Below, one piece after another: positions 1-50,100 of a stretch of DNA of 50,100 nt. Numbering within the stretch: position 1 is the first letter of the stretch; every line of letters begins with the position of its first letter. The stretch is taken from the IMG/VR virus record IMGVR_UViG_3300030380_002955, positions 1 to 50,100 of that record. One strand, written 5' to 3'. The notes under the pieces were generated by a model. It saw nothing but the letters and a program-made list of their open reading frames with translations, searched no databases and was not told where the DNA came from. This DNA is from a virus. The position numbers and the translations under genes are program-made.

Positions 1-27
1 AATACAAAAAAGTCAAAGGAGCTAGAT

Positions 28-516
28 ATGACTGAGAAGAGAAATGTTAGAGCACAAGAAGTAAGAGAAAATGTTCGTGATATAGAGAGTAGACCTCAAG
101 CATCATGGACACCTCCAGCGTTGTTAGATGCACCAGATGCTAGACCTGGTTTCGTACAACGATGGGTAGCTACGTCAATACAGGGAAAGGACACACCTGA
201 TAACGTATACAAACGTATGCGAGAAGGGTGGGAAGCTAGACCTGCGAGTACTGTGAAGAATCAGTTGTTTCCGACTATTAATCACGGGCAATGGGAAGGT
301 TGTATAGGTATAGAAGGTATGCTTCTATGTGAAATGCCAATAGAGAAACATCGGCAGATGAAAAGTTATTATGCAGGCAAAAGCGTAGAACAAAACCAAT
401 CTTTAACTAGCGATCTGACTGCTTTAGAGCAAAAGTCTGGACAAAAAATCTATCAAGAGAGAAAAAGTTCAGTTAGTGGTGGCAGACAAGTTTCTGTCAT
501 GGAAGATCAAACTTAA
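28..516 (+). CDS. hypothetical head-module protein upstream of capsid genes
   Basis: I do not recognise this 162-residue protein. It is charged, has no signal peptide or membrane segment, and contains a conserved-looking central part (FVQRWV near residue 43, then DNVYKRMREGWEARP) that suggests a folded domain rather than a low-complexity linker. It is the first gene of a tightly packed block leading to the decoration and major capsid proteins (15 bases to the next gene). This position suits a scaffold-associated or head-assembly protein, which is inference only. The start at 28 has a strong AAAGGAG ribosome site 7 bases upstream. The same frame is open back to base 1 and, if the window is circular, back to an ATG at 50074. 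Confidence 0.75.
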   Translation: MTEKRNVRAQEVRENVRDIESRPQASWTPPALLDAPDARPGFVQRWVATSIQGKDTPDNVYKRMREGWEARPASTVKNQLFPTINHGQWEGCIGIEGMLLCEMPIEKHRQMKSYYAGKSVEQNQSLTSDLTALEQKSGQKIYQERKSSVSGGRQVSVMEDQT

Positions 517-531
517 CTAGGAGAAGAAAAA

Positions 532-1086
532 ATGGCAAATGTAGACGCCGCTTTCGGGTTAATGCCCGTTCGTCATCTTAGTGGTAATGGTTATTCTAGA
601 GCCAACGTATATACTATAACTTCAGGGTTAGCTGAAAACATCTTCACAGGTGATGTAGTTATTATAACTTCAGATGGAGTTTTAACACCTCATTCAGCTA
701 CAGAGGTAAATAATATAGGCGTATTTGGTGGAGTATCCTACACTGCTACAGATGGATCTTATGTATATTCGCAATACTGGCCGTCAGGAACAGTTGCAAC
801 GAATATAAAAGCATATGTATATGACGATCCATATACAGTGTTTAAAGCTCAATCAGCAGGAGCTCCTGCACAGACTAACATAGGAAACTGTTGTGACCTT
901 GTTGCTGGTGCTGGATCTACTACTACAGGTCAATCTGGTTTTGAATTATCAGGAACTATGGCGGCAGGCACTGCGACTGCTAAGATCATAAGTCTGTTAG
1001 AAACACCAGATAATGCCTTTGGTACAAATGCAATAATGGAAGTACTTATCAATGAGCACTTGCTCAAAGATAGTGCTGGAATATAG
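532..1086 (+). CDS. capsid decoration / head-associated structural protein
   Basis: A 184-residue protein beginning MANVDAAFGLMPVRHLSGNG, an opening typical of small beta-rich proteins encoded just before phage major capsid proteins (ANxxAPFGLRPVxxL type). The rest is Gly, Thr and Ser rich with short beta-prone stretches and no membrane segment or signal peptide, which fits a capsid surface decoration or head-stabilising protein. It lies 13 bases upstream of the major capsid gene and has an AGGAGAAG ribosome site, so the two would be co-translated at high level. The family assignment rests on the N-terminal pattern and location. A minor head protein is the alternative. Confidence 0.72.
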   Translation: MANVDAAFGLMPVRHLSGNGYSRANVYTITSGLAENIFTGDVVIITSDGVLTPHSATEVNNIGVFGGVSYTATDGSYVYSQYWPSGTVATNIKAYVYDDPYTVFKAQSAGAPAQTNIGNCCDLVAGAGSTTTGQSGFELSGTMAAGTATAKIISLLETPDNAFGTNAIMEVLINEHLLKDSAGI

Positions 1087-1099
1087 GGAGATTTAAACA

Positions 1100-2002
1100 A
1101 TGGCAATGAATAGAGCACAATTTGCAAAAATGCTTGAGCCTGGTTTAAACACCTTGTTCGGGTTAGAGTATGATAGCTATCCACCAGAGTACACACAAGT
1201 ATTTGAAAGCAATACTTCTCAAAAAGCATTTGAGGAAGATGTATTGTTGACAGGCTTTGGTGCGGCTCCAACAAAAGATGAGGGTGCTGGAGTCAGTTAT
1301 GATTCTGCTTCTCAACAATGGACTGCTAGATATCAACATGAAACAGTAGCGTTGGCTTTCTCTGTTACAGAAGAAGCTGAAGAAGATGGACTTTATGGTT
1401 CACTAGCTTCAAGATATACAAAAGCGTTAGCGAGATCTATGGCAACAACCAAAGAAATCAAAGCCGCAACTATCTTAAACCAAGCTACTACAACTGCAGG
1501 TGGAGATGGAGTATCATTATTGAATACTGCACATCCAACTCAAAATGGCAACCAAAGTAATACTTTGGCTACTGCGGCAGATTTATCTGAAACTTCATTA
1601 GAAAGTATCTTGATAAATATTGCTGATATGAAAGATGATCGTGGTCTTAGGATCGCCGCACAAGGAACAATGTTAATTATTCCTACTGCTTATACTTTCG
1701 TAGCTGAGAGATTACTTGAAAGTCAATTAAGAACTGGAACTGCAGATAACGACTTAAATGCTATCAAGTCAGGTGGTTACCTACCTCAAGGATACCATGT
1801 AATGAGACGTTTAACAGATTCTGATCAGTTCTTTATCAAGACAGATGTACCAGATGGTCTTAAAATGTTCCAAAGAAGTCCTATGAAAAAAGGCATGGAA
1901 GGTGAATTTGAGACTGGAAATGTACGCTATAAAGTAAGAGAAAGATATTCTTTTGGTTTTACTGATTGGCGTGGAATTTTCGGAACAGAAGGTGCCGCAT
2001 AA
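1100..2002 (+). CDS. major capsid protein (HK97-fold, Mu gpT-like)
   Basis: A 300-residue protein with the features of the Mu gpT-like branch of HK97-fold capsid proteins. The N-terminal helical arm (residues 1-35) is followed by the segment around YTQVFESNTSQKAFEEDVLLTGFG. A central part matches the spine and A-domain pattern (KAATILNQA, then a HPTQNGNQSN loop and the LIIPTAYTFVAERLL strand-helix). The C-terminal part (VRYKVRERYSFGFTDWRGIFG) is the usual beta ending of such proteins. No delta domain or protease site is obvious, so scaffolding may be separate. It follows the decoration gene directly and precedes a GC-rich stem-loop, as is common for the most highly expressed structural gene. 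Confidence 0.9.
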   Translation: MAMNRAQFAKMLEPGLNTLFGLEYDSYPPEYTQVFESNTSQKAFEEDVLLTGFGAAPTKDEGAGVSYDSASQQWTARYQHETVALAFSVTEEAEEDGLYGSLASRYTKALARSMATTKEIKAATILNQATTTAGGDGVSLLNTAHPTQNGNQSNTLATAADLSETSLESILINIADMKDDRGLRIAAQGTMLIIPTAYTFVAERLLESQLRTGTADNDLNAIKSGGYLPQGYHVMRRLTDSDQFFIKTDVPDGLKMFQRSPMKKGMEGEFETGNVRYKVRERYSFGFTDWRGIFGTEGAA

Positions 2003-2014
2003 GAAACTAAGATG

Positions 2015-2036
2015 GGAGAGGGGGTAACTCCTCTCC
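2015..2036 (+). other. stem-loop after the major capsid gene
   Basis: GGAGAGG at 2015-2021 pairs perfectly with CCTCTCC at 2030-2036 around an 8-base loop, in an otherwise AT-rich context and 12 bases after the capsid stop codon. There is no T-run after it (the following bases are TAAACATAACCC), so it is not a standard intrinsic terminator. It could attenuate transcription into the tail genes or protect the 3' end of capsid mRNA from exonucleases. Confidence 0.6.
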
Positions 2037-2090
2037 TAAACATAACCCTTGACTGCGAAAGCAGACATTTGCCAAGACAAGGAGATTGAC

Positions 2091-2561
2091 ATGGCTAAAT
2101 CAACTTTTTCAGGACCCGTAGTATCCAATAATGGTTTTATATCTGCTGGTTCTAATAACATAAAAAACATTACTGCAGAAACAACTTTAACATTTAATGA
2201 TCATGCTGGTCGTATTATAGAAGTCAATGATGCAGATGGTGCAATAACATTACCTTCTATCGTATCTGCAGAATTAGGTGCAAAATATACATTCTTTATA
2301 GGCACAGATGCAACAGACTTAGATATCAAAACTGATGGAACTGACAAATATGTTGGATCAGTCATGGTTGCAGTCACAGATGGATCAAAAAAATCCTTTA
2401 TTCCAGGAGCTACAAATGATGTAATATCATTAAATGGTGGCACACAAGGTGGTGACAAAAATTCATATGTTGAGATTACTGCACTTGCAACTGCTGAATA
2501 TCTAGTGCAAGGCGTATTGATTGGTTCTGGAACAGTAGCGACACCTTTTGCTGATAGTTAA
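2091..2561 (+). CDS. virion structural protein, beta-rich
   Basis: A 156-residue protein with a Gly/Thr/Asp-rich, beta-prone composition. The stretch ITLPSIVSAELGAKYTFFIG, followed by DIKTDGTDKYVGSV and a C-terminal VQGVLIGSGTVATPFADS, resembles a small structural protein I associate with marine phages. It may be a decoration or head-fibre protein. The function is not certain. I place the start at the ATG at 2091, which has AAGGAG 7 bases upstream. The in-frame TTG at 2049 lies in the capsid trailer and has no ribosome site. It follows the post-capsid stem-loop and sits 12 bases before the next gene. Confidence 0.75.
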   Translation: MAKSTFSGPVVSNNGFISAGSNNIKNITAETTLTFNDHAGRIIEVNDADGAITLPSIVSAELGAKYTFFIGTDATDLDIKTDGTDKYVGSVMVAVTDGSKKSFIPGATNDVISLNGGTQGGDKNSYVEITALATAEYLVQGVLIGSGTVATPFADS

Positions 2562-2573
2562 TAGGAGGTACTA

Positions 2574-2984
2574 ATGGCTGATATAACATCAAGCACTATA
2601 CTTTCTGAAAATACTCGTCAAATCGTTATGGCATTTCAATATCAGTATGTAGATACTGGAGATGAATCTGCAGTTAAAAAGGTAGATGTTTCAACATTAC
2701 AATCAAACGCCAATGGCAGTCCATGTACTGGAGTTAAAATTACAAAGTGTACTTGGGTTGTTAAAGGCATGACTGTAAGAGTTTTAGCAGATGCTGATTC
2801 TGATATTATTATGCTGAATCTTGATGAGGGTCAAAGTGGTGAGGTAGACTACACAGATGTTGGTGGTTTACCTAACACAAAGCAGACTGGCACAAGTCCA
2901 AGTGGTGATATAATGTTTACCACAACTGGTGCAGGAAGTGGTGATTCGTATCAAATTGTTTTAACAATGACTAAGAAATATTAG
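2574..2984 (+). CDS. hypothetical virion protein
   Basis: A 136-residue protein of unrecognised family. It has alternating hydrophobic/polar strands (VKITKCTWVVKGMTVRVLAD, then DIIMLNLDEGQSGEVDYTD), no membrane segment and no signal peptide, so a compact beta-sandwich virion protein is likely. It has an AGGAGG ribosome site 5 bases upstream, and the next gene starts 8 bases after its stop. Position between capsid and adaptor genes suggests a head-surface or head-tail joining part. That is inference. Confidence 0.7.
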   Translation: MADITSSTILSENTRQIVMAFQYQYVDTGDESAVKKVDVSTLQSNANGSPCTGVKITKCTWVVKGMTVRVLADADSDIIMLNLDEGQSGEVDYTDVGGLPNTKQTGTSPSGDIMFTTTGAGSGDSYQIVLTMTKKY

Positions 2985-2992
2985 AGTGAAAT

Positions 2993-3691
2993 ATGGCAAC
3001 ATCAAACACAGTTGCATTTAGACCTAATATAGAAGAAATAATAACTGAGGCTTATGAAAGATGTGGTCTTGATATTCAGACAAGAACTGGAGATCAAGCC
3101 ATATCTGCAAGGCGTAGCCTCAACTTATTATTCTCAGAATGGGCAAATCGTGGCATAAATTATTGGGCAGTAACTCAAAATACTTTGAATTTAGCTCAAG
3201 GTACAAGTTCTTATGATCTACCCGCAGGTATTTTAGACTTTCTAGATGTTGTAATCTACAATTCAGCAGATGCTACTAGAACAGATACAATACTTAACAG
3301 AGTTACAATATCTGAATATAATCAAATACCAAACAAATCAAATACTGGAAAACCAAATCAATATATGTTGGACAAAGGTAGGCAAACTGGATCTAACAAT
3401 ATTTACAAAATATATGTTTGGCAAACACCAGATATTGGTACTTACAGATTAAATTATTGGGCAATGACACAATTAGACGATGTAACGCTATCTAATCAAG
3501 ATGCAGACATACCTTATACATGGTCAGAGTGCATATGTGCTGGACTTGCAAGTAAGTTATCAGTCAAGTTTGCACCTGATAAGTTTCCATTATTAAGTGG
3601 ATTGTATAAAGAGGCTTTTGAATATGCATCATCTAACGATAATGATGGCGTTTCTCTTAAATTACAACCTACAGGACTCAACCTAAGATAA
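2993..3691 (+). CDS. head-completion / tail adaptor protein (P22 gp4-like)
   Basis: A 232-residue protein with the pattern of P22 gp4-type head-completion proteins: an N-terminal helix pair (IEEIITEAYERCGLDIQT, then AISARRSLNLLFSEWANRG) and a typical LxxGTSSYDLPAGILDFLDV strand motif around residues 69-87. These proteins form the ring that extends the portal and holds the tail nozzle. The product is cytoplasmic and virion-assembled, with no signal peptide. It overlaps the next start by one base. Together with the gp10-like gene at 11635 it indicates a P22-type short tail. A T7 gp11-like adaptor is the alternative name for the same role. Confidence 0.8.
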   Translation: MATSNTVAFRPNIEEIITEAYERCGLDIQTRTGDQAISARRSLNLLFSEWANRGINYWAVTQNTLNLAQGTSSYDLPAGILDFLDVVIYNSADATRTDTILNRVTISEYNQIPNKSNTGKPNQYMLDKGRQTGSNNIYKIYVWQTPDIGTYRLNYWAMTQLDDVTLSNQDADIPYTWSECICAGLASKLSVKFAPDKFPLLSGLYKEAFEYASSNDNDGVSLKLQPTGLNLR

Positions 3692-4875
3692 TGGCTAACT
3701 TTGCTTCAGGAAAAAAATCTAAAGCCATAAGCGACATAAGTGGAGCAAAGATACCTTATACCCAATTGAAAACTACTTGGGATAATTTAAGAGTAGAGCC
3801 TTCAGAGTACGATCCAAAGCACCCACAACTAACTCCAGCTACAAATGTAGTAGATGCAACTGCTTTACGAAACCCAAGACCAGATAATGATCCAGAAAAT
3901 GTAGTTATAAATTTTGCCTTTACGAGCAACATATTTTTATCAAGGGTTGAGAGATCTCAAATAGGCACACACATAAATGCACTTACAAGCGTTGGAACTG
4001 TGTCATTATTTGTAGAAGAAGAGCAAACAGGAGTACAAGGTACAAGTGCAGTAGGATCGGCAGCCGCGGGTCTTGGTGTTGATGGAGTTCAAGCCACTGG
4101 AGCTATTGGAACTGTAGTTGCAGAAGATCAAGTAGATGTAAGTCCAAGTGGAACTGTAGGCACAACTGCGATTGGTGATTATCAAACTGGTGCAGTTACC
4201 ACTGGTGTTCAAGCAACGGGTGCGACTGGCACTGAAACAATTGAACATGATAGAATATTTGATCTACCAAATGGTGGAGTAGATGGAACTGGGGCAATTG
4301 GCACTTCAGCACCACAGTCAGATGTAATCTCTAGTGGTGTAGTGGGAACTACTGCTACAGGAGCAGAGGTTGGTCAATCTAATGTGATTGCAACTGGAGT
4401 TGCTGGAACTGGTGCTATAGGTACTTTTGGCGAAGAAGGAAATGGCACACTCAATCTTACCATCACGCCAACAAGTGCAGTAGGTACTGCAAACACAGGT
4501 ACAGAAATTGCTGAATCTGTTATACCAGAATCAAATACTAATGGTTGGGGTGAAAATCCATTTGGATATGCTGAATGGGGTGGAGATGGTGAGGTTAAGG
4601 CAACTGGTGGTGTAGGTGAAAGTAGCATAGACATATTTAACGGGCCAAATCCAGTAGATGCAGTACAAGGAACAACTGCAATAGGAACTTATGTTCCAGA
4701 AAATGAATTAACAGAAAGTGGAGTTGCAGGAACTGGTGGAATTGGTACAGTAAGTCTAGATACAGATGTTCCAACCACTGGAGTTGCTGGAACTACTGCA
4801 GTAGGAACTGAAAGTGTGGCGATCAATCCTGGGTTTGGTGAAGGAGCATGGAATGATGGAACATGGGGTAATTAA
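3691..4875 (+). CDS. repeat-containing virion structural protein
   Basis: A 394-residue protein. Residues 1-95 form a non-repetitive head (IPYTQLKTTWDNLRVEPSEY and ALRNPRPDNDPENV are distinctive). From about residue 114 the chain consists of roughly twelve degenerate copies of GVxGTxAIGT separated by 8-16 variable residues. The C-terminus ends in aromatic-glycine motifs (GAWNDGTWG). Such short Gly-Thr repeats normally build a beta-solenoid or fibrous rod, so a tail or head fibre is plausible. The head domain would be the virion anchor. It starts on the last base of the adaptor gene stop and ends exactly before the next gene, which implies strong translational coupling. I do not know a named family. 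Confidence 0.72.
   Translation: MANFASGKKSKAISDISGAKIPYTQLKTTWDNLRVEPSEYDPKHPQLTPATNVVDATALRNPRPDNDPENVVINFAFTSNIFLSRVERSQIGTHINALTSVGTVSLFVEEEQTGVQGTSAVGSAAAGLGVDGVQATGAIGTVVAEDQVDVSPSGTVGTTAIGDYQTGAVTTGVQATGATGTETIEHDRIFDLPNGGVDGTGAIGTSAPQSDVISSGVVGTTATGAEVGQSNVIATGVAGTGAIGTFGEEGNGTLNLTITPTSAVGTANTGTEIAESVIPESNTNGWGENPFGYAEWGGDGEVKATGGVGESSIDIFNGPNPVDAVQGTTAIGTYVPENELTESGVAGTGGIGTVSLDTDVPTTGVAGTTAVGTESVAINPGFGEGAWNDGTWGN
4030..4815 (+). repeat. degenerate coding tandem repeat (GVxGTxAIGT)
   Basis: About twelve copies of a Gly-Val-x-Gly-Thr-x-Ala-Ile/Val-Gly-Thr unit, spaced 18-28 residues apart, within the structural protein at 3691-4875. At DNA level the copies are related but diverged (for example GGAACTACTGC and GGAACTGGTGC cores), so the array is conserved at protein level rather than recently amplified. 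Confidence 0.8.
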
Positions 4876-5502
4876 ATGAATTATACAAGTTTAGTAACAA
4901 ATATTAAAAATTATTTAGAAGATGATGGAACAGAATTTGAAACATCAATACCTACAATAATAACACAAGCTGAAAGTATGATATTTGGAAGATTGCCTAA
5001 TTTACCTTGTTATAGAAAAAAACTTTCTGGAAATTTAGTTATAGGTACAAAAGAGTATTCTGTAAGTGGTGCGAGAATGATTAGACAAGTTGCAGTCACT
5101 CAAGCAAATAGTGATGTAATTTACTTAAAACATAGAGTAGATAGCTATCTTAGAGATTTTACACCAAATGCAAGTACATCTGGAGTTCCATTTATGTATG
5201 CGACAAGTGAAGCAGATACATCTGGAATCAAAATTTTATTAGCACCTTCACCAAGTGCTACTTTAGCATATGAAGTAGACTTTATAGGTCTAGAAACGGG
5301 ATTGTCTCCTAGTAACCTCACTAGTTGGATAGGAGATAATGCAGAGCAAGTTTTGCTAACTGCTTGTTTGTTGGAAAGTTCCTCTTTTCTTAAAGCTCAG
5401 GATAGTGTAAACTTGTATAAGGCTCAATTTGATGAGGCAATAGCATTGTTTCAGCAAGAGATGCAACGTAATTATCAAGCAGAATACGAAGGAGGTATTT
5501 AA
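4876..5502 (+). CDS. phage adaptor-like protein
   Basis: A 208-residue protein resembling the phage adaptor family found near tail-tube genes of short-tailed phages (DUF6682-like, from memory). Features are an N-terminal helix (YTSLVTNIKNYLEDDG), the pattern IPTIITQAESMIFGRLPNLP, a central beta part, and a C-terminal helix NLYKAQFDEAIALFQQEMQR. The role would be a second ring or connector between portal and tail. It begins immediately after the upstream stop and is 2 bases from the next gene. Because a gp4-like protein is already present at 2993, this could instead be a nozzle-associated or fibre-attachment ring protein. Confidence 0.7.
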   Translation: MNYTSLVTNIKNYLEDDGTEFETSIPTIITQAESMIFGRLPNLPCYRKKLSGNLVIGTKEYSVSGARMIRQVAVTQANSDVIYLKHRVDSYLRDFTPNASTSGVPFMYATSEADTSGIKILLAPSPSATLAYEVDFIGLETGLSPSNLTSWIGDNAEQVLLTACLLESSSFLKAQDSVNLYKAQFDEAIALFQQEMQRNYQAEYEGGI

Positions 5503-5504
5503 CA

Positions 5505-5924
5505 ATGGCGATAACACAAGCAATGTGTACATCATTTAAAGCAGAAATTTTAGATGAGGTTCACGATTTAGCGGCAGATACATTAAAGATAGCTCTTTAT
5601 ACAAGTTCTGCATCATTAGACGCTTCAACGACTGCATATACAACCTCAAATGAGGTAGCTAGTGGTAATGGTTACACAACTGGTGGTGAAGCATTAACAA
5701 GTAAAACTGTATCAACAAGTGGTACAACTGCATTCTTTGATGCCGCTGATCCTACATGGACAAGTGCATCATTTACTGCTAGAGGTGCATTGATATATAA
5801 TAACTCTGCAAGTGACAAAGCAATAGCAGTATTGAACTTTGGTGGAGACTTTACAGTTTCATCTGGTACATTTAGAATTGTTTTTCCTGCAGCGGGTGCA
5901 AATGCTATCATAACTATAGCTTAA
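5505..5924 (+). CDS. conserved phage structural protein
   Basis: A 139-residue protein with the pattern of a small phage structural protein: a helical start (CTSFKAEILDEVHDLAADTLKIALYTSS), then a YTTGGEALTSKTVS segment and an alternating beta C-terminus (FTARGALIYNN, FRIVFPAAG). I recall this arrangement as common next to tail fibre genes, but its molecular role is not known to me. It has a GGAGG ribosome site and is 12 bases upstream of the fibre gene. There is no membrane or export signal. Confidence 0.7.
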   Translation: MAITQAMCTSFKAEILDEVHDLAADTLKIALYTSSASLDASTTAYTTSNEVASGNGYTTGGEALTSKTVSTSGTTAFFDAADPTWTSASFTARGALIYNNSASDKAIAVLNFGGDFTVSSGTFRIVFPAAGANAIITIA

Positions 5925-5936
5925 AGGAGTAAGTAA

Positions 5937-7445
5937 ATGGCTAGTAGCTACGTCAATAATCTTAGATTAAACGAAATGGCAACTGGTGATGCCAGTGGTA
6001 CATGGGGAACAACAACAAATACTAATCTGGAACTGATTGGTGAAGCTCTTGGTTTTGGCACAGAAGCTATAACAACAAATGCTGATACTCATGACACAAC
6101 AGTTGCTGATGGTGCAAGTGATGCTGGTAGAGCTATGTATCTTAGATACACTGGTACACTAGATAGTGCTTGTACAATTACAATTGCACCAAATACTATG
6201 AAACGTATGCAATTTATAGAAAATGCTACTAGTGGATCACAAAACATAATAATAAGTCAAGGTCTTGGTGCAAACATAACTATACCACCTGGAGATACTA
6301 AAGCAGTATACTTAGATGGTGCTGGCAGCGGAGCGGCAGTTGTAGATGCTTTTGCTTCTCTAAATGTAGTAGATTTAAAAGTACAAGATGATTTAACAGT
6401 TACAGATGATTTAATTGTAAATGGTGATATTGACCTTGAAGGTAACATGGATATCAATGGTACTTTAGAAACAGATGCTATTTCAATAGATGGTACAAGT
6501 GTTACTGCAACTGGTGCAGAATTAAATTACAGTGATACTGGTCAATCAGTTGGTGTTGTTGTTGCAAGTAAAGTTGTAACTGCAGATGCTAACAAAGATG
6601 TGGCATCATTTAGAAATATAACATTAACTGGAGAACTTGATGCAGGTTCATTAGATGTTTCTGGAGATGCAGATATAGATGGAACATTAGAAGCAGATGC
6701 AATTACCTTAGGTGGTACTGCTCTAGCTTCATTATTTAGTCCATTAGCTGGTGGCAGTGACATTGTTACAACTGGAGCATTAAATTCTGGTTCAATAACA
6801 TCTGGCTTTGGTGCTATAGATAATGGTTCTTCTGCCATTACAACTACAGGTACTATTACAGGTGGGCAACTTACAGTTGATGACATAACAATAAATGGTT
6901 CTACCATATCTGATAGTGGAGCTTTCACCATAGATGCTGGGGCATCTATTAGTCTTGATGCTGATGGTGGAGAGTTAATATTTAAAGATGGTGGAACTTC
7001 TATTTTAGACATATCTAATAGTTCAAGTAATGCTGTGATTGGTTCAAAAGTTTCAGATAAAGACCTTATCTTCAAAGGGAATGATGGTGGTTCAACTATA
7101 ACTGCTCTTACTCTTGATATGTCTGGAGCAGGAGCGGCAACATTTAATAATGATGTAACTGCCTTTTCTGATAAAAGACTTAAAACAGATATTGAGCCAA
7201 TAACAAATGCTTTGCCAAAAGTTATGCAAATGCAAGGTGTATCATATAAAAGAAATGATATAGAAGATGCAAGAACTCAAGTTGGTGTATTAGCACAAGA
7301 TATGGAAGCTATTTTACCAGAAGTTGTTCTTACGGCAGATGATGAAATGCAAACCAAATCAGTTGATTATGGCAAAATATGTGCAGTATTGATAGAATCA
7401 ATTAAAGAATTAAAAGCAGAAATAGACGAACTTAAAGGGAGATAA
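5937..7445 (+). CDS. tail fibre with C-terminal S74 intramolecular chaperone
   Basis: A 502-residue fibre protein. The N-terminal 45 residues (LRLNEMATGDASGTWGTTTN) are a typical virion attachment segment. Residues 150-390 are repeated strands of the DLxVxGDIDLEGNMDINGTL type, expected to fold as a trimeric beta-helix. The C-terminus from about residue 409 (SDKRLKTDIEPI, then VGVLAQDMEAILPEVV and a final coiled coil) is a peptidase S74 / intramolecular chaperone domain. In the family it trimerises the fibre and then self-cleaves at the Ser before DKRLK. The protein probably recognises the host surface. The next gene encodes an adhesin candidate that may sit at its tip. Confidence 0.88.
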   Translation: MASSYVNNLRLNEMATGDASGTWGTTTNTNLELIGEALGFGTEAITTNADTHDTTVADGASDAGRAMYLRYTGTLDSACTITIAPNTMKRMQFIENATSGSQNIIISQGLGANITIPPGDTKAVYLDGAGSGAAVVDAFASLNVVDLKVQDDLTVTDDLIVNGDIDLEGNMDINGTLETDAISIDGTSVTATGAELNYSDTGQSVGVVVASKVVTADANKDVASFRNITLTGELDAGSLDVSGDADIDGTLEADAITLGGTALASLFSPLAGGSDIVTTGALNSGSITSGFGAIDNGSSAITTTGTITGGQLTVDDITINGSTISDSGAFTIDAGASISLDADGGELIFKDGGTSILDISNSSSNAVIGSKVSDKDLIFKGNDGGSTITALTLDMSGAGAATFNNDVTAFSDKRLKTDIEPITNALPKVMQMQGVSYKRNDIEDARTQVGVLAQDMEAILPEVVLTADDEMQTKSVDYGKICAVLIESIKELKAEIDELKGR

Positions 7446-7448
7446 TAA

Positions 7449-8273
7449 ATGGCTCTACCATCAGTTGGCTCAGCAATAAGTTTATCTCAAATTCAATCAG
7501 AGTTTGGTGGTTCTAACCCTATATCTCTTTCAGAATACTATGGAAAAGGTAACGCTCCAGGTTCTGGTGCAATTACAATGTCAGCAGATTTTGGTGGTAC
7601 TAGCAATGCTCCACCAGACCCTCAAACATTTAGTGGTGCTGGTACAAGTAACATAACTATTGCAGATAATGTTCAAGCTATTGGTGTTCAACTTGTTGGT
7701 GCTGGTGGTGGAGGTGCTGGTGCTGGTGGAATGTTTAACTTTAATGGTGGTGGTGGTGGAGCTGGTGGTAACGTCATTGCTTACCATAATGTTAGTGCTG
7801 GACAAACTGTAAGTGCAATTCGTGGTTCAGGTGGTGCTGGTGTAGGAATGTTTACTGGTGGTCCGAATGTTGGTAAACCTGGTAATGCAGGTCAAAGTAC
7901 TCGTGTTACACTTGCTGGGTCAACTATAGCTACTGGTAATGGTGGTAGTGGAGGTACGGCTCCAACAACTGGTGGTTCAGGTGGAGGCACAAGCACAGGT
8001 GGAAGTGTTTATAATGTGACTGCAAACACTGGTAATTCTGGTGGAAATGGAATGGGTTCAGGTTCGCTATCAGGTGGTGCAGGTGGTTCATCGCCAGTAG
8101 GCTCGGGTGGAGCTAATCCTAACAATTCACCTGGTGGTGCAGGTGGCATTGGAGCAGGTGGAGGTGGAGCAGGTTCTAACATGGGCATAAGAAGTGGTGG
8201 TAATGGTGGTGCAGGATATGTCAAGGTTACTTTTTACACTTCACAAAATCCCCCACCAGACCTTAGTTTTTAG
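7449..8273 (+). CDS. glycine-rich tail tip / adhesin candidate
   Basis: A 274-residue protein. The start contains SLSQIQSEFGGSNPISLSEYYG, a motif of phage tail fibre and tip proteins (SxxQIQxEFGGSNPISLSEYY). From residue 80 on, the chain is more than one third glycine, with blocks such as GAGGGGAGAGG and GGGGGAGG alternating with hydrophobic strands. This fits the glycine-rich domain family and resembles the polyglycine sandwich of gp38-type adhesins. That last comparison is inference. It follows the S74 fibre gene by 3 bases, so it could be a fibre-tip receptor-binding protein. Confidence 0.75.
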   Translation: MALPSVGSAISLSQIQSEFGGSNPISLSEYYGKGNAPGSGAITMSADFGGTSNAPPDPQTFSGAGTSNITIADNVQAIGVQLVGAGGGGAGAGGMFNFNGGGGGAGGNVIAYHNVSAGQTVSAIRGSGGAGVGMFTGGPNVGKPGNAGQSTRVTLAGSTIATGNGGSGGTAPTTGGSGGGTSTGGSVYNVTANTGNSGGNGMGSGSLSGGAGGSSPVGSGGANPNNSPGGAGGIGAGGGGAGSNMGIRSGGNGGAGYVKVTFYTSQNPPPDLSF

Positions 8274-8297
8274 ATAAAATTATAGGAGTTTTAAAAA

Positions 8298-8591
8298 ATG
8301 CCAACTTATGTTTACCCAACAGATAGTGAAAATTTGTTGATTAATGATGCTAATTTTAGACAAAATGCATATAATGATATGCAAGATTTTGCATCAAAGA
8401 TTCAAGAAATAATAAGTGGTAATGTTGTAACTATGTCTCAAGAAGAACTTGACACAATGTCAGATGATTATAAACGAGACGTTGTCAGCCATAATACGGC
8501 TTTTTTAGAGACTTTGGTTGCCTATGATGTTTGGACAACTGAAGATATGACGACAGTTAATAATGCAATCACAAATGGCAATGCTTATTAG
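8298..8591 (+). CDS. small hypothetical tail-region protein
   Basis: A 97-residue acidic, mostly helical protein of no family I recognise. It has no signal peptide or membrane segment. It has an AGGAG ribosome site and follows the adhesin gene. Similar small helical proteins next to fibre genes sometimes act as fibre chaperones or attachment factors, but nothing in the sequence proves that here. Confidence 0.6.
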   Translation: MPTYVYPTDSENLLINDANFRQNAYNDMQDFASKIQEIISGNVVTMSQEELDTMSDDYKRDVVSHNTAFLETLVAYDVWTTEDMTTVNNAITNGNAY

Positions 8592-8606
8592 ATAAATCCT
8601 TAATAT

Positions 8607-8635
8607 TTGTAAAAGAACCTTTTATATGTTAGATT
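8607..8635 (+). promoter_or_regulatory. possible sigma-70 promoter before oxygenase genes
   Basis: TTGTAA at 8607-8612 and TAGATT at 8630-8635 are separated by 17 bases in the 80-base gap before the first oxygenase gene. The match is moderate and lacks the shared box seen at the early promoters, so it may be a late or constitutive internal promoter, or chance in AT-rich DNA. Confidence 0.35.
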
Positions 8636-8671
8636 TTAAAAAAGTCATTATGTTTAAAAGGGGAAAAAACA

Positions 8672-9415
8672 ATGAATGATTTAACTAACAATATTAGACT
8701 TAAGTCTTCTGCAAATCCTAATCTTATTCAATCTACATCTTCTGCAAATAGAACTATAGAAACACCACGACAGAAATGGAAAGTAAAAGTTATGAAAGAT
8801 GGCAAAACACCTTTTGTACTCTTTGATAAGTGGTATACACCTAATGAAGAAAAAAATATTTGGAAAGAATTAGATTGGTATTCATCTCAAGATAATATTG
8901 AAAGAGCAGAAAATACTTATGTTGCAACATATGATGATGGCACACCAAAATCCAAAGCATCTCGTTTTCACATTCAAGAGTTTTTTACACAAAAAGGACT
9001 ACAAAGAAGTCATGTTTTTAATTATATGTATAAACAAAGAACACCAGAATTCCATGATATTGTAGGACAAATAAAACCTTTTTGTAATAGCTTTTTTTCT
9101 ACAAATTCAGATAGTACATTGATTCATTATTATGAAGATAGTGAATATTATGATGCACACTACGATAATTATGCATGGACTATGCTTATATGGTTTGTAA
9201 AAGAACCAAGACTATTTAATGGTGGTGATTTTGAATTTACTGACTCTAAACTGAAAGTAAAACTAAAACACAATAGAGCAATATTTTTTCCTTCTATGTT
9301 TGAACATAGAGTAACCCGAATTAAGATGAAAACAGAACCAAAAGAAGTTGGCTATGGTAGGTATTCAATAACACATTTTTATATTTCTGTGCCTTCTGGA
9401 AATATTAGAGATTAA
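8672..9415 (+). CDS. 2OG-Fe(II) oxygenase (prolyl-4-hydroxylase-like)
   Basis: A 247-residue protein whose C-terminal half is a 2-oxoglutarate/Fe(II) dioxygenase fold. The iron ligands H163-x-D165 (in YYDAHYDNYAW) and H212 (MFEHRV), and the 2OG-binding R230 (YGRYSITHF), are all present with normal spacing, and NGGDFEF lies between them. The family hydroxylates protein side chains or small molecules using oxygen and 2-oxoglutarate. The N-terminal 130 residues are less clear and may bind substrate. It has an AGGGG ribosome site and sits 3 bases before a second oxygenase. The target is unknown. Location between tail fibres and lysis genes suggests virion or envelope modification rather than DNA metabolism. 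Confidence 0.85.
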   Translation: MNDLTNNIRLKSSANPNLIQSTSSANRTIETPRQKWKVKVMKDGKTPFVLFDKWYTPNEEKNIWKELDWYSSQDNIERAENTYVATYDDGTPKSKASRFHIQEFFTQKGLQRSHVFNYMYKQRTPEFHDIVGQIKPFCNSFFSTNSDSTLIHYYEDSEYYDAHYDNYAWTMLIWFVKEPRLFNGGDFEFTDSKLKVKLKHNRAIFFPSMFEHRVTRIKMKTEPKEVGYGRYSITHFYISVPSGNIRD

Positions 9416-9418
9416 AAA

Positions 9419-10027
9419 ATGCAGATAGCTGAACAAAATATACGAACTGTGCCAAATGCAGAACATATGTTCTGGGTTTTTAAAAATGTCCTTAATAAAG
9501 AAACGTGTCAACGTATAATAGATTTAGGTAAAGAGAAATGGATAAAAGGTAGAATAGTAAAGAAAGAGGACAGTGCAGGAACTGTAGCCACAGAAATAAG
9601 AAGTTCAGATGTGGCTTGGTCTGATGATGATTGGCTTTACGACATTTGTTGGGATTTTCTTAATACTGCAAATGTAAATTCAAATTGGAATTTTCAAATA
9701 AGTGCTTGTGAAGCTATGCAGATAACTAGATATAGAAAGAATGGGTTTTACGACTTTCATCAAGATGGTAATGGATTTACTAGACTTAATATACCAGAAG
9801 ATGAACTTATACATGGAACAACAAGAAAGTTATCTATGACCATTATACTTAATGAAAATTATGAAGGAGGTGAGTTTGAATTTTTTGACCACGATAATAA
9901 TTTAATTAAAGAAAAAATGGGTACTGTTATTGTATTTCCTTCTTATATGTTACATAGAGTTAGATCAGTAACAAAAGGAATTAGATATTCATTAGTTGCT
10001 TGGTTTTCAGGCGAACCATTTAAATAA
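9419..10027 (+). CDS. second 2OG-Fe(II) oxygenase (prolyl-4-hydroxylase-like)
   Basis: A 202-residue protein that covers one dioxygenase domain. The iron ligands H114-x-D116 (FYDFHQDGNG) and H179 (YMLHRV) and the 2OG-binding R189 (GIRYSLVAW) are all intact, with EGGEFEFFD before the distal histidine. The pattern is that of prolyl-4-hydroxylase/PiuC-like enzymes of marine phages. It shares the same motif order as its upstream neighbour but is too diverged to be a recent duplicate by eye. It is translationally close to that neighbour (3 bases). The substrate cannot be inferred. Candidates are a fibre protein, a host protein or a nutrient-related small molecule. Confidence 0.87.
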   Translation: MQIAEQNIRTVPNAEHMFWVFKNVLNKETCQRIIDLGKEKWIKGRIVKKEDSAGTVATEIRSSDVAWSDDDWLYDICWDFLNTANVNSNWNFQISACEAMQITRYRKNGFYDFHQDGNGFTRLNIPEDELIHGTTRKLSMTIILNENYEGGEFEFFDHDNNLIKEKMGTVIVFPSYMLHRVRSVTKGIRYSLVAWFSGEPFK

Positions 10028-10041
10028 GAGAGATTATATTA

Positions 10042-10356
10042 ATGGCAAAAAAATCATTACAGAAAAATAGCAAATATAATGAATATGACATTGATGGAGA
10101 TGGTGTTGTTACAGATGCCGAGCTTGAAAATGCTAAATCTATCAAAGAAACAGAACAACTTCTAAGAAAACAACTGGCTCAATTGAGAATTGCACGATAT
10201 ACACTAATTGGTATGGGTGTGTTTACAGTAGCTTGTTTCTTTATTCCTCTAGATAGGCTAGAAGCGATGAGTGATATATCTAATCTTTTTTACATTTCTG
10301 GTGCTGGAATAGTAGGTGCATATATGGGTGCATCGGCTTTTATGAGTAGAAAATAA
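10042..10356 (+). CDS. membrane protein with EF-hand loop
   Basis: A 104-residue protein in three parts. Residues 16-27 (DIDGDGVVTDAE) form a canonical 12-residue EF-hand loop with Asp at positions 1, 3 and 5, Gly at 6 and Glu at 12. Residues 28-52 form a charged helix. Two hydrophobic segments follow (about 53-70 and 83-100). Calcium-binding loops fused to a small membrane domain suggest a membrane-bound, possibly Ca-responsive lysis or envelope factor. Location among the holin and lysozyme genes supports a lysis role, but this is inference. Its stop overlaps the next start by one base. Confidence 0.78.
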   Translation: MAKKSLQKNSKYNEYDIDGDGVVTDAELENAKSIKETEQLLRKQLAQLRIARYTLIGMGVFTVACFFIPLDRLEAMSDISNLFYISGAGIVGAYMGASAFMSRK

Positions 10357-10568
10357 TGTTTAAGGCTTTGGTAACTATTTGTGTAATAGGAATACCAAAT
10401 AATTGTCAAGTCCTAGAGGATCAACTGGGACCATATGAAACAGAGTTTGAGTGTAAACAAAGAGCTTTAGCAATTAGTAGACAAGTGCATCAATATTATC
10501 CATTATGGAAATCAACAAAATATAGATGCCAAAAACTACCTGTAGGGAGGCTGAAATGGAAAATATGA
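10356..10568 (+). CDS. small cysteine-containing hypothetical protein
   Basis: A 70-residue protein with four cysteines (in TICVIG, NNCQVL, FECKQR and YRCQK) and a short hydrophobic N-terminus. The composition would fit a small exported or periplasmic disulfide protein, although the N-terminal segment is short for a signal peptide. It starts on the last base of the upstream stop and overlaps the next small gene by 13 bases. No family recognised. Confidence 0.6.
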   Translation: MFKALVTICVIGIPNNCQVLEDQLGPYETEFECKQRALAISRQVHQYYPLWKSTKYRCQKLPVGRLKWKI

Positions 10569-10702
10569 TATTAGATGCATGGAATGATCTTAGTTATCTA
10601 GAAGGTGCATTATTTACATTGTGGTTATTTATCCTTTATTATGGTAAAGTTTGGATAGATAGCAAGTTTAGAAGAAAGGAATGCAAATGCTCACCGCACT
10701 AA
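10556..10702 (+). CDS. small single-pass membrane protein, lysis region
   Basis: A 48-residue reading frame starting at the ATG at 10556, with GGGAGG 5 bases upstream. After an acidic N-terminus (MENMILDAWNDLSYLEGA), residues 17-34 form a single aromatic-rich membrane segment (ALFTLWLFILYYGKVWI), followed by a basic tail. It overlaps the upstream gene by 13 bases and the holin gene start by 16 bases. A good ribosome site, membrane topology and position make it a likely holin partner or antiholin. The function is inferred from place only. Confidence 0.6.
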   Translation: MENMILDAWNDLSYLEGALFTLWLFILYYGKVWIDSKFRRKECKCSPH

Positions 10703-11094
10703 TCGGGCCAGTTTCAAACCTTCTTGGTAAATTTATTGAGGATAAAGACCAAAAGAACAAGTTGGCACACGATCTAGCCACTATTGCACAGAAACACGCT
10801 CAGGAACTTGCAAAAGGTCAAATAGAGGCTAACGTACAACAAGCGAAACATCCTAGCTTATTTGTTGCAGGAGCACGACCAGCGATTATGTGGATATGTG
10901 CTTTAGGTTTATTTACACAGTTTTTTATTATGCCTATAGCAGAATGGGCAACAAGTGTCTGGGCTCCAGAGGTTTTGCTTCCAGAACTTAATACTGGTGA
11001 ACTTATGACTTTAACGCTTTCGCTTCTGGGACTTGGTGGCATGAGATCATTTGAAAAAACAAAAGGTATAGCCAGAGAGAATATGAAAAAGTGA
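10687..11094 (+). CDS. holin, GTA-type three-TM family
   Basis: A 135-residue protein matching the three-transmembrane holin family of gene transfer agents and phages (PF11351, from memory). It has an N-terminal amphipathic segment, a charged helix (KDQKNKLAHDLATIAQKHAQELAKGQ), then HPSLFVAGARPAIMWICALG followed by further hydrophobic segments, and the C-terminal signature LLGLGGMRSFEK. It would make holes in the inner membrane so that the lysozyme two genes downstream reaches the wall. I use the ATG at 10687. The ATG at 10681 directly abuts the AAGGA ribosome site, while 10687 has normal 6-base spacing. Confidence 0.87.
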   Translation: MLTALIGPVSNLLGKFIEDKDQKNKLAHDLATIAQKHAQELAKGQIEANVQQAKHPSLFVAGARPAIMWICALGLFTQFFIMPIAEWATSVWAPEVLLPELNTGELMTLTLSLLGLGGMRSFEKTKGIARENMKK

Positions 11095-11192
11095 TGTGGA
11101 CATGGTTGAAATTGTCAAAATTCTTTAATAAAATTGGTAATTATTTTTATTATCGTCATGTACAATGTGTAAAACGTAGGCAAGGTAAATAA
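11094..11192 (+). CDS. 32-residue basic micro-protein between holin and lysozyme
   Basis: A short frame (MWTWLKLSKFFNKIGNYFYY then a basic tail) that starts in the ATGA overlap with the holin stop and whose TAA overlaps the lysozyme ATG by one base. Both junctions are the kind used for translational coupling, and the peptide is an aromatic, basic amphipathic helix. It may only relay ribosomes to the lysozyme gene, or it may be a membrane-active peptide. Coding status is likely but not certain. Confidence 0.5.
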   Translation: MWTWLKLSKFFNKIGNYFYYRHVQCVKRRQGK

Positions 11193-11635
11193 TGGACATA
11201 GATAAATTAAAAAACGAATTGATAGCCGATGAAGGAGTAAAATACGAAATATACTTAGATCATTTAGGTTACAAAACTTTTGGCTGCGGGCATTTATGTA
11301 AAGCTACAGATCCAGAGAATGATATGGATGTAGGCACAGAAGTAAGCGAAGAAAGAGTTAGCGAGTGTTTTGAGCAAGATTTAGAGAAGGTTATTGAAGA
11401 TTGCAGAATACTATATGAACATTTTGATGATCTTCCAGAAGATGCAAAAAGAATAATTGCAAATATGATGTTTAATCTGGGCCGCCCAAGATTGACCAAA
11501 TTTCGTAAAATGTATGAAGCCGTGATGGATGCGAACTGGATTGAAGCCGCAATTCAAATGGAAGACTCAAAATGGGCAAGACAGGTTCCAAATAGAGCAC
11601 AAAGACTTTGTGAGAGAATGAGGAATGTAGCATAA
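11192..11635 (+). CDS. T4-type lysozyme (endolysin, GH24)
   Basis: A 147-residue muramidase of the T4 lysozyme type. The catalytic Glu is E14 (IADEG), followed by D23 and T29 in YLDHLGYKTFGCGHL, the same spacing as E11, D20 and T26 of T4 lysozyme. The second lobe contains the family pattern MMFNLGRPRLTKF and WARQVPNRAQRL. It cleaves the glycan backbone of peptidoglycan at lysis. No signal peptide is present, so it depends on the holin at 10687. Its start is coupled to the micro-protein upstream, and its last base overlaps the nozzle gene start. Confidence 0.92.
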   Translation: MDIDKLKNELIADEGVKYEIYLDHLGYKTFGCGHLCKATDPENDMDVGTEVSEERVSECFEQDLEKVIEDCRILYEHFDDLPEDAKRIIANMMFNLGRPRLTKFRKMYEAVMDANWIEAAIQMEDSKWARQVPNRAQRLCERMRNVA

Positions 11636-13518
11636 TGCCTTTAGTACCATTACAATTTAAAGCTGGAATAGTAAAAGACATAACAGAATATGCTTCTGGT
11701 CAAGCTGGTTTTTATACAGATGGTAATCTTGTTAGATTTAGAAATGGCTTTCCAGAAAAAGTAGGTGGATGGCTAGAAGAAACATATGCATTCACTGCAG
11801 ATCAAGACACTCCAACAACTGTAACTGGTAAGCCAAAACATTTAGTGGCTTGGAGAGCTATATCAGATAGTTTTGATAGAATTATTGTAGGTACACATAA
11901 TCATTTGTATGTAATTAATAATGGCGTATTTAATGATATTACACCATTAAGAAAGACAACTAGCAATATGACTAATCCTTTAGTAGTGACTAATGGTAGT
12001 TCAGTTGTAACTGTTACAGATACAAGTCATGGTGCACAAACTAATGATTTTATAGTTATCAAGGATGCGACTGCAGTTGGTGGGATAAGTGCAGATACTT
12101 TAAACAGACTAGAAGGCTACCAAATAACTAAGGTAGATGATAACACATACACATTTGTAGCTGGTAGCCAAGCAAGTAGTGGAGCAACTGGTGGTGGAAC
12201 TGCAATAGATATACAATATTTAATTGGCAATTCAGAAGGCGTAGGTTTTGAAAGTTCAGATCCAGCACTTGGATATGGTGTTGGGTCTTGGGGTGAAGGC
12301 ACTTGGGGTACTGCTAGAGATGTGGCATCAAGCAGTGTAAGTATAGATGCGACTAATTGGTCACTTGAATTATTTGGTGAAGATGTGCTTATAAATAACA
12401 GAGGTGGTAGATTATATTATTGGGATACGTCTTTAGGAGATGATGCTAGAGCAGTATTAGCCTCTTCTTTGTCTGGTGCCAGTGGTATACCTACAAAAAT
12501 AAGAACAATAGCAGTGTCTTTTCCAGATCGTCATGTAATAGCTGGGGGAACAAATGATTTAACTAATGGTGAAATAGATCCAATGTTAGTAAGATTTTCA
12601 GATCAAGAAGATTTTACAGTATTTACGCCTACATCCACCAATACTGCAGGTGACCAAAGGCTTGAAATAGGCTCAAAAATAATTGCACTAACACCTACAA
12701 AAGATGAGATGTTTATACAAACTGATGAAGCCGCATATGGTATGAACTTTGTCGGGCCGCCCTTTACGTTTTCTTTTAGACTTTTAGCAGTGAATTGTGG
12801 AGCAGTAGCTTTACATGGAACTGCTAATGTTGATGGAGATGTTTATTGGATAGGTAGGAGCAATTTCTTTGTTTATGATGGCGTAATAAAAGAGTTACCA
12901 TGTTCAGTGCAGTATTATGTATTTGATAGAATGCAAAAAAGATATTTTGATAAAATATATGTAGGTCACAATAAAAAATATAATGAAGTGACTTGGTTCT
13001 ATGTCAGCGAAGATAATACAGTAGAAGACAACCCAGAGCCTGATAGTTATGTAACATTCAATTATCAAGATGGTGCTTGGACTATTGGATCTTTAGCAAG
13101 GAACGTATGGCATGATGCACAAGGCTTTAGACAAGTGCCTTTTGCTTTTGACGCTGATGGTAAATTATATAATCACGAAACTGGAACTAGTGATAATGGT
13201 AGTGCCATGAATGCACACATAGAATCAGGTGATGTAGAATTAGATTCTGCAGGAGAAAATTTGTTTTTAGTTGATAAAATAATTCCAGATGCAACCATGA
13301 ATAGTAACACAAATCTGTTTATACAACTTAAAACAAGAAAGTATCCTAACGCTACAGAAATTACAAAGGGTGCATTTACAGTAACTTCAGAGACACAAAA
13401 GATAAGCACAAGAGCAAAAGGTAGGCAAATGGCTATTAGATTTTTTAGTACTGGAACACAAGATCAATGGTTACTAGGCGATTTTAGAATAAACGCTAGA
13501 AAAGATGGTATGAGATGA
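11635..13518 (+). CDS. tail nozzle / stabilisation protein (P22 gp10-like)
   Basis: A 627-residue protein with the family opening KDITEYASGQAGFYTDGNLVRFRNGFPEKVGGW, here shown by its parts TEYASGQAGF and GNLVRFRNG near residues 17-36, followed by repeated beta blades typical of the P22 gp10 / T7 gp12 tail-tube protein. Blade-like elements include HLVAWRAISDSFDRIIVGTH, NRGGRLYYWD, FSDQEDFTVF and DGAWTIGSLARNVWHD. Six copies would form the nozzle below the gp4-like adaptor ring. A central GYGVGSWGEGTWG insert resembles the WGxGxWG ending of the repeat protein at 3691. It overlaps the next short gene by 4 bases. Confidence 0.87.
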   Translation: MPLVPLQFKAGIVKDITEYASGQAGFYTDGNLVRFRNGFPEKVGGWLEETYAFTADQDTPTTVTGKPKHLVAWRAISDSFDRIIVGTHNHLYVINNGVFNDITPLRKTTSNMTNPLVVTNGSSVVTVTDTSHGAQTNDFIVIKDATAVGGISADTLNRLEGYQITKVDDNTYTFVAGSQASSGATGGGTAIDIQYLIGNSEGVGFESSDPALGYGVGSWGEGTWGTARDVASSSVSIDATNWSLELFGEDVLINNRGGRLYYWDTSLGDDARAVLASSLSGASGIPTKIRTIAVSFPDRHVIAGGTNDLTNGEIDPMLVRFSDQEDFTVFTPTSTNTAGDQRLEIGSKIIALTPTKDEMFIQTDEAAYGMNFVGPPFTFSFRLLAVNCGAVALHGTANVDGDVYWIGRSNFFVYDGVIKELPCSVQYYVFDRMQKRYFDKIYVGHNKKYNEVTWFYVSEDNTVEDNPEPDSYVTFNYQDGAWTIGSLARNVWHDAQGFRQVPFAFDADGKLYNHETGTSDNGSAMNAHIESGDVELDSAGENLFLVDKIIPDATMNSNTNLFIQLKTRKYPNATEITKGAFTVTSETQKISTRAKGRQMAIRFFSTGTQDQWLLGDFRINARKDGMR

Positions 13519-13679
13519 TTAGGCTTCCATCACCTACAGGAATAGATAATTATCTTAGATGGGCAAGACAACTTATCCAATCTCTAGAATTACAACAAAA
13601 ATCAAATGAACTTACCACAAGTGGTGCAACAAAAGATGCAGAAAATAAATCAGAAGCAGTGAGTTGGTTTAATGGCTAA
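13515..13679 (+). CDS. small hypothetical protein in tail module
   Basis: A 54-residue frame starting MIRLPSPTGIDNYLRWARQL, with a 4-base ATGA overlap on the nozzle gene stop and an 8-base overlap into the next gene. It is a helical, amphipathic peptide without membrane segment or signal. The double overlap argues for a real, coupled gene. The N-terminal LPSP and YLRWARQLIQSLE pattern looks like a short virion-associated helix. Family unknown. Confidence 0.6.
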   Translation: MIRLPSPTGIDNYLRWARQLIQSLELQQKSNELTTSGATKDAENKSEAVSWFNG

Positions 13680-13995
13680 TAATTACAAAAATGCAAAGGT
13701 AGATTTAGTAAATACAAATGTAACTACATTATATACTGCTCCAGCCGCACACACTGCAATATTTAAATCTATACTTGTTTCTAACGATAGTGGTAGCTCT
13801 GATACAATCACCTTGACAATTACTGATAGTGCCAGTGCAGTTTTTAGTGTATATAAGGTAAAGAGTGTAGCGTCAAACGCCACAGAAGAATTGCTAACAC
13901 AACCATTGGTTGTTATGGAGAGTGAAATTTTAAAGGTTACTGCAGGAGCATCAAATAGACTTCACGTTGTTGGCAGTTTCTTAGAGATTACATAA
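13672..13995 (+). CDS. small beta-rich structural protein
   Basis: A 107-residue protein with a regular beta pattern (VTTLYTAPAAHTAIFKSILVSN, then TITLTITDSASAVFSVYKV and ILKVTAGASNRLHVVGSFLEI). This fits a single jelly-roll or sandwich virion protein, as found near nozzle and ejection genes. It has no signal peptide. It overlaps the upstream small gene by 8 bases and precedes the first internal protein by 10 bases. A role as tail knob or fibre-binding protein is possible. Confidence 0.68.
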   Translation: MANNYKNAKVDLVNTNVTTLYTAPAAHTAIFKSILVSNDSGSSDTITLTITDSASAVFSVYKVKSVASNATEELLTQPLVVMESEILKVTAGASNRLHVVGSFLEIT

Positions 13996-14005
13996 GGAGA
14001 GTTTT

Positions 14006-15397
14006 ATGGCAGTAGATGACGAATTTGGTGTATTTAACAATATTTTAAATCTTGATGGCACTACATCAAACGATGATGATGACAATATTCCAATCAACTA
14101 CAATGTCTATCAAGTAAAGTCACAAACTCCAACTATGTCAGATCAAGACATACAAAGACTATATGGTACAGATGCTTTTCCAGTATTTCAATGGGCAAAG
14201 AAGATAAAGACTGGAGAAAGAACATATAAACCAGGCGATGAATATGACGAAGACATGATGGAAAAGTACAGAAAGATTGGTAACTTACCACCTGGATTTT
14301 TATCAGCACAAGAGATTATAGCACAACAAGCCTTACAAGGAACTGCAGGACAAATTGGTACAATGGTTGGGTCTAGCATAGGTGCAGAAATATCAAACCC
14401 ATATGCGACTGGTGATATGCTAGATAAGATTGGCAGTGGTATTATGAAGACTGGGCGAGATACTACACTTGAACAAATAAACAATGCAAGATTTGGTAAC
14501 TTGCCAGAAAAATCACAAAATTTAATAAAATCCTTTGGTTTAGAAGATAATTATATAAGAGAACTTAGTAGTGAGAAGTTAGCTAAAGCAACTGGAAATT
14601 TAGCTCAATTTGAAAGAGGAAAAGCCACTGGAACATTACTTGAAACTTCTAAAGGTAGTGGAACATTTGTACCTACAGATGATTTTGGTAAAGCAAGAAA
14701 TTTTGCATATGGCGATGAGACTAGTGGTTTTCCAGAAGGATTTGACCCAACATTAGATAGCAAAGATGGTTTAGCTCCATTAAACACTGTTACAGAGGCA
14801 TCAACTTTAGGCACTGTTACTGACAGATTAAATCCTTTTACAGATGCTGGATCAGCAAATGTAACATCTAGTGGAGTAGGTGCTGGACTTAACTTTGTTA
14901 GCAGAGTTGCCTCTGGACAAGATATAGATGATGCCGCAAAGTCAGCCGCAGATGCTGGATTGGTACAATATGCAACAACTGCACTACTAGCCGCAACACC
15001 ACTAGCACCATTCTCAACTATAATAGGTGGCGTTGTTGGTGGTTTTGTAGGTAGAGTTATATGTAACGAACTTATGAGACAAGGCATAATGGATAGAAAA
15101 CAAGTGGTATTAGACTACAAGTTTACTAGAGATTATCTAACACCAACTCATGTATCAGGTTATCATGTATGGGCAGTATGGATGGTCAAGCAAATGAGAA
15201 AAGGTAGACTAGTTGGACTTTGGTCACATATAGCAGGGCATAGAGCTAAAGAAATAGCTTATATTTATGGCGAAAGAGACAAGCCAGATTACTTAGGTAA
15301 ATTATATAGAAAAATCCTAGAGCCTATCTGTTGGACTATAGGTACTTTTTGTAAAGAAACAGATTGGTCAATATTATATAGAAAGAAGGAGGTCTAA
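14006..15397 (+). CDS. internal/ejection protein with conserved C-terminal domain
   Basis: A 463-residue protein. The N-terminal two thirds are polar and variable. Residues 310-350 contain a small-residue, membrane-prone stretch (TALLAATPLAPFSTIIGGVVGGFVG). Residues 351-455 form a helical domain with ICNELMRQG, GYHVWAVWMVKQMRKG, HRAKEIAYIYGE and ICWTIGTF. The same domain arrangement closes the unrelated protein at 40884, where it begins YICTALYEMGEMKKY. Its position after the nozzle gene, together with a membrane-prone segment, suggests an internal virion protein ejected into the host envelope. The name rests on context. The domain itself is unnamed to me. Confidence 0.68.
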   Translation: MAVDDEFGVFNNILNLDGTTSNDDDDNIPINYNVYQVKSQTPTMSDQDIQRLYGTDAFPVFQWAKKIKTGERTYKPGDEYDEDMMEKYRKIGNLPPGFLSAQEIIAQQALQGTAGQIGTMVGSSIGAEISNPYATGDMLDKIGSGIMKTGRDTTLEQINNARFGNLPEKSQNLIKSFGLEDNYIRELSSEKLAKATGNLAQFERGKATGTLLETSKGSGTFVPTDDFGKARNFAYGDETSGFPEGFDPTLDSKDGLAPLNTVTEASTLGTVTDRLNPFTDAGSANVTSSGVGAGLNFVSRVASGQDIDDAAKSAADAGLVQYATTALLAATPLAPFSTIIGGVVGGFVGRVICNELMRQGIMDRKQVVLDYKFTRDYLTPTHVSGYHVWAVWMVKQMRKGRLVGLWSHIAGHRAKEIAYIYGERDKPDYLGKLYRKILEPICWTIGTFCKETDWSILYRKKEV

Positions 15398-15399
15398 CT

Positions 15400-15732
15400 A
15401 TGGCTGAAGAAATGAATAATATGGGTGAAAACCCACCTATGGAAAGCCAAATGCAAATGGGTGCTGAACAAGAGGCAAGGCAAAAGATTATGGGGTCTTC
15501 CAATACAGTTGCAACCATTCTTATGTCTAGACTTATGGAAATGTCACCAAATGAATTACAAATGCTAGATAAGGCTATTACGCCAGACGTAGCAAAAGTA
15601 TTGATTAAATTACTTCCAGAGTTAAAAGATTTAATTGATGCAGTTGAGCAAGGTGGTGTTGCAGATGCAATGCCTGAAGATCAGAAGATGGATGATATGC
15701 CAGAGCAAATGGGTGCTTTAGGCAGTATGTAA
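15400..15732 (+). CDS. methionine-rich acidic small protein
   Basis: A 110-residue acidic protein with about 16% Met by eye, in clusters (MNNMGENPPMESQMQMG and MPEDQKMDDMPEQMGALGSM). The middle (SRLMEMSPNELQMLDKAITPDVAKVLIKLLPELKDLID) is one or two amphipathic helices. The last seven residues are MGALGSM, matching the end region of the 890-residue protein at 46405. It resembles the Met-rich protein at 40365 in composition. A scaffold-like or virion cargo role is plausible but unproved. It has an AAGGAGG ribosome site, and its stop overlaps the next ATG. Confidence 0.7.
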   Translation: MAEEMNNMGENPPMESQMQMGAEQEARQKIMGSSNTVATILMSRLMEMSPNELQMLDKAITPDVAKVLIKLLPELKDLIDAVEQGGVADAMPEDQKMDDMPEQMGALGSM

Positions 15733-16166
15733 TGATAAGAAGAGCTAATGTTTTAGATACGTCAGCCTTAATCTTTATGTTAAATGAGATGCATAAAGAG
15801 ACAGAAGTTGAAGTTCCTAAGATAAATACTCATAAGTTAATAAATAAAATAAATGATTTATTGCATAGGGGTTTGGTTTTAGTGGCAGTAAAAGACAATA
15901 AAATAGTTGGATCAATAGCTGGAATGGAAGTTACTGACTGGTGGTCTGACGAAAAATATATTTCTGACACTTGGTTTTACGTCTTTCCAAACGAAAGAAA
16001 ATCAAATTTTGCAAAAAATTTATGTATTGACTTTATAAAAATAGCAAAAGAGGCTAAACTAAAAGTTAGATTAGGTCATATTTTTTCTGGTGATTTAGAA
16101 CGAAAAGATAATTTTTATTCTAAATTAGATCTAGTTAAGATAGGATCAACTTATATGGAGAAATAA
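15732..16166 (+). CDS. GNAT-family acetyltransferase
   Basis: A 144-residue single-domain protein with the GNAT order. It has an N-terminal MIRRANVLDTSALIFMLNEM helix, the strand pair LVLVAVKDNKIVGSIAGMEV, the strand DTWFYVFPNER, then the helix of the acyl-CoA site (KSNFAKNLCIDFIKIAKEA) and a final strand-helix. The usual Q/R-x-x-G-x-G/A loop is degenerate (ERKSNFA). The family transfers acyl groups from acyl-CoA to amines. In this position it may modify a virion or host protein, or serve as a structural version of the fold. It sits between a Met-rich protein and an ejection protein, with 1-base coupling on the 5' side. Confidence 0.75.
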   Translation: MIRRANVLDTSALIFMLNEMHKETEVEVPKINTHKLINKINDLLHRGLVLVAVKDNKIVGSIAGMEVTDWWSDEKYISDTWFYVFPNERKSNFAKNLCIDFIKIAKEAKLKVRLGHIFSGDLERKDNFYSKLDLVKIGSTYMEK

Positions 16167-16167
16167 T

Positions 16168-17391
16168 ATGGGCAGTGCTTGTACAGTTGGAACTACACCT
16201 TTACCAGATCCAAAGAAGGTAATTAGTGGCACAGATATACCAGAATGGGTTTCGGCAGCGGGTAGAAGACTGTATGAACAAAGTGAAGAATTAGCTACCC
16301 AAGACTTTCCAGAATATACTGGACCCAGAATTGCTACATACGGAGAAGATGGTAGTAAACTTACTGAACGAGAGCAAACTGGTCTAGATTTATTAGCAGA
16401 AGGCACTGATTCATTTCAAAGCTACTTAGACAATGCAGAAACTATGGCTGGAACTCTAGGTGGTGGGTTTAATGCTGGAACATTTACTGCTGGTGACCCA
16501 AATGTAATTGTAGGCGAAAGTTTTCAAGCACCTACATTTCAAGATAGCAACACATTTGATAGAACATTTGAGTATGATCAATTTAATCCTGATATGGCAA
16601 GGCAGTATCAAAATATATTTCAAACGTCAGTTGATCCAGCGTTAGAAGAATTAAACAGACAAAGGGATCTAAGACAAACACAAAACTCTGCAGATGCAAT
16701 AAGAGCAGGGGCATTTGGTGGATCTAGATTAGGTTTAAGAGAAGCAACTACTGATGCAGAAATAGCAAGAGCAGGATCTGATTTAAGAAGACAAGCTGGA
16801 AGAGAAGGTCTGCAGTTCGCAACACAAAGGTATGATACTGATAGGACATTTGACGCTAATAGATTTGATACAGATAGAAGAAACTTTGAAGCTGATAGAG
16901 CCTATGATAGAGGTGCATTTGAATCAGATAGAGCATTTGATGCAAGCAGATTTGATGCTGATAGAGCCGCTAGATTTGGTGCTGAAGATCAAAGAAGAGC
17001 AGGATTTGAAACTGCAGAAGCCGCAAGACTTAGAGGTTTTGAGACTGATGAAGCTAGTAGATTAAGAGCCGCAGAAACATTACAAAGTTTTGCACCTTTG
17101 GCACAAAGTCTTCAAGAACAAGCCGCATCTGGATTATTGACTGCTGGACAAGCTCAAAGACAATTAGACCAAAGAGCTTTAGATTTAGCTTATGGAGATT
17201 ATTTAGAACAACGACAATACCCACAAGAACAATTAAACTTTGCTTTGGGTGCTTTACAAGGTGTGCCATATAACACTAGAACAATAGGTCTAGAGCAAGG
17301 TATGCAGTATGCACAAACACCAAGTATTTATGGACAAACAATAGGTGGACTAGGATCACTAGCTAGTGCCTATTATTTAGCTAATAGATAG
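16168..17391 (+). CDS. internal virion / DNA-ejection protein with helical repeats
   Basis: A 407-residue protein. The central LNRQRDLRQTQN followed by IRAGAFGGSRLGLREA (residues 165-200) is the pattern I associate with phage ejection/core proteins. Residues 223-305 are a long, highly charged helix made from repeats of FDxDRxx (FDANRFDTDRRNFEADRAYD, for example). The C-terminus becomes small and hydrophobic (IGGLGSLASAYYLANR). Such proteins lie inside the head and help form the channel for DNA entry. The next two genes are long, similarly placed proteins, so the three may be the ejectosome set. The motif FALGALQGV recalls the GAL pattern of the cargo block. Confidence 0.72.
   Translation: MGSACTVGTTPLPDPKKVISGTDIPEWVSAAGRRLYEQSEELATQDFPEYTGPRIATYGEDGSKLTEREQTGLDLLAEGTDSFQSYLDNAETMAGTLGGGFNAGTFTAGDPNVIVGESFQAPTFQDSNTFDRTFEYDQFNPDMARQYQNIFQTSVDPALEELNRQRDLRQTQNSADAIRAGAFGGSRLGLREATTDAEIARAGSDLRRQAGREGLQFATQRYDTDRTFDANRFDTDRRNFEADRAYDRGAFESDRAFDASRFDADRAARFGAEDQRRAGFETAEAARLRGFETDEASRLRAAETLQSFAPLAQSLQEQAASGLLTAGQAQRQLDQRALDLAYGDYLEQRQYPQEQLNFALGALQGVPYNTRTIGLEQGMQYAQTPSIYGQTIGGLGSLASAYYLANR
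16837..17090 (+). repeat. coding heptad-like repeat (FDxDRxx)
   Basis: Short degenerate repeats encode Phe-Asp/Glu-x-Asp-Arg units every 7-8 residues inside the ejection protein at 16168. The bases GATAGA recur at the Asp-Arg steps. They encode a continuous charged helix. The pattern is protein-level and not CRISPR-like (no unique spacers). Confidence 0.75.
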
Positions 17392-17401
17392 GAATAATTA
17401 G

Positions 17402-19027
17402 ATGGCAAAAGTTACTCTGAATCAAAATGACATAGATAATTTTTCAGAAGACCAAAGAATTTTATTTAGAGAACAACTTGGTGTGAATAAAATACTGCCT
17501 GGAACGTATTTCTATGGTGCAGATAATGATGATATTTTTACTGCAGATAAAAAAGAACCAAGTGGTATATTAAGATATGAAGATAATCCAGGAATAAAAC
17601 CAGTTTTTGTATCTAGTAAAAACACAGATAGTTTTATAGATAAAAATAATGCTTTACGACCAGGTGAAAGAACTACATTTGGAAGTTCAGCTACAAATCC
17701 ATATATGGACTTTAATGCACTAGGATCATTTGGTAAGTTTATGAAACCAGCCATGATGATAATGGATCAAGCCTACAGTTCTGTAGATAGAGAGCCTACC
17801 CAAAGAGAAAAAAATATAAATTTAGGAAGAAATGCATTACAGTTTTTTACTAATTTGTCAATTGCATCATCCCAACCAGGTGCAACTTTAGTTGGTGCTG
17901 GAGTCCAAGCTGGAGCTAAAGTGGCTCAAGACTATCTAGATAGAACATTGAAAAAAGAACAAGATGACAAGAAATTAGAACAAGCTAAAAAAACTGGTGC
18001 AATATCTCTTGGTATGCAACTATTTACAGCGGATAATAAGTTAAAACAACTACAAGCAAAGCCTAAAACATTTAAGGGTGCGAGTAGAGGTGATTTAGTC
18101 AGATATATGAGTAAAGAAGATGCTGAAAAATATTTTTTAAATTATGGAATGAAAAGAGACAACCCAAATTTTGACGATGCAGTTTCAAAACTACTTGCAC
18201 CTAGACCAGAATTAATAGGTCAGTACATTAAGGATGATACTGGAAAACAATTAGAATTATTGCCAGTATATAAAGGTGATGAAATTGTCAGATTTAATTT
18301 ATCTGCTCAAACTGGTGCTGAACCTGGATTAGATTTTAAGGGTAAAACGAAAAGAATAGAAAATATAAATTTGAAAATATTACCTAATCTTACTAAAGCT
18401 AGAGTTGACCTTCTTCCAAAAGCAGAATTGGCTATGCAATTACTTATGGGTGGAGAGCAAACAGGTAGATATCTTAGTGCTCTTAAATCATTTAAAGAGT
18501 TTTATGCTGGATTTTTTAATCTAGGCACAAAAGATCTTGAAGGTATGCAATTATTAGAAAGTATATCTAATCAATTAGCACCAGGAATGAGAGAAGCTGG
18601 ATCGGGCCCGATGTCTGATAAAGATTTGGAAGTTTTCAAAAGTGCTATTTTAACTTTAGATAACACTCCATATGCAAACTATATATCTCTTTATACATTT
18701 TCTAGAGCTAAACAAAACATGATTAAAATGATAACGGCAGAGCAAGAGATGTTGCAAAGTCCAAATAAGTTTTCTCAAGCAGATATTAATAAAAGATTGG
18801 AAGAAATAGATACTGGAATATACAGACGATTTGTAAATAAAAAAGATGGCGAAAGACTATATGACGATGAAATAGAAGATGAAAATGGTCTTACAGAGGA
18901 AGATAGAGCAGTACAAGCATGGGAAAAGACATTAAAGAAAGGTGATGTGGTTTTAAATAGAGATGATTTTGGTAATGAACTATATCAAGGAAAAAGAACA
19001 TTAATCGTTATTGGCGGCCCGTTCTAA
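17402..19027 (+). CDS. large hypothetical internal virion protein
   Basis: A 541-residue soluble-looking protein that I do not recognise. The N-terminus is MAKVTLNQNDIDNFSEDQRI. Residues 135-180 include a small-residue stretch (NLSIASSQPGATLVGAGVQAGAKVAQDYLDRTLKK) followed by a charged helix. The rest mixes helices and loops with no catalytic motif visible. Size, lack of signal, and position between two other internal proteins suggest a member of the ejected inner core. It has an AGGAATAATTAG leader before its ATG and lies 9 bases before the 799-residue gene. Confidence 0.6.
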   Translation: MAKVTLNQNDIDNFSEDQRILFREQLGVNKILPGTYFYGADNDDIFTADKKEPSGILRYEDNPGIKPVFVSSKNTDSFIDKNNALRPGERTTFGSSATNPYMDFNALGSFGKFMKPAMMIMDQAYSSVDREPTQREKNINLGRNALQFFTNLSIASSQPGATLVGAGVQAGAKVAQDYLDRTLKKEQDDKKLEQAKKTGAISLGMQLFTADNKLKQLQAKPKTFKGASRGDLVRYMSKEDAEKYFLNYGMKRDNPNFDDAVSKLLAPRPELIGQYIKDDTGKQLELLPVYKGDEIVRFNLSAQTGAEPGLDFKGKTKRIENINLKILPNLTKARVDLLPKAELAMQLLMGGEQTGRYLSALKSFKEFYAGFFNLGTKDLEGMQLLESISNQLAPGMREAGSGPMSDKDLEVFKSAILTLDNTPYANYISLYTFSRAKQNMIKMITAEQEMLQSPNKFSQADINKRLEEIDTGIYRRFVNKKDGERLYDDEIEDENGLTEEDRAVQAWEKTLKKGDVVLNRDDFGNELYQGKRTLIVIGGPF

Positions 19028-19036
19028 GGAGTAACT

Positions 19037-21436
19037 ATGGGAAAAAATAGACAAGTACCATCTTATATGACAGATGGGTCTAGTGCGAAAATAGATGAAA
19101 ACCAAGATAGTGGCGTTAGTTTAGCAGTTCCAACACCTGAAGAACTATCTATAGATAATTCTGTAGGAGAAAATATTGCAGTGGCTACAGATAAATCATC
19201 TGGTCTGATAGATAGTTTATATGATGCTTGGACAGGTGATAATGCTGATATTGAATTTCCAGATCTTCCAGAAACTACAGATTTAGAAGATTACTCATTT
19301 TGGGATGAGTTTACAAACCCAACTGCGGCTTTAAGTCTTATGTTTGCTAGAGATGATTGGTCAAAGGCAGAAATAATAAAAAATAATTTTGCAGACGATA
19401 ACAGATTTGGTGGTATTAAATACGACAAATTCAACAATCCTATGTTGGAGTGGAGTGATAAATTATATTATGTAAATAAGCCAGGTGCTAGTGAGCAAGA
19501 TATGGGTACAATTATGGGTGAGGTTGTCAAATATCTTCCTGCAAGTAAAGTTGTAAATGCATCAAGAAGTATAGCTGGTAGGATATTAAGTGGGTTAGGT
19601 TTATACACCTTAACTGAAGCTGGTGGAGAGGGTATAGAATCGCAATTAGCTCCAGAGGTTGCCAAAGGTAAAAAAAGAAGTGCAGAAGACGTTGCAGTAG
19701 ATTCAGCTAAAATGGGAGCAATATCAACTGGAATGGATTTAGTTGTACCACCAATACTTAGAGCACCAAAAGCAATTGCACAAGGTGTAACAAGAACTGG
19801 TGCACGATTACTAAAGAAAGATATTCCTAGTTGGGCAGAACCAGTCATAAAATCAAAGTCTAAATATGGACTTACACAAGGACAAGCACAAACAAAAACC
19901 CCTGGATTAGGAACAAAAGTACCAGCGTCTGAAAGAATTATGGAAGAAGATTTTATCAGAAATGCTCCTGGTGCAGAAAGTGCAGAAGCAAAAAAAATAT
20001 TAGATGACTTTGATGAAAATCAACTAAACGCTATAAGAAATGATGCACAAAAACTTCAATACGAAATGGGATCAAAAAAAATAATACCTGGTGAACAAGC
20101 AGATAATGTTCCAACTACATCTACACAAGATATAAAACAAATAGTCACTGATGAAGCTAAAAATCTAAAAAAACAATCAAAAGAAAGTTATGATTTTGTA
20201 GGAGGAGCATTAGATCAACCTCAAGTATCTGTAGAAGGTCTTACTACAATTTTAAACCAAATAAGAAATAACCCAGAATTTAAAGGTTTATTGCCAAGAC
20301 AATTAAAAAGAATGACCATACTTGCAGAAGAATTGTCAGCTTTAAGTGAACTTGAAAAAGCCATGTCAAGACCAGGATCTAACTACAAACAATCTATAGA
20401 TTTTAATGAAATAGTAAAACAACAAAAAGTTATTAACGAGGCATCTAGAACTGCAGAAAGAGGATCACCAGAAGCAAGATTGCTTGGTATGTTAAAAGGT
20501 GAATTTGATAAGTTTGTATTTGATGGAATTGATAGTGGATTTATTACTGGAAATAAAGTTGTAATTGATCAGCTAAAAAAAGCAACAGATTTATATAAAA
20601 AATATATAGGAATTAGTGGCAAGGGCACTGCAAAAGATAAAGCACAGAAAGCAGTCAATAATATTCTTGCTGATCTTACAAATCCAGCTTTTGAAGCAGA
20701 CAAAGTTGTAAATGTATTTTTTGGTCATTCAAAATTTAATCCAACACCAGTCATGGCTGAAGTATTAAGAAAAATGAAAGCCAATCTTCCAGAAGAAAAG
20801 GCTAAAGAAGTTATAGGTTTGGTCAAAGATGCAGTTTTACATAAAGCATTTTCTGGAAAAGGTAACGAAGTTACAAGAACTAATATAGTTCAAAACTACA
20901 ATGATATTTTTAATAAAAATAAAAATTTAATAAATATGTTATTTTCTAAAAAAGAAATAGAAAAAATAGCAGATTTTAGAAAGAATGTTGCACCTACATT
21001 ATGGGCAGATCCTGCATATGTAATGAATAAGTCAGGATCTGCATATGTATTTACCTCTGCAATGGCAAGAAATGGATTGTTAACTCAATTAGAAATACCA
21101 ATTGTGTCTCAAGTTTCAGGTGGATTAAATTCAATACGAAACACTAATATAGCATATGATGCTATAAAGAATTATGTAACAAGACAAAATCAGCCATTAT
21201 TTGATTTTCCGCTGCCTGGTGGTTATGGATCTGTATTAGAGAGAATGAATAGAATGTTTCAAGGTCAAGCATCTATAGTTCCTAAAGGCGTTGATTCAGA
21301 TAGACAAGCATTATTAGTAGGTGCAAAAGAAGATATAATTGGCACAGAAGAAGTTGATACGTCTGCACTTAAATCACTAGCTAGTAGTATAGATGCTGAA
21401 ACAAGAAAGAAAATTTTACAACAAGTAGGGCAATAA
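19037..21436 (+). CDS. largest internal virion / ejection protein candidate
   Basis: A 799-residue protein, one of the longest in the window. The N-terminal 120 residues are acidic (including DADIEFPDLPETTDLEDYSF, after initial low-complexity sequence). Residues 165-260 contain small-residue amphipathic stretches (RILSGLGLYTLTEAGGEGIE). The remainder is strongly helical, with many Lys/Glu pairs (for example LKKQSKESYDFVGG and RKMKANLPEEKAKEVIGLVK). This matches the general character of long podovirus ejection proteins but gives no specific family. It ends one base into the next small membrane gene. Alternatives are a core protein with an enzymatic domain I cannot see. Confidence 0.6.
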   Translation: MGKNRQVPSYMTDGSSAKIDENQDSGVSLAVPTPEELSIDNSVGENIAVATDKSSGLIDSLYDAWTGDNADIEFPDLPETTDLEDYSFWDEFTNPTAALSLMFARDDWSKAEIIKNNFADDNRFGGIKYDKFNNPMLEWSDKLYYVNKPGASEQDMGTIMGEVVKYLPASKVVNASRSIAGRILSGLGLYTLTEAGGEGIESQLAPEVAKGKKRSAEDVAVDSAKMGAISTGMDLVVPPILRAPKAIAQGVTRTGARLLKKDIPSWAEPVIKSKSKYGLTQGQAQTKTPGLGTKVPASERIMEEDFIRNAPGAESAEAKKILDDFDENQLNAIRNDAQKLQYEMGSKKIIPGEQADNVPTTSTQDIKQIVTDEAKNLKKQSKESYDFVGGALDQPQVSVEGLTTILNQIRNNPEFKGLLPRQLKRMTILAEELSALSELEKAMSRPGSNYKQSIDFNEIVKQQKVINEASRTAERGSPEARLLGMLKGEFDKFVFDGIDSGFITGNKVVIDQLKKATDLYKKYIGISGKGTAKDKAQKAVNNILADLTNPAFEADKVVNVFFGHSKFNPTPVMAEVLRKMKANLPEEKAKEVIGLVKDAVLHKAFSGKGNEVTRTNIVQNYNDIFNKNKNLINMLFSKKEIEKIADFRKNVAPTLWADPAYVMNKSGSAYVFTSAMARNGLLTQLEIPIVSQVSGGLNSIRNTNIAYDAIKNYVTRQNQPLFDFPLPGGYGSVLERMNRMFQGQASIVPKGVDSDRQALLVGAKEDIIGTEEVDTSALKSLASSIDAETRKKILQQVGQ

Positions 21437-21603
21437 TGGCAAAACCAACAACACAAGAAATTCATGTAACATTAGAGAAACATATTGCCGTAAGTGATGA
21501 ACGCTGGAAAGAAACAATCCTCAGAATCAAAAGAATGGAGCATATTATGATAGCAACCTCTGGAACTGCCATAGTAATGCTAATAGGTCTGCTAGTGAGG
21601 TGA
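21436..21603 (+). CDS. small tail-anchored membrane protein
   Basis: A 55-residue frame beginning on the last base of the upstream stop (TAATG) and ending one base before the next gene's ATG context. Residues 1-35 are a polar helix (EIHVTLEKHIAVSDERWKET then RIKRMEH). Residues 36-55 form one C-terminal membrane segment (IMIATSGTAIVMLIGLLVR). This topology is common in small phage envelope or holin-like proteins. The overlaps support a real gene. Its function is unknown. Confidence 0.62.
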   Translation: MAKPTTQEIHVTLEKHIAVSDERWKETILRIKRMEHIMIATSGTAIVMLIGLLVR

Positions 21604-21604
21604 A

Positions 21605-22351
21605 ATGGTCGTTGCAGAAATACTCACGGGCATTGCATTAGTACAGAAATCAGTAGAATTTATAAAAAGCAATATCAATACAGTTTCCGATATTAAAGGC
21701 ATAGCTAAACAAATAGATGGCTTCTTTGAAGGAGAAGCTCAGATGAATAAAAAGTCTGGAACTGTAAGTATAAAAGAACAGTTTGGTATAGAATCAACTG
21801 CCTCTGATTTTATTGATAGAAAGTTACTTGAAGAAAAGCGTAATGAGCTTAAAAATATAATTAATCTCCGGTTCGGACCTACTGCTTGGGATCAAATTAT
21901 TGCTGAAAGAGCTAATAGAATTAATGAAGCTAAAGAAGCAGTAAGGCTAAAAAAAATAGAAAAGAGACAACAACAAAAAGAAATTATAGATACATTACAG
22001 ACAATGGGTATAATATTTTGTGTCGTTGCAGTGATTGTTATAGGTGCAGTAATGGCACTCAAGGCGTATGCAGATTCATATAAATACATCCCAAAAGATT
22101 ACACACGACAACAAAAAATTAATCGTGGTGAAATAATTTTACCAATTATGACTACCTGCAGACTTATGAAACAAAAAGTTTTTAAAGATAAAATGGCTTG
22201 TATTTATATAGGTGCACAAAAGACATATGAACTAGAATTTACAGATATATCAATTGGATGCCCCAGAAGATATAAATGTAAGCTCAATCCCAATGGTAAA
22301 GAGCCAAACATAGATCAAGTAATGGAAAGTCTCAGAAGTATAGCAGAGTAG
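21605..22351 (+). CDS. single-pass membrane protein, unknown function
   Basis: A 248-residue protein with a helical N-terminal half, a lysine/glutamine-rich coiled stretch (RLKKIEKRQQQKEIIDTLQ), one clear membrane segment at about 133-156 (MGIIFCVVAVIVIGAVMALKAYA) and an 85-residue C-terminal domain with at least four cysteines (MTTCRLM, KMACIYI, SIGCPRRYKCKL). The cysteines would suit disulfides if that domain faces the periplasm. The segment FGPTAWDQII is distinctive. It is the last gene of the long plus-strand late operon and lies before a stem-loop. It could be an envelope channel or lysis factor. Confidence 0.65.
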   Translation: MVVAEILTGIALVQKSVEFIKSNINTVSDIKGIAKQIDGFFEGEAQMNKKSGTVSIKEQFGIESTASDFIDRKLLEEKRNELKNIINLRFGPTAWDQIIAERANRINEAKEAVRLKKIEKRQQQKEIIDTLQTMGIIFCVVAVIVIGAVMALKAYADSYKYIPKDYTRQQKINRGEIILPIMTTCRLMKQKVFKDKMACIYIGAQKTYELEFTDISIGCPRRYKCKLNPNGKEPNIDQVMESLRSIAE

Positions 22352-22433
22352 CCTATAACAGTTTCAGCTACTCTATTAGGAATAAAAGAGGGGAAACATT
22401 AGAGGATTTAATGTTCACTTTTACTTACTGATC

Positions 22434-22456
22434 CTAAAACGTAGGTTACGTCTTAG
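22434..22456 (+). terminator. hairpin between converging operons
   Basis: CTAAAACGTA (22434-22443) and TACGTCTTAG (22447-22456) form a 10-base inverted repeat with one mismatch and a 3-base loop. On the plus strand it is followed after some bases by CTTTTTT. It lies where the plus-strand late operon (ending 22351) meets the minus-strand early operon (ending 22446), the natural place for a bidirectional terminator. The T-run is not immediate, so efficiency is uncertain. Confidence 0.5.
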
Positions 22457-22589
22457 ACACTTTAGCTTTTTTAGCCTTAATTATCAATGTAAGAATGTAC
22501 AGTGCTCTTTTGTATTCCTTCTTTATCAAAGCATCCTCTAAAAAATCAAGGATACTATTCTTACCATTAAGGATATTCATAATCGCCAT
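22446..22589 (-). CDS. 47-residue hypothetical protein, end of early operon
   Basis: A short minus-strand frame (MAIMNILNGKNSILDFLEDA, then a lysine-rich amphipathic helix) whose ATG is one base from the stop of the papain-like gene. Its 3' end overlaps the intergenic hairpin. There is no membrane segment. The composition and coupling are consistent with a real small early gene, but the ribosome site (GAAAGAAAATAT) is weak. Confidence 0.45.
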   Translation of the reverse strand: MAIMNILNGKNSILDFLEDALIKKEYKRALYILTLIIKAKKAKVSKT

Positions 22590-23075
22590 TTATATATATT
22601 TTCTTTCATAATATCCATTAGCAGTCCTAATTGACTTCTTTTCAAACCAATATGAGAAGCGACTATCCCAAGTATCATATACAGTGCCTAGTCTCATGTT
22701 CATTAGATGCCTATTGACTGCTACTATTATGTTACCTAGATGTGTAAGCTCATCAAGTTTAGTTCTTTCACTAGATCCAAACTTACGAAGTGATACCCAT
22801 CTCCATCCATTATTTAAAAGATAATCATGGTAGATCTTTTTGTAATTACCATTTCTAGGCGTACCACCTTTTTCTCTAGTCCTGGATTTCATTTGCTTAG
22901 ATACCTTATCATTCTTTTTAGACAAGTAATCTTTATTGATCTGAAATAGTTTATCATAAACTGTTTTGTAATCTTCTCCAGTAGCATGGGTGATTGCTCT
23001 TACGACACAATCCCCAGCTTCACCTTTAAAATAGTTTGATCTTCCAGCATCACTGTAAGTAAAATTTAGTTCCAT
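22590..23075 (-). CDS. papain-like cysteine protease-fold protein
   Basis: A 161-residue protein with the pattern of small phage papain-like proteins. The nucleophile-type Cys is C23 in KGEAGDCVVRAITHATG at the start of the first helix. A His is at H123 in VAVNRHLMNM, followed by a beta hairpin and Asp in VYDTWDSRF (D134 and D137). This C-H-D order fits a peptidase or transglutaminase-like fold. A phage role could be processing a host or phage protein early in infection. It lies in the minus-strand early operon, one base after the 88-residue gene. It lacks a signal peptide. Catalysis is inferred from motif only. Confidence 0.7.
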   Translation of the reverse strand: MELNFTYSDAGRSNYFKGEAGDCVVRAITHATGEDYKTVYDKLFQINKDYLSKKNDKVSKQMKSRTREKGGTPRNGNYKKIYHDYLLNNGWRWVSLRKFGSSERTKLDELTHLGNIIVAVNRHLMNMRLGTVYDTWDSRFSYWFEKKSIRTANGYYERKYI

Positions 23076-23076
23076 A

Positions 23077-23343
23077 TTATTCCCCTTTGCAAAAAAGTTT
23101 AGCTTGTTGTTTTGCTATTTTAATAGAATCACAGTGTGTCCAATTACTGCCACCATGATCAGAACACCAAAACATCCAACCCTTCATATCTTTAAATTCT
23201 TTATAAATACAAACAGTGTGTTTTCTTGTGTACTTATTGAAGGAAGGAATATATCTATTCCCACCTTCATACTTTACTACTTGATAATATCTATGAAACT
23301 TATGCTCGTGTTCATGCCAAGTATCTCTTTCAAAAGCTATCAT
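23077..23343 (-). CDS. hypothetical early protein, aromatic and His-rich
   Basis: An 88-residue protein with many aromatic and His residues (RDTWHEHEHKFHRYYQVVKY and MKGWMFWCSDHGGSNWTHCD). Three cysteines and several histidines could bind a metal, but the spacing is not a clear zinc-finger pattern. It has no membrane segment. It is the fourth gene of the minus-strand operon driven from 23.8 kb and directly abuts its upstream neighbour. Confidence 0.6.
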   Translation of the reverse strand: MIAFERDTWHEHEHKFHRYYQVVKYEGGNRYIPSFNKYTRKHTVCIYKEFKDMKGWMFWCSDHGGSNWTHCDSIKIAKQQAKLFCKGE

Positions 23344-23571
23344 TTAAAAACCTCCCATATTATATTTAGACCAATTCTCATTCCACATATCAACTATGTG
23401 ATCCATTAGACCTTCATAACTAAGATCAGGGCACATTCTGTATTCTCTATTCCATAAGGTATAGGCTTGATGTTTAGCTTGTCCAACAGTATCACATCTC
23501 TCAATAATCTTAGGTAATTCTACATCTAAGAATTTATCGCTACTACTTTGTAGATAATTATGCATCCCCAT
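23344..23571 (-). CDS. hypothetical early protein
   Basis: A 75-residue acidic, helical protein (DVELPKIIERCDTVGQAKHQ, then LSYEGLMDHIVDMWNENWSK). I do not recognise a family. It has no signal or membrane segment. It overlaps the upstream 54-residue gene by one base (TAATG arrangement), which supports coupled translation within the early operon. The small size and position are typical of host-takeover genes of unknown target. Confidence 0.6.
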   Translation of the reverse strand: MGMHNYLQSSSDKFLDVELPKIIERCDTVGQAKHQAYTLWNREYRMCPDLSYEGLMDHIVDMWNENWSKYNMGGF

Positions 23572-23735
23572 TACTTAGATCCTTCAAACATAAATTTTAC
23601 TTTGGCAAATTCTACTGCCTTTTTTTTAGTATGAAACATATCAACTACTTTGCCTTTACACTTAACAACCCAATTCCAATTGTCATCCCATTGACCTACA
23701 GTTGATTTACAAACTTTCCAATTTCCAAATTTCAT
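23571..23735 (-). CDS. 54-residue first gene of minus-strand early operon
   Basis: A small frame starting MKFGNWKVCKSTVGQWDDNW, with four tryptophans and a lysine-rich C-terminal half (CKGKVVDMFHTKKKAVEFAK). A GGAG ribosome site lies 7 bases upstream within the leader of the strong promoter at 23770-23798, so it is the first cistron and should be highly expressed early. The beta-then-helix pattern resembles small WGR- or DUF-type nucleic acid or protein binders, but no family is certain. Confidence 0.62.
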   Translation of the reverse strand: MKFGNWKVCKSTVGQWDDNWNWVVKCKGKVVDMFHTKKKAVEFAKVKFMFEGSK

Positions 23736-23769
23736 TTTTTAACTCCAAATTTTATTGTTCATTTTCTTT

Positions 23770-23798
23770 ATTGTATCCGATCTAAATATAGATGTCAA
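23770..23798 (-). promoter_or_regulatory. early promoter, leftward (TTGACA-17-TACAAT)
   Basis: On the minus strand TTGACA (23793-23798) and TACAAT (23770-23775) are spaced by 17 bases, a near-consensus sigma-70 promoter preceded by GGG. The spacer holds ATCTA-TATT-TAGAT, an inverted repeat at the same place as the palindromes in the other early promoters but with different arms. A leader with AATAAAATTTGGAG follows before the first ATG (23735). It is divergent from the promoter at 23854. Confidence 0.82.
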
Positions 23799-23853
23799 CC
23801 CTTAATAAATGTTTTTATACTCTATTTAAATGTTTTTTCGCCCATATTAGGGG

Positions 23854-23882
23854 TTGACTTATGTATTTACATATGATAGAAT
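23854..23882 (+). promoter_or_regulatory. early promoter, rightward (TTGACT-17-TAGAAT)
   Basis: GGG plus TTGACT (23854-23859), a 17-base spacer containing ATGTA-TT-TACAT, and TAGAAT (23877-23882). It is followed by a leader ending AACAAAAATTGGAG before the ATG at 23926. The -35 boxes of the two divergent promoters are 55 bases apart, so one regulator could act on both. An overlapping TATGAT at 23872 has too short a spacer. Confidence 0.82.
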
Positions 23883-23925
23883 CAATTTAAGATAAATAAC
23901 GAACAACAAAAATTGGAGATTTTTT

Positions 23926-24153
23926 ATGAAGAACGTAGTCAAAACAAAGCCTAAAGAAAAGTCTTGGGTAAGTGCAAAACTATTTCATGTTTATTTTAAC
24001 CAAATGAGATTGCCAATATGTGGACTTAGGTTTGCATGGGCAGTAGTGGGTCATAAATGGGTTAGGGTGCAACTACCTTTCTGTAACACCAAGTTCAAGC
24101 TAAGAAGATCCATATGGGATCAAATGGATGTAATTGGAAAGGGAGCAAAATAA
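23926..24153 (+). CDS. hypothetical early protein
   Basis: A 75-residue basic, aromatic-rich protein (KSWVSAKLFHVYFNQMRLPI, then FAWAVVGHKWVRVQLPF). No family recognised. Moderate hydrophobicity is spread rather than forming a membrane helix, so a small beta protein is more likely. It is the first gene under the rightward promoter at 23854 and has the shared TTGGAG ribosome site. Its stop overlaps the next ATG. Confidence 0.62.
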   Translation: MKNVVKTKPKEKSWVSAKLFHVYFNQMRLPICGLRFAWAVVGHKWVRVQLPFCNTKFKLRRSIWDQMDVIGKGAK

Positions 24154-24362
24154 TGATTAAGTTTTTAGAAGATAAGATAGTTTATACAAAAACTATCAAA
24201 ACAAATAAACATAAGAAATTATTTTTACATTTTACAATAGAGAATGATTTTTATTTTCAACAAGCAAAACAGAAATTTGACTTTTGGAAAAAACATATTC
24301 AAGAGGTTTGTTCTGATAAGCAATTTAAAAATAATATAGTTACTCAAGAATATTTTTTGTAG
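24153..24362 (+). CDS. hypothetical early protein
   Basis: A 69-residue lysine- and phenylalanine-rich protein (MIKFLEDKIVYTKTIKTNKH start). I use the ATG at 24153, which overlaps the upstream stop and has GGGAGC 8 bases upstream. The in-frame ATG at 24114 lies inside the previous gene with no ribosome site. It looks helical in the second half and has no known family. Confidence 0.55.
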   Translation: MIKFLEDKIVYTKTIKTNKHKKLFLHFTIENDFYFQQAKQKFDFWKKHIQEVCSDKQFKNNIVTQEYFL

Positions 24363-24373
24363 GGAGCAAAATA

Positions 24374-24784
24374 ATGAAAGTAAAAAAACACACAAATATT
24401 CCAAAGGTAGTTAAAGTTTGGTACTCTATTGATGCAAGTGCTGAAAATGGAAAGAAAAAGTTCTTTGATACTCTGTATCATTGGGGTATTGTTGAACAAG
24501 TAAAAGCATATGATTTTTGGCGAGAGTTTGAAGATGGTAGGTTTGATGAAAAAAGTCTAGCAAGAGTTGAACTCAAAGTTGACAATGCATTTAGAAGAGC
24601 AATTGATATAAAAGAAAATCTTTTAAGGAGCTTAGATTTAGATCACAGTATCAATGATGACATATTAAAGAATGTTAGAAGGTTTATAAGTACACAACTT
24701 AAAGACCTAACTGATGATCACTATAAAATTCAAAACATATTCAAAGATATAAAAGCAAATATAATCTTAAAACAAATGGAGTAA
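24374..24784 (+). CDS. hypothetical early helical protein
   Basis: A 136-residue, charged, almost fully helical protein. Notable parts are VKVWYSIDASAENGKKKFFD at residues 14-33 and a long C-terminal helix containing IDIKENLLRSLDLDHSIND. It has no catalytic motif, membrane segment or signal peptide. It shares the GGGAGCAAAATA leader with its upstream neighbour. It may bind a host protein, but nothing in the sequence says which. Confidence 0.6.
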   Translation: MKVKKHTNIPKVVKVWYSIDASAENGKKKFFDTLYHWGIVEQVKAYDFWREFEDGRFDEKSLARVELKVDNAFRRAIDIKENLLRSLDLDHSINDDILKNVRRFISTQLKDLTDDHYKIQNIFKDIKANIILKQME

Positions 24785-24800
24785 TTTCTGGGAGGTTATT

Positions 24801-25271
24801 ATGAAATTTTTTATTATACTTTTTCTTGTATTGCTATGTTGTTTTAGTAAAGCAAAAGCAAATGAGATAGAATGTCTTGCACTAAACATATACCATGAGG
24901 CAAGAAATCAGCCAACAGTAGGCAAATTAGCAGTAGCACAAGTAACAATGAATAGGGTAAAAGATGTTAGATTTCCAAATACTATTTGTGGAGTTGTTTA
25001 TCAAGGTTATTATTCCAACAATTTTCCTATAAAAAATAAGTGTCAATTTAGTTGGTGGTGTGATGGCAAGTCAGATAAGCCAAGAGACTTGCAGTCTTGG
25101 AGCTATTCAATGATGTTGGCTACACGAATGTATGAAGGTTTCTTTGATAATATAGATGTAGTTAAAGATGCAACTCACTATCATGCAGTATATGTCAGTC
25201 CATATTGGACAAAAATGAAAAAGAAAGTTAGGGTCATTGGAGATCATGTATTTTATACTTGGGAAAAATGA
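24801..25271 (+). CDS. SleB/CwlJ-type cell-wall hydrolase, secreted
   Basis: A 156-residue protein starting with a clear signal peptide (residues 1-20, hydrophobic core IILFLVLLCC, cut near KAKA-N). The mature part is a Hydrolase_2 (SleB) domain. ECLALNIYHEARNQP contains the catalytic Glu near residue 33. VAQVTMNRV, FPNTICGVVYQ, CQFSWWCDGK and THYHAVYVSP follow in family order. The family are lytic transglycosylase-like amidases cutting peptidoglycan. It is remarkable that it lies in an early operon, distinct from the T4-type lysozyme at 11192. A SAR- or Sec-exported early wall enzyme could help entry or superinfection exclusion. That use is inference. Confidence 0.88.
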   Translation: MKFFIILFLVLLCCFSKAKANEIECLALNIYHEARNQPTVGKLAVAQVTMNRVKDVRFPNTICGVVYQGYYSNNFPIKNKCQFSWWCDGKSDKPRDLQSWSYSMMLATRMYEGFFDNIDVVKDATHYHAVYVSPYWTKMKKKVRVIGDHVFYTWEK

Positions 25272-25567
25272 ATTACGAAAACTGTGCAAAATGTGGGATT
25301 AAACTCAGAGGTGCTACTAGAGTTAGAACACGACCTAAAAAGTGTTTTAAGTGTTTAGGACAAAATGAGATATCAAAAAACTTTGAACTCAGTAAAGTAA
25401 CTAAAGAATTTTTAAATCCTAATTCAGACGAATCAGATGGTGGCAATGTATTTGTAGACGATCCCGCTGCCAAAAATGAAATAGAATATGGTAAAGTAGT
25501 GAAAAAATCAGTAGGAATTATTTTCACACAAAGTTCTTTAGGAAGCGTAATGAAGGATGATAGCTAA
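25268..25567 (+). CDS. small zinc-ribbon protein
   Basis: A 99-residue protein with two CxxC pairs (C6-A-K-C9 and C26-F-K-C29) that would hold one zinc ion, followed by an acidic tail region (NPNSDESDGGN). The rest is unstructured or beta. It is likely a nucleic-acid or protein binder. I choose the ATG at 25268, which gives the common ATGA overlap with the hydrolase stop and has GGGAAA upstream. The TTG at 25259 is within the hydrolase. Its 3' end overlaps the convergent ABC-GNAT gene by 4 bases. Confidence 0.7.
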   Translation: MNYENCAKCGIKLRGATRVRTRPKKCFKCLGQNEISKNFELSKVTKEFLNPNSDESDGGNVFVDDPAAKNEIEYGKVVKKSVGIIFTQSSLGSVMKDDS

Positions 25568-26709
25568 AACATACTGATCTGTTTGTCCTCTGGTCTATTG
25601 AATTTAGGATTGTATGCCTTCCTATCTTCTCCAATATACTCATGTGAATAACATATCCTATTAGTCTCTAAAGGTATTAGGCGTTTCTTGTAATCGTAAG
25701 TATCAGAGCTTCTATCCTTTAGATTAGTAGCAGTAGCTCTCCATAAAGGCGATTTTTGCCTATACTCACCCATTCTTATATGAGAAGTCTTAGAATAATA
25801 TCTTACGCCACTTTCTATGTGAATGTCAGCCACTGCATCTGAAAGTCTAGTTCCAAGTCCTAAACCCTGGAAATCTGGAAGTATTACAGTTCTAGCTTCT
25901 CTCCAGTTTTTTCTTCTATCTCCTTCATATAAAGGTGGCGTATATCCTGGCAGTGATACACTAGAAGAAAAGCCTATAATCCTATCTTTCCACAAACCCA
26001 AATAACAGTGAGCGGCTTGAGGTAATTCTTCAGTTAGATAATGATGCTTCTTAAACAGTTCCCAATACTTTCTGACCCCTTTGATAACTCTAATTTCAAT
26101 GGGTTGCCGAACTAACCCCCTTGATGCAAACTTCTTAGCATCAGTGTTAAAAACCCAATCTGGATCTAGCCATTCTAAAATATCATCGTGACAGGTCGCT
26201 AGAACTATATTTTTTAGGTTATTACGCTTCACATACTTAGATAAAGATAAAGAGCATGACTTAGCTACATCTCTATTAACGACTGACGTAAACTCATCAA
26301 TAACGATATTACTGCCTAATCGTCTAGCTAGATCGCATCTAAAGCCTTCTCCATTAGATAATACGTTTCTAGGTTTTGCCCAAGTTGGAACTGTATTTAA
26401 TCCAACTGCTCCAAGTCTTTCTATAGCATCCTCTACAGAATCAAAGTGAGAAGCTATAGATTTATTGTAATCCCATTCTAATTCTTTTTCTTTTCCATAC
26501 TGATTTAGTATAGATGTTTTACCACTGCCACTAGATCCATATATTACACCAATACCAAAGTCTCCTTCAAACTTAGAAAAGTGTGGAATTGTAAACTCTG
26601 TTTTACCATCAAATTCAAAATCAAAATTTTTAAAAATTACTTTATCTATTTCAGACATTTCTACTTCACTAGTTAAAGTCGTAGATTTGTAGTTATATAA
26701 ATCTTCCAT
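25564..26709 (-). CDS. ABC ATPase fused to GNAT domain (Mom-like modification candidate)
   Basis: A 381-residue two-domain protein. Residues 20-190 are a compact ABC-type ATPase: Walker A GSSGSGKT (58-65), signature-like LSNGE (117-121), Walker B IVIDEF (135-140) and H-loop His174. Residues 205-381 are GNAT-like, with HHYLTEELPQAAHCYLGLW, strand REARTVILPDF, the acyl-CoA loop QGLGLGT (281-287) and a C-terminal extension with SPLWRATATNL. ABC-GNAT fusions occur in phages, and the Mu Mom DNA modifier is a GNAT. So a role in modifying DNA bases is a reasonable inference, but not shown. No membrane domain is present, so it is not a transporter. It may rely on read-through past the terminator upstream. 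Confidence 0.78.
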   Translation of the reverse strand: MEDLYNYKSTTLTSEVEMSEIDKVIFKNFDFEFDGKTEFTIPHFSKFEGDFGIGVIYGSSGSGKTSILNQYGKEKELEWDYNKSIASHFDSVEDAIERLGAVGLNTVPTWAKPRNVLSNGEGFRCDLARRLGSNIVIDEFTSVVNRDVAKSCSLSLSKYVKRNNLKNIVLATCHDDILEWLDPDWVFNTDAKKFASRGLVRQPIEIRVIKGVRKYWELFKKHHYLTEELPQAAHCYLGLWKDRIIGFSSSVSLPGYTPPLYEGDRRKNWREARTVILPDFQGLGLGTRLSDAVADIHIESGVRYYSKTSHIRMGEYRQKSPLWRATATNLKDRSSDTYDYKKRLIPLETNRICYSHEYIGEDRKAYNPKFNRPEDKQISMF

Positions 26710-26727
26710 GTTAATCCCCTAAAGTAA

Positions 26728-26748
26728 AAGGGAGCATAAAGCTCCCCT
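26728..26748 (-). terminator. intrinsic terminator or attenuator before ABC-GNAT gene
   Basis: On the minus strand GGGAGC (26741-26746) pairs with GCTCCC (26730-26735) around TTTAT, followed by TTTT. It lies between the DUF932 gene stop (26753) and the ABC-GNAT start (26709). It would end or reduce the transcript started at 28114, leaving the ABC-GNAT gene to partial read-through, as its own ribosome site (AGGGGATTAAC) is just after. Confidence 0.6.
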
Positions 26749-26752
26749 TATA

Positions 26753-27667
26753 TTAAGCTATCTCTAGCTCTTTCCATTTCTTACTATTAATCATACTTCT
26801 TACATCGTTTTGTCTACGTTGCTGAACTATATGATTATTAGTGCTAGTGCCTTTTACATCTCCTAGATGTGTAGACCATGCAGTTGCAGACTGATATGCA
26901 CACCATAGAGAGCCTTTAGCACCATTTCTACCATAATCACCCTTACCATGAATTTGAGCTACTTCAGCGTCATATAAACCCATAAGATGATATAACTGCT
27001 TTTTATTGGTATCAGACTGACCACTAGCAAGTTTTATCTCATTAGCTTGACTTTTAGCTATAGTGGTTTTGAAAAGATCAATTACTTGCTCATCTTCTAC
27101 TCTAGTATCCCACCATTTTTTAAAGCTCTCAGTTTCGTCAGTGATAGCAGTAACTGCATTCTGTATCTTCTTATTAGATGCATCTACGTTAAAGTGAGTA
27201 GTATGTCTATTAGCAGTATAGGCGATCTTTTGACCACTTACCAAAGTATTAAAACATACTTCATTCATCCAACCAAAGAATGACTGAAACTTCCACTTTT
27301 GATTGTAGCTATTTCTAGCCACAAACTTTAGATACAAATCATGGTCACCTACTTGAACATGGTGTGCTGGAAGTAATAACTCCATTTTAGCCATAGCACC
27401 ATTTTCGTAAGTACTTACAGTGATTTCATTATTAGAAAAGTCTAAGCCACCTTTTTGCATAGATTCTATAGCTCCACCAAAAGCATCAACATGATGAATT
27501 GGCTTGTATCTAGACTTAACGATGCCAAGAGGATCACCCTCTTGAGCACCAAATTGATTAAGGCGAACTACTTTTCTACCCATGTAGGAAGGGATACCTT
27601 GTATATCCCTAACATCTATTTTAAATGATACGTCTTGTAACGCTTCTTGAATTTTTGTATCTAACAT
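26753..27667 (-). CDS. DUF932 / TIGR03299-like phage protein
   Basis: A 304-residue protein with the arrangement of the phage/plasmid DUF932 family. It shows GIVKSRYKPIHHVDAFGGAI near residue 50, a beta core YENGAMAKMELLLPAHHV, the sequence DLYLKFVARNSYNQKWKFQS, then CFNTLVSG and a C-terminal helical part ending with STNNHIVQQRRQNDVRSMIN. Members occur in phages and plasmids near replication or antirestriction genes. Their biochemistry is not known to me. It is the second gene under the promoter at 28114, overlapping the upstream stop by one base, and is followed by a terminator. Confidence 0.78.
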   Translation of the reverse strand: MLDTKIQEALQDVSFKIDVRDIQGIPSYMGRKVVRLNQFGAQEGDPLGIVKSRYKPIHHVDAFGGAIESMQKGGLDFSNNEITVSTYENGAMAKMELLLPAHHVQVGDHDLYLKFVARNSYNQKWKFQSFFGWMNEVCFNTLVSGQKIAYTANRHTTHFNVDASNKKIQNAVTAITDETESFKKWWDTRVEDEQVIDLFKTTIAKSQANEIKLASGQSDTNKKQLYHLMGLYDAEVAQIHGKGDYGRNGAKGSLWCAYQSATAWSTHLGDVKGTSTNNHIVQQRRQNDVRSMINSKKWKELEIA

Positions 27668-28050
27668 TATGCTACTCCTGCTAGTTTAAATAATTTATTA
27701 TGTTTGAAACCTATGTTGAACTCCCAAGCTAGTTGGTCACCACCATAGTATTTATCGTGCTCCAAACCATCTGCCTCAAGTATCCACTTGATTGCAGTTT
27801 TGTAGTTGTTAGCACCTAGCTTACAAGTGTCTTTTATTCTCTTAGCTAGATTAGATACATTCTCAGCTTTGATTCTAGCTTCTTCTGCATCGTTCTTGAC
27901 CATATCGTCAATAAGATTATCCCAAATTGCTTGTTTGGCATCTTGGTCTGCAATTTCCCAATGAAACCAAAATCTTTCAGTAGGTCTGCAACCCCAAGCA
28001 TCTTTATGAAGGTCAGAGATTGTATTTTCGCAAAAAGTATATTTAGTCAT
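27667..28050 (-). CDS. hypothetical early protein, first after promoter
   Basis: A 127-residue helical protein (GCRPTERFWFHWEIADQDAK, then a charged helix EEARIKAENVSNLAKRIKDT). I do not recognise its family. The ATG at 28050 is used because the upstream in-frame TTG (28062) is part of the TTGGAG ribosome site. It is the first cistron from the promoter at 28086-28114 and overlaps the DUF932 gene by one base, so a shared role is plausible. Confidence 0.65.
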   Translation of the reverse strand: MTKYTFCENTISDLHKDAWGCRPTERFWFHWEIADQDAKQAIWDNLIDDMVKNDAEEARIKAENVSNLAKRIKDTCKLGANNYKTAIKWILEADGLEHDKYYGGDQLAWEFNIGFKHNKLFKLAGVA

Positions 28051-28085
28051 TTGTTTCTCCAATTTTTGTTGATCGTTATTTTATT

Positions 28086-28114
28086 AATATAATAAATGTA
28101 TATACATAAGTCAA
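28086..28114 (-). promoter_or_regulatory. early promoter (TTGACT-17-TATATT)
   Basis: Minus strand TTGACT at 28109-28114 and TATATT at 28086-28091 with a 17-base spacer that contains the perfect palindrome ATGTATATACAT. A GGG precedes the -35, and a leader with ATCAACAAAAATTGGAG lies before the ATG at 28050. It is the cleanest member of the shared promoter family in this window. Confidence 0.85.
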
Positions 28115-28132
28115 CCCATAAAAAGAGTTTTT

Positions 28133-28318
28133 TTATATTTTTTTTACAAATTCTAATTTTGCATAGATTATATTGGTTATTCTTATGAAGTTATCTAACG
28201 CTTTTAGGTTTTCTTCTTTAGATAAATTACCTTTAGCAATATCGCCTTTGTGATTTTGTAGTAACTTTCTAAGGTAGACAACTTCATCAGAAGCCTCTTT
28301 AACCATTAGTTTAACCAT
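28133..28318 (-). CDS. small hypothetical helical protein
   Basis: A 61-residue lysine-rich helical peptide (KEASDEVVYLRKLLQNHKGD) with no family recognised. It is the last gene of the operon from the promoter at 29492 and overlaps its upstream neighbour by 8 bases. Its stop is about 20 bases ahead of the next promoter. Confidence 0.55.
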   Translation of the reverse strand: MVKLMVKEASDEVVYLRKLLQNHKGDIAKGNLSKEENLKALDNFIRITNIIYAKLEFVKKI

Positions 28319-28514
28319 ATGGTATTCCTTTTATCAGCATCTTTTCTTTTATATCTAAGCCTTTTTTATAACCTTTTTTATAATAATCAGAAAAGGTATT
28401 TTTTGGATTTGAACTTTCATCGTACAAAGCATCTTCAATACCTTGTGTATAATGCGATAAATAACCCACTCTTCTTTTGGCTATGATATCATTTTCATTA
28501 GTTTCATTTGACAT
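28311..28514 (-). CDS. small hypothetical protein
   Basis: A 67-residue polar protein (MSNETNENDIIAKRRVGYLS, then FSDYYKKGYKKGLDIKEKML). The ATG at 28514 is chosen over an upstream in-frame start at 28553, as AAGGAG lies 10 bases before it. It overlaps the upstream gene by one base. The GYKKGLDIKEKM stretch suggests a short helix; no family is known. Confidence 0.55.
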   Translation of the reverse strand: MSNETNENDIIAKRRVGYLSHYTQGIEDALYDESSNPKNTFSDYYKKGYKKGLDIKEKMLIKGIPYG

Positions 28515-28765
28515 TACAATAAATCTCCTTGTCTTGTGTCCATAGGCTTCCAAGCATAATAATATAAGGTGTTCATACGCTTTACAAATTTATCAGGAAC
28601 TACAGTCTTCTTTATAGGTTTATCTAATTGAGAATAAGCTATAATCATAGTTCTATCTTGATAATGTATTTTAACATCTGATTTAGTTGCTATGGCTTTT
28701 TCTATATATTTACCATGAACTGGAACTAAACCACCAAAAAGAGTTCTAATTTCTTTAACTATCAT
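28514..28765 (-). CDS. small hypothetical protein
   Basis: An 83-residue basic protein with several beta-prone segments (LFGGLVPVHGKYIEKAIATK, then VKIHYQDRTMIIAYS). It might be a small nucleic-acid binder, but there is no diagnostic motif. It overlaps the upstream gene by 11 bases and couples to the downstream gene by one base. Confidence 0.58.
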   Translation of the reverse strand: MIVKEIRTLFGGLVPVHGKYIEKAIATKSDVKIHYQDRTMIIAYSQLDKPIKKTVVPDKFVKRMNTLYYYAWKPMDTRQGDLL

Positions 28766-29075
28766 CTTTTTTCCTTTCGTGTGCAGTTATTCTAGTATCA
28801 GCCATCAAGCCATGTAATTTATTTTCTAGGCGATCTAGCTTTTGATCAGACATTTCATGGTAATATCCATCCAATTGTCTATACATACATATTAATTTTA
28901 TCAGTTGATTTATTTCAGTGAATGTAAGCAAAGATCTATTTAAAGAACCAATTTCCTTAATAATCTTGCTACTGTGATCTTTGCAATACACATTCATAGC
29001 TTGACCATAGTCTTTTGATTTATTTTTCAAGAAAGTGGCACTAGCTTTTATTCTTTCAGCTTTACGATTTTTCAT
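28755..29075 (-). CDS. hypothetical helical protein
   Basis: A 106-residue lysine-rich, all-helical protein (FLKNKSKDYGQAMNVYCKDH, LLTFTEINQLIKLICMYRQL). No catalytic motif is visible. The helix pattern with LDRLENKLHGLMAD resembles small phage regulators or chaperones, but this is only form. Its TTTGGAG ribosome site lies inside the end of the tiny membrane gene upstream. Confidence 0.6.
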   Translation of the reverse strand: MKNRKAERIKASATFLKNKSKDYGQAMNVYCKDHSSKIIKEIGSLNRSLLTFTEINQLIKLICMYRQLDGYYHEMSDQKLDRLENKLHGLMADTRITAHERKKDDS

Positions 29076-29077
29076 AT

Positions 29078-29209
29078 CTACACTCCAAAGTTGGCGTTAA
29101 AACAAGAATTATCTATTAGGCATACAAACCAAAACAGATAATAAAAAAAGAACATGGTGGCTATAACAGAAGCTATAACCCCCAATAATTTTAAGATACT
29201 AAGCAACAT
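29078..29209 (-). CDS. 43-residue hydrophobic membrane peptide
   Basis: A small frame overlapping the end of the upstream gene by 11 bases and ending two bases before the next ATG. It is nearly all hydrophobic: MLLSILKLLGVIASVIATMF followed by FFYYLFWFVCL, with a short polar tail having one extra cysteine. Such a peptide would insert in the inner membrane. It could act in superinfection exclusion or membrane perturbation. Coding is supported by the overlaps and membrane character, though the start has no strong ribosome site. Confidence 0.5.
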   Translation of the reverse strand: MLLSILKLLGVIASVIATMFFFYYLFWFVCLIDNSCFNANFGV

Positions 29210-29429
29210 CGTTAAGACCTACGCCCTTCATGTGCTCTTCATAGTCAGCATATGACATATTTTCTTTCTCAAAATTCTCTACGATGTTTTTCTTTTCAGC
29301 GAGAGACTTTTTGATAATTTTCATAGACATGGCTATGTAGTAGTTATCCTTACCATATAGTGATTGATGACAAGCAAGGTTGAGTGCTAGTTTATCCAAA
29401 ACCTTTATATCGTGTAATAATTCGTTCAT
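29199..29429 (-). CDS. small helical early protein, first after promoter
   Basis: A 76-residue helical protein (MNELLHDIKVLDKLALNLAC) ending with GVGLNDVA. No family recognised. It has AGGAG in the shared leader and is the first gene from the promoter at 29464-29492. Position suggests strong early expression. Confidence 0.6.
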   Translation of the reverse strand: MNELLHDIKVLDKLALNLACHQSLYGKDNYYIAMSMKIIKKSLAEKKNIVENFEKENMSYADYEEHMKGVGLNDVA

Positions 29430-29463
29430 ATCGTTTCTCCTAATTTTATTGATCGTTACTTAT

Positions 29464-29492
29464 TATATAATTTATGTATATATAAATGTCAA
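29464..29492 (-). promoter_or_regulatory. early promoter (TTGACA-17-TATATA)
   Basis: Minus strand GGGTTGACA with the -35 hexamer at 29487-29492 and TATATA at 29464-29469, 17 bases apart. A TATAAT two bases further on gives 19-base spacing. The spacer has an AT-rich imperfect palindrome (TTTATATATACATAAA). A leader with AATAAAATTAGGAG follows. It sits directly after the nested inverted repeats that end the previous operon. Confidence 0.8.
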
Positions 29493-29514
29493 CCCTTTTA
29501 AAATGTTTTATTAC

Positions 29515-29567
29515 GAGGTAGATAGGGGAAATCAAATAAAAAACCTATCTACCTCTATCCATAGAGG
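29515..29567 (-). terminator. nested inverted repeats, probable operon-end terminator/attenuator
   Basis: GAGGTAGATAGG (29515-29526) and CCTATCTACCTC (29544-29555) form a perfect 12-base stem. The last bases of the second arm also start a second hairpin, CCTCTAT (29552-29558) with ATAGAGG (29561-29567). The two cannot form fully together. The element lies between the stop of the recombination operon (29585) and the next early promoter, as expected for a terminator. T-rich bases lie in the large loop rather than after the stem, so the mechanism is unclear. Confidence 0.55.
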
Positions 29568-29584
29568 GATGAGCCACTATGGAA

Positions 29585-29920
29585 TTACAATTTGATTGCT
29601 CTATAGTTGGCTGACATAGTTTGCCATGCATTTATTTTAGCTTCAGCGGCTACTCTCATAAACTTATGTTTTTCATCTACTTCTATAGCCATTTGCAATG
29701 CTCTTAAATGTTTTGTGTATTCATCACTAGCGTAGGCTTCTCTTTCTTGAGCAGAAACAGACATTTCTAAATGATCTTTCATTAGTAACGCCTTAAGTGA
29801 TTTTCTATATTCTTCTAGGTAACTACGTTCTGCTTTAGCTTTGGCTACTTCGGCAGCGGAATCCCTAAGATAATCTAAAGCCTTTGATACTTCTTTTTCT
29901 GAAATTATTTGTTCGTTCAT
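29585..29920 (-). CDS. hypothetical coiled-coil protein in recombination operon
   Basis: A 111-residue, Ala/Glu/Lys-rich protein predicted to be one long helical hairpin (LDYLRDSAAEVAKAKAERSY, then a loop and AYASDEYTKHLRALQMAIEV). It has no catalytic motif. It is the last gene of the minus-strand recombination operon, with an ATGA overlap to the HNH gene. Similar short helical proteins accompany ERF systems, so an accessory role in annealing or nuclease loading is possible. Confidence 0.62.
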   Translation of the reverse strand: MNEQIISEKEVSKALDYLRDSAAEVAKAKAERSYLEEYRKSLKALLMKDHLEMSVSAQEREAYASDEYTKHLRALQMAIEVDEKHKFMRVAAEAKINAWQTMSANYRAIKL

Positions 29921-30258
29921 TTTTTAAATCTTTCTTTGTTGTAAGGCGAAATGTTCCACCAATATTCAGCATTTTTTCTACCAAAGTCCTCATCAAGATT
30001 ATAGTTGACCCAAAAATTATCTTCATGTCCATTAACATCATGTAACTCAGCATGGTGACCATAACATAGTGGCACTACATTATTATCACTAGCCTTCATA
30101 CCCATGCCTCTTTTCCCATCATATGGCTTTAGTAAATGATGAGCTTGGACATTGCCTCTGCACCAATCAGCAGAGACTGTTGTAAGGCAACATCTTTGTC
30201 TTGCTACATATTCCAAATGTTTTTTATTTTTGATTCTTTTAGACTTTGGTATTAACAT
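29917..30258 (-). CDS. HNH-type nuclease
   Basis: A 113-residue protein with an HNH/beta-beta-alpha metal motif: paired Cys (RQRCCLTT near 22-24) before VQAHHLL (H40, H41), a central Asn in MKASDNNVVPLCYGHHAELH (N60, H68, H69, H73), then a short C-terminus. This is the pattern of phage HNH endonucleases of the DUF968/Ref-like kind that act in recombination. I start at the ATG at 30258; an in-frame GTG at 30282 is less likely. It lies two bases after the lipoprotein gene and couples to the coiled-coil gene. Confidence 0.8.
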   Translation of the reverse strand: MLIPKSKRIKNKKHLEYVARQRCCLTTVSADWCRGNVQAHHLLKPYDGKRGMGMKASDNNVVPLCYGHHAELHDVNGHEDNFWVNYNLDEDFGRKNAEYWWNISPYNKERFKK

Positions 30259-30259
30259 T

Positions 30260-30544
30260 TTAGTAACCCGATCTAGGTGCACAAGTTACATCAGCTATCA
30301 TAGGTATAGGTCTTTCGTTTACATACCTATGGCTATAGAACACTACGGGTCGTAGATTAGCAGTCTTGCAATCTTCTATGGCGTTTATGACTTCTTGCCT
30401 ATGCATAAGATGAACTTTCTTTTCTACTATTACATCAGTGTTATGTTTAGCTCTATACTTGACACTATCTATTTGGGTAGATCCACAAGCAGATACTGCT
30501 AGTAATGATGAGAATAAAAATACTTTACCAATCAATGTCATCAT
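30260..30544 (-). CDS. small lipoprotein
   Basis: A 94-residue protein with a type II signal peptide: MMTLIGKVFLFSSLLAVSAC, with cut before the lipobox Cys at residue 20. The mature 75 residues are polar with two more cysteines (EDCKTAN, DVTCAPR). I use the ATG at 30544, with GAGGAG 4-5 bases upstream. The longer in-frame start at 30589 would bury the signal. A lipoprotein in a recombination operon is unusual. Superinfection exclusion or an outer-membrane spanin are alternatives; no partner spanin is next to it. Confidence 0.72.
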   Translation of the reverse strand: MMTLIGKVFLFSSLLAVSACGSTQIDSVKYRAKHNTDVIVEKKVHLMHRQEVINAIEDCKTANLRPVVFYSHRYVNERPIPMIADVTCAPRSGY

Positions 30545-30935
30545 CAGTCTCCTCTTTATGTAAAACATTTCTTTCACTATTTGGATCACTGTAAGAGCTA
30601 TCAGAAGAGAACTCTCTTACTTTTAAGCTAGTGTAAGAATTACCAGCTTCTGAAGTTTCTTTCCATCCTGATATAGTCATAGCACCCTTATCCATAACTT
30701 TATTCACAACACCTTTTGCATTAGGTGATTTATCAGATTGTTTGTCTTCATTTTTCTTCATACTTCCAATGGCTCTATACAATTCTACCATAGGCTGACC
30801 ATCTTTATTCTTACGACTTACTCCTATGATTCTCTGCTCATCACCATCAATGTTTAATTTACCTTGCTGAATGATTTTCCAATCGTCTGTATTTTTAAAC
30901 AAAATACCAGAATTAGTGTTATCTCTCTTTGACAT
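30525..30935 (-). CDS. DUF736/SSB-like protein with acidic tail
   Basis: A 136-residue protein. Residues 8-60 show the pattern SGILFKNTDDWKIIQQGKLNIDGDEQRIIG, whose parts GILFKN and GKLNIDG are typical of DUF736-like OB-type proteins. A second block TISGWKETSEAGNSYTSLKV completes the beta fold. The C-terminus is acidic and aromatic (EETDDDIDW), as in single-strand DNA-binding proteins that recruit partners. Position between the ERF gene and an HNH gene supports an ssDNA-binding role in recombination/replication. It overlaps the lipoprotein start by 20 bases. Confidence 0.65.
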   Translation of the reverse strand: MSKRDNTNSGILFKNTDDWKIIQQGKLNIDGDEQRIIGVSRKNKDGQPMVELYRAIGSMKKNEDKQSDKSPNAKGVVNKVMDKGAMTISGWKETSEAGNSYTSLKVREFSSDSSYSDPNSERNVLHKEETDDDIDW

Positions 30936-30936
30936 A

Positions 30937-31668
30937 TTATTCTCCCTTTATAAATTTAATTAAGTTATTGCATTTAGTAATCATAGCGTCTGCATTCTTT
31001 TCATGCTCTTTTGGCAATCCCTCTGCCCAAGAAATCATATCTTGTAACTGAATAATTGTAATTGATGACCATTCATGGTGCTTCTTCATGGATTGCTCAT
31101 TTAATGTTTTGATGTATGTAAGAAAGCTATTTACTCTACTAGCTATTTTGCCTTTAGCATCAAACAAAACATATTCTCTTTTAGGCATTTCTTTCTTAGT
31201 CTTTGTATTGTTATCTATTATGTTAGCCTCTTTACCAACTCTTCCAGATGCTGAATTGCCATCATCCTCAAAGTCAGCTTCAAGATTTAACATAGCTTGT
31301 ATCTGATATCTTCTAAGGTAAGTTATTGCTGATCCTACATCTTGGCTTTTAGCAGTTTGGTTACCAAGAGTAGTTGCAGAAGATATAAACTGCATACTAG
31401 GCAAGTGAGTAATCGTGGTTGTAAGTACGTTTTCCAAACTAGTCTCAGTGCTACATATCTGCACTTGATACATGATTGATAGTTTGTGCTTATGTAAGGA
31501 TGGAAGACAAGCATTAAATATATCATCTAATGTGCTATATAAATGTGGATCGCCTTTTTTATTTTTAAAATAATTATTCACACCATTTTTTTCTAATGGT
31601 AGGAACTCTAGTCTAGCATCTTCAATAGCTTGACAGACTACTGCAGTTAAATCTGATTGATATTTCAT
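30937..31668 (-). CDS. ERF-family single-strand annealing protein
   Basis: A 243-residue protein with the ERF signature at residues 112-137: GSAITYLRRYQIQAMLNLEA followed by DFEDDGN. The preceding strands (KLSIMYQVQICSTE, then VLTTTITHLPS) fit the annealing core. The C-terminal 90 residues are helical. ERF proteins pair complementary single strands and support phage recombination and circularisation. The neighbour at 31668 is a candidate 5'-3' exonuclease, forming the standard exonuclease-annealase pair. The start overlaps the nuclease stop by one base, and a leader like those of the early promoters (AACAAAAATTTGGAG) provides the ribosome site. Confidence 0.85.
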   Translation of the reverse strand: MKYQSDLTAVVCQAIEDARLEFLPLEKNGVNNYFKNKKGDPHLYSTLDDIFNACLPSLHKHKLSIMYQVQICSTETSLENVLTTTITHLPSMQFISSATTLGNQTAKSQDVGSAITYLRRYQIQAMLNLEADFEDDGNSASGRVGKEANIIDNNTKTKKEMPKREYVLFDAKGKIASRVNSFLTYIKTLNEQSMKKHHEWSSITIIQLQDMISWAEGLPKEHEKNADAMITKCNNLIKFIKGE

Positions 31669-32435
31669 TATTTTTTACTCCAAATTTTTGTTGATTGATT
31701 CTTCATTTCTTCTGACCACATCCAACTATCATAATTAGGATAGTGCATAGATGCTAACTCATAAGGATCATCGCTGATACTTAGGAATTTCTGTAACCCA
31801 AAACAAATATTAATAACTTGGTTTAGGCGTTGTTCTACATTCTGCAGTTTAAAAGACATTACCTCTTTCTTGGTAACGTAGTCGCACCAAAGCTCTTTAT
31901 CAGGAAATGCTTTTGAATATACTGCGAGTTGTCTTTGATGAGCATCAGAAAACTTTGATGGTCTAACACCAACTGTTTTCAAATCTCTAATGCTATCTTC
32001 ATACACAAAATCTATGTAACCTAGAAATGGTATAGGTAAATCTTCATGCAAAGAATAATAAATTTTATGTTGATAATGTGTAGGCGTTCCTAAATCAGAA
32101 TATATATCTAATGCTGAATTATAGTATAGCTCTAATGCAGTTCTTTCTTTAATTAGCTTTTCATCGTCTGTAGATATGTTGTGTTCAATACATTCTGCAT
32201 CAAATGAACCATATAGAAACTCATCTATAGCTTTAGGTGGTAGATCTTTATTGGTTATTCTTTTTTGTAAGGCGTGTTCTACTGCATTACCTCTAAATGC
32301 ACCAACACCAAAACTACCCTTCATACCACATAAATATGTGCCTATAAATAAGGCTGGGTCTGATACCCAAAGATTTACTTTGCTTGGGGACAAGTGTTCT
32401 ATGCCATGTGTCTTAAAAGGATTATTACTTTTCAT
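31668..32435 (-). CDS. PD-(D/E)XK exonuclease, RecB/Cas4-like
   Basis: A 255-residue protein with RecB-type nuclease motifs in order: an N-terminal HLSPSKVNLWVSDP, GxAVEHALQ with H54, the catalytic D142 in FLGYIDFVYED, D151-x-K153 in IRDLKTVG, and Gln169 in HQRQLAVYS. No Cas4-type iron-sulfur cysteine set is evident. It would resect DNA ends to provide single strands for the ERF protein next to it. It overlaps its upstream neighbour by 11 bases, consistent with one operon. Exact polarity of digestion cannot be read from sequence. Confidence 0.83.
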   Translation of the reverse strand: MKSNNPFKTHGIEHLSPSKVNLWVSDPALFIGTYLCGMKGSFGVGAFRGNAVEHALQKRITNKDLPPKAIDEFLYGSFDAECIEHNISTDDEKLIKERTALELYYNSALDIYSDLGTPTHYQHKIYYSLHEDLPIPFLGYIDFVYEDSIRDLKTVGVRPSKFSDAHQRQLAVYSKAFPDKELWCDYVTKKEVMSFKLQNVEQRLNQVINICFGLQKFLSISDDPYELASMHYPNYDSWMWSEEMKNQSTKIWSKK

Positions 32436-32745
32436 CTTTGATCTCCTTATTGTTTTGCACTCTCCACATTTCCCACAATTCCATTACTGCATTAGTTTTG
32501 AAATAAGCGTTGCCTTTGATGTTCCCATCAATTGAGCAGTATGCCCATTCACCACAGTAGGATGTAGTCTTGTACACTTCACCTATAATTTTATTTTGAT
32601 ACCAAACAACCCAATCAGATACATTAGAAGCATATGCATAAAGCCTTTCTTGCTCTGTCTTGTATCCCTCTGTGGGTCTTTTTGTTTTGAGATTTTTACG
32701 AATGTTGAACTCAACATTATAGTCTTCATATTTTTGTTTATACAT
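32425..32745 (-). CDS. hypothetical protein, first gene of recombination operon
   Basis: A 106-residue protein with a basic N-terminus (NIRKNLKTKRPTEGYKTEQE) and an aromatic beta part (DWVVWYQNKIIGEVYKTTSY). No family known. It starts just after the operator array at 32778-32877 and would therefore be the gene most directly controlled there. Its first bases follow a leader with TAACGAATAAAAAAG, a weak copy of the shared early leader. Confidence 0.6.
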   Translation of the reverse strand: MYKQKYEDYNVEFNIRKNLKTKRPTEGYKTEQERLYAYASNVSDWVVWYQNKIIGEVYKTTSYCGEWAYCSIDGNIKGNAYFKTNAVMELWEMWRVQNNKEIKDEK

Positions 32746-32777
32746 TGGTTATTCTTTCTTTTTTATTCGTTATGTTT

Positions 32778-32877
32778 GGAAGTGAACGCCAACACGCCGC
32801 TGGTACTTTCCCCATTCACTTCCATTGTGTTTGAAAGTGAATGTCAGCCCTTCACAGCATATATAACATTCACTTCC
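32778..32877. promoter_or_regulatory. operator array: four GRAAGTGAAYG half-sites
   Basis: Half-sites at 32778-32788 (+), 32813-32823 (-), 32833-32843 (+) and 32867-32877 (-) match GRAAGTGAAYG. They alternate in direction, and the block 32774-32828 is an imperfect duplicate of 32829-32883 (offset 55 bases, one indel). The middle pair forms a close palindrome, CATTCACTTCC then 9 bases then GAAAGTGAATG. It lies between the divergent recombination operon and the HTH gene, so it is a likely repressor operator. Confidence 0.75.
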
Positions 32878-32884
32878 ATTTATA

Positions 32885-32935
32885 TTCCTACTCCCATTTA
32901 AAAGGTTTGTCAAACCCTTTTTTTTAGTTTACTTT
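32885..32935. promoter_or_regulatory. possible divergent promoters beside operator array
   Basis: A palindrome GGTTTGTCAAACC holds -35-like boxes for both strands: TTGACA leftward at 32908-32913 (with a weak TAGGAA 17 bases on) and TTGTCA rightward at 32907-32912 with TACTTT at 32930-32935. Both -10s are poor, so regulation or activation may be needed. The T8 tract next to the palindrome could also suggest a terminator, but no upstream plus-strand gene exists. Confidence 0.4.
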
Positions 32936-32977
32936 ATTTGAAATATGTTTTACTGTAATTTTTTTATGGAGAAACTA

Positions 32978-33193
32978 ATGCAATTAGGAGAATGGATTAG
33001 AAGGAATGGCTATAACTATAGATCTTTTGGTGAAGAAATAGGAGTGTCATTTAGAAATGTTGAAAAATGGAGTAGAGGCGAAACACTTCCAAGATTTAAC
33101 AAAGCTAAATTGATATTTGATTTTACCAACAATGAGGTTACTGGGCATGACTTTTACGAAAAACAAATACAACGCCATCAAACAAACTTATAA
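32978..33193 (+). CDS. small HTH (Cro/CI-type) regulator
   Basis: A 71-residue protein with a helix-turn-helix of the XRE/Cro type at residues 14-35: YRSFGEEIGVSFRNVEKWSR, where the recognition helix follows GVS. The C-terminus is short and carries no oligomerisation or cleavage domain. The likely target is the operator array 100-200 bases upstream, giving autoregulation and control of the leftward recombination operon. I use the ATG at 32978 with GGAGAAACTA before it; the ATGs at 32945 and 32966 have no ribosome site. It overlaps the DUF1064 gene by 47 bases. Confidence 0.75.
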   Translation: MQLGEWIRRNGYNYRSFGEEIGVSFRNVEKWSRGETLPRFNKAKLIFDFTNNEVTGHDFYEKQIQRHQTNL

Positions 33194-33473
33194 TGGTGAG
33201 GTATTTGATAGTAAGAAAGAACTTAAGAGGTATATGGAGTTAGAGCTTCTGCTTAGAGCAAAAGAAATAACTGATTTAGAATTACATCCTAAGTTTGATC
33301 TTATGGTCAATGGCGTTAAGATAGGAAGATATACTGCAGACTTTAGGTATAAAAATGGCAGTGATATTATTGTAGAGGATGTAAAGTCTAAGGCAACTAA
33401 GACTAGAGATTATATGTTAAGAAAAAAAATTTTAGCTACATATGATCCACCAATAATTATCACAGAGATATAA
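33147..33473 (+). CDS. DUF1064 phage endonuclease-like protein
   Basis: A 108-residue protein with the DUF1064 pattern: FDSKKELKRYMELELLLRAK near the N-terminus, then ITDLELHPKFDLMVNG, the Asp of YTADFRY, and the E-D-V-K-S-K motif in IIVEDVKSKATK. These form a PD-(D/E)XK nuclease site. Family members occur in phage replication modules and may act in recombination or junction cutting. I use the ATG at 33147 rather than 33117, since the first lies before MTFTKNKYNAIK, the normal family start. It is 10 bases before the initiator gene. Confidence 0.77.
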   Translation: MTFTKNKYNAIKQTYNGEVFDSKKELKRYMELELLLRAKEITDLELHPKFDLMVNGVKIGRYTADFRYKNGSDIIVEDVKSKATKTRDYMLRKKILATYDPPIIITEI

Positions 33474-33483
33474 GGGGAAATAT

Positions 33484-34107
33484 ATGTCGTGGTCAGCGTT
33501 AAAATGGGCATCTGAAGTAAAGGTAGGTAATTCTACAGATAAGCTAATATTAATTATATTGGCGAACTATACAGATGCAGAGGACAGTTGTTATCCTTCT
33601 CATAGGAAGTTAGCAGAGGTATGTGAATGTAGTACAGATACAGTGATTCGTGCTTTGAAAAGACTTGAAAATAAAAATTTTATTGAGGTTGAGAGAAGAT
33701 TTCAACTTACTCAAAACAATAATCACAGACAGACAAGTAACATATATAAATTGAAAATAGATACCCAGTCGCAAATTGCTACCCCACCCCCCATGCAGAA
33801 TGCAACACCAATAACCTATCATAATAAAAAAGAATATAGTAAGGAATTTGAGATATTTTGGAAAGAATATCCCAATAGACCAAACGATAATAAGTTTGGA
33901 GCATCACAAAAGTTTAATTTAGTTATAAGAGATAAAGAAATTACTTTTGAAAATTTAATAAATAAGACTAAAATGTTTGCTAAGTCGCAGGCCGGGAAAG
34001 ATGAAAAATATATTCCACACGCTAAGACTTGGTTATCACAAAAAAGATTTAACGATATAGAGAAACCAAAACAACGAACAACAAACTTAAATTTATTAGT
34101 AGGATAA
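33484..34107 (+). CDS. replication initiator-like protein with winged HTH
   Basis: A 207-residue protein. Residues 1-75 form a winged-helix DNA-binding domain (KLILIILANYTDAEDSCYPS, then HRKLAEVCECSTDTVIRALK), of the type at the N-terminus of lambda O-like initiators. A linker (ATPPPMQ) leads to a C-terminal domain with EFEIFWKEYPNRPNDNKFGA, typical of phage replication proteins that contact the helicase. It would bind the origin and load the primase-helicase encoded next. No clear iterons are visible inside the gene, so the origin position is open. Confidence 0.77.
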   Translation: MSWSALKWASEVKVGNSTDKLILIILANYTDAEDSCYPSHRKLAEVCECSTDTVIRALKRLENKNFIEVERRFQLTQNNNHRQTSNIYKLKIDTQSQIATPPPMQNATPITYHNKKEYSKEFEIFWKEYPNRPNDNKFGASQKFNLVIRDKEITFENLINKTKMFAKSQAGKDEKYIPHAKTWLSQKRFNDIEKPKQRTTNLNLLVG

Positions 34108-34111
34108 AAAA

Positions 34112-35887
34112 ATGATGAATAATGAAAAAACAATTATAGAAAAAGCTCAAGATGAAGGAATTTTTTTAAATAGCTATAGTGAAGGCGATTATAGGACTAG
34201 ATGCCCTAACTGCAGTCCAAGTAGGAGAAAGAAGCACGATCCATGTCTTTCAGTAACAGTTAAACATGATTCTATCGTTTGGATGTGTCATCACTGTGAT
34301 TGGAGTGGAGGTGTTAGAGAAGGTAGAGCCAACTTACCAATAAGACAATCTAAAGTTGTTAGAGATGAGGGAATACAATTAGCACCACCAATTCCAATTG
34401 TATCCAATGCGAATCACGATCTATCACAAAATTCAATAACTTGGTTGCATAACAGAAAGATATCTCAAGCTACTGCAGAGACATTTAAATTATTTACTAA
34501 AGATCACAAGTTGTGTTTCCCATACTATTTAGATGGAGATATAGTAAACATTAAAAGCAGAACTAGAGATAAGAAGTTTCTGCAGGAAAAAAATGCAACT
34601 AAGTGCTTGTATAATATAGATATGTTAAAAACATTTTGGGAAGAAACTAACATGAAGAATGTAATCTTTGTGGAAGGTGAAATGGATGTATTGGCATTGT
34701 ATGAGGCTGGATTTAGAAATGTAGTTAGTCTACCAGATGGAGCACCTCAAACACCCAAGTTTAAATCTGACGATAAAAGGTTTAAGGCGTTTGAACACTC
34801 TAAATGGATTTTTGATGCAGATGAAGTGATTGTAGCTACAGATGCTGATGAAAATGGCAAGGCGTTGAGGTTGGAGATTATTCATAGGTTTGGTAAAGAC
34901 ATATGTAAAGTTGTCAATTTTCCTCGTGAAGATGATTGGCAATGTAAAGATGCCAACGAATGTTTAATAAAATATGATAAACAAGTTCTTAGAGAATGTA
35001 TACAATATGCTGAAGAGTTTCCAGTTCAAGGTTTGCATGGAGTAAAAGAGTATCACGATAGTGTTCAGAACATTTATGATGGTAATGAGCAGAAGGCTTT
35101 TAGCACTGGATTCAAAGAGTTAGATAAAATATACAAGGTCATGCCAAGTACATTTAACTTGATAACTGGTATTCCAAATCATGGTAAAAGTAATTTTTTA
35201 GATCAGATACTTTTAAACTTGGCAGAGAATGAGAACTGGAACTTTGCAATATTTAGTCCAGAGCATTCAACTCCAAACCATATTAGGCGTTTACTTGAGA
35301 AGAGATGCAGAAAGCCATTTGATATAGGACTGACTGCTAGAATTACCCAAGACGATCTAAACAGTGGGATAGAGTTTTTAGATAATCATTTTAAATTTAT
35401 TGAAAATACAGAAGAGATTCCAGACATAGAATTTATATTAGGTAAGGCAAAAATTGCTAAACAAAGGTTTGGTATCAAGGGTTTAGTCATAGACCCATTT
35501 AATCAGATCAGTCCTAATAGAGATTATTCTAAAAGAGAAGATGAACACATTCGTGACATAATTGCTAAGTGTCAGCAGTTTGCAAGAAACCATCAATTAG
35601 TAGTTTGGATGGTAGCTCATCCACATAAATTACAGAGGAATGATAGTGGCGTAGTTCCTCCACCAGATTTATATCAAGTGAGTGGTTCTGCACATTGGGC
35701 AAACATGAGTGATACTGCATTAGTAGTTCATAGAGACTTTGAAGATAATTCTACTAAAATCATTACAAGAAAGATAAGGGAACAAGGTGTATATGGTCAC
35801 ATAGGACAAAAGTTTTTTACATATAACAATACAACTAAGGTTTATGAAGAAGTTGTAGAGGAGAATACAGATGGATATTACGTCTGA
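34112..35887 (+). CDS. primase-helicase (T7 gp4-like)
   Basis: A 591-residue replicative enzyme. A zinc-binding N-terminus has Cys31, 34, 59 and 62 (RCPNCS, MCHHCDW). A TOPRIM primase core follows (VIFVEGEMDVLALYEAG near 183-200, then VATDADENGKALR near 242). The C-terminal RecA-like helicase has Walker A GIPNHGKS near 352-359 and the conserved VIDPFNQISP and WMVAHPHK motifs. It unwinds DNA at the fork and makes primers. No phage DNA polymerase is found in the window, so host polymerase III is presumably used. It overlaps the following small gene by 17 bases. Confidence 0.9.
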   Translation: MMNNEKTIIEKAQDEGIFLNSYSEGDYRTRCPNCSPSRRKKHDPCLSVTVKHDSIVWMCHHCDWSGGVREGRANLPIRQSKVVRDEGIQLAPPIPIVSNANHDLSQNSITWLHNRKISQATAETFKLFTKDHKLCFPYYLDGDIVNIKSRTRDKKFLQEKNATKCLYNIDMLKTFWEETNMKNVIFVEGEMDVLALYEAGFRNVVSLPDGAPQTPKFKSDDKRFKAFEHSKWIFDADEVIVATDADENGKALRLEIIHRFGKDICKVVNFPREDDWQCKDANECLIKYDKQVLRECIQYAEEFPVQGLHGVKEYHDSVQNIYDGNEQKAFSTGFKELDKIYKVMPSTFNLITGIPNHGKSNFLDQILLNLAENENWNFAIFSPEHSTPNHIRRLLEKRCRKPFDIGLTARITQDDLNSGIEFLDNHFKFIENTEEIPDIEFILGKAKIAKQRFGIKGLVIDPFNQISPNRDYSKREDEHIRDIIAKCQQFARNHQLVVWMVAHPHKLQRNDSGVVPPPDLYQVSGSAHWANMSDTALVVHRDFEDNSTKIITRKIREQGVYGHIGQKFFTYNNTTKVYEEVVEENTDGYYV

Positions 35888-36062
35888 TATAGATGAAGCC
35901 ACACAAAAAGTTCTAGATCAAAAGTATGAAGATGCTATGCTATTGTTGAAGGAGCAAGACTTTAAACTCTACACAAGGCTAAGAGCAAATGAAAAAGTTG
36001 GGTTTGAAAAAAATGTAGACACAATTGTGAATGATGATGAGCAATTTGAAATGGTGTTATAA
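35871..36062 (+). CDS. small hypothetical acidic protein
   Basis: A 63-residue acidic helical protein (DEATQKVLDQKYEDAMLLLK), with no family known. It overlaps the primase-helicase stop by 17 bases and the TerS start by one base, linking replication and packaging genes. It could be a packaging accessory or a helicase partner, by position only. Confidence 0.6.
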   Translation: MDITSDIDEATQKVLDQKYEDAMLLLKEQDFKLYTRLRANEKVGFEKNVDTIVNDDEQFEMVL

Positions 36063-36550
36063 TGACTAAGAAACTTACTAAGAAAAATAATAAGGTTGGT
36101 AGACCTAAATTTGTAGTTACAAAAGATATGTGTGAAAGAGCAGAAGCCTATGCATCTCAAGGACTTACGTCTGAACAGATAGCTCTAGCTCTAGGGATAG
36201 GCGAATCAACTTTGTATGATAAACAGAACGAGTTTAAAGAGTTTGGAGAGGCTATAAAAAGAGGTAAGGGTAGAGGCATTCAAAGAGTAACTAACAAATT
36301 ATATGAGAAAGCTCTTGAAGGCGATAATACTGCAATGATTTTTTATTTGAAAAACAGAGCGGGTTGGCAAGATAAGATAGAGAAGGAAACTATAGTAGAG
36401 CAAAGGCAAGTAATAGACTTAACTAGGATAAGCGACAATGAACTTAGCAAACTTAAATCAATCCTTACCTCAGTTACTACAGAAGGTGGAAGCAGAGGAA
36501 ATGAAAAGGTCATTGAAGGAGTTCACGAAAAACTCTTGGGAAGCGATTGA
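36062..36550 (+). CDS. terS: terminase small subunit
   Basis: A 162-residue protein with an N-terminal basic segment and a HTH at 25-60 (KDMCERAEAYASQGLTSEQI, then ALALGIGESTLYDK), followed by an oligomerisation helix region (IQRVTNKLYEKALEGDNTAM, then FYLKNRAGWQDK). This order is that of many TerS proteins: DNA recognition, ring-forming core, then an acidic tail. It would choose the packaging site and activate TerL. The TerL gene starts 113 bases before its stop in another frame, an unusually long overlap. Confidence 0.82.
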   Translation: MTKKLTKKNNKVGRPKFVVTKDMCERAEAYASQGLTSEQIALALGIGESTLYDKQNEFKEFGEAIKRGKGRGIQRVTNKLYEKALEGDNTAMIFYLKNRAGWQDKIEKETIVEQRQVIDLTRISDNELSKLKSILTSVTTEGGSRGNEKVIEGVHEKLLGSD

Positions 36551-37940
36551 ACCCGGCAGAGATTTTTATGACAATTGGCATATAGATGCAGTATCAGAAC
36601 ATCTACAAGCAGTCGTAGAAGGCGATATAAAAAGACTTATAATAAATATCCCACCAAGACATATGAAGTCTATAAGCGTAGCAGTAGCACTACCAGCTTG
36701 GACTTGGACAATACAACCATCTAAAAGATTTCTATTTGCAAGTTATGCAGGATCTTTATCAATTAGAGATAGCGTTAAGTGTAGAAGATTAATTGATAGT
36801 GCTTGGTACAGAAGATATTTTGGAGATACATTTTCATTAACGTCAGATCAAAACCAAAAGCAAAGATTTGAGAATGATAAGACTGGTCAAAGAATAGCAA
36901 CGTCAGTAGATGGAGCACTAACTGGAGAAGGTGGTGACATAATAGTTATTGATGATCCACATAACGTAAGAGAAGCAGAATCATCCACAGTTAGAGAAGG
37001 AGTTCTTGAATGGTGGGATCAAGCTATGCAGACAAGATTGAACGATCCTAAGACTGGTGCATTTATTATTATTATGCAAAGAGTACATGAGAACGATCTT
37101 ACTGGGCACATATTGGCAAACGAATATAATGACTGGGATCACTTATGCTTACCCGCAAGATATGAAATAGGTCATCCAACACCTACCAAAACATCATTAG
37201 GGTTTACAGATCCAAGAACAAAAGAAGGCGAACTGCTATGGGAAAAGAGAATAGATCATAGTACATTAGAGCAATTAGAGAAAAGTCTAGGGTCATATGC
37301 AAGTGCTGGACAACTACAACAAAGACCTATGCCAAAAGGTGGTGGGATATTAAAGGCTGAATGGTGGGTTCCCTGGGAAAAAGAAGATTTGCCAGAGATA
37401 GATTACTTAGTCCAAAGCTATGATACTGCCTTCAGTACAAAAGAAACAAGTAGTTACAGTGCAAGAACTACTTGGGGTATTTTTAAGATGAATGGACAAG
37501 TTAATGCTATAGTAGTAGAAATGTGGTATGATAGAGTAACGTATCCAGAATTAAGGAAACTTGCACAAGAAGCATATGATGACTGGCAGCCTGATACAGT
37601 TTTGATAGAGAAGAAGGCTAGTGGACAAAGTTTGCTACAAGATTTAAGAATGGGTGGGATACCAGTGTTGGCTTACTCACCAGACAGAGACAAGATTGCA
37701 AGAGCACATAGTAGTTCTGCATTGTTAGAAGATGGTAGAATATATTATCCACATGGGAAAAAATGGGCAAAAAATCTAATTGATATATGTTCAGCCTTTC
37801 CTGCGGGTGATAATGATGATATAGTTGACACTTGTACACAGGCTTGGTTAAGATTGAGAAAAGGTTGGTTTATCACTCATTCTACAGATTATGACGAAGA
37901 TGATAGTACAGAAGAGAGAAGGATGACAATATATGGCTAG
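36438..37940 (+). CDS. terL: terminase large subunit
   Basis: A 500-residue packaging motor. The ATPase has a Walker A-like PPRHMKS (72-78) and Walker B IIVIDDP (168-174). The nuclease domain has D329 (QSYDTAF), E391 (VLIEKKASG) and the acidic cluster D460-D464 (GDNDDIVDT), all with normal spacing. It binds the portal and fills the head, then cuts the DNA. The start at 36438 (AGGA nine bases upstream) retains the N-terminal helix before EFTKNSWEAIEPG; an internal ATG at 36501 would remove it. It overlaps the portal gene by 8 bases. Confidence 0.93.
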   Translation: MNLANLNQSLPQLLQKVEAEEMKRSLKEFTKNSWEAIEPGRDFYDNWHIDAVSEHLQAVVEGDIKRLIINIPPRHMKSISVAVALPAWTWTIQPSKRFLFASYAGSLSIRDSVKCRRLIDSAWYRRYFGDTFSLTSDQNQKQRFENDKTGQRIATSVDGALTGEGGDIIVIDDPHNVREAESSTVREGVLEWWDQAMQTRLNDPKTGAFIIIMQRVHENDLTGHILANEYNDWDHLCLPARYEIGHPTPTKTSLGFTDPRTKEGELLWEKRIDHSTLEQLEKSLGSYASAGQLQQRPMPKGGGILKAEWWVPWEKEDLPEIDYLVQSYDTAFSTKETSSYSARTTWGIFKMNGQVNAIVVEMWYDRVTYPELRKLAQEAYDDWQPDTVLIEKKASGQSLLQDLRMGGIPVLAYSPDRDKIARAHSSSALLEDGRIYYPHGKKWAKNLIDICSAFPAGDNDDIVDTCTQAWLRLRKGWFITHSTDYDEDDSTEERRMTIYG

Positions 37941-40365
37941 AGAACCTCAAGTAATTCCCTTTGCTGAAGCTATGCCTTCAGACAATTTTCAAGTTGAAGA
38001 AATTGGTAATGATGAAGTTCTAGTTGGTGATCCAAGTCTAGACATTGAAGAGAAGTCAGAAACTGGCTTTGATGAAAACTTAGCAGAACAAATTGATGCA
38101 AAAGAATTAAATGCAGTCGCTAGTGATTTAATTAGTTTTTATGAAACAGATAAGAACGCTAGATCAGAGTGGGAGTTTAGATATAAGCAAGGCTTAGAGA
38201 CATTAGATCCACAAGGTGGTCAAGAGGAAGAAGAAGATCAAAGAGCATCAAGAGGATTGAGTACTGTAGTTCATCCTATGATAGCAGAAGCCGCAACACA
38301 ATTTAATGCAAGAGCAATAGCAGAATTATATCCAAGTGGCGGGCCAGTCAAAACTGTAATAGTTGGCGATCCAAATGAGGAGATGGAAGAACAGGCAAAA
38401 AGAGTAAAAGATTATATGAATTATCAGATTACTCAAGAGATGCCAGAGTACTTTCCAGATTTAGATCAGATGTTATTTCAGCTACCATTAGTTGGTCATA
38501 CATTTAAAAAAATATGGTGGGATGCAAACTTAGAAAGACAGTGTTCTCAATTCGTGAAAGCAGAAGACTTTGTAGTATCGCCAGAGAGTAAAGATCTTTA
38601 TACGTCTATTAGATATACTCATGTAATTAGAATGCCAAGAAACGACTTTAACAAGTATGTGCAGTCTGGTTTATATCTACCAAGCAAATATACCTCAGAA
38701 GACATAGATCCAAGTGGAGATATTGGAAGTGAGATAGAAGGCGTAGATCCTTACAATAGTGAATCTAAAGATGAGGTAATGACATTGTTAGAGATGCATT
38801 GCTATCAAAGTTTTGATGGAATTGATGATGTAGATCAAGATGAAGATAATCAAGTTCACCTACCTTATGTAGTTACAATTGACTATGATTCAGAAAAGGT
38901 TGTTGCAGTAAGACGTAATTGGGAAGAAGAAGATAAGAAAAAGAAAAGAAGAGATTGGTTCGTAAGTTACAAGTTTTTACCAGGAACTGGGTTCTATGGT
39001 TTTGGTTTGTATCATATGATAGGTGGACTTGGTAGAGCGGCTACTGGGTCATTAAGAGCACTGTTAGATAGTGCGGCTTTTGCAAATATGCAAGGTGGGT
39101 TTAAATTAAAGGGTAGAGTTACTGGTGGAGAGATGCAGATTAATCCAGGTGAATTTGCTGACTTGGATGCTACTGTAGATGATGTGAACAAAGCGATAAT
39201 GCCACTGCCTTTTAAAGAACCATCTCAAACCTTGTTCAATCTAATGAATGCTATCACTGATATTGGTAGAAGATTTGCGAATACTGCAGACCTAAATGTT
39301 GGGGATGTTAATCCAAATGCTCCCGTTGGAAGTACTGTCGCACTGATTGAGCAAGGTAGTAAATCATTTAGTGCCATACACAAAAGATTACATTATGCAC
39401 AAGGGCAAGAGTTTAAACTTTTATCTAAATTAAATGCAGAGTATCTACCAGAACAATTTAAGTTTGCACAAAGTGGTGTAGATACAATTATATATGCTAA
39501 AGACTTTAACGATAGAATAGATATTATTCCAGTCAGTGATCCAAACATATTTAGTACTGCACAAAGAATAGCACAAGCTCAAGCAGTGTTACAGATGGCT
39601 AATTCAGCACCTCAACTACATGATCAGTATGAGGCGTACAAAAGAATGTATGAAGCGATTAGAATTAATAATATTGATGAAATACTTAAAGCACCAGAAG
39701 AAGCAGTTAGATTAGATCCAATAGATGAAAATATGTCTGTTATGTATGGTAAGCCTATAAGAGCATTCCCAGAGCAAGACCATGATAGTCACATTGCAGT
39801 ACATATGCAGTTTTTATCTGATCCTTCTCTAGCTGGAAATCCAGGGGCAAGAGCTATGCAACCAATATTAATTGCTCATATAGCTGAACATATAGCATTG
39901 TTGTACAGGCAGCGGATGCAAAGTGGTATTAATATGGAGATGCCTCCATTGCCAAATCTCAAAGATCCAAAGTTTAAATTTGAGGATATAGATCCAGCGA
40001 CAGATATGGTCATAAGTCAAAGGGCGGCTGAAGTAGTTAAACAAGCACCACAAATGCAGGCAATTGCACCGCTACTAGCAATGGCAAATCAGCAACAACA
40101 AGCTAGTAACCCATTACAATATGCACAAGAACTTGCTAAACTAGAGGCAGAGGCGTTGAAAGCTAGAACACAAGTGCAGATACAAGCTGATCAAGCTAAA
40201 GCACAACAGAAACTAGCAATCAATGAAGCAGAAGCTAAGCAAGATATGCAAATAGAGCAAGCTAAGTTACAACAAGAATTACAAGCAAAAGTAGCAAAGC
40301 TAGAATTAGAACTACAATTAGAACGAGAAAAAAACGCTATTAAACTACAAAAGGAGCTAAGATAA
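37933..40365 (+). CDS. portal protein (P22-like)
   Basis: An 810-residue portal of short-tailed phages. It has an acidic N-terminus, the core marked by SEWEFRYKQGLETLD and VVHPMIAEAATQFNARAIAE, a wing region (ISPESK-like DFVVSPESKD), GFGLYHMIGGLGRAATGSLR near 360, and TADLNVGDVNPNAPVGSTVA near the channel. The last 110 residues are a very regular Gln/Ala/Lys coiled coil (QELAKLEAEALKARTQVQIQ), matching the long barrel of P22-type portals. Twelve copies form the DNA gate and dock TerL. The cargo block begins directly at its stop (one-base overlap). Confidence 0.9.
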   Translation: MAREPQVIPFAEAMPSDNFQVEEIGNDEVLVGDPSLDIEEKSETGFDENLAEQIDAKELNAVASDLISFYETDKNARSEWEFRYKQGLETLDPQGGQEEEEDQRASRGLSTVVHPMIAEAATQFNARAIAELYPSGGPVKTVIVGDPNEEMEEQAKRVKDYMNYQITQEMPEYFPDLDQMLFQLPLVGHTFKKIWWDANLERQCSQFVKAEDFVVSPESKDLYTSIRYTHVIRMPRNDFNKYVQSGLYLPSKYTSEDIDPSGDIGSEIEGVDPYNSESKDEVMTLLEMHCYQSFDGIDDVDQDEDNQVHLPYVVTIDYDSEKVVAVRRNWEEEDKKKKRRDWFVSYKFLPGTGFYGFGLYHMIGGLGRAATGSLRALLDSAAFANMQGGFKLKGRVTGGEMQINPGEFADLDATVDDVNKAIMPLPFKEPSQTLFNLMNAITDIGRRFANTADLNVGDVNPNAPVGSTVALIEQGSKSFSAIHKRLHYAQGQEFKLLSKLNAEYLPEQFKFAQSGVDTIIYAKDFNDRIDIIPVSDPNIFSTAQRIAQAQAVLQMANSAPQLHDQYEAYKRMYEAIRINNIDEILKAPEEAVRLDPIDENMSVMYGKPIRAFPEQDHDSHIAVHMQFLSDPSLAGNPGARAMQPILIAHIAEHIALLYRQRMQSGINMEMPPLPNLKDPKFKFEDIDPATDMVISQRAAEVVKQAPQMQAIAPLLAMANQQQQASNPLQYAQELAKLEAEALKARTQVQIQADQAKAQQKLAINEAEAKQDMQIEQAKLQQELQAKVAKLELELQLEREKNAIKLQKELR

Positions 40366-40874
40366 TGCCAATAGTTATAACACCAACAGGGCAATTCATT
40401 GATTCTGTAACTGGAAACCCAGTAGACTTACCGCCACAAAGACCAGACTTGCCAATGCAAAAAATGGCTGGTGCAATGTCTGATAGAGATATGAGAACTA
40501 TAGAAGGTGCAAGGTCTAGAGAAAACATTCCAGCTAACATGGATATGGGTATGAATAGTGAAATGCCAGTGCCTATGACAGTCGTAGATCAAGTAAACGC
40601 TTTAATGGCAATGGGTTTAACAGAAGATCAAGCTCTTGAAGCAATTGCAATAGAAGAACGATCTGCAAGAGTTGACCCTCAGAACTTCTCTGGAGGAGCA
40701 AAATCTGATATGGGAATGGGTGCACTAAGTGGACTGCCTAGACAAAATGAAGCACCTATGGCAATGCCAACACCTAGACCAGAAGACTTAATGATGATGC
40801 AACAAATGCAAGGTAAAGATAGAACATTTAATCCTAGAGATCCAATTAACTCTTATAATGCTCCTAATACATAA
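40365..40874 (+). CDS. Met-rich protein with UBA-like helix bundle
   Basis: A 169-residue, Met-, Pro- and Gln-rich protein. Residues 74-98 (VDQVNALMAMGLTEDQALEA) resemble a UBA/TS-N three-helix pattern with the MGL turn; that is pattern-based only. Flanks are low complexity (MDMGMNSEMPVPM, MMMQQMQGK). GALSGL occurs at 119-124. Directly after the portal gene, such a protein could be a scaffold, a head-inner protein or a cargo linker. No enzyme motif is present. It is co-translated with the portal gene (TAATG). Confidence 0.65.
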   Translation: MPIVITPTGQFIDSVTGNPVDLPPQRPDLPMQKMAGAMSDRDMRTIEGARSRENIPANMDMGMNSEMPVPMTVVDQVNALMAMGLTEDQALEAIAIEERSARVDPQNFSGGAKSDMGMGALSGLPRQNEAPMAMPTPRPEDLMMMQQMQGKDRTFNPRDPINSYNAPNT

Positions 40875-40883
40875 GAGGCAACT

Positions 40884-41921
40884 ATGGCTGAAAGACTTGG
40901 TGCATTAGGAAATCTAACTAGAGGCGAATTTGATAAATTGTCTTTAGGTGTACAAGGACAAAATGATGGTACAGATTTATTTGGTCTGTATAATTTTACT
41001 CCAACTACTGCCCTAACTAGTGGACTTGGCTTTGTTGGTGGAATGGGAACACCAATAGCAGTTGGGTCTTTGATAGGAAATTATCAAGCAGAAGAAGCCG
41101 CAAATAAATTATTAGGCAATCCAACAAACTTTATGAATAATGTAAAGCAACCATCAAACCCAAATTCTGCAGTGCAAACAGTAAGAGGAATGATTTCTGA
41201 CACTGATAAAGATGGTGTAATAAGTAATTATGAGATGAACCAATTTGGTCAAAGCATACCAGGATTAGACTTAGCTTCTATGTACACTGGTGGCAATCCA
41301 AATAAAATGGTAAAAGGTGCTGGAGGCAAAATGATGCCATCTGATGCAAAGGCAAACCCTTACAGTAGTCGTTCTTTTCAAAACCAAATGAATAGAGGTT
41401 TTTATTTTGATGACACAATTTCTCAAAACCAAATAGATGATAATATGAAGTCAACCAAAGACTACGCCGCTGATGCAATCAATCAAACTAACGTAACAAA
41501 CATGAAGGGATACGATCCTAATTTTGCCAAAGCAGTTACAAGAGAAAATCAAGAGGCATCTGGAAGTGGTGGTGATGGAACTTATATTTGTACTGCACTC
41601 TATGAAATGGGTGAAATGAAAAAATATATCTACAAATATGATCAAGTTTATGGCAAGAGAGTTGACCCTAATGTATATCGTGGATATTGTTTATGGGGTA
41701 AGTATGTAGCTACAAAACTAAGGTATAAAGGCTTTACATATAAAATAGTTAAACCTTTAGCACTAGCATGGGCAAAACAAATGGCTTTTGACTTATCCAA
41801 AGGTAGATATGGCAAGAACAATAAGGTTGTAAAGGTTATAAGTAAAATAGGCGAAGGTGTATGTTATGCACTTGGTCTTATTGTAAATATTAAACTTAAA
41901 AAAGGAGTAAAATATGGCTGA
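40884..41921 (+). CDS. cargo/ejection protein with EF-hand and shared C-terminal domain
   Basis: A 345-residue protein. It begins MAERLGALGNL, carrying the GAL motif. Residues 106-117 (DTDKDGVISNYE) are a canonical EF-hand loop. Residues 233-340 (YICTALYEMGEMKKYIYKYD, then YRGYCLWGKYVATKLR and ICYALG-like GVCYALGLIVN) follow the same plan as the C-terminal domain of the protein at 14006. A small-residue stretch near residue 50 (GLGFVGGMGTPIAVGSLIG) may touch membranes. It is likely a virion-internal protein delivered with DNA, because its paralogous domain sits in the ejection block. Confidence 0.66.
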   Translation: MAERLGALGNLTRGEFDKLSLGVQGQNDGTDLFGLYNFTPTTALTSGLGFVGGMGTPIAVGSLIGNYQAEEAANKLLGNPTNFMNNVKQPSNPNSAVQTVRGMISDTDKDGVISNYEMNQFGQSIPGLDLASMYTGGNPNKMVKGAGGKMMPSDAKANPYSSRSFQNQMNRGFYFDDTISQNQIDDNMKSTKDYAADAINQTNVTNMKGYDPNFAKAVTRENQEASGSGGDGTYICTALYEMGEMKKYIYKYDQVYGKRVDPNVYRGYCLWGKYVATKLRYKGFTYKIVKPLALAWAKQMAFDLSKGRYGKNNKVVKVISKIGEGVCYALGLIVNIKLKKGVKYG

Positions 41922-42204
41922 TATTAACGTAGAGAATATGGAAGAGAATGCTGAACTATTTATGGAAAAGATGGGGTTTTCTCACGATTCGCCAGGATTG
42001 GAGTTAACACCAGATCAGTTAGTTAACTTTCTATTGTTATGTTACCAAGGTATGGTTCTTCCAGACGAAGAAGAAGAAACAGAAATGGAAGAAGAGCACA
42101 TGGGTGATGGCATGAAAGTCAAAGTAATGAAAGTTGATAGTGGCGATATGAGAAGTGTCATGGATGAGATACTAGGACATTCATCACCAAAGATAGGAAT
42201 GTAG
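41914..42204 (+). CDS. acidic Met-rich small protein
   Basis: A 96-residue acidic protein with an EEEETEMEEEH run and several Met clusters. The N-terminal half (MEENAELFMEKMGFSHDSPG, then LTPDQLVNFLLLCYQGMVLP) is helical. It overlaps the upstream gene by 8 bases. Such acidic small proteins often chaperone basic partners, and strongly basic peptides are encoded just downstream, so a pair is possible. Family unknown. Confidence 0.62.
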   Translation: MADINVENMEENAELFMEKMGFSHDSPGLELTPDQLVNFLLLCYQGMVLPDEEEETEMEEEHMGDGMKVKVMKVDSGDMRSVMDEILGHSSPKIGM

Positions 42205-42206
42205 AT

Positions 42207-42488
42207 ATGCAAAATATACCAAATGATATTGGTGCTTTAGCAAATTTACAAAAGGCTATCCCATTAAGTGATATGCCAGAAGGTAGGGTTGAGCAAGTGG
42301 GCGAGGATTATGGAGTAATAGCTCAATTCATCGGTCCAAATTTAGAAGATGCTATTAGTGTTTTCAAAGAGGGTAATGGATATTATGCAAGTGGACATAA
42401 CTTTGATTTTTTTGCCAGCGATATTCCTGATCTTATGAAAAAACTTAAAGTATATGGTGCAACTGAACTTTATTATGGGAGATTATAA
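42207..42488 (+). CDS. small hypothetical cargo-block protein
   Basis: A 93-residue protein starting MQNIPNDIGALANLQKAIPL, with the GAL motif at residues 8-14, followed by a compact beta-helix part (GVIAQFIGPNLEDAISVFKE, FFASDIPDLMKKLKVYGATE). No family recognised. It lies 2 bases after the acidic gene and 2 bases before the polylysine peptide. A cargo adaptor or small enzyme fold is possible. Confidence 0.62.
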   Translation: MQNIPNDIGALANLQKAIPLSDMPEGRVEQVGEDYGVIAQFIGPNLEDAISVFKEGNGYYASGHNFDFFASDIPDLMKKLKVYGATELYYGRL

Positions 42489-42490
42489 TC

Positions 42491-42634
42491 ATGCCAGGAA
42501 AAGTATACTCAAAAAAACAACAGAAGATAGCCAACGTAGCAAAGCCAAGAAACAAGTTGACTGGTGCTGATTTTAAAAAATTAGCCATGCTTAAAAAGAA
42601 AAAGAAAAAAAAGACTAAAACAAAGATGGCATAA
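42491..42634 (+). CDS. 47-residue polylysine basic peptide
   Basis: A short gene (MPGKVYSKKQQKIANVAKPR, then NKLTGADFKKLAML followed by seven lysines in a row and TKTKMA) that fills exactly the gap between two genes, ending one base before the next ATG. About 40% of residues are Lys by eye. It should bind nucleic acid or compact DNA, as do other basic peptides in this block. It is placed after an acidic protein gene that might neutralise it before packaging. Confidence 0.6.
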   Translation: MPGKVYSKKQQKIANVAKPRNKLTGADFKKLAMLKKKKKKKTKTKMA

Positions 42635-43900
42635 ATGGCTGATCCCATTGTACGAAATCTAGTAAAGCAATTCTTAACTAAGAACTTTAAACCATTATTT
42701 AGCAGTAATGAGCTTGGAGCATTAGGTAATATTAGCAATACAAGCGAAGATTTAATTAAAAAGTTTGGTGCTTTGCCTAAATTTGAGATTACTGGCGAAG
42801 ATTTGAGAAGCGTTGGTGCTGAAAAATTTAGAATGAAAGACTTTCTTTATGAAAACCCATTACCTTTTCAAATGGATTTTACAGAATTAAAAGGAGCACA
42901 AAGAGATCCACTTAAAGACTTTTCCATGAGAGCACAAGTGGGTGCAATACAGAAAGATCCTACACTTGCTTCAGATGCATCTTTGCTAAAAGGTAAAACG
43001 ATTGTTCCATTAGTTGGAGATAGGTCAAGTAGAGACGTTATTATAACTGGAATAGGTGATATAGATTTTGAAAACCCAGTCAGAACAAGTGGTGGTATTC
43101 AATTCATGGATGACAAAGATCAAAGCTGGGCTTCAATGATGTCAGTTATGAAGGATATCAATAAGACTGTAGAGACAGTAGAACAGATGGGTGGTAAGCC
43201 AGTTGGCATGACAACTGCTATGGGTGCATCTGGTGGTGATTTTTCATTAGATACTGCAAACTTAATAATTGAATCATTAAAAGCAAAAAAATTATCAAGA
43301 AAACAACTTGATGATATTACTGATGCAATTCGTAATAAAGTAAAAGATGGTAAAACTCCTTTTGCAAATATGCCAAATTTAAACAATATGAATGAGTTTG
43401 AAAGTTATTTTAAAGGATTAGTAGGATCACCTAGAAGTGAATTGGTGAAAGCATTTGATAAGGCAAAAGTACAAGATGCTGGCGGCCCGAACATAGGTCA
43501 GTTGAGATTTGCAGTTACAAACCCAGGATTAATAGCAGAGGATTTTCTAGGCATGGGTGGCAGATTTTCAGACATTAAGTCAGGCATGACACCTAGCACA
43601 CACCCATCATACGACACAAAGATATCTAAAGCACCAGGAGCAGAAGTATTTACTTTTGGAACTGGAATACCAAGAACTATCATGCTTAGAGAGCCTATGA
43701 AGAATGTTAGAGCAGAAGGCAAAGGTTTTGGTACGTTAAAGGCAATGCCCGCAGATCAAAGAAAACTGCAAATGGACTTGCCTGTTCAGCCAGTTGACCA
43801 ACAATTAATAGATGAAGCATCTAAATTCTTAGAAATAAAAAGAAATCTAGGCGATAAAGAAGCCTATGAGTATGCACAAAGATTAATACCAGCTACATAG
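42635..43900 (+). CDS. polyvalent-protein-type domain protein, free-standing
   Basis: A 421-residue protein. Residues 118-170 (GKTIVPLVGDRSSRDVIITG, then PVRTSGGIQFM and DQSWASMM) and the later VGMTTAMGASGGDFSL match a conserved region of large polyvalent phage proteins (GDRS...GG..FM...WAS...M..DFS). The segment after 322 (HPSYDTKISKAPGA) also fits that region. The N-terminus has LGALGNI at 27-33. In other phages this region is embedded in multi-thousand-residue proteins delivered into the cell; here it is a separate gene. Its enzymatic role is unknown to me. Confidence 0.68.
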   Translation: MADPIVRNLVKQFLTKNFKPLFSSNELGALGNISNTSEDLIKKFGALPKFEITGEDLRSVGAEKFRMKDFLYENPLPFQMDFTELKGAQRDPLKDFSMRAQVGAIQKDPTLASDASLLKGKTIVPLVGDRSSRDVIITGIGDIDFENPVRTSGGIQFMDDKDQSWASMMSVMKDINKTVETVEQMGGKPVGMTTAMGASGGDFSLDTANLIIESLKAKKLSRKQLDDITDAIRNKVKDGKTPFANMPNLNNMNEFESYFKGLVGSPRSELVKAFDKAKVQDAGGPNIGQLRFAVTNPGLIAEDFLGMGGRFSDIKSGMTPSTHPSYDTKISKAPGAEVFTFGTGIPRTIMLREPMKNVRAEGKGFGTLKAMPADQRKLQMDLPVQPVDQQLIDEASKFLEIKRNLGDKEAYEYAQRLIPAT

Positions 43901-43908
43901 GAGTTGAT

Positions 43909-44088
43909 ATGGCAGTTAAGAAAAAGAAAAGCACAAAAAAGAAAGGTTCTATACCTACAAATAAAGCGTTATATGCTAGAGTAAAAGCAGAAGCAAAACG
44001 TAAATTTGATGTTTATCCCTCCGCATATGCAAATGCCTGGCTTGTTCGGACATACAAAAAACGAGGTGGAGGCTATAGGTCAGCATAA
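43909..44088 (+). CDS. small basic protein, marine-phage type
   Basis: A 59-residue basic protein. The N-terminus is lysine-rich (AVKKKKSTKKKGS). The C-terminal part KAEAKRKFDVYPSAYANAWL, followed by TYKKRGGGYRSA, is a pattern I recognise from marine phages and large DNA viruses (PSAYAN...YKxRGGxYR). The function is not established. The gene overlaps the next by one base. Size, charge and repeated association with other basic genes suggest a capsid-internal or DNA-binding protein. Confidence 0.68.
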   Translation: MAVKKKKSTKKKGSIPTNKALYARVKAEAKRKFDVYPSAYANAWLVRTYKKRGGGYRSA

Positions 44089-44381
44089 TGGCAAAGACTA
44101 GTGGTGGACTTACAAAGTGGTTTAAACAAGATTGGGTAGATATTGGCTCTAAGAAGAAAGGTGGTGGCTTTGCCAAGTGTGGTAGGACAAAACAAAAGAA
44201 AGATGCCAAGAGAAAATATCCTAAGTGTGTGCCTAGAGCAAAAGCAAACGCTATGTCTAAATCACAGATTAAGTCTGCAGTAACAAGAAAGAGATCAAAA
44301 GCTCAAGGAGTTGGTGGTAAACCTACAAACGTAAAAACAATAGTGAAAAGGAAGAAAAAAAATGGCAAAAAAAGCAGTTGA
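44088..44381 (+). CDS. DUF5872-like basic protein
   Basis: A 97-residue strongly basic protein with GGLTKWFKQDWVDIGSKKKG, FAKCGRTK, KRKYPKCVPRAKANAMS and SAVTRKRSKAQGVGGKPTNV. This order (LxxWFKxxWVDIGxxKKGGGxxxCGR, YPKCVPxxKA, RKRxKxQ) is the pattern of a family I remember as DUF5872, widespread in marine phages. Two conserved Cys are present. Possible roles are DNA compaction or a small metal-binding virion protein. It overlaps the next gene by 20 bases and follows another basic gene. Confidence 0.72.
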   Translation: MAKTSGGLTKWFKQDWVDIGSKKKGGGFAKCGRTKQKKDAKRKYPKCVPRAKANAMSKSQIKSAVTRKRSKAQGVGGKPTNVKTIVKRKKKNGKKSS

Positions 44382-44523
44382 AGCACCTAAAGGTTTTCAT
44401 TGGATGAAGTCTGGCAGCGGATTCAAGTTAATGAAAGGCGAGTATAAGCCACATAAAGGTGCAGTTAAAAAGGCTTCATTTGATATACAAACAGTACATA
44501 CGTCAGCACAAAAGAAGAAGTAA
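44362..44523 (+). CDS. 53-residue basic peptide
   Basis: A small gene (MAKKAVEAPKGFHWMKSGSG, then FKLMKGEYKPHKGAVKKASF) embedded between two longer basic genes, overlapping the first by 20 bases and the second by one. GFHWMKSGSGFKLMKGEYKP is a distinctive beta-hairpin-like motif. Similar small K-rich proteins are common in marine phages. The function is unknown, but the overlaps support a coding unit of the basic cluster. Confidence 0.6.
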   Translation: MAKKAVEAPKGFHWMKSGSGFKLMKGEYKPHKGAVKKASFDIQTVHTSAQKKK

Positions 44524-44780
44524 TGGCTACCTATAAGGGCAAAAAGGTTACACTAAACAAACCTAGACGTATTGCTAAAGGTGAAACATCCTATGGCAAA
44601 AAGAAGTCTGTGGTTTATGTTACTGATGGAGATAGAATAAAGCGTGTAACTTTTGGTGATCCTAATATGAAGATCAAGAAAAACCAAAAAGGTAATAGAA
44701 AGAGTTTCAGAGCTAGACATAACTGTGACACACCTGGACCGAAAACAAAGGCTAGGTATTGGTCATGTAAGGCTTGGTAG
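44523..44780 (+). CDS. small basic protein with Cys pair, marine-phage family
   Basis: An 85-residue basic protein with VVYVTDGDRIKRVTFGDPNM, followed by KSFRARHNCDTPGPKTKARY and WSCKAW at the end. This pattern (KRVTFGDPNMxI...RRxSFRARHNCD...KARYWSCKxW) is a small family I associate with marine phages (DUF6321-like, from memory). The two Cys and His could bind a metal ion. Its TAG is one base before the next gene's start codon. Role unknown; capsid-internal protein is plausible. Confidence 0.7.
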   Translation: MATYKGKKVTLNKPRRIAKGETSYGKKKSVVYVTDGDRIKRVTFGDPNMKIKKNQKGNRKSFRARHNCDTPGPKTKARYWSCKAW

Positions 44781-44781
44781 C

Positions 44782-45627
44782 ATGAATATAGGTGCTTTAA
44801 GACAACTTGTGAAACAAGGTGCGAAACAAAACAAGATTGTTGGTAATCCATTTAGTAGTAAGGATGATATTGAAAATTATTTCAGAAGTGAAATAAGGCG
44901 TGGAGCTTTACCTAAGAAAAACCAAAAATACTTTGATACCTTTGATCCTAACATTTACTATCATTCCACCATAGAGGACATAGATAAATTTGATCCTCAA
45001 ATGTCAATAGAAAAAGGTGCTTATGGTCAAGACAGTATATTTGATCCTCTAGACACAAGAGGTGCAACTTATTTTACAAGTGACAAAGAACTAGCTAATC
45101 AAGTCTTGCAAGATAAAAGAATAATGACACAAGCAGAATATAACAGACAAAAAAGAAATATGGGTAGTGGTCAATATCCAGACTTTGATGTTGATACTGT
45201 GTATAATCCAAAAACAGATGAAGAATTTTTATCTGCATCACGAATATATCCAGTTAAAATTAAAACAGATAAATTATTTGATTTTGAAGACGATGTTGAT
45301 TTTGACAAGTTAGAAGAAAAAATATTAGCAAAGTTCTCTGACGAAAGTGATGAATATAAACTTCTAAATAGAGTTCAATCTGGAGAATGGTCTATCCTTG
45401 AAAGACCACAAATACAAAAAGAACTAAAAGAGCTAGGATTTACAGGATATAGAACAAGCGAAGCTGGGACAGTAGGTTTGTTTAATCCAGATAAAGGCGA
45501 TGTAAGAAGCCTATACGCTAAGTTTGATCCTAAAGAGGCTAAGAGTGGCGAGATACTAGCAACTATTGTTCCATATGCCTCTGTGGGCACTATAGGAGCA
45601 CTAGCAGGCTTGGATGAGGGCACATAA
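44782..45627 (+). CDS. ADP-ribosyltransferase-like cargo protein
   Basis: A 281-residue protein starting MNIGALRQL. Residues 59-101 (IYYHSTIEDIDKFDP, then GATYFTSDKELANQVL) and 216-245 (ELKELGFTGYRTSEAG, then VGLFNPDKGDVRSLYAKF) match the ART-like domain of phage polyvalent and MuF-type proteins (YHxT...GATYFT...GYDG...VFNPxxIxS). H61, Y97 and E227 could form the H-Y-E type set. The C-terminus carries another IGALAGL. It would ADP-ribosylate a host target after DNA entry; substrate and activity are inference. The start at 44782 is used rather than 44725, which lies inside the previous gene. Confidence 0.65.
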   Translation: MNIGALRQLVKQGAKQNKIVGNPFSSKDDIENYFRSEIRRGALPKKNQKYFDTFDPNIYYHSTIEDIDKFDPQMSIEKGAYGQDSIFDPLDTRGATYFTSDKELANQVLQDKRIMTQAEYNRQKRNMGSGQYPDFDVDTVYNPKTDEEFLSASRIYPVKIKTDKLFDFEDDVDFDKLEEKILAKFSDESDEYKLLNRVQSGEWSILERPQIQKELKELGFTGYRTSEAGTVGLFNPDKGDVRSLYAKFDPKEAKSGEILATIVPYASVGTIGALAGLDEGT

Positions 45628-46211
45628 TGGTAAAGCCTATAGTAAAAAAAGGTATTGAAGAACTATTTGGTGCATTACCCAAGTCTTTAAATGATCTAAG
45701 AAAGGGTGCAACTATTAGAATAGATAATCCACAATTTTTAGATGTGTTGACTGGCGAAACATACGTTGAAAAAAAAATTAGAGAAAATAACGAATACATA
45801 GAAGATCTAGTAAAAAATTATGGTAAACCAAGAGAGGATATAACTATAGGCAATGTAAGTGGAGTGACTGGCTTTGCTGATAATATTAAATTAAGTCCAA
45901 AAGAAATATTCAACATAAAAGGTCATGCTGGAGAAGAAAAATATAGAATGTCTAGTCCACAATTAGAAAGATTAAAAGAAAGCATAGCTAAAGAAGGTTA
46001 TCGTAAGGCTGATGAAGGTGGCGAAAGAATACTAATTCATGTAAGAGAAGATGGAGTTCCTTTTATTACAGAAGGTAATCATAGAATGGTAGAAGCGTAT
46101 CAATCCAATAGACCTTTTATCTCTGCTGATATAAGATACCTAAGAGGATCAGAGAACGTAGACGGGCCGCTAAATCCTAAGAGAATAGGAATAGACTTTG
46201 GTGAGGAGTAA
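45627..46211 (+). CDS. ParB-like domain cargo protein
   Basis: A 194-residue protein. The GAL motif is at residues 14-18 (LFGALPKSL). Residues 105-170 form a ParB/sulfiredoxin-like domain: SSPQLERLKESIAKEGYRKA, then ILIHVREDGVPFITEGNHRM with GNHR at 150-153. ParB-like domains hydrolyse CTP or act as nucleases; in polyvalent phage proteins they appear as one of many modules. The N-terminal 100 residues are unassigned. It overlaps the ART-like gene by one base, so the two are co-translated. Confidence 0.66.
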   Translation: MVKPIVKKGIEELFGALPKSLNDLRKGATIRIDNPQFLDVLTGETYVEKKIRENNEYIEDLVKNYGKPREDITIGNVSGVTGFADNIKLSPKEIFNIKGHAGEEKYRMSSPQLERLKESIAKEGYRKADEGGERILIHVREDGVPFITEGNHRMVEAYQSNRPFISADIRYLRGSENVDGPLNPKRIGIDFGEE

Positions 46212-46213
46212 TT

Positions 46214-46405
46214 ATGGCTAGAAGTAAAGTTAAAAAAGTTGCAAACGCTGAGATCAGAGCGGCAAAAACATTTCTAAATAAAAAAGGATTATCTACAGAA
46301 GAGGTAAGTCCAAAGAAGTTTGCACAAGCCGCAAAGAAACTTGACAAGAGTTTTAAAGAAACTTTACAGATATTAGCTAGAGAATTAAGTGGTGGACAAG
46401 TTTAA
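46214..46405 (+). CDS. small basic helical protein
   Basis: A 63-residue Lys/Ala-rich helical protein (VKKVANAEIRAAKTFLNKKG, then VSPKKFAQAAKKLDKSFKET). No family known. It is spaced 2 bases after the ParB-like gene and overlaps the 890-residue gene by one base. Charge and placement suggest a DNA-binding or assembly partner within the cargo block. Confidence 0.58.
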   Translation: MARSKVKKVANAEIRAAKTFLNKKGLSTEEVSPKKFAQAAKKLDKSFKETLQILARELSGGQV

Positions 46406-49077
46406 TGGCTGAGAATGCATTCACGCCATATGGAACTACAGACGCTAGTATTCGTAGAGAAACAGAACGCTTATCTGATCAAAAGTATATGGATATGCAA
46501 AAGCAGAGAGAAGATCTGTATGGACTGCCTTTAAAATCACTTGAGCCATCACAAAGAGATAAAGACACAAAAAAAACACAAGAGATGTTATCTTATCTAG
46601 GACTAAAGCCAGAAACATCAACAAGATTTGCTAGAGATTTAATAGGTAGGGATAGATATGATCCCGCTGCCAGTGCAGGAGTTTTAGATTTTACACCTTA
46701 TGCACCTTTAGTTTACGATTTACCTCAAGACATAGATGAGTTTAAAAGAGCAAGAGAAGCTGGAAGTTTAAGTGGTCAATTGTACAGTGGTGCAATGATA
46801 GGTTTAGATGTGCTTAGTCCATTGCCTTTTGGATTGTTGGCTAACAGAGTATTTGGTAATCCATTAAAAAAGTTTGCAAAGTCAGTTGGTGATAAAGTAA
46901 AAGGCGATACTACACCAAAGATAGGTGCATTTTCATCAATATTAGAGCAACCTACAGTACAACCTAAGATGATTGCTAATACTAAACTACAAGCACCAAG
47001 TATGGCTATGGTAAACCCTAGAAAGGTAGATGACTTAGGATTTTATTATAAGTCAGAAGAGGTTGCTAATACTATGCAACAAAAGAAAGGATCAGGGGAA
47101 CAATTCTTGGCTTTCTTTAAGAATAAAGGCGTAAAAGATAGTGAGTTATATGATACTGGCTTAGAGGAGTTATTTAAAAGAGATAAAGTCACCAAAAAAG
47201 ATATATTAGATAATATTGATTTAAATAGATTGCAGTTACAAGAAAGGACTTATGTTGGTAGCGATGTAAGCAGTAACTTAATATTTGAAGATATAACAAA
47301 AAAACTAGAATACAAAACACCAGAGTTTAACAAATATAGTCAAAACGAATTAGATAGTATGGATGGTGTGGATTTAAATGATATACCTGATGGAACAGTT
47401 TCAACAAGAGTGTTGGAAGACACAAAAACTGGATATAAGATTGTATATGATGAAAATGGAGAAAATTTTCTAACATACAGACCAAATACAGATATATTTG
47501 ATATTGAGCAATCAGAACAAGCTAGAGCACTTATAGATGAGCATGAGACGTTAGAAGGTTTTAGATTTGATGAAATAGCTCAAAAGGGAAATATAAACGA
47601 AGCTACAGTAGCTACTGAAGGTATTGCTATAAACAATGGCGATTATATAAGTACAGATGCTAGATTTGCAGATAACACACAAAAAGGTGGCACTAATTAT
47701 AAAGAATATGTATTGAGAAGGCAGTCATTTAATCCAACTATGGCTATGAGAAATGAATATGTGAAGCCAGATGATTTTCAAAATCAGATACATTATGAAG
47801 ATTTTAATCCTATATTTCATGTAAGAACAAAAGATAGAACTACTACAGATGGTGGTAAAACTCTTTACACAGAGGAGTTGCAGTCAGATAGAGGTCAACA
47901 AGGTAGAAAATATGGATTTAGTTCTGGTAAAAACTTTGATGAAACAGTAGCAAAATACAAAGAATTAAATGATAAAGTCATTGATGTATTTACAGATTTA
48001 CCTGTCAAACTAAAAAGTATGGAACAAGAATATCTTTATCAGTTAAAAAATCCAGGGAAACCACCAATAAGAATACCATTAAGAAGTGACTTAAATCAGG
48101 ATCAAATAAACTATTTTTCTAGACAGTCATCGTCAGGCAGGGCAAGACTTGATAATGATGACTTTTTAGACTTTGAAGCAAGTAGAATGCCAGATGAATA
48201 TAAAACTATGAAGTTATCAGACTATATAGAGTTTTTAAGTGACCCAAATAATCCAATAAGAAATGATATAGAAACATTAAATCTTATGAGAAATATAGGT
48301 GGCGTAAGTCAATTATATCAGATAGGAAAAGTACCTAATAGGATTGATTTTAATAGCTTAGATAAAGAAAAACAGTTAAATCTTTTACGTTCAGCTTTGC
48401 AAGATATACAATACTCAAGATATGATTTGAGTAAAAGTAGGCATAACAATGCATTCCCAGATTTAGATACCTTTGCTGGATTCGCTGATGATTTAAGAAA
48501 TGATTTAACACAAACATATAATAAATTACAAGGTAACGTACCTGGTGGAGATTTAGTTGATAATACTGAGGACTGGACAAGATTAGGCATAAAAAGACTA
48601 TTACAGAAAGCAGTTGAAGGTAATTATGATTCTGTTACATTCTCGCCTGGTCAAATACAAGTTGATAGATGGGGAAACCCAAAGCTCAAAGATTTTTACG
48701 ATAATATAATACCAAAGATGGCAAAAGAAGTCGCTGGAAAGAAGAATGTAGGTATAAAAGAAGTTGAGATAGCACCAAATGATTTTCATACAATATTTAT
48801 GAGAGGAAGTAGTGCTATGGATAGACGATATTTTGTATCAAGAGTTGGAACAGATAGACCTATAGCTGGGTTTGATACATTAGAAGATGCACAAAGATAT
48901 GTTAAAAACCTAGATAGTATAGAAAATCAAAAGTCTATAGCCATTACAATCACACCAGAACTGAAAGAAAAAGTATTAAAAGGATTATCTTTATTTACTA
49001 TGGGTGGTGCAGTTCTAGGACTAGAAGAGCAGATAGGAGCACTAGGCAGTATGCCTAGCACTCAAAATTTAACTTAG
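46405..49077 (+). CDS. large polyvalent-type protein
   Basis: An 890-residue protein that assembles regions I know from giant polyvalent phage proteins. Near residue 212 comes FYYKSEEVANTMQQKKGSGE, then FLAFFKNKGVKDSEL and KRDKVTKKDILD. Near 430, GGTNYKEYVL. Near 471-500, HVRTKDRTTTDGGKTLYTEE leading into ELQSD...QQGRKYGF. Near 727-750, LGIKRLLQKAVEGNYDSVTF with PGQIQVDRW. In known members EELQSD is followed by WHQ; here it is RGQ, so the site may be altered. The N-terminus has a hydrophobic SGAMIGLDVLSPLPFGLLAN stretch. The C-terminus ends IGALGSMPSTQNLT. Likely delivered to host cells; activity unknown. Confidence 0.72.
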   Translation: MAENAFTPYGTTDASIRRETERLSDQKYMDMQKQREDLYGLPLKSLEPSQRDKDTKKTQEMLSYLGLKPETSTRFARDLIGRDRYDPAASAGVLDFTPYAPLVYDLPQDIDEFKRAREAGSLSGQLYSGAMIGLDVLSPLPFGLLANRVFGNPLKKFAKSVGDKVKGDTTPKIGAFSSILEQPTVQPKMIANTKLQAPSMAMVNPRKVDDLGFYYKSEEVANTMQQKKGSGEQFLAFFKNKGVKDSELYDTGLEELFKRDKVTKKDILDNIDLNRLQLQERTYVGSDVSSNLIFEDITKKLEYKTPEFNKYSQNELDSMDGVDLNDIPDGTVSTRVLEDTKTGYKIVYDENGENFLTYRPNTDIFDIEQSEQARALIDEHETLEGFRFDEIAQKGNINEATVATEGIAINNGDYISTDARFADNTQKGGTNYKEYVLRRQSFNPTMAMRNEYVKPDDFQNQIHYEDFNPIFHVRTKDRTTTDGGKTLYTEELQSDRGQQGRKYGFSSGKNFDETVAKYKELNDKVIDVFTDLPVKLKSMEQEYLYQLKNPGKPPIRIPLRSDLNQDQINYFSRQSSSGRARLDNDDFLDFEASRMPDEYKTMKLSDYIEFLSDPNNPIRNDIETLNLMRNIGGVSQLYQIGKVPNRIDFNSLDKEKQLNLLRSALQDIQYSRYDLSKSRHNNAFPDLDTFAGFADDLRNDLTQTYNKLQGNVPGGDLVDNTEDWTRLGIKRLLQKAVEGNYDSVTFSPGQIQVDRWGNPKLKDFYDNIIPKMAKEVAGKKNVGIKEVEIAPNDFHTIFMRGSSAMDRRYFVSRVGTDRPIAGFDTLEDAQRYVKNLDSIENQKSIAITITPELKEKVLKGLSLFTMGGAVLGLEEQIGALGSMPSTQNLT

Positions 49078-49424
49078 TTCTTGATTGGCACTAAGTAACC
49101 TAGATCAGAATAGTTGCCATTCACATGGATTCTATATTCTTTACTACCTCTTGTCTTAATGCGAACTACATCGCCATGATTAAGAGGTAAAGTCTTAGAT
49201 AACCTTTCAGTCTCTGCATAATCTGCATCTGAATAGTGAGACTTGATACAAGCACCCACAGACATAATCCAAATCTTATCTTCTTTCTGATCTTCAAAAA
49301 GGTAACACTTAGATGTGCCTCTGTTGTGATTTACATTGAAAGTAAGCTCTTGGTGCTCACTCCTTCTATCTAGAATACTATCGCCATGCTTATCCCAAAT
49401 ACTTTCTACTTCTAAATATCTCAT
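49074..49424 (-). CDS. hypothetical early protein
   Basis: A 116-residue beta-rich protein (RRSEHQELTFNVNHNRGTSK, then HGDVVRIKTRGSKEYRIHVN). The ATG at 49424 with GGGAG 7-8 bases upstream is chosen over the TTG at 49430. It overlaps the convergent 890-residue gene by 4 bases, so transcripts from both sides meet here without a clear terminator. No family recognised. Confidence 0.6.
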   Translation of the reverse strand: MRYLEVESIWDKHGDSILDRRSEHQELTFNVNHNRGTSKCYLFEDQKEDKIWIMSVGACIKSHYSDADYAETERLSKTLPLNHGDVVRIKTRGSKEYRIHVNGNYSDLGYLVPIKN

Positions 49425-49436
49425 AGTCAATCTCCC

Positions 49437-49820
49437 TTAATAACCATATTGTTGATAAAATGCTTGATCTTCTTCTTCTGTAGTTGTAGCTGAAACTGCA
49501 TCTACAATAGCTACGAAAGCCTCATAGGGATCGTTTCTAGCTACAGTGAAGTCAACACCACTAGAAGTCTTAATTGATGCTTGTACCTCATCCATAGGGA
49601 AAGCAGTGACACAACCAACTGTTTTATAATTATAACCATCTTCTGTATAATTAATATTCCATATTGGTGTGTCTGTATCCCAACCATATATATGTAATGA
49701 TGGATTGTTAGTAGTTATTCTCTCGAAGCTATACTGAATGTTAGTAGGATGACCTTTTTTATTTACATAACTATTGTATCTACCATAACCTACTATTTCT
49801 TTTGATAAAACTGTCTGCAT
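49437..49820 (-). CDS. hypothetical early protein, first after promoter
   Basis: A 127-residue protein of beta-rich, acidic character (YGRYNSYVNKKGHPTNIQYS, VARNDPYEAFVAIVDAVSAT) ending in an acidic tail EEEDQAFYQQYGY. I use the ATG at 49820; the TTG at 49832 is part of the TTTGGAG ribosome site. It is directly under the shared-type early promoter at 49862-49890. Function unknown; being alone with one partner in the structural region, it may regulate the nearby late genes. Confidence 0.62.
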   Translation of the reverse strand: MQTVLSKEIVGYGRYNSYVNKKGHPTNIQYSFERITTNNPSLHIYGWDTDTPIWNINYTEDGYNYKTVGCVTAFPMDEVQASIKTSSGVDFTVARNDPYEAFVAIVDAVSATTTEEEDQAFYQQYGY

Positions 49821-49861
49821 TTTTTTCTCCAAATTTTGTTATTCGTTAATGTCTTAAAATT

Positions 49862-49890
49862 AATATAATCTTTGTAGATACATAAGTCAA
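49862..49890 (-). promoter_or_regulatory. early promoter (TTGACT-17-TATATT)
   Basis: Minus strand GGGTTGACT with -35 at 49885-49890, a 17-base spacer with ATGTA-TC-TACA, and TATATT at 49862-49867. A leader with AATAACAAAATTTGGAG precedes the ATG at 49820. It repeats the promoter type at 28086 almost exactly, though it is 20 kb away. Confidence 0.82.
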
Positions 49891-49917
49891 CCCTTAAACA
49901 AGGTTTTATTTAATTAA

Positions 49918-49948
49918 TTGTGTTTTTTTTAAAATTAGTTACTATATT
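49918..49948 (+). promoter_or_regulatory. possible rightward promoter at genome right end
   Basis: TTGTGT (49918-49923) and TATATT (49943-49948) lie 19 bases apart, before the small basic gene at 49998. The spacing is long and the T-run may mislead, so this is weak. If the window is circular, this promoter would feed the capsid and tail genes from base 28. Confidence 0.35.
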
Positions 49949-49997
49949 AGTTATGTTAAGAGTAAATTTTCCATCACTGTACAAAGGAGGTAGTAGT

Positions 49998-50087
49998 ATG
50001 AAATATGGTAGTAAATCAAAGATGGTTAAACCAAAGGTTAAAAAAATTAAAGTCAAGAAAAAAGGCAAGAAGAATGGAAAATACTAA
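49998..50087 (+). CDS. 29-residue basic peptide
   Basis: A tiny lysine-rich frame (MKYGSKSKMVKPKVKKIKVK, then KKGKKNGKY) with a perfect AAAGGAGG ribosome site 7 bases upstream. Nearly half its residues are Lys. It resembles the basic peptides at 42491 and 43909. It overlaps the start of the open frame at 50074. A DNA-binding or translational-leader role is possible. Confidence 0.55.
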   Translation: MKYGSKSKMVKPKVKKIKVKKKGKKNGKY

Positions 50088-50100
50088 AGACGTAGAAATT
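50074..50100 (+). CDS. 5' end of an open frame cut by the window end
   Basis: An ATG at 50074 opens a frame of nine codons (MENTKDVEI) that runs off the window. If base 50100 joins base 1, the frame continues through NTKKSKELD into the gene at 28 with no stop, giving a 180-residue version of that protein. The AAGAAG before the ATG is only a fair ribosome site, whereas 28 has a strong one, so it may be an alternative start. Confidence 0.35.

Follow-up and report, generated by a model that had tools for sequence, protein, structure and literature searches.

We found that a marine phage encodes, in separate neighbouring genes, protein domains that are fused into giant proteins in other phages, and that otherwise unrelated products of this block have a motif in common, [ILVFM]-G-A-L, close to the N- or C-terminus. 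We think that the window, the whole stretch of 50,100 nucleotides analysed here, probably contains an exchangeable virion-cargo block with modular parts, in which each large product has its own short terminal loading tag. In such a block every cargo domain would have a gene to itself, and the motif would lie near the N- or C-terminus of every large product. The mechanism that we judge most likely is docking of the motif to a common procapsid partner (shell, scaffold or portal), and the small basic proteins may enter with or on the DNA. When the phage infects, this cargo would go out together with the DNA and then target the host, which is also the proposal made for polyvalent proteins.

In window-type phages the block has the portal gene on one side and the GroES/capsid genes on the other. 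Its left border is a T7-type portal protein (37933..40365, + strand, as are all genes below; PHROG 1216, E 1e-31; 73% identical to the CRP-902 portal), and in relatives (gene order in L020 and CRP-902) the major capsid protein (1100..2002; PHROG 371, E 1e-23) brackets the block together with the portal. GroES and a gene of about 310 aa separate the block from the capsid genes, and both fall outside the linear window. This gene order agrees with the position between portal and capsid given in the initial annotation, and the genes it had described as separate and mixed with small basic proteins (42635, 44782, 45627 and 46405) are indeed individual open reading frames.

The first tagged genes encode a product of unknown function with the N-terminal tag MAERLGALGN (40884..41921), whose family has GAL close to the N-terminus in 17 of 18 members, all located in the block, and a 93 aa product with the N-terminal tag NDIGALANL (42207..42488; GAL in 4/4 family members). 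The stand-alone G domain protein (GDRS/WAS region; 42635..43900; 421 aa) has tags at aa 28 and 45. The T domain protein (ART-like; 44782..45627) is tagged at both termini, MNIGALRQL and GTIGALAGLDEGT; its length of 281 aa is counted from an ATG, and the alternative start at 44725 is a GTG that overlaps the preceding gene. The P domain protein (ParB/sulfiredoxin-like; 45627..46211; 194 aa) has the N-terminal tag LFGALPKSL, and the E domain protein (EELQSD / AVEGNYD; 46405..49077; 890 aa, E domain at aa 413-799) has the C-terminal tag EEQIGALGSMPSTQ. These four genes alternate with genes for basic proteins of 53-97 aa (pI 10.3-11.2, K+R 24-33%): a DUF5872 protein (PF19197; 43909..44088; E 3.2e-9, scoring above the cut-off; pI 10.7), a 97 aa protein (44088..44381; PHROG 23735, E 1.6e-21; charge +29), a 53 aa protein (44362..44523; pI 10.3; 84-86% identity across three relatives), an 85 aa protein (44523..44780; PHROG 7595, E 1.2e-13; 88% identity with CRP902_gp67, annotated 'HVA1 family') and a conserved 63 aa protein (46214..46405; 69-97% identity in the relatives compared, also in CRP-901/902).

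Hidden Markov models built from window-type phages only were searched against the open reading frames of other phages. The best outgroup E-values were 5e-28 (G), 2e-58 (E), 3e-17 (P) and 2e-10 (T); when the 5,536 ORFs searched were reversed or shuffled, nothing matched at E<=0.01. The E matches arise partly by construction because most outgroup loci were gathered with an E-domain query, which does not apply to G, P and T. With iterated models we detected the fusions T-E-G (L053, L071, L093), T-P-T-E (L040) and P-E-T (L066), and one contig (L255) has all four domains in a single ORF in the order T-T-T-P-E-G. In other phages E homologues form part of proteins that can reach several thousand aa. 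Both the profile searches and the comparison of fused and split versions recovered the link to giant polyvalent-type proteins that had been proposed. Given the position of the genes and this homology, delivery of the products into the cell is plausible.

The individual domains differ in how far they can be assigned. The homologue of window G in MW202675 spans residues 400-721 of a protein of 898 aa whose C-terminal part is InPase (PF18823); the predicted model of window G (pLDDT 85.7) has 17 viral structural matches. For the predicted folds of G and E there was no PDB match at E<=0.001, and direct Pfam, PHROGs and PDB profile searches with both proteins gave nothing significant. There were no conserved stretches by which distant relatives of G could be traced through alignment, and on plasmids the G domain of MW202675 had no relatives. 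Assignment of E to GNAT had scattered structural matches only (E>0.2) and was disregarded.

Window T scored 18.1 bits against ART-PolyVal (PF18760), below the Pfam cut-off of 31.2 (E 0.005), and a relative in L003 reached 22.9 bits (E 1.6e-4), so that the ART-like call leans on relatives. In the active site (H-Y-D) the His and Tyr positions are kept, but the acidic residues expected in G[FYH]DG and [ED]xVxF are missing; a conserved Glu nearby (TSE/TNE) could replace the third catalytic acid. The second T copy of L019 and the T domain of L021 have canonical-looking active sites. Because the catalytic acid is not conserved in this copy, some of the cargo may be inactive or structural. In P, the motif EGN[HT]R is invariant as EGN-x-R across 27 sequences. 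ParB proteins are the four best matches to PDB profiles (E 0.06-0.08), and 4 of the 27 members match ParB_N weakly (best 0.062). Since all of these matches are below thresholds, we retain the earlier ParB-like label only as a putative ParB/sulfiredoxin-like assignment. A DdrB-type ParB (PF18763) was rejected, as hhalign with low-diversity profiles gave a probability of <1% and no detectable homology to P1 DdrB; a PF18763 search of 369 genomes returned one match below the cut-off and no usable set.

The separate state of domains that are fused elsewhere is real, but its description as an unusual and possibly new arrangement is not supported. E-domain ORFs without T, P and G (62 of 88) are commoner than those with E fused to one of them (26), CRP-901/902 have a block of the same kind, solo forms of polyvalent domains adjoining virion genes were already described by Iyer et al. 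2017 (PMC5512222), and the heads of phage P1 take up six separate Dar proteins (PMC9024508). On the E tree we count at least 9 (using only well-supported branches) to 20 switches between solo and fused, and the two states cluster no more than shuffled labels do. Because of these repeated changes the block may be either ancestral or disassembled, and neither the root nor the direction of change was recoverable from this tree.

Comparison with relatives showed that cargo is exchanged between close relatives. In phages that have 78-95% identity in terminase, portal and capsid proteins, cargo products often share only 25-66% identity or have been replaced, and both L017 and L019 have a duplicated T. 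Portal and GroES lie 9-11 kb apart in CRP-901/902 and in L001-L003. In the more distant syntenic phages HTVC023P, DSL-LC04, Caulobacter RW and Pag-Yong1 this stretch is nearly empty (0.2-1.5 kb), and no T, P or E domain was found in the fetched region. The Roseobacter phages CRP-901 and CRP-902 (PMC10149686) match the window in their structural genes, and their blocks include HVA1-like and 63 aa products. In CRP-902, gp72 is homologous to G, and the block also contains a PBECR5 nuclease, gp65; homologues of E, T or P were not found in these two blocks. MW202675 ('Myoviridae sp. ct7L0027') has the same domains in the same interval, but in larger proteins of 739 (GNAT+M15+ART), 847 (E) and 898 aa (G+InPase), of which the latter two carry another C-terminal module.

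Next, we considered the terminal motif. GAL was found near a terminus in 12 of 34 block families and in 2 of 112 others (p 2.9e-7), the best of all 3-mers. The motif was first spotted post hoc; in held-out families from 72 new loci it was again the best 3-mer (13/51 block versus 4/90 others, p 6.5e-4), a result that bears on enrichment and not on function. The codons of GAL differ between genes, so the constraint acts on the protein, and a DNA recombination linker was ruled out for the same reason. The motif lies in low-confidence tails of the predicted G and E models, and in a fused L019 protein each of the two parts keeps its own GAL. It may be N-terminal, C-terminal or both, and the small basic proteins are without it; this variable position, unlike a classic single signal, counts against a loading tag. 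In a freshwater phage group a different common C-terminal module, AL[AS]LTRRFTKDG, is present on E, G, T-E, P-T and P-E-T polypeptides. These observations tentatively suggest that a lineage-specific peptide tag might load unrelated cargo, terminal [hydrophobic]-GAL in the marine group and AL[AS]LTRRFTKDG in the freshwater group, with cargo genes gained, lost, split and fused freely while each polypeptide keeps one tag. Neither a shared cargo tag nor virion proteomics of these phages was found in the literature searched.

The products could instead be ordinary solo polyvalent-type domains, virion or early-infection proteins beside the portal, with GAL as a common linker or helix cap. Solo forms, described before (PMC5512222) and frequent among our E ORFs, fit this explanation. 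We nevertheless consider it unlikely, as GAL was twice the top contrasting terminal 3-mer, in independent families and with differing codons, and the second phage group has its own common module. In a still poorer candidate explanation, a prohead protease like those of T4 or SPN3US would cut the products at GAL or close to it, so that split and fused genes yield the same mature pieces. GAL does lie at domain boundaries: in L019 a 190 aa gene is fused to P (361 aa protein), and both parts retain GAL, the second at the junction. In addition, heads are known sites of propeptide removal (PMC10052503), and processing has been predicted for polyvalent proteins. However, no protease turned up in the window or close to it, the prohead protease of SPN3US is known to cut after AxE, which is unlike GAL, and cutting at the C-terminal tags would free just 3-15 residues. 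Finally, as we infer packaging here rather than show it directly, the products might be synthesised after infection and target defences or metabolism of the host from within the cell, but this is very improbable given that the genes lie in the head-gene block, that homologous domains occur in proteins proposed to be virion-borne (PMC5512222) and that a viral structural match of G, in Flavobacterium phage elemoC, is annotated 'Structural protein' (an annotation label only).

The proposed loading of tagged cargo can be compared with several known systems. The window products resemble polyvalent proteins (Iyer et al. 2017, PMC5512222) in their homologous domains (ART-PolyVal relatives, G beside InPase, P beside ART), their late-gene location near virion structural genes and the proposed delivery with DNA. 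They are solo relatives and not polyvalent proteins, because each has one recognised domain (with no Pfam model matching E or G), whereas at least two disparate domains are required by definition. As a natural unfused counterpart of these giant proteins, the block allows each domain to be expressed, deleted and assayed alone. The Dar system of phage P1 (Hdf, DarA, DdrA, DdrB, Ulx, DarB; PMC9024508) is a set of separate head proteins, as the window products would be. There a short terminal segment is enough for packaging, as the N-terminal 30 aa of DarB direct a reporter into P1 heads (PMC9024508), and the C-terminal domain of N4 vRNAP has been cited, as unpublished data, as required for encapsidation. 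BLAST found no common signal among the Dar proteins (PMC9024508), whereas the window block has a common motif. Phage T4 packages internal proteins and the ADP-ribosyltransferase Alt (PMC5512222) in its head, and its IPIII carries a capsid targeting sequence, as quoted in PMC9024508. The window tag is not that of T4, and we claim no sequence relation.

By analogy, GAL may resemble the cargo loading peptides of encapsulins. These are short peptides at either terminus of unrelated cargo that load it into an HK97-fold shell (PMC7355545). Should the common tag prove to load cargo into the capsid, candidate virion cargo could be picked out by sequence in phages that have not been cultured, and short peptides could be used in laboratory phages to test how internal head proteins are selected. 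Such a tag would be a phage counterpart of the encapsulin peptides, a common capsid targeting sequence of the kind sought in P1 without success.

The window record, a linear IMG/VR virus of 50.1 kb, encodes a primase/helicase, a terminase, a T7-type portal and a capsid gene. By portal, its nearest isolates are the Roseobacter phages CRP-902 and CRP-901, at 73% identity; pelagiphages and Caulobacter phages come next at ~40%. The portal-capsid interval holds the products G (gene start 42635), T (44782), P (45627) and E (46405), together with five small proteins of pI 10.3-11.2. IMG/VR contains at least 596 relatives of the 85 aa basic HVA1-like protein encoded at 44523-44780, some on contigs >100 kb; the protein is therefore much wider in distribution than the window's phage group. 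In most relatives the 63 aa gene and the E gene are separated by a further gene of 144-194 aa (for example, 6868-7329 in the related locus L001), which is absent from the window (46211-46405). A minus-strand ORF spanning the gap 5' of the G gene (42445-42738) shows 54-72% identity in loci L015, L017, L019 and L021, and is probably not a gene but conserved regulatory DNA.

The initial annotation had recognized in these genes domains of giant polyvalent proteins. This reading was right: models built only from window-type sequences found the same domains in ORFs of other phages (19 ORFs for G, 86 for E, 4 for P and 7 for T), with no matches among reversed or shuffled control ORFs. In the same genomic interval of MW202675, G is joined to a polyvalent InPase domain (PF18823, E-value 2e-47), a strong ART-PolyVal domain (E-value 1e-17) shares a protein with GNAT and M15 peptidase domains, and the E domain lies within an 847 aa protein. 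Iterated models revealed the orders T-E-G, E-G, P-E-T and T-P-T-E in single ORFs, and T-T-T-P-E-G in contig L255. In Dolichospermum phage Dfl-JY45 (L024, 7127-14290), four ART-PolyVal matches and two E domains fall in one protein of 2,387 aa. An E-domain protein of L106 (5017-9135), a contig assigned to a Candidatus Paceibacterota bin, is near-identical in the tree to that of virus contig L090; L106 is probably phage DNA that was binned along with that genome.

The comparison with relatives also found both split and fused versions inside the window group: a 361 aa protein of L019 unites a 190 aa gene, solo in L001, with P, solo in the window. On the E tree, the solo or fused state of E requires at least 9 changes on well-supported branches and 20 overall, near the result for shuffled labels. 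T, P and G were all missing from 62 of 88 E-domain ORFs, although some of the 62 are truncated or carry unrecognized domains, and Iyer et al. had described solo versions of polyvalent domains and proposed that polyvalent proteins were assembled from them (PMC5512222). Thus, our results confirm that candidate cargo domains are separate here and homologous to parts of fused proteins, but do not bear out the suggestion of a new arrangement.

Window-type phages, MW202675 and CRP-901/902 have 9-11 kb between portal and GroES; in distant relatives with the same gene order this interval measures 1.5 kb (HTVC023P), 0.9 kb (DSL-LC04), 0.8 kb (Caulobacter RW) and 0.2 kb (Pag-Yong1). This insertion bay is the variable part within the window group: identity is 78-95% for the terminase, portal and capsid proteins, compared with 25-66% for G, 31-90% for T and 31-53% for E, and T or P is absent from some phages. 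In CRP-902 it encodes a PBECR5 nuclease (E-value 2e-11).

The window copy of T keeps the strand 1 His and the strand 2 Tyr/Phe, with GFTG and TVGLF replacing the G[FYH]DG and [ED]xVxF of canonical relatives and a conserved Glu between; any enzymatic activity is uncertain. In P the EGN-x-R motif is invariant, and the top four sequences matched by a broad profile against PDB were ParB proteins (E-values 0.06-0.08), which is suggestive of a ParB-like protein; a DdrB-type ParB was unsupported. The predicted structure of G is good (pLDDT 85.7) and resembles viral proteins only, one annotated 'Structural protein'. For E only the core is good (mean 71), and no solved fold matched.

On comparing bay products, we found that unrelated proteins carry GAL close to the N- or C-terminus, usually after a hydrophobic residue, with codons that differ from site to site. 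The window has 10 such sites in 2,846 aa of bay products versus 1 in 13,043 aa of the rest, for a pattern picked post hoc. To lessen this bias, we counted families with terminal GAL in most members: 12/34 bay families versus 2/112 others (p 2.9e-7), the strongest contrast among all 3-mers. GAL was again the top 3-mer in a held-out set (13/51 versus 4/90, p 6.5e-4) of new loci found via the conserved 63 aa gene, from which previously used contigs and discovery families were removed, and in which bay borders are approximate wherever a contig ends before portal or GroES. In the G and E models the tags sit in low-confidence tails. Outside the block, the C-terminus of a 110 aa product (15400-15732), MGALGSM, closely resembles the E protein end IGALGSMPSTQ. 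Its gene lies just upstream of 16168-17391, a match to PHROG 4287 'DNA ejection protein', and the product may be another head-internal protein.

Phages with fused cargo that are presumably freshwater (a label extended from MW202675, from spring water, to the other contigs of the group) show a second terminal motif. Polypeptides of differing domain content share a similar C-terminal module, for example GGSVDNALALTRRFTKDG, and AL.[LAVMI][TS][RSK] occurs ≤35 aa from the C-terminus in 36/205 cargo ORFs versus 12/1,669 others, several of the 12 adjoining cargo genes. Because many of these ORFs are closely related, the family-level test is safer (best 4-mers 6/52 versus 0/473, p 7e-7, 1,399 tested). 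In fused cargo proteins, GGRIGYxDGG / GGAV-type motifs occur in the stretches between domains (L005 15710-18406, product aa 302 and 725), with an enrichment in the cargo ORFs of that locus's group (81 in 197 kaa versus 43 in 409 kaa).

We infer that the block products are packaged and injected, and that the tags function in loading. Each cargo polypeptide would bear a loading peptide recognized by one common head component; fused domains would need one tag in total, and split domains one apiece. The terminal tag is the part of the finding most deserving of experiment. In P1, DarB has a 30 aa signal, and BLAST gave no consensus among Dar N-termini (PMC9024508). Further precedents for the proposed peptide are T4 IPIII and, from unpublished work cited in PMC4496689, the C-terminal domain of N4 vRNAP; encapsulin loading peptides (PMC7355545) offer an analogy for the proposed cargo tag.
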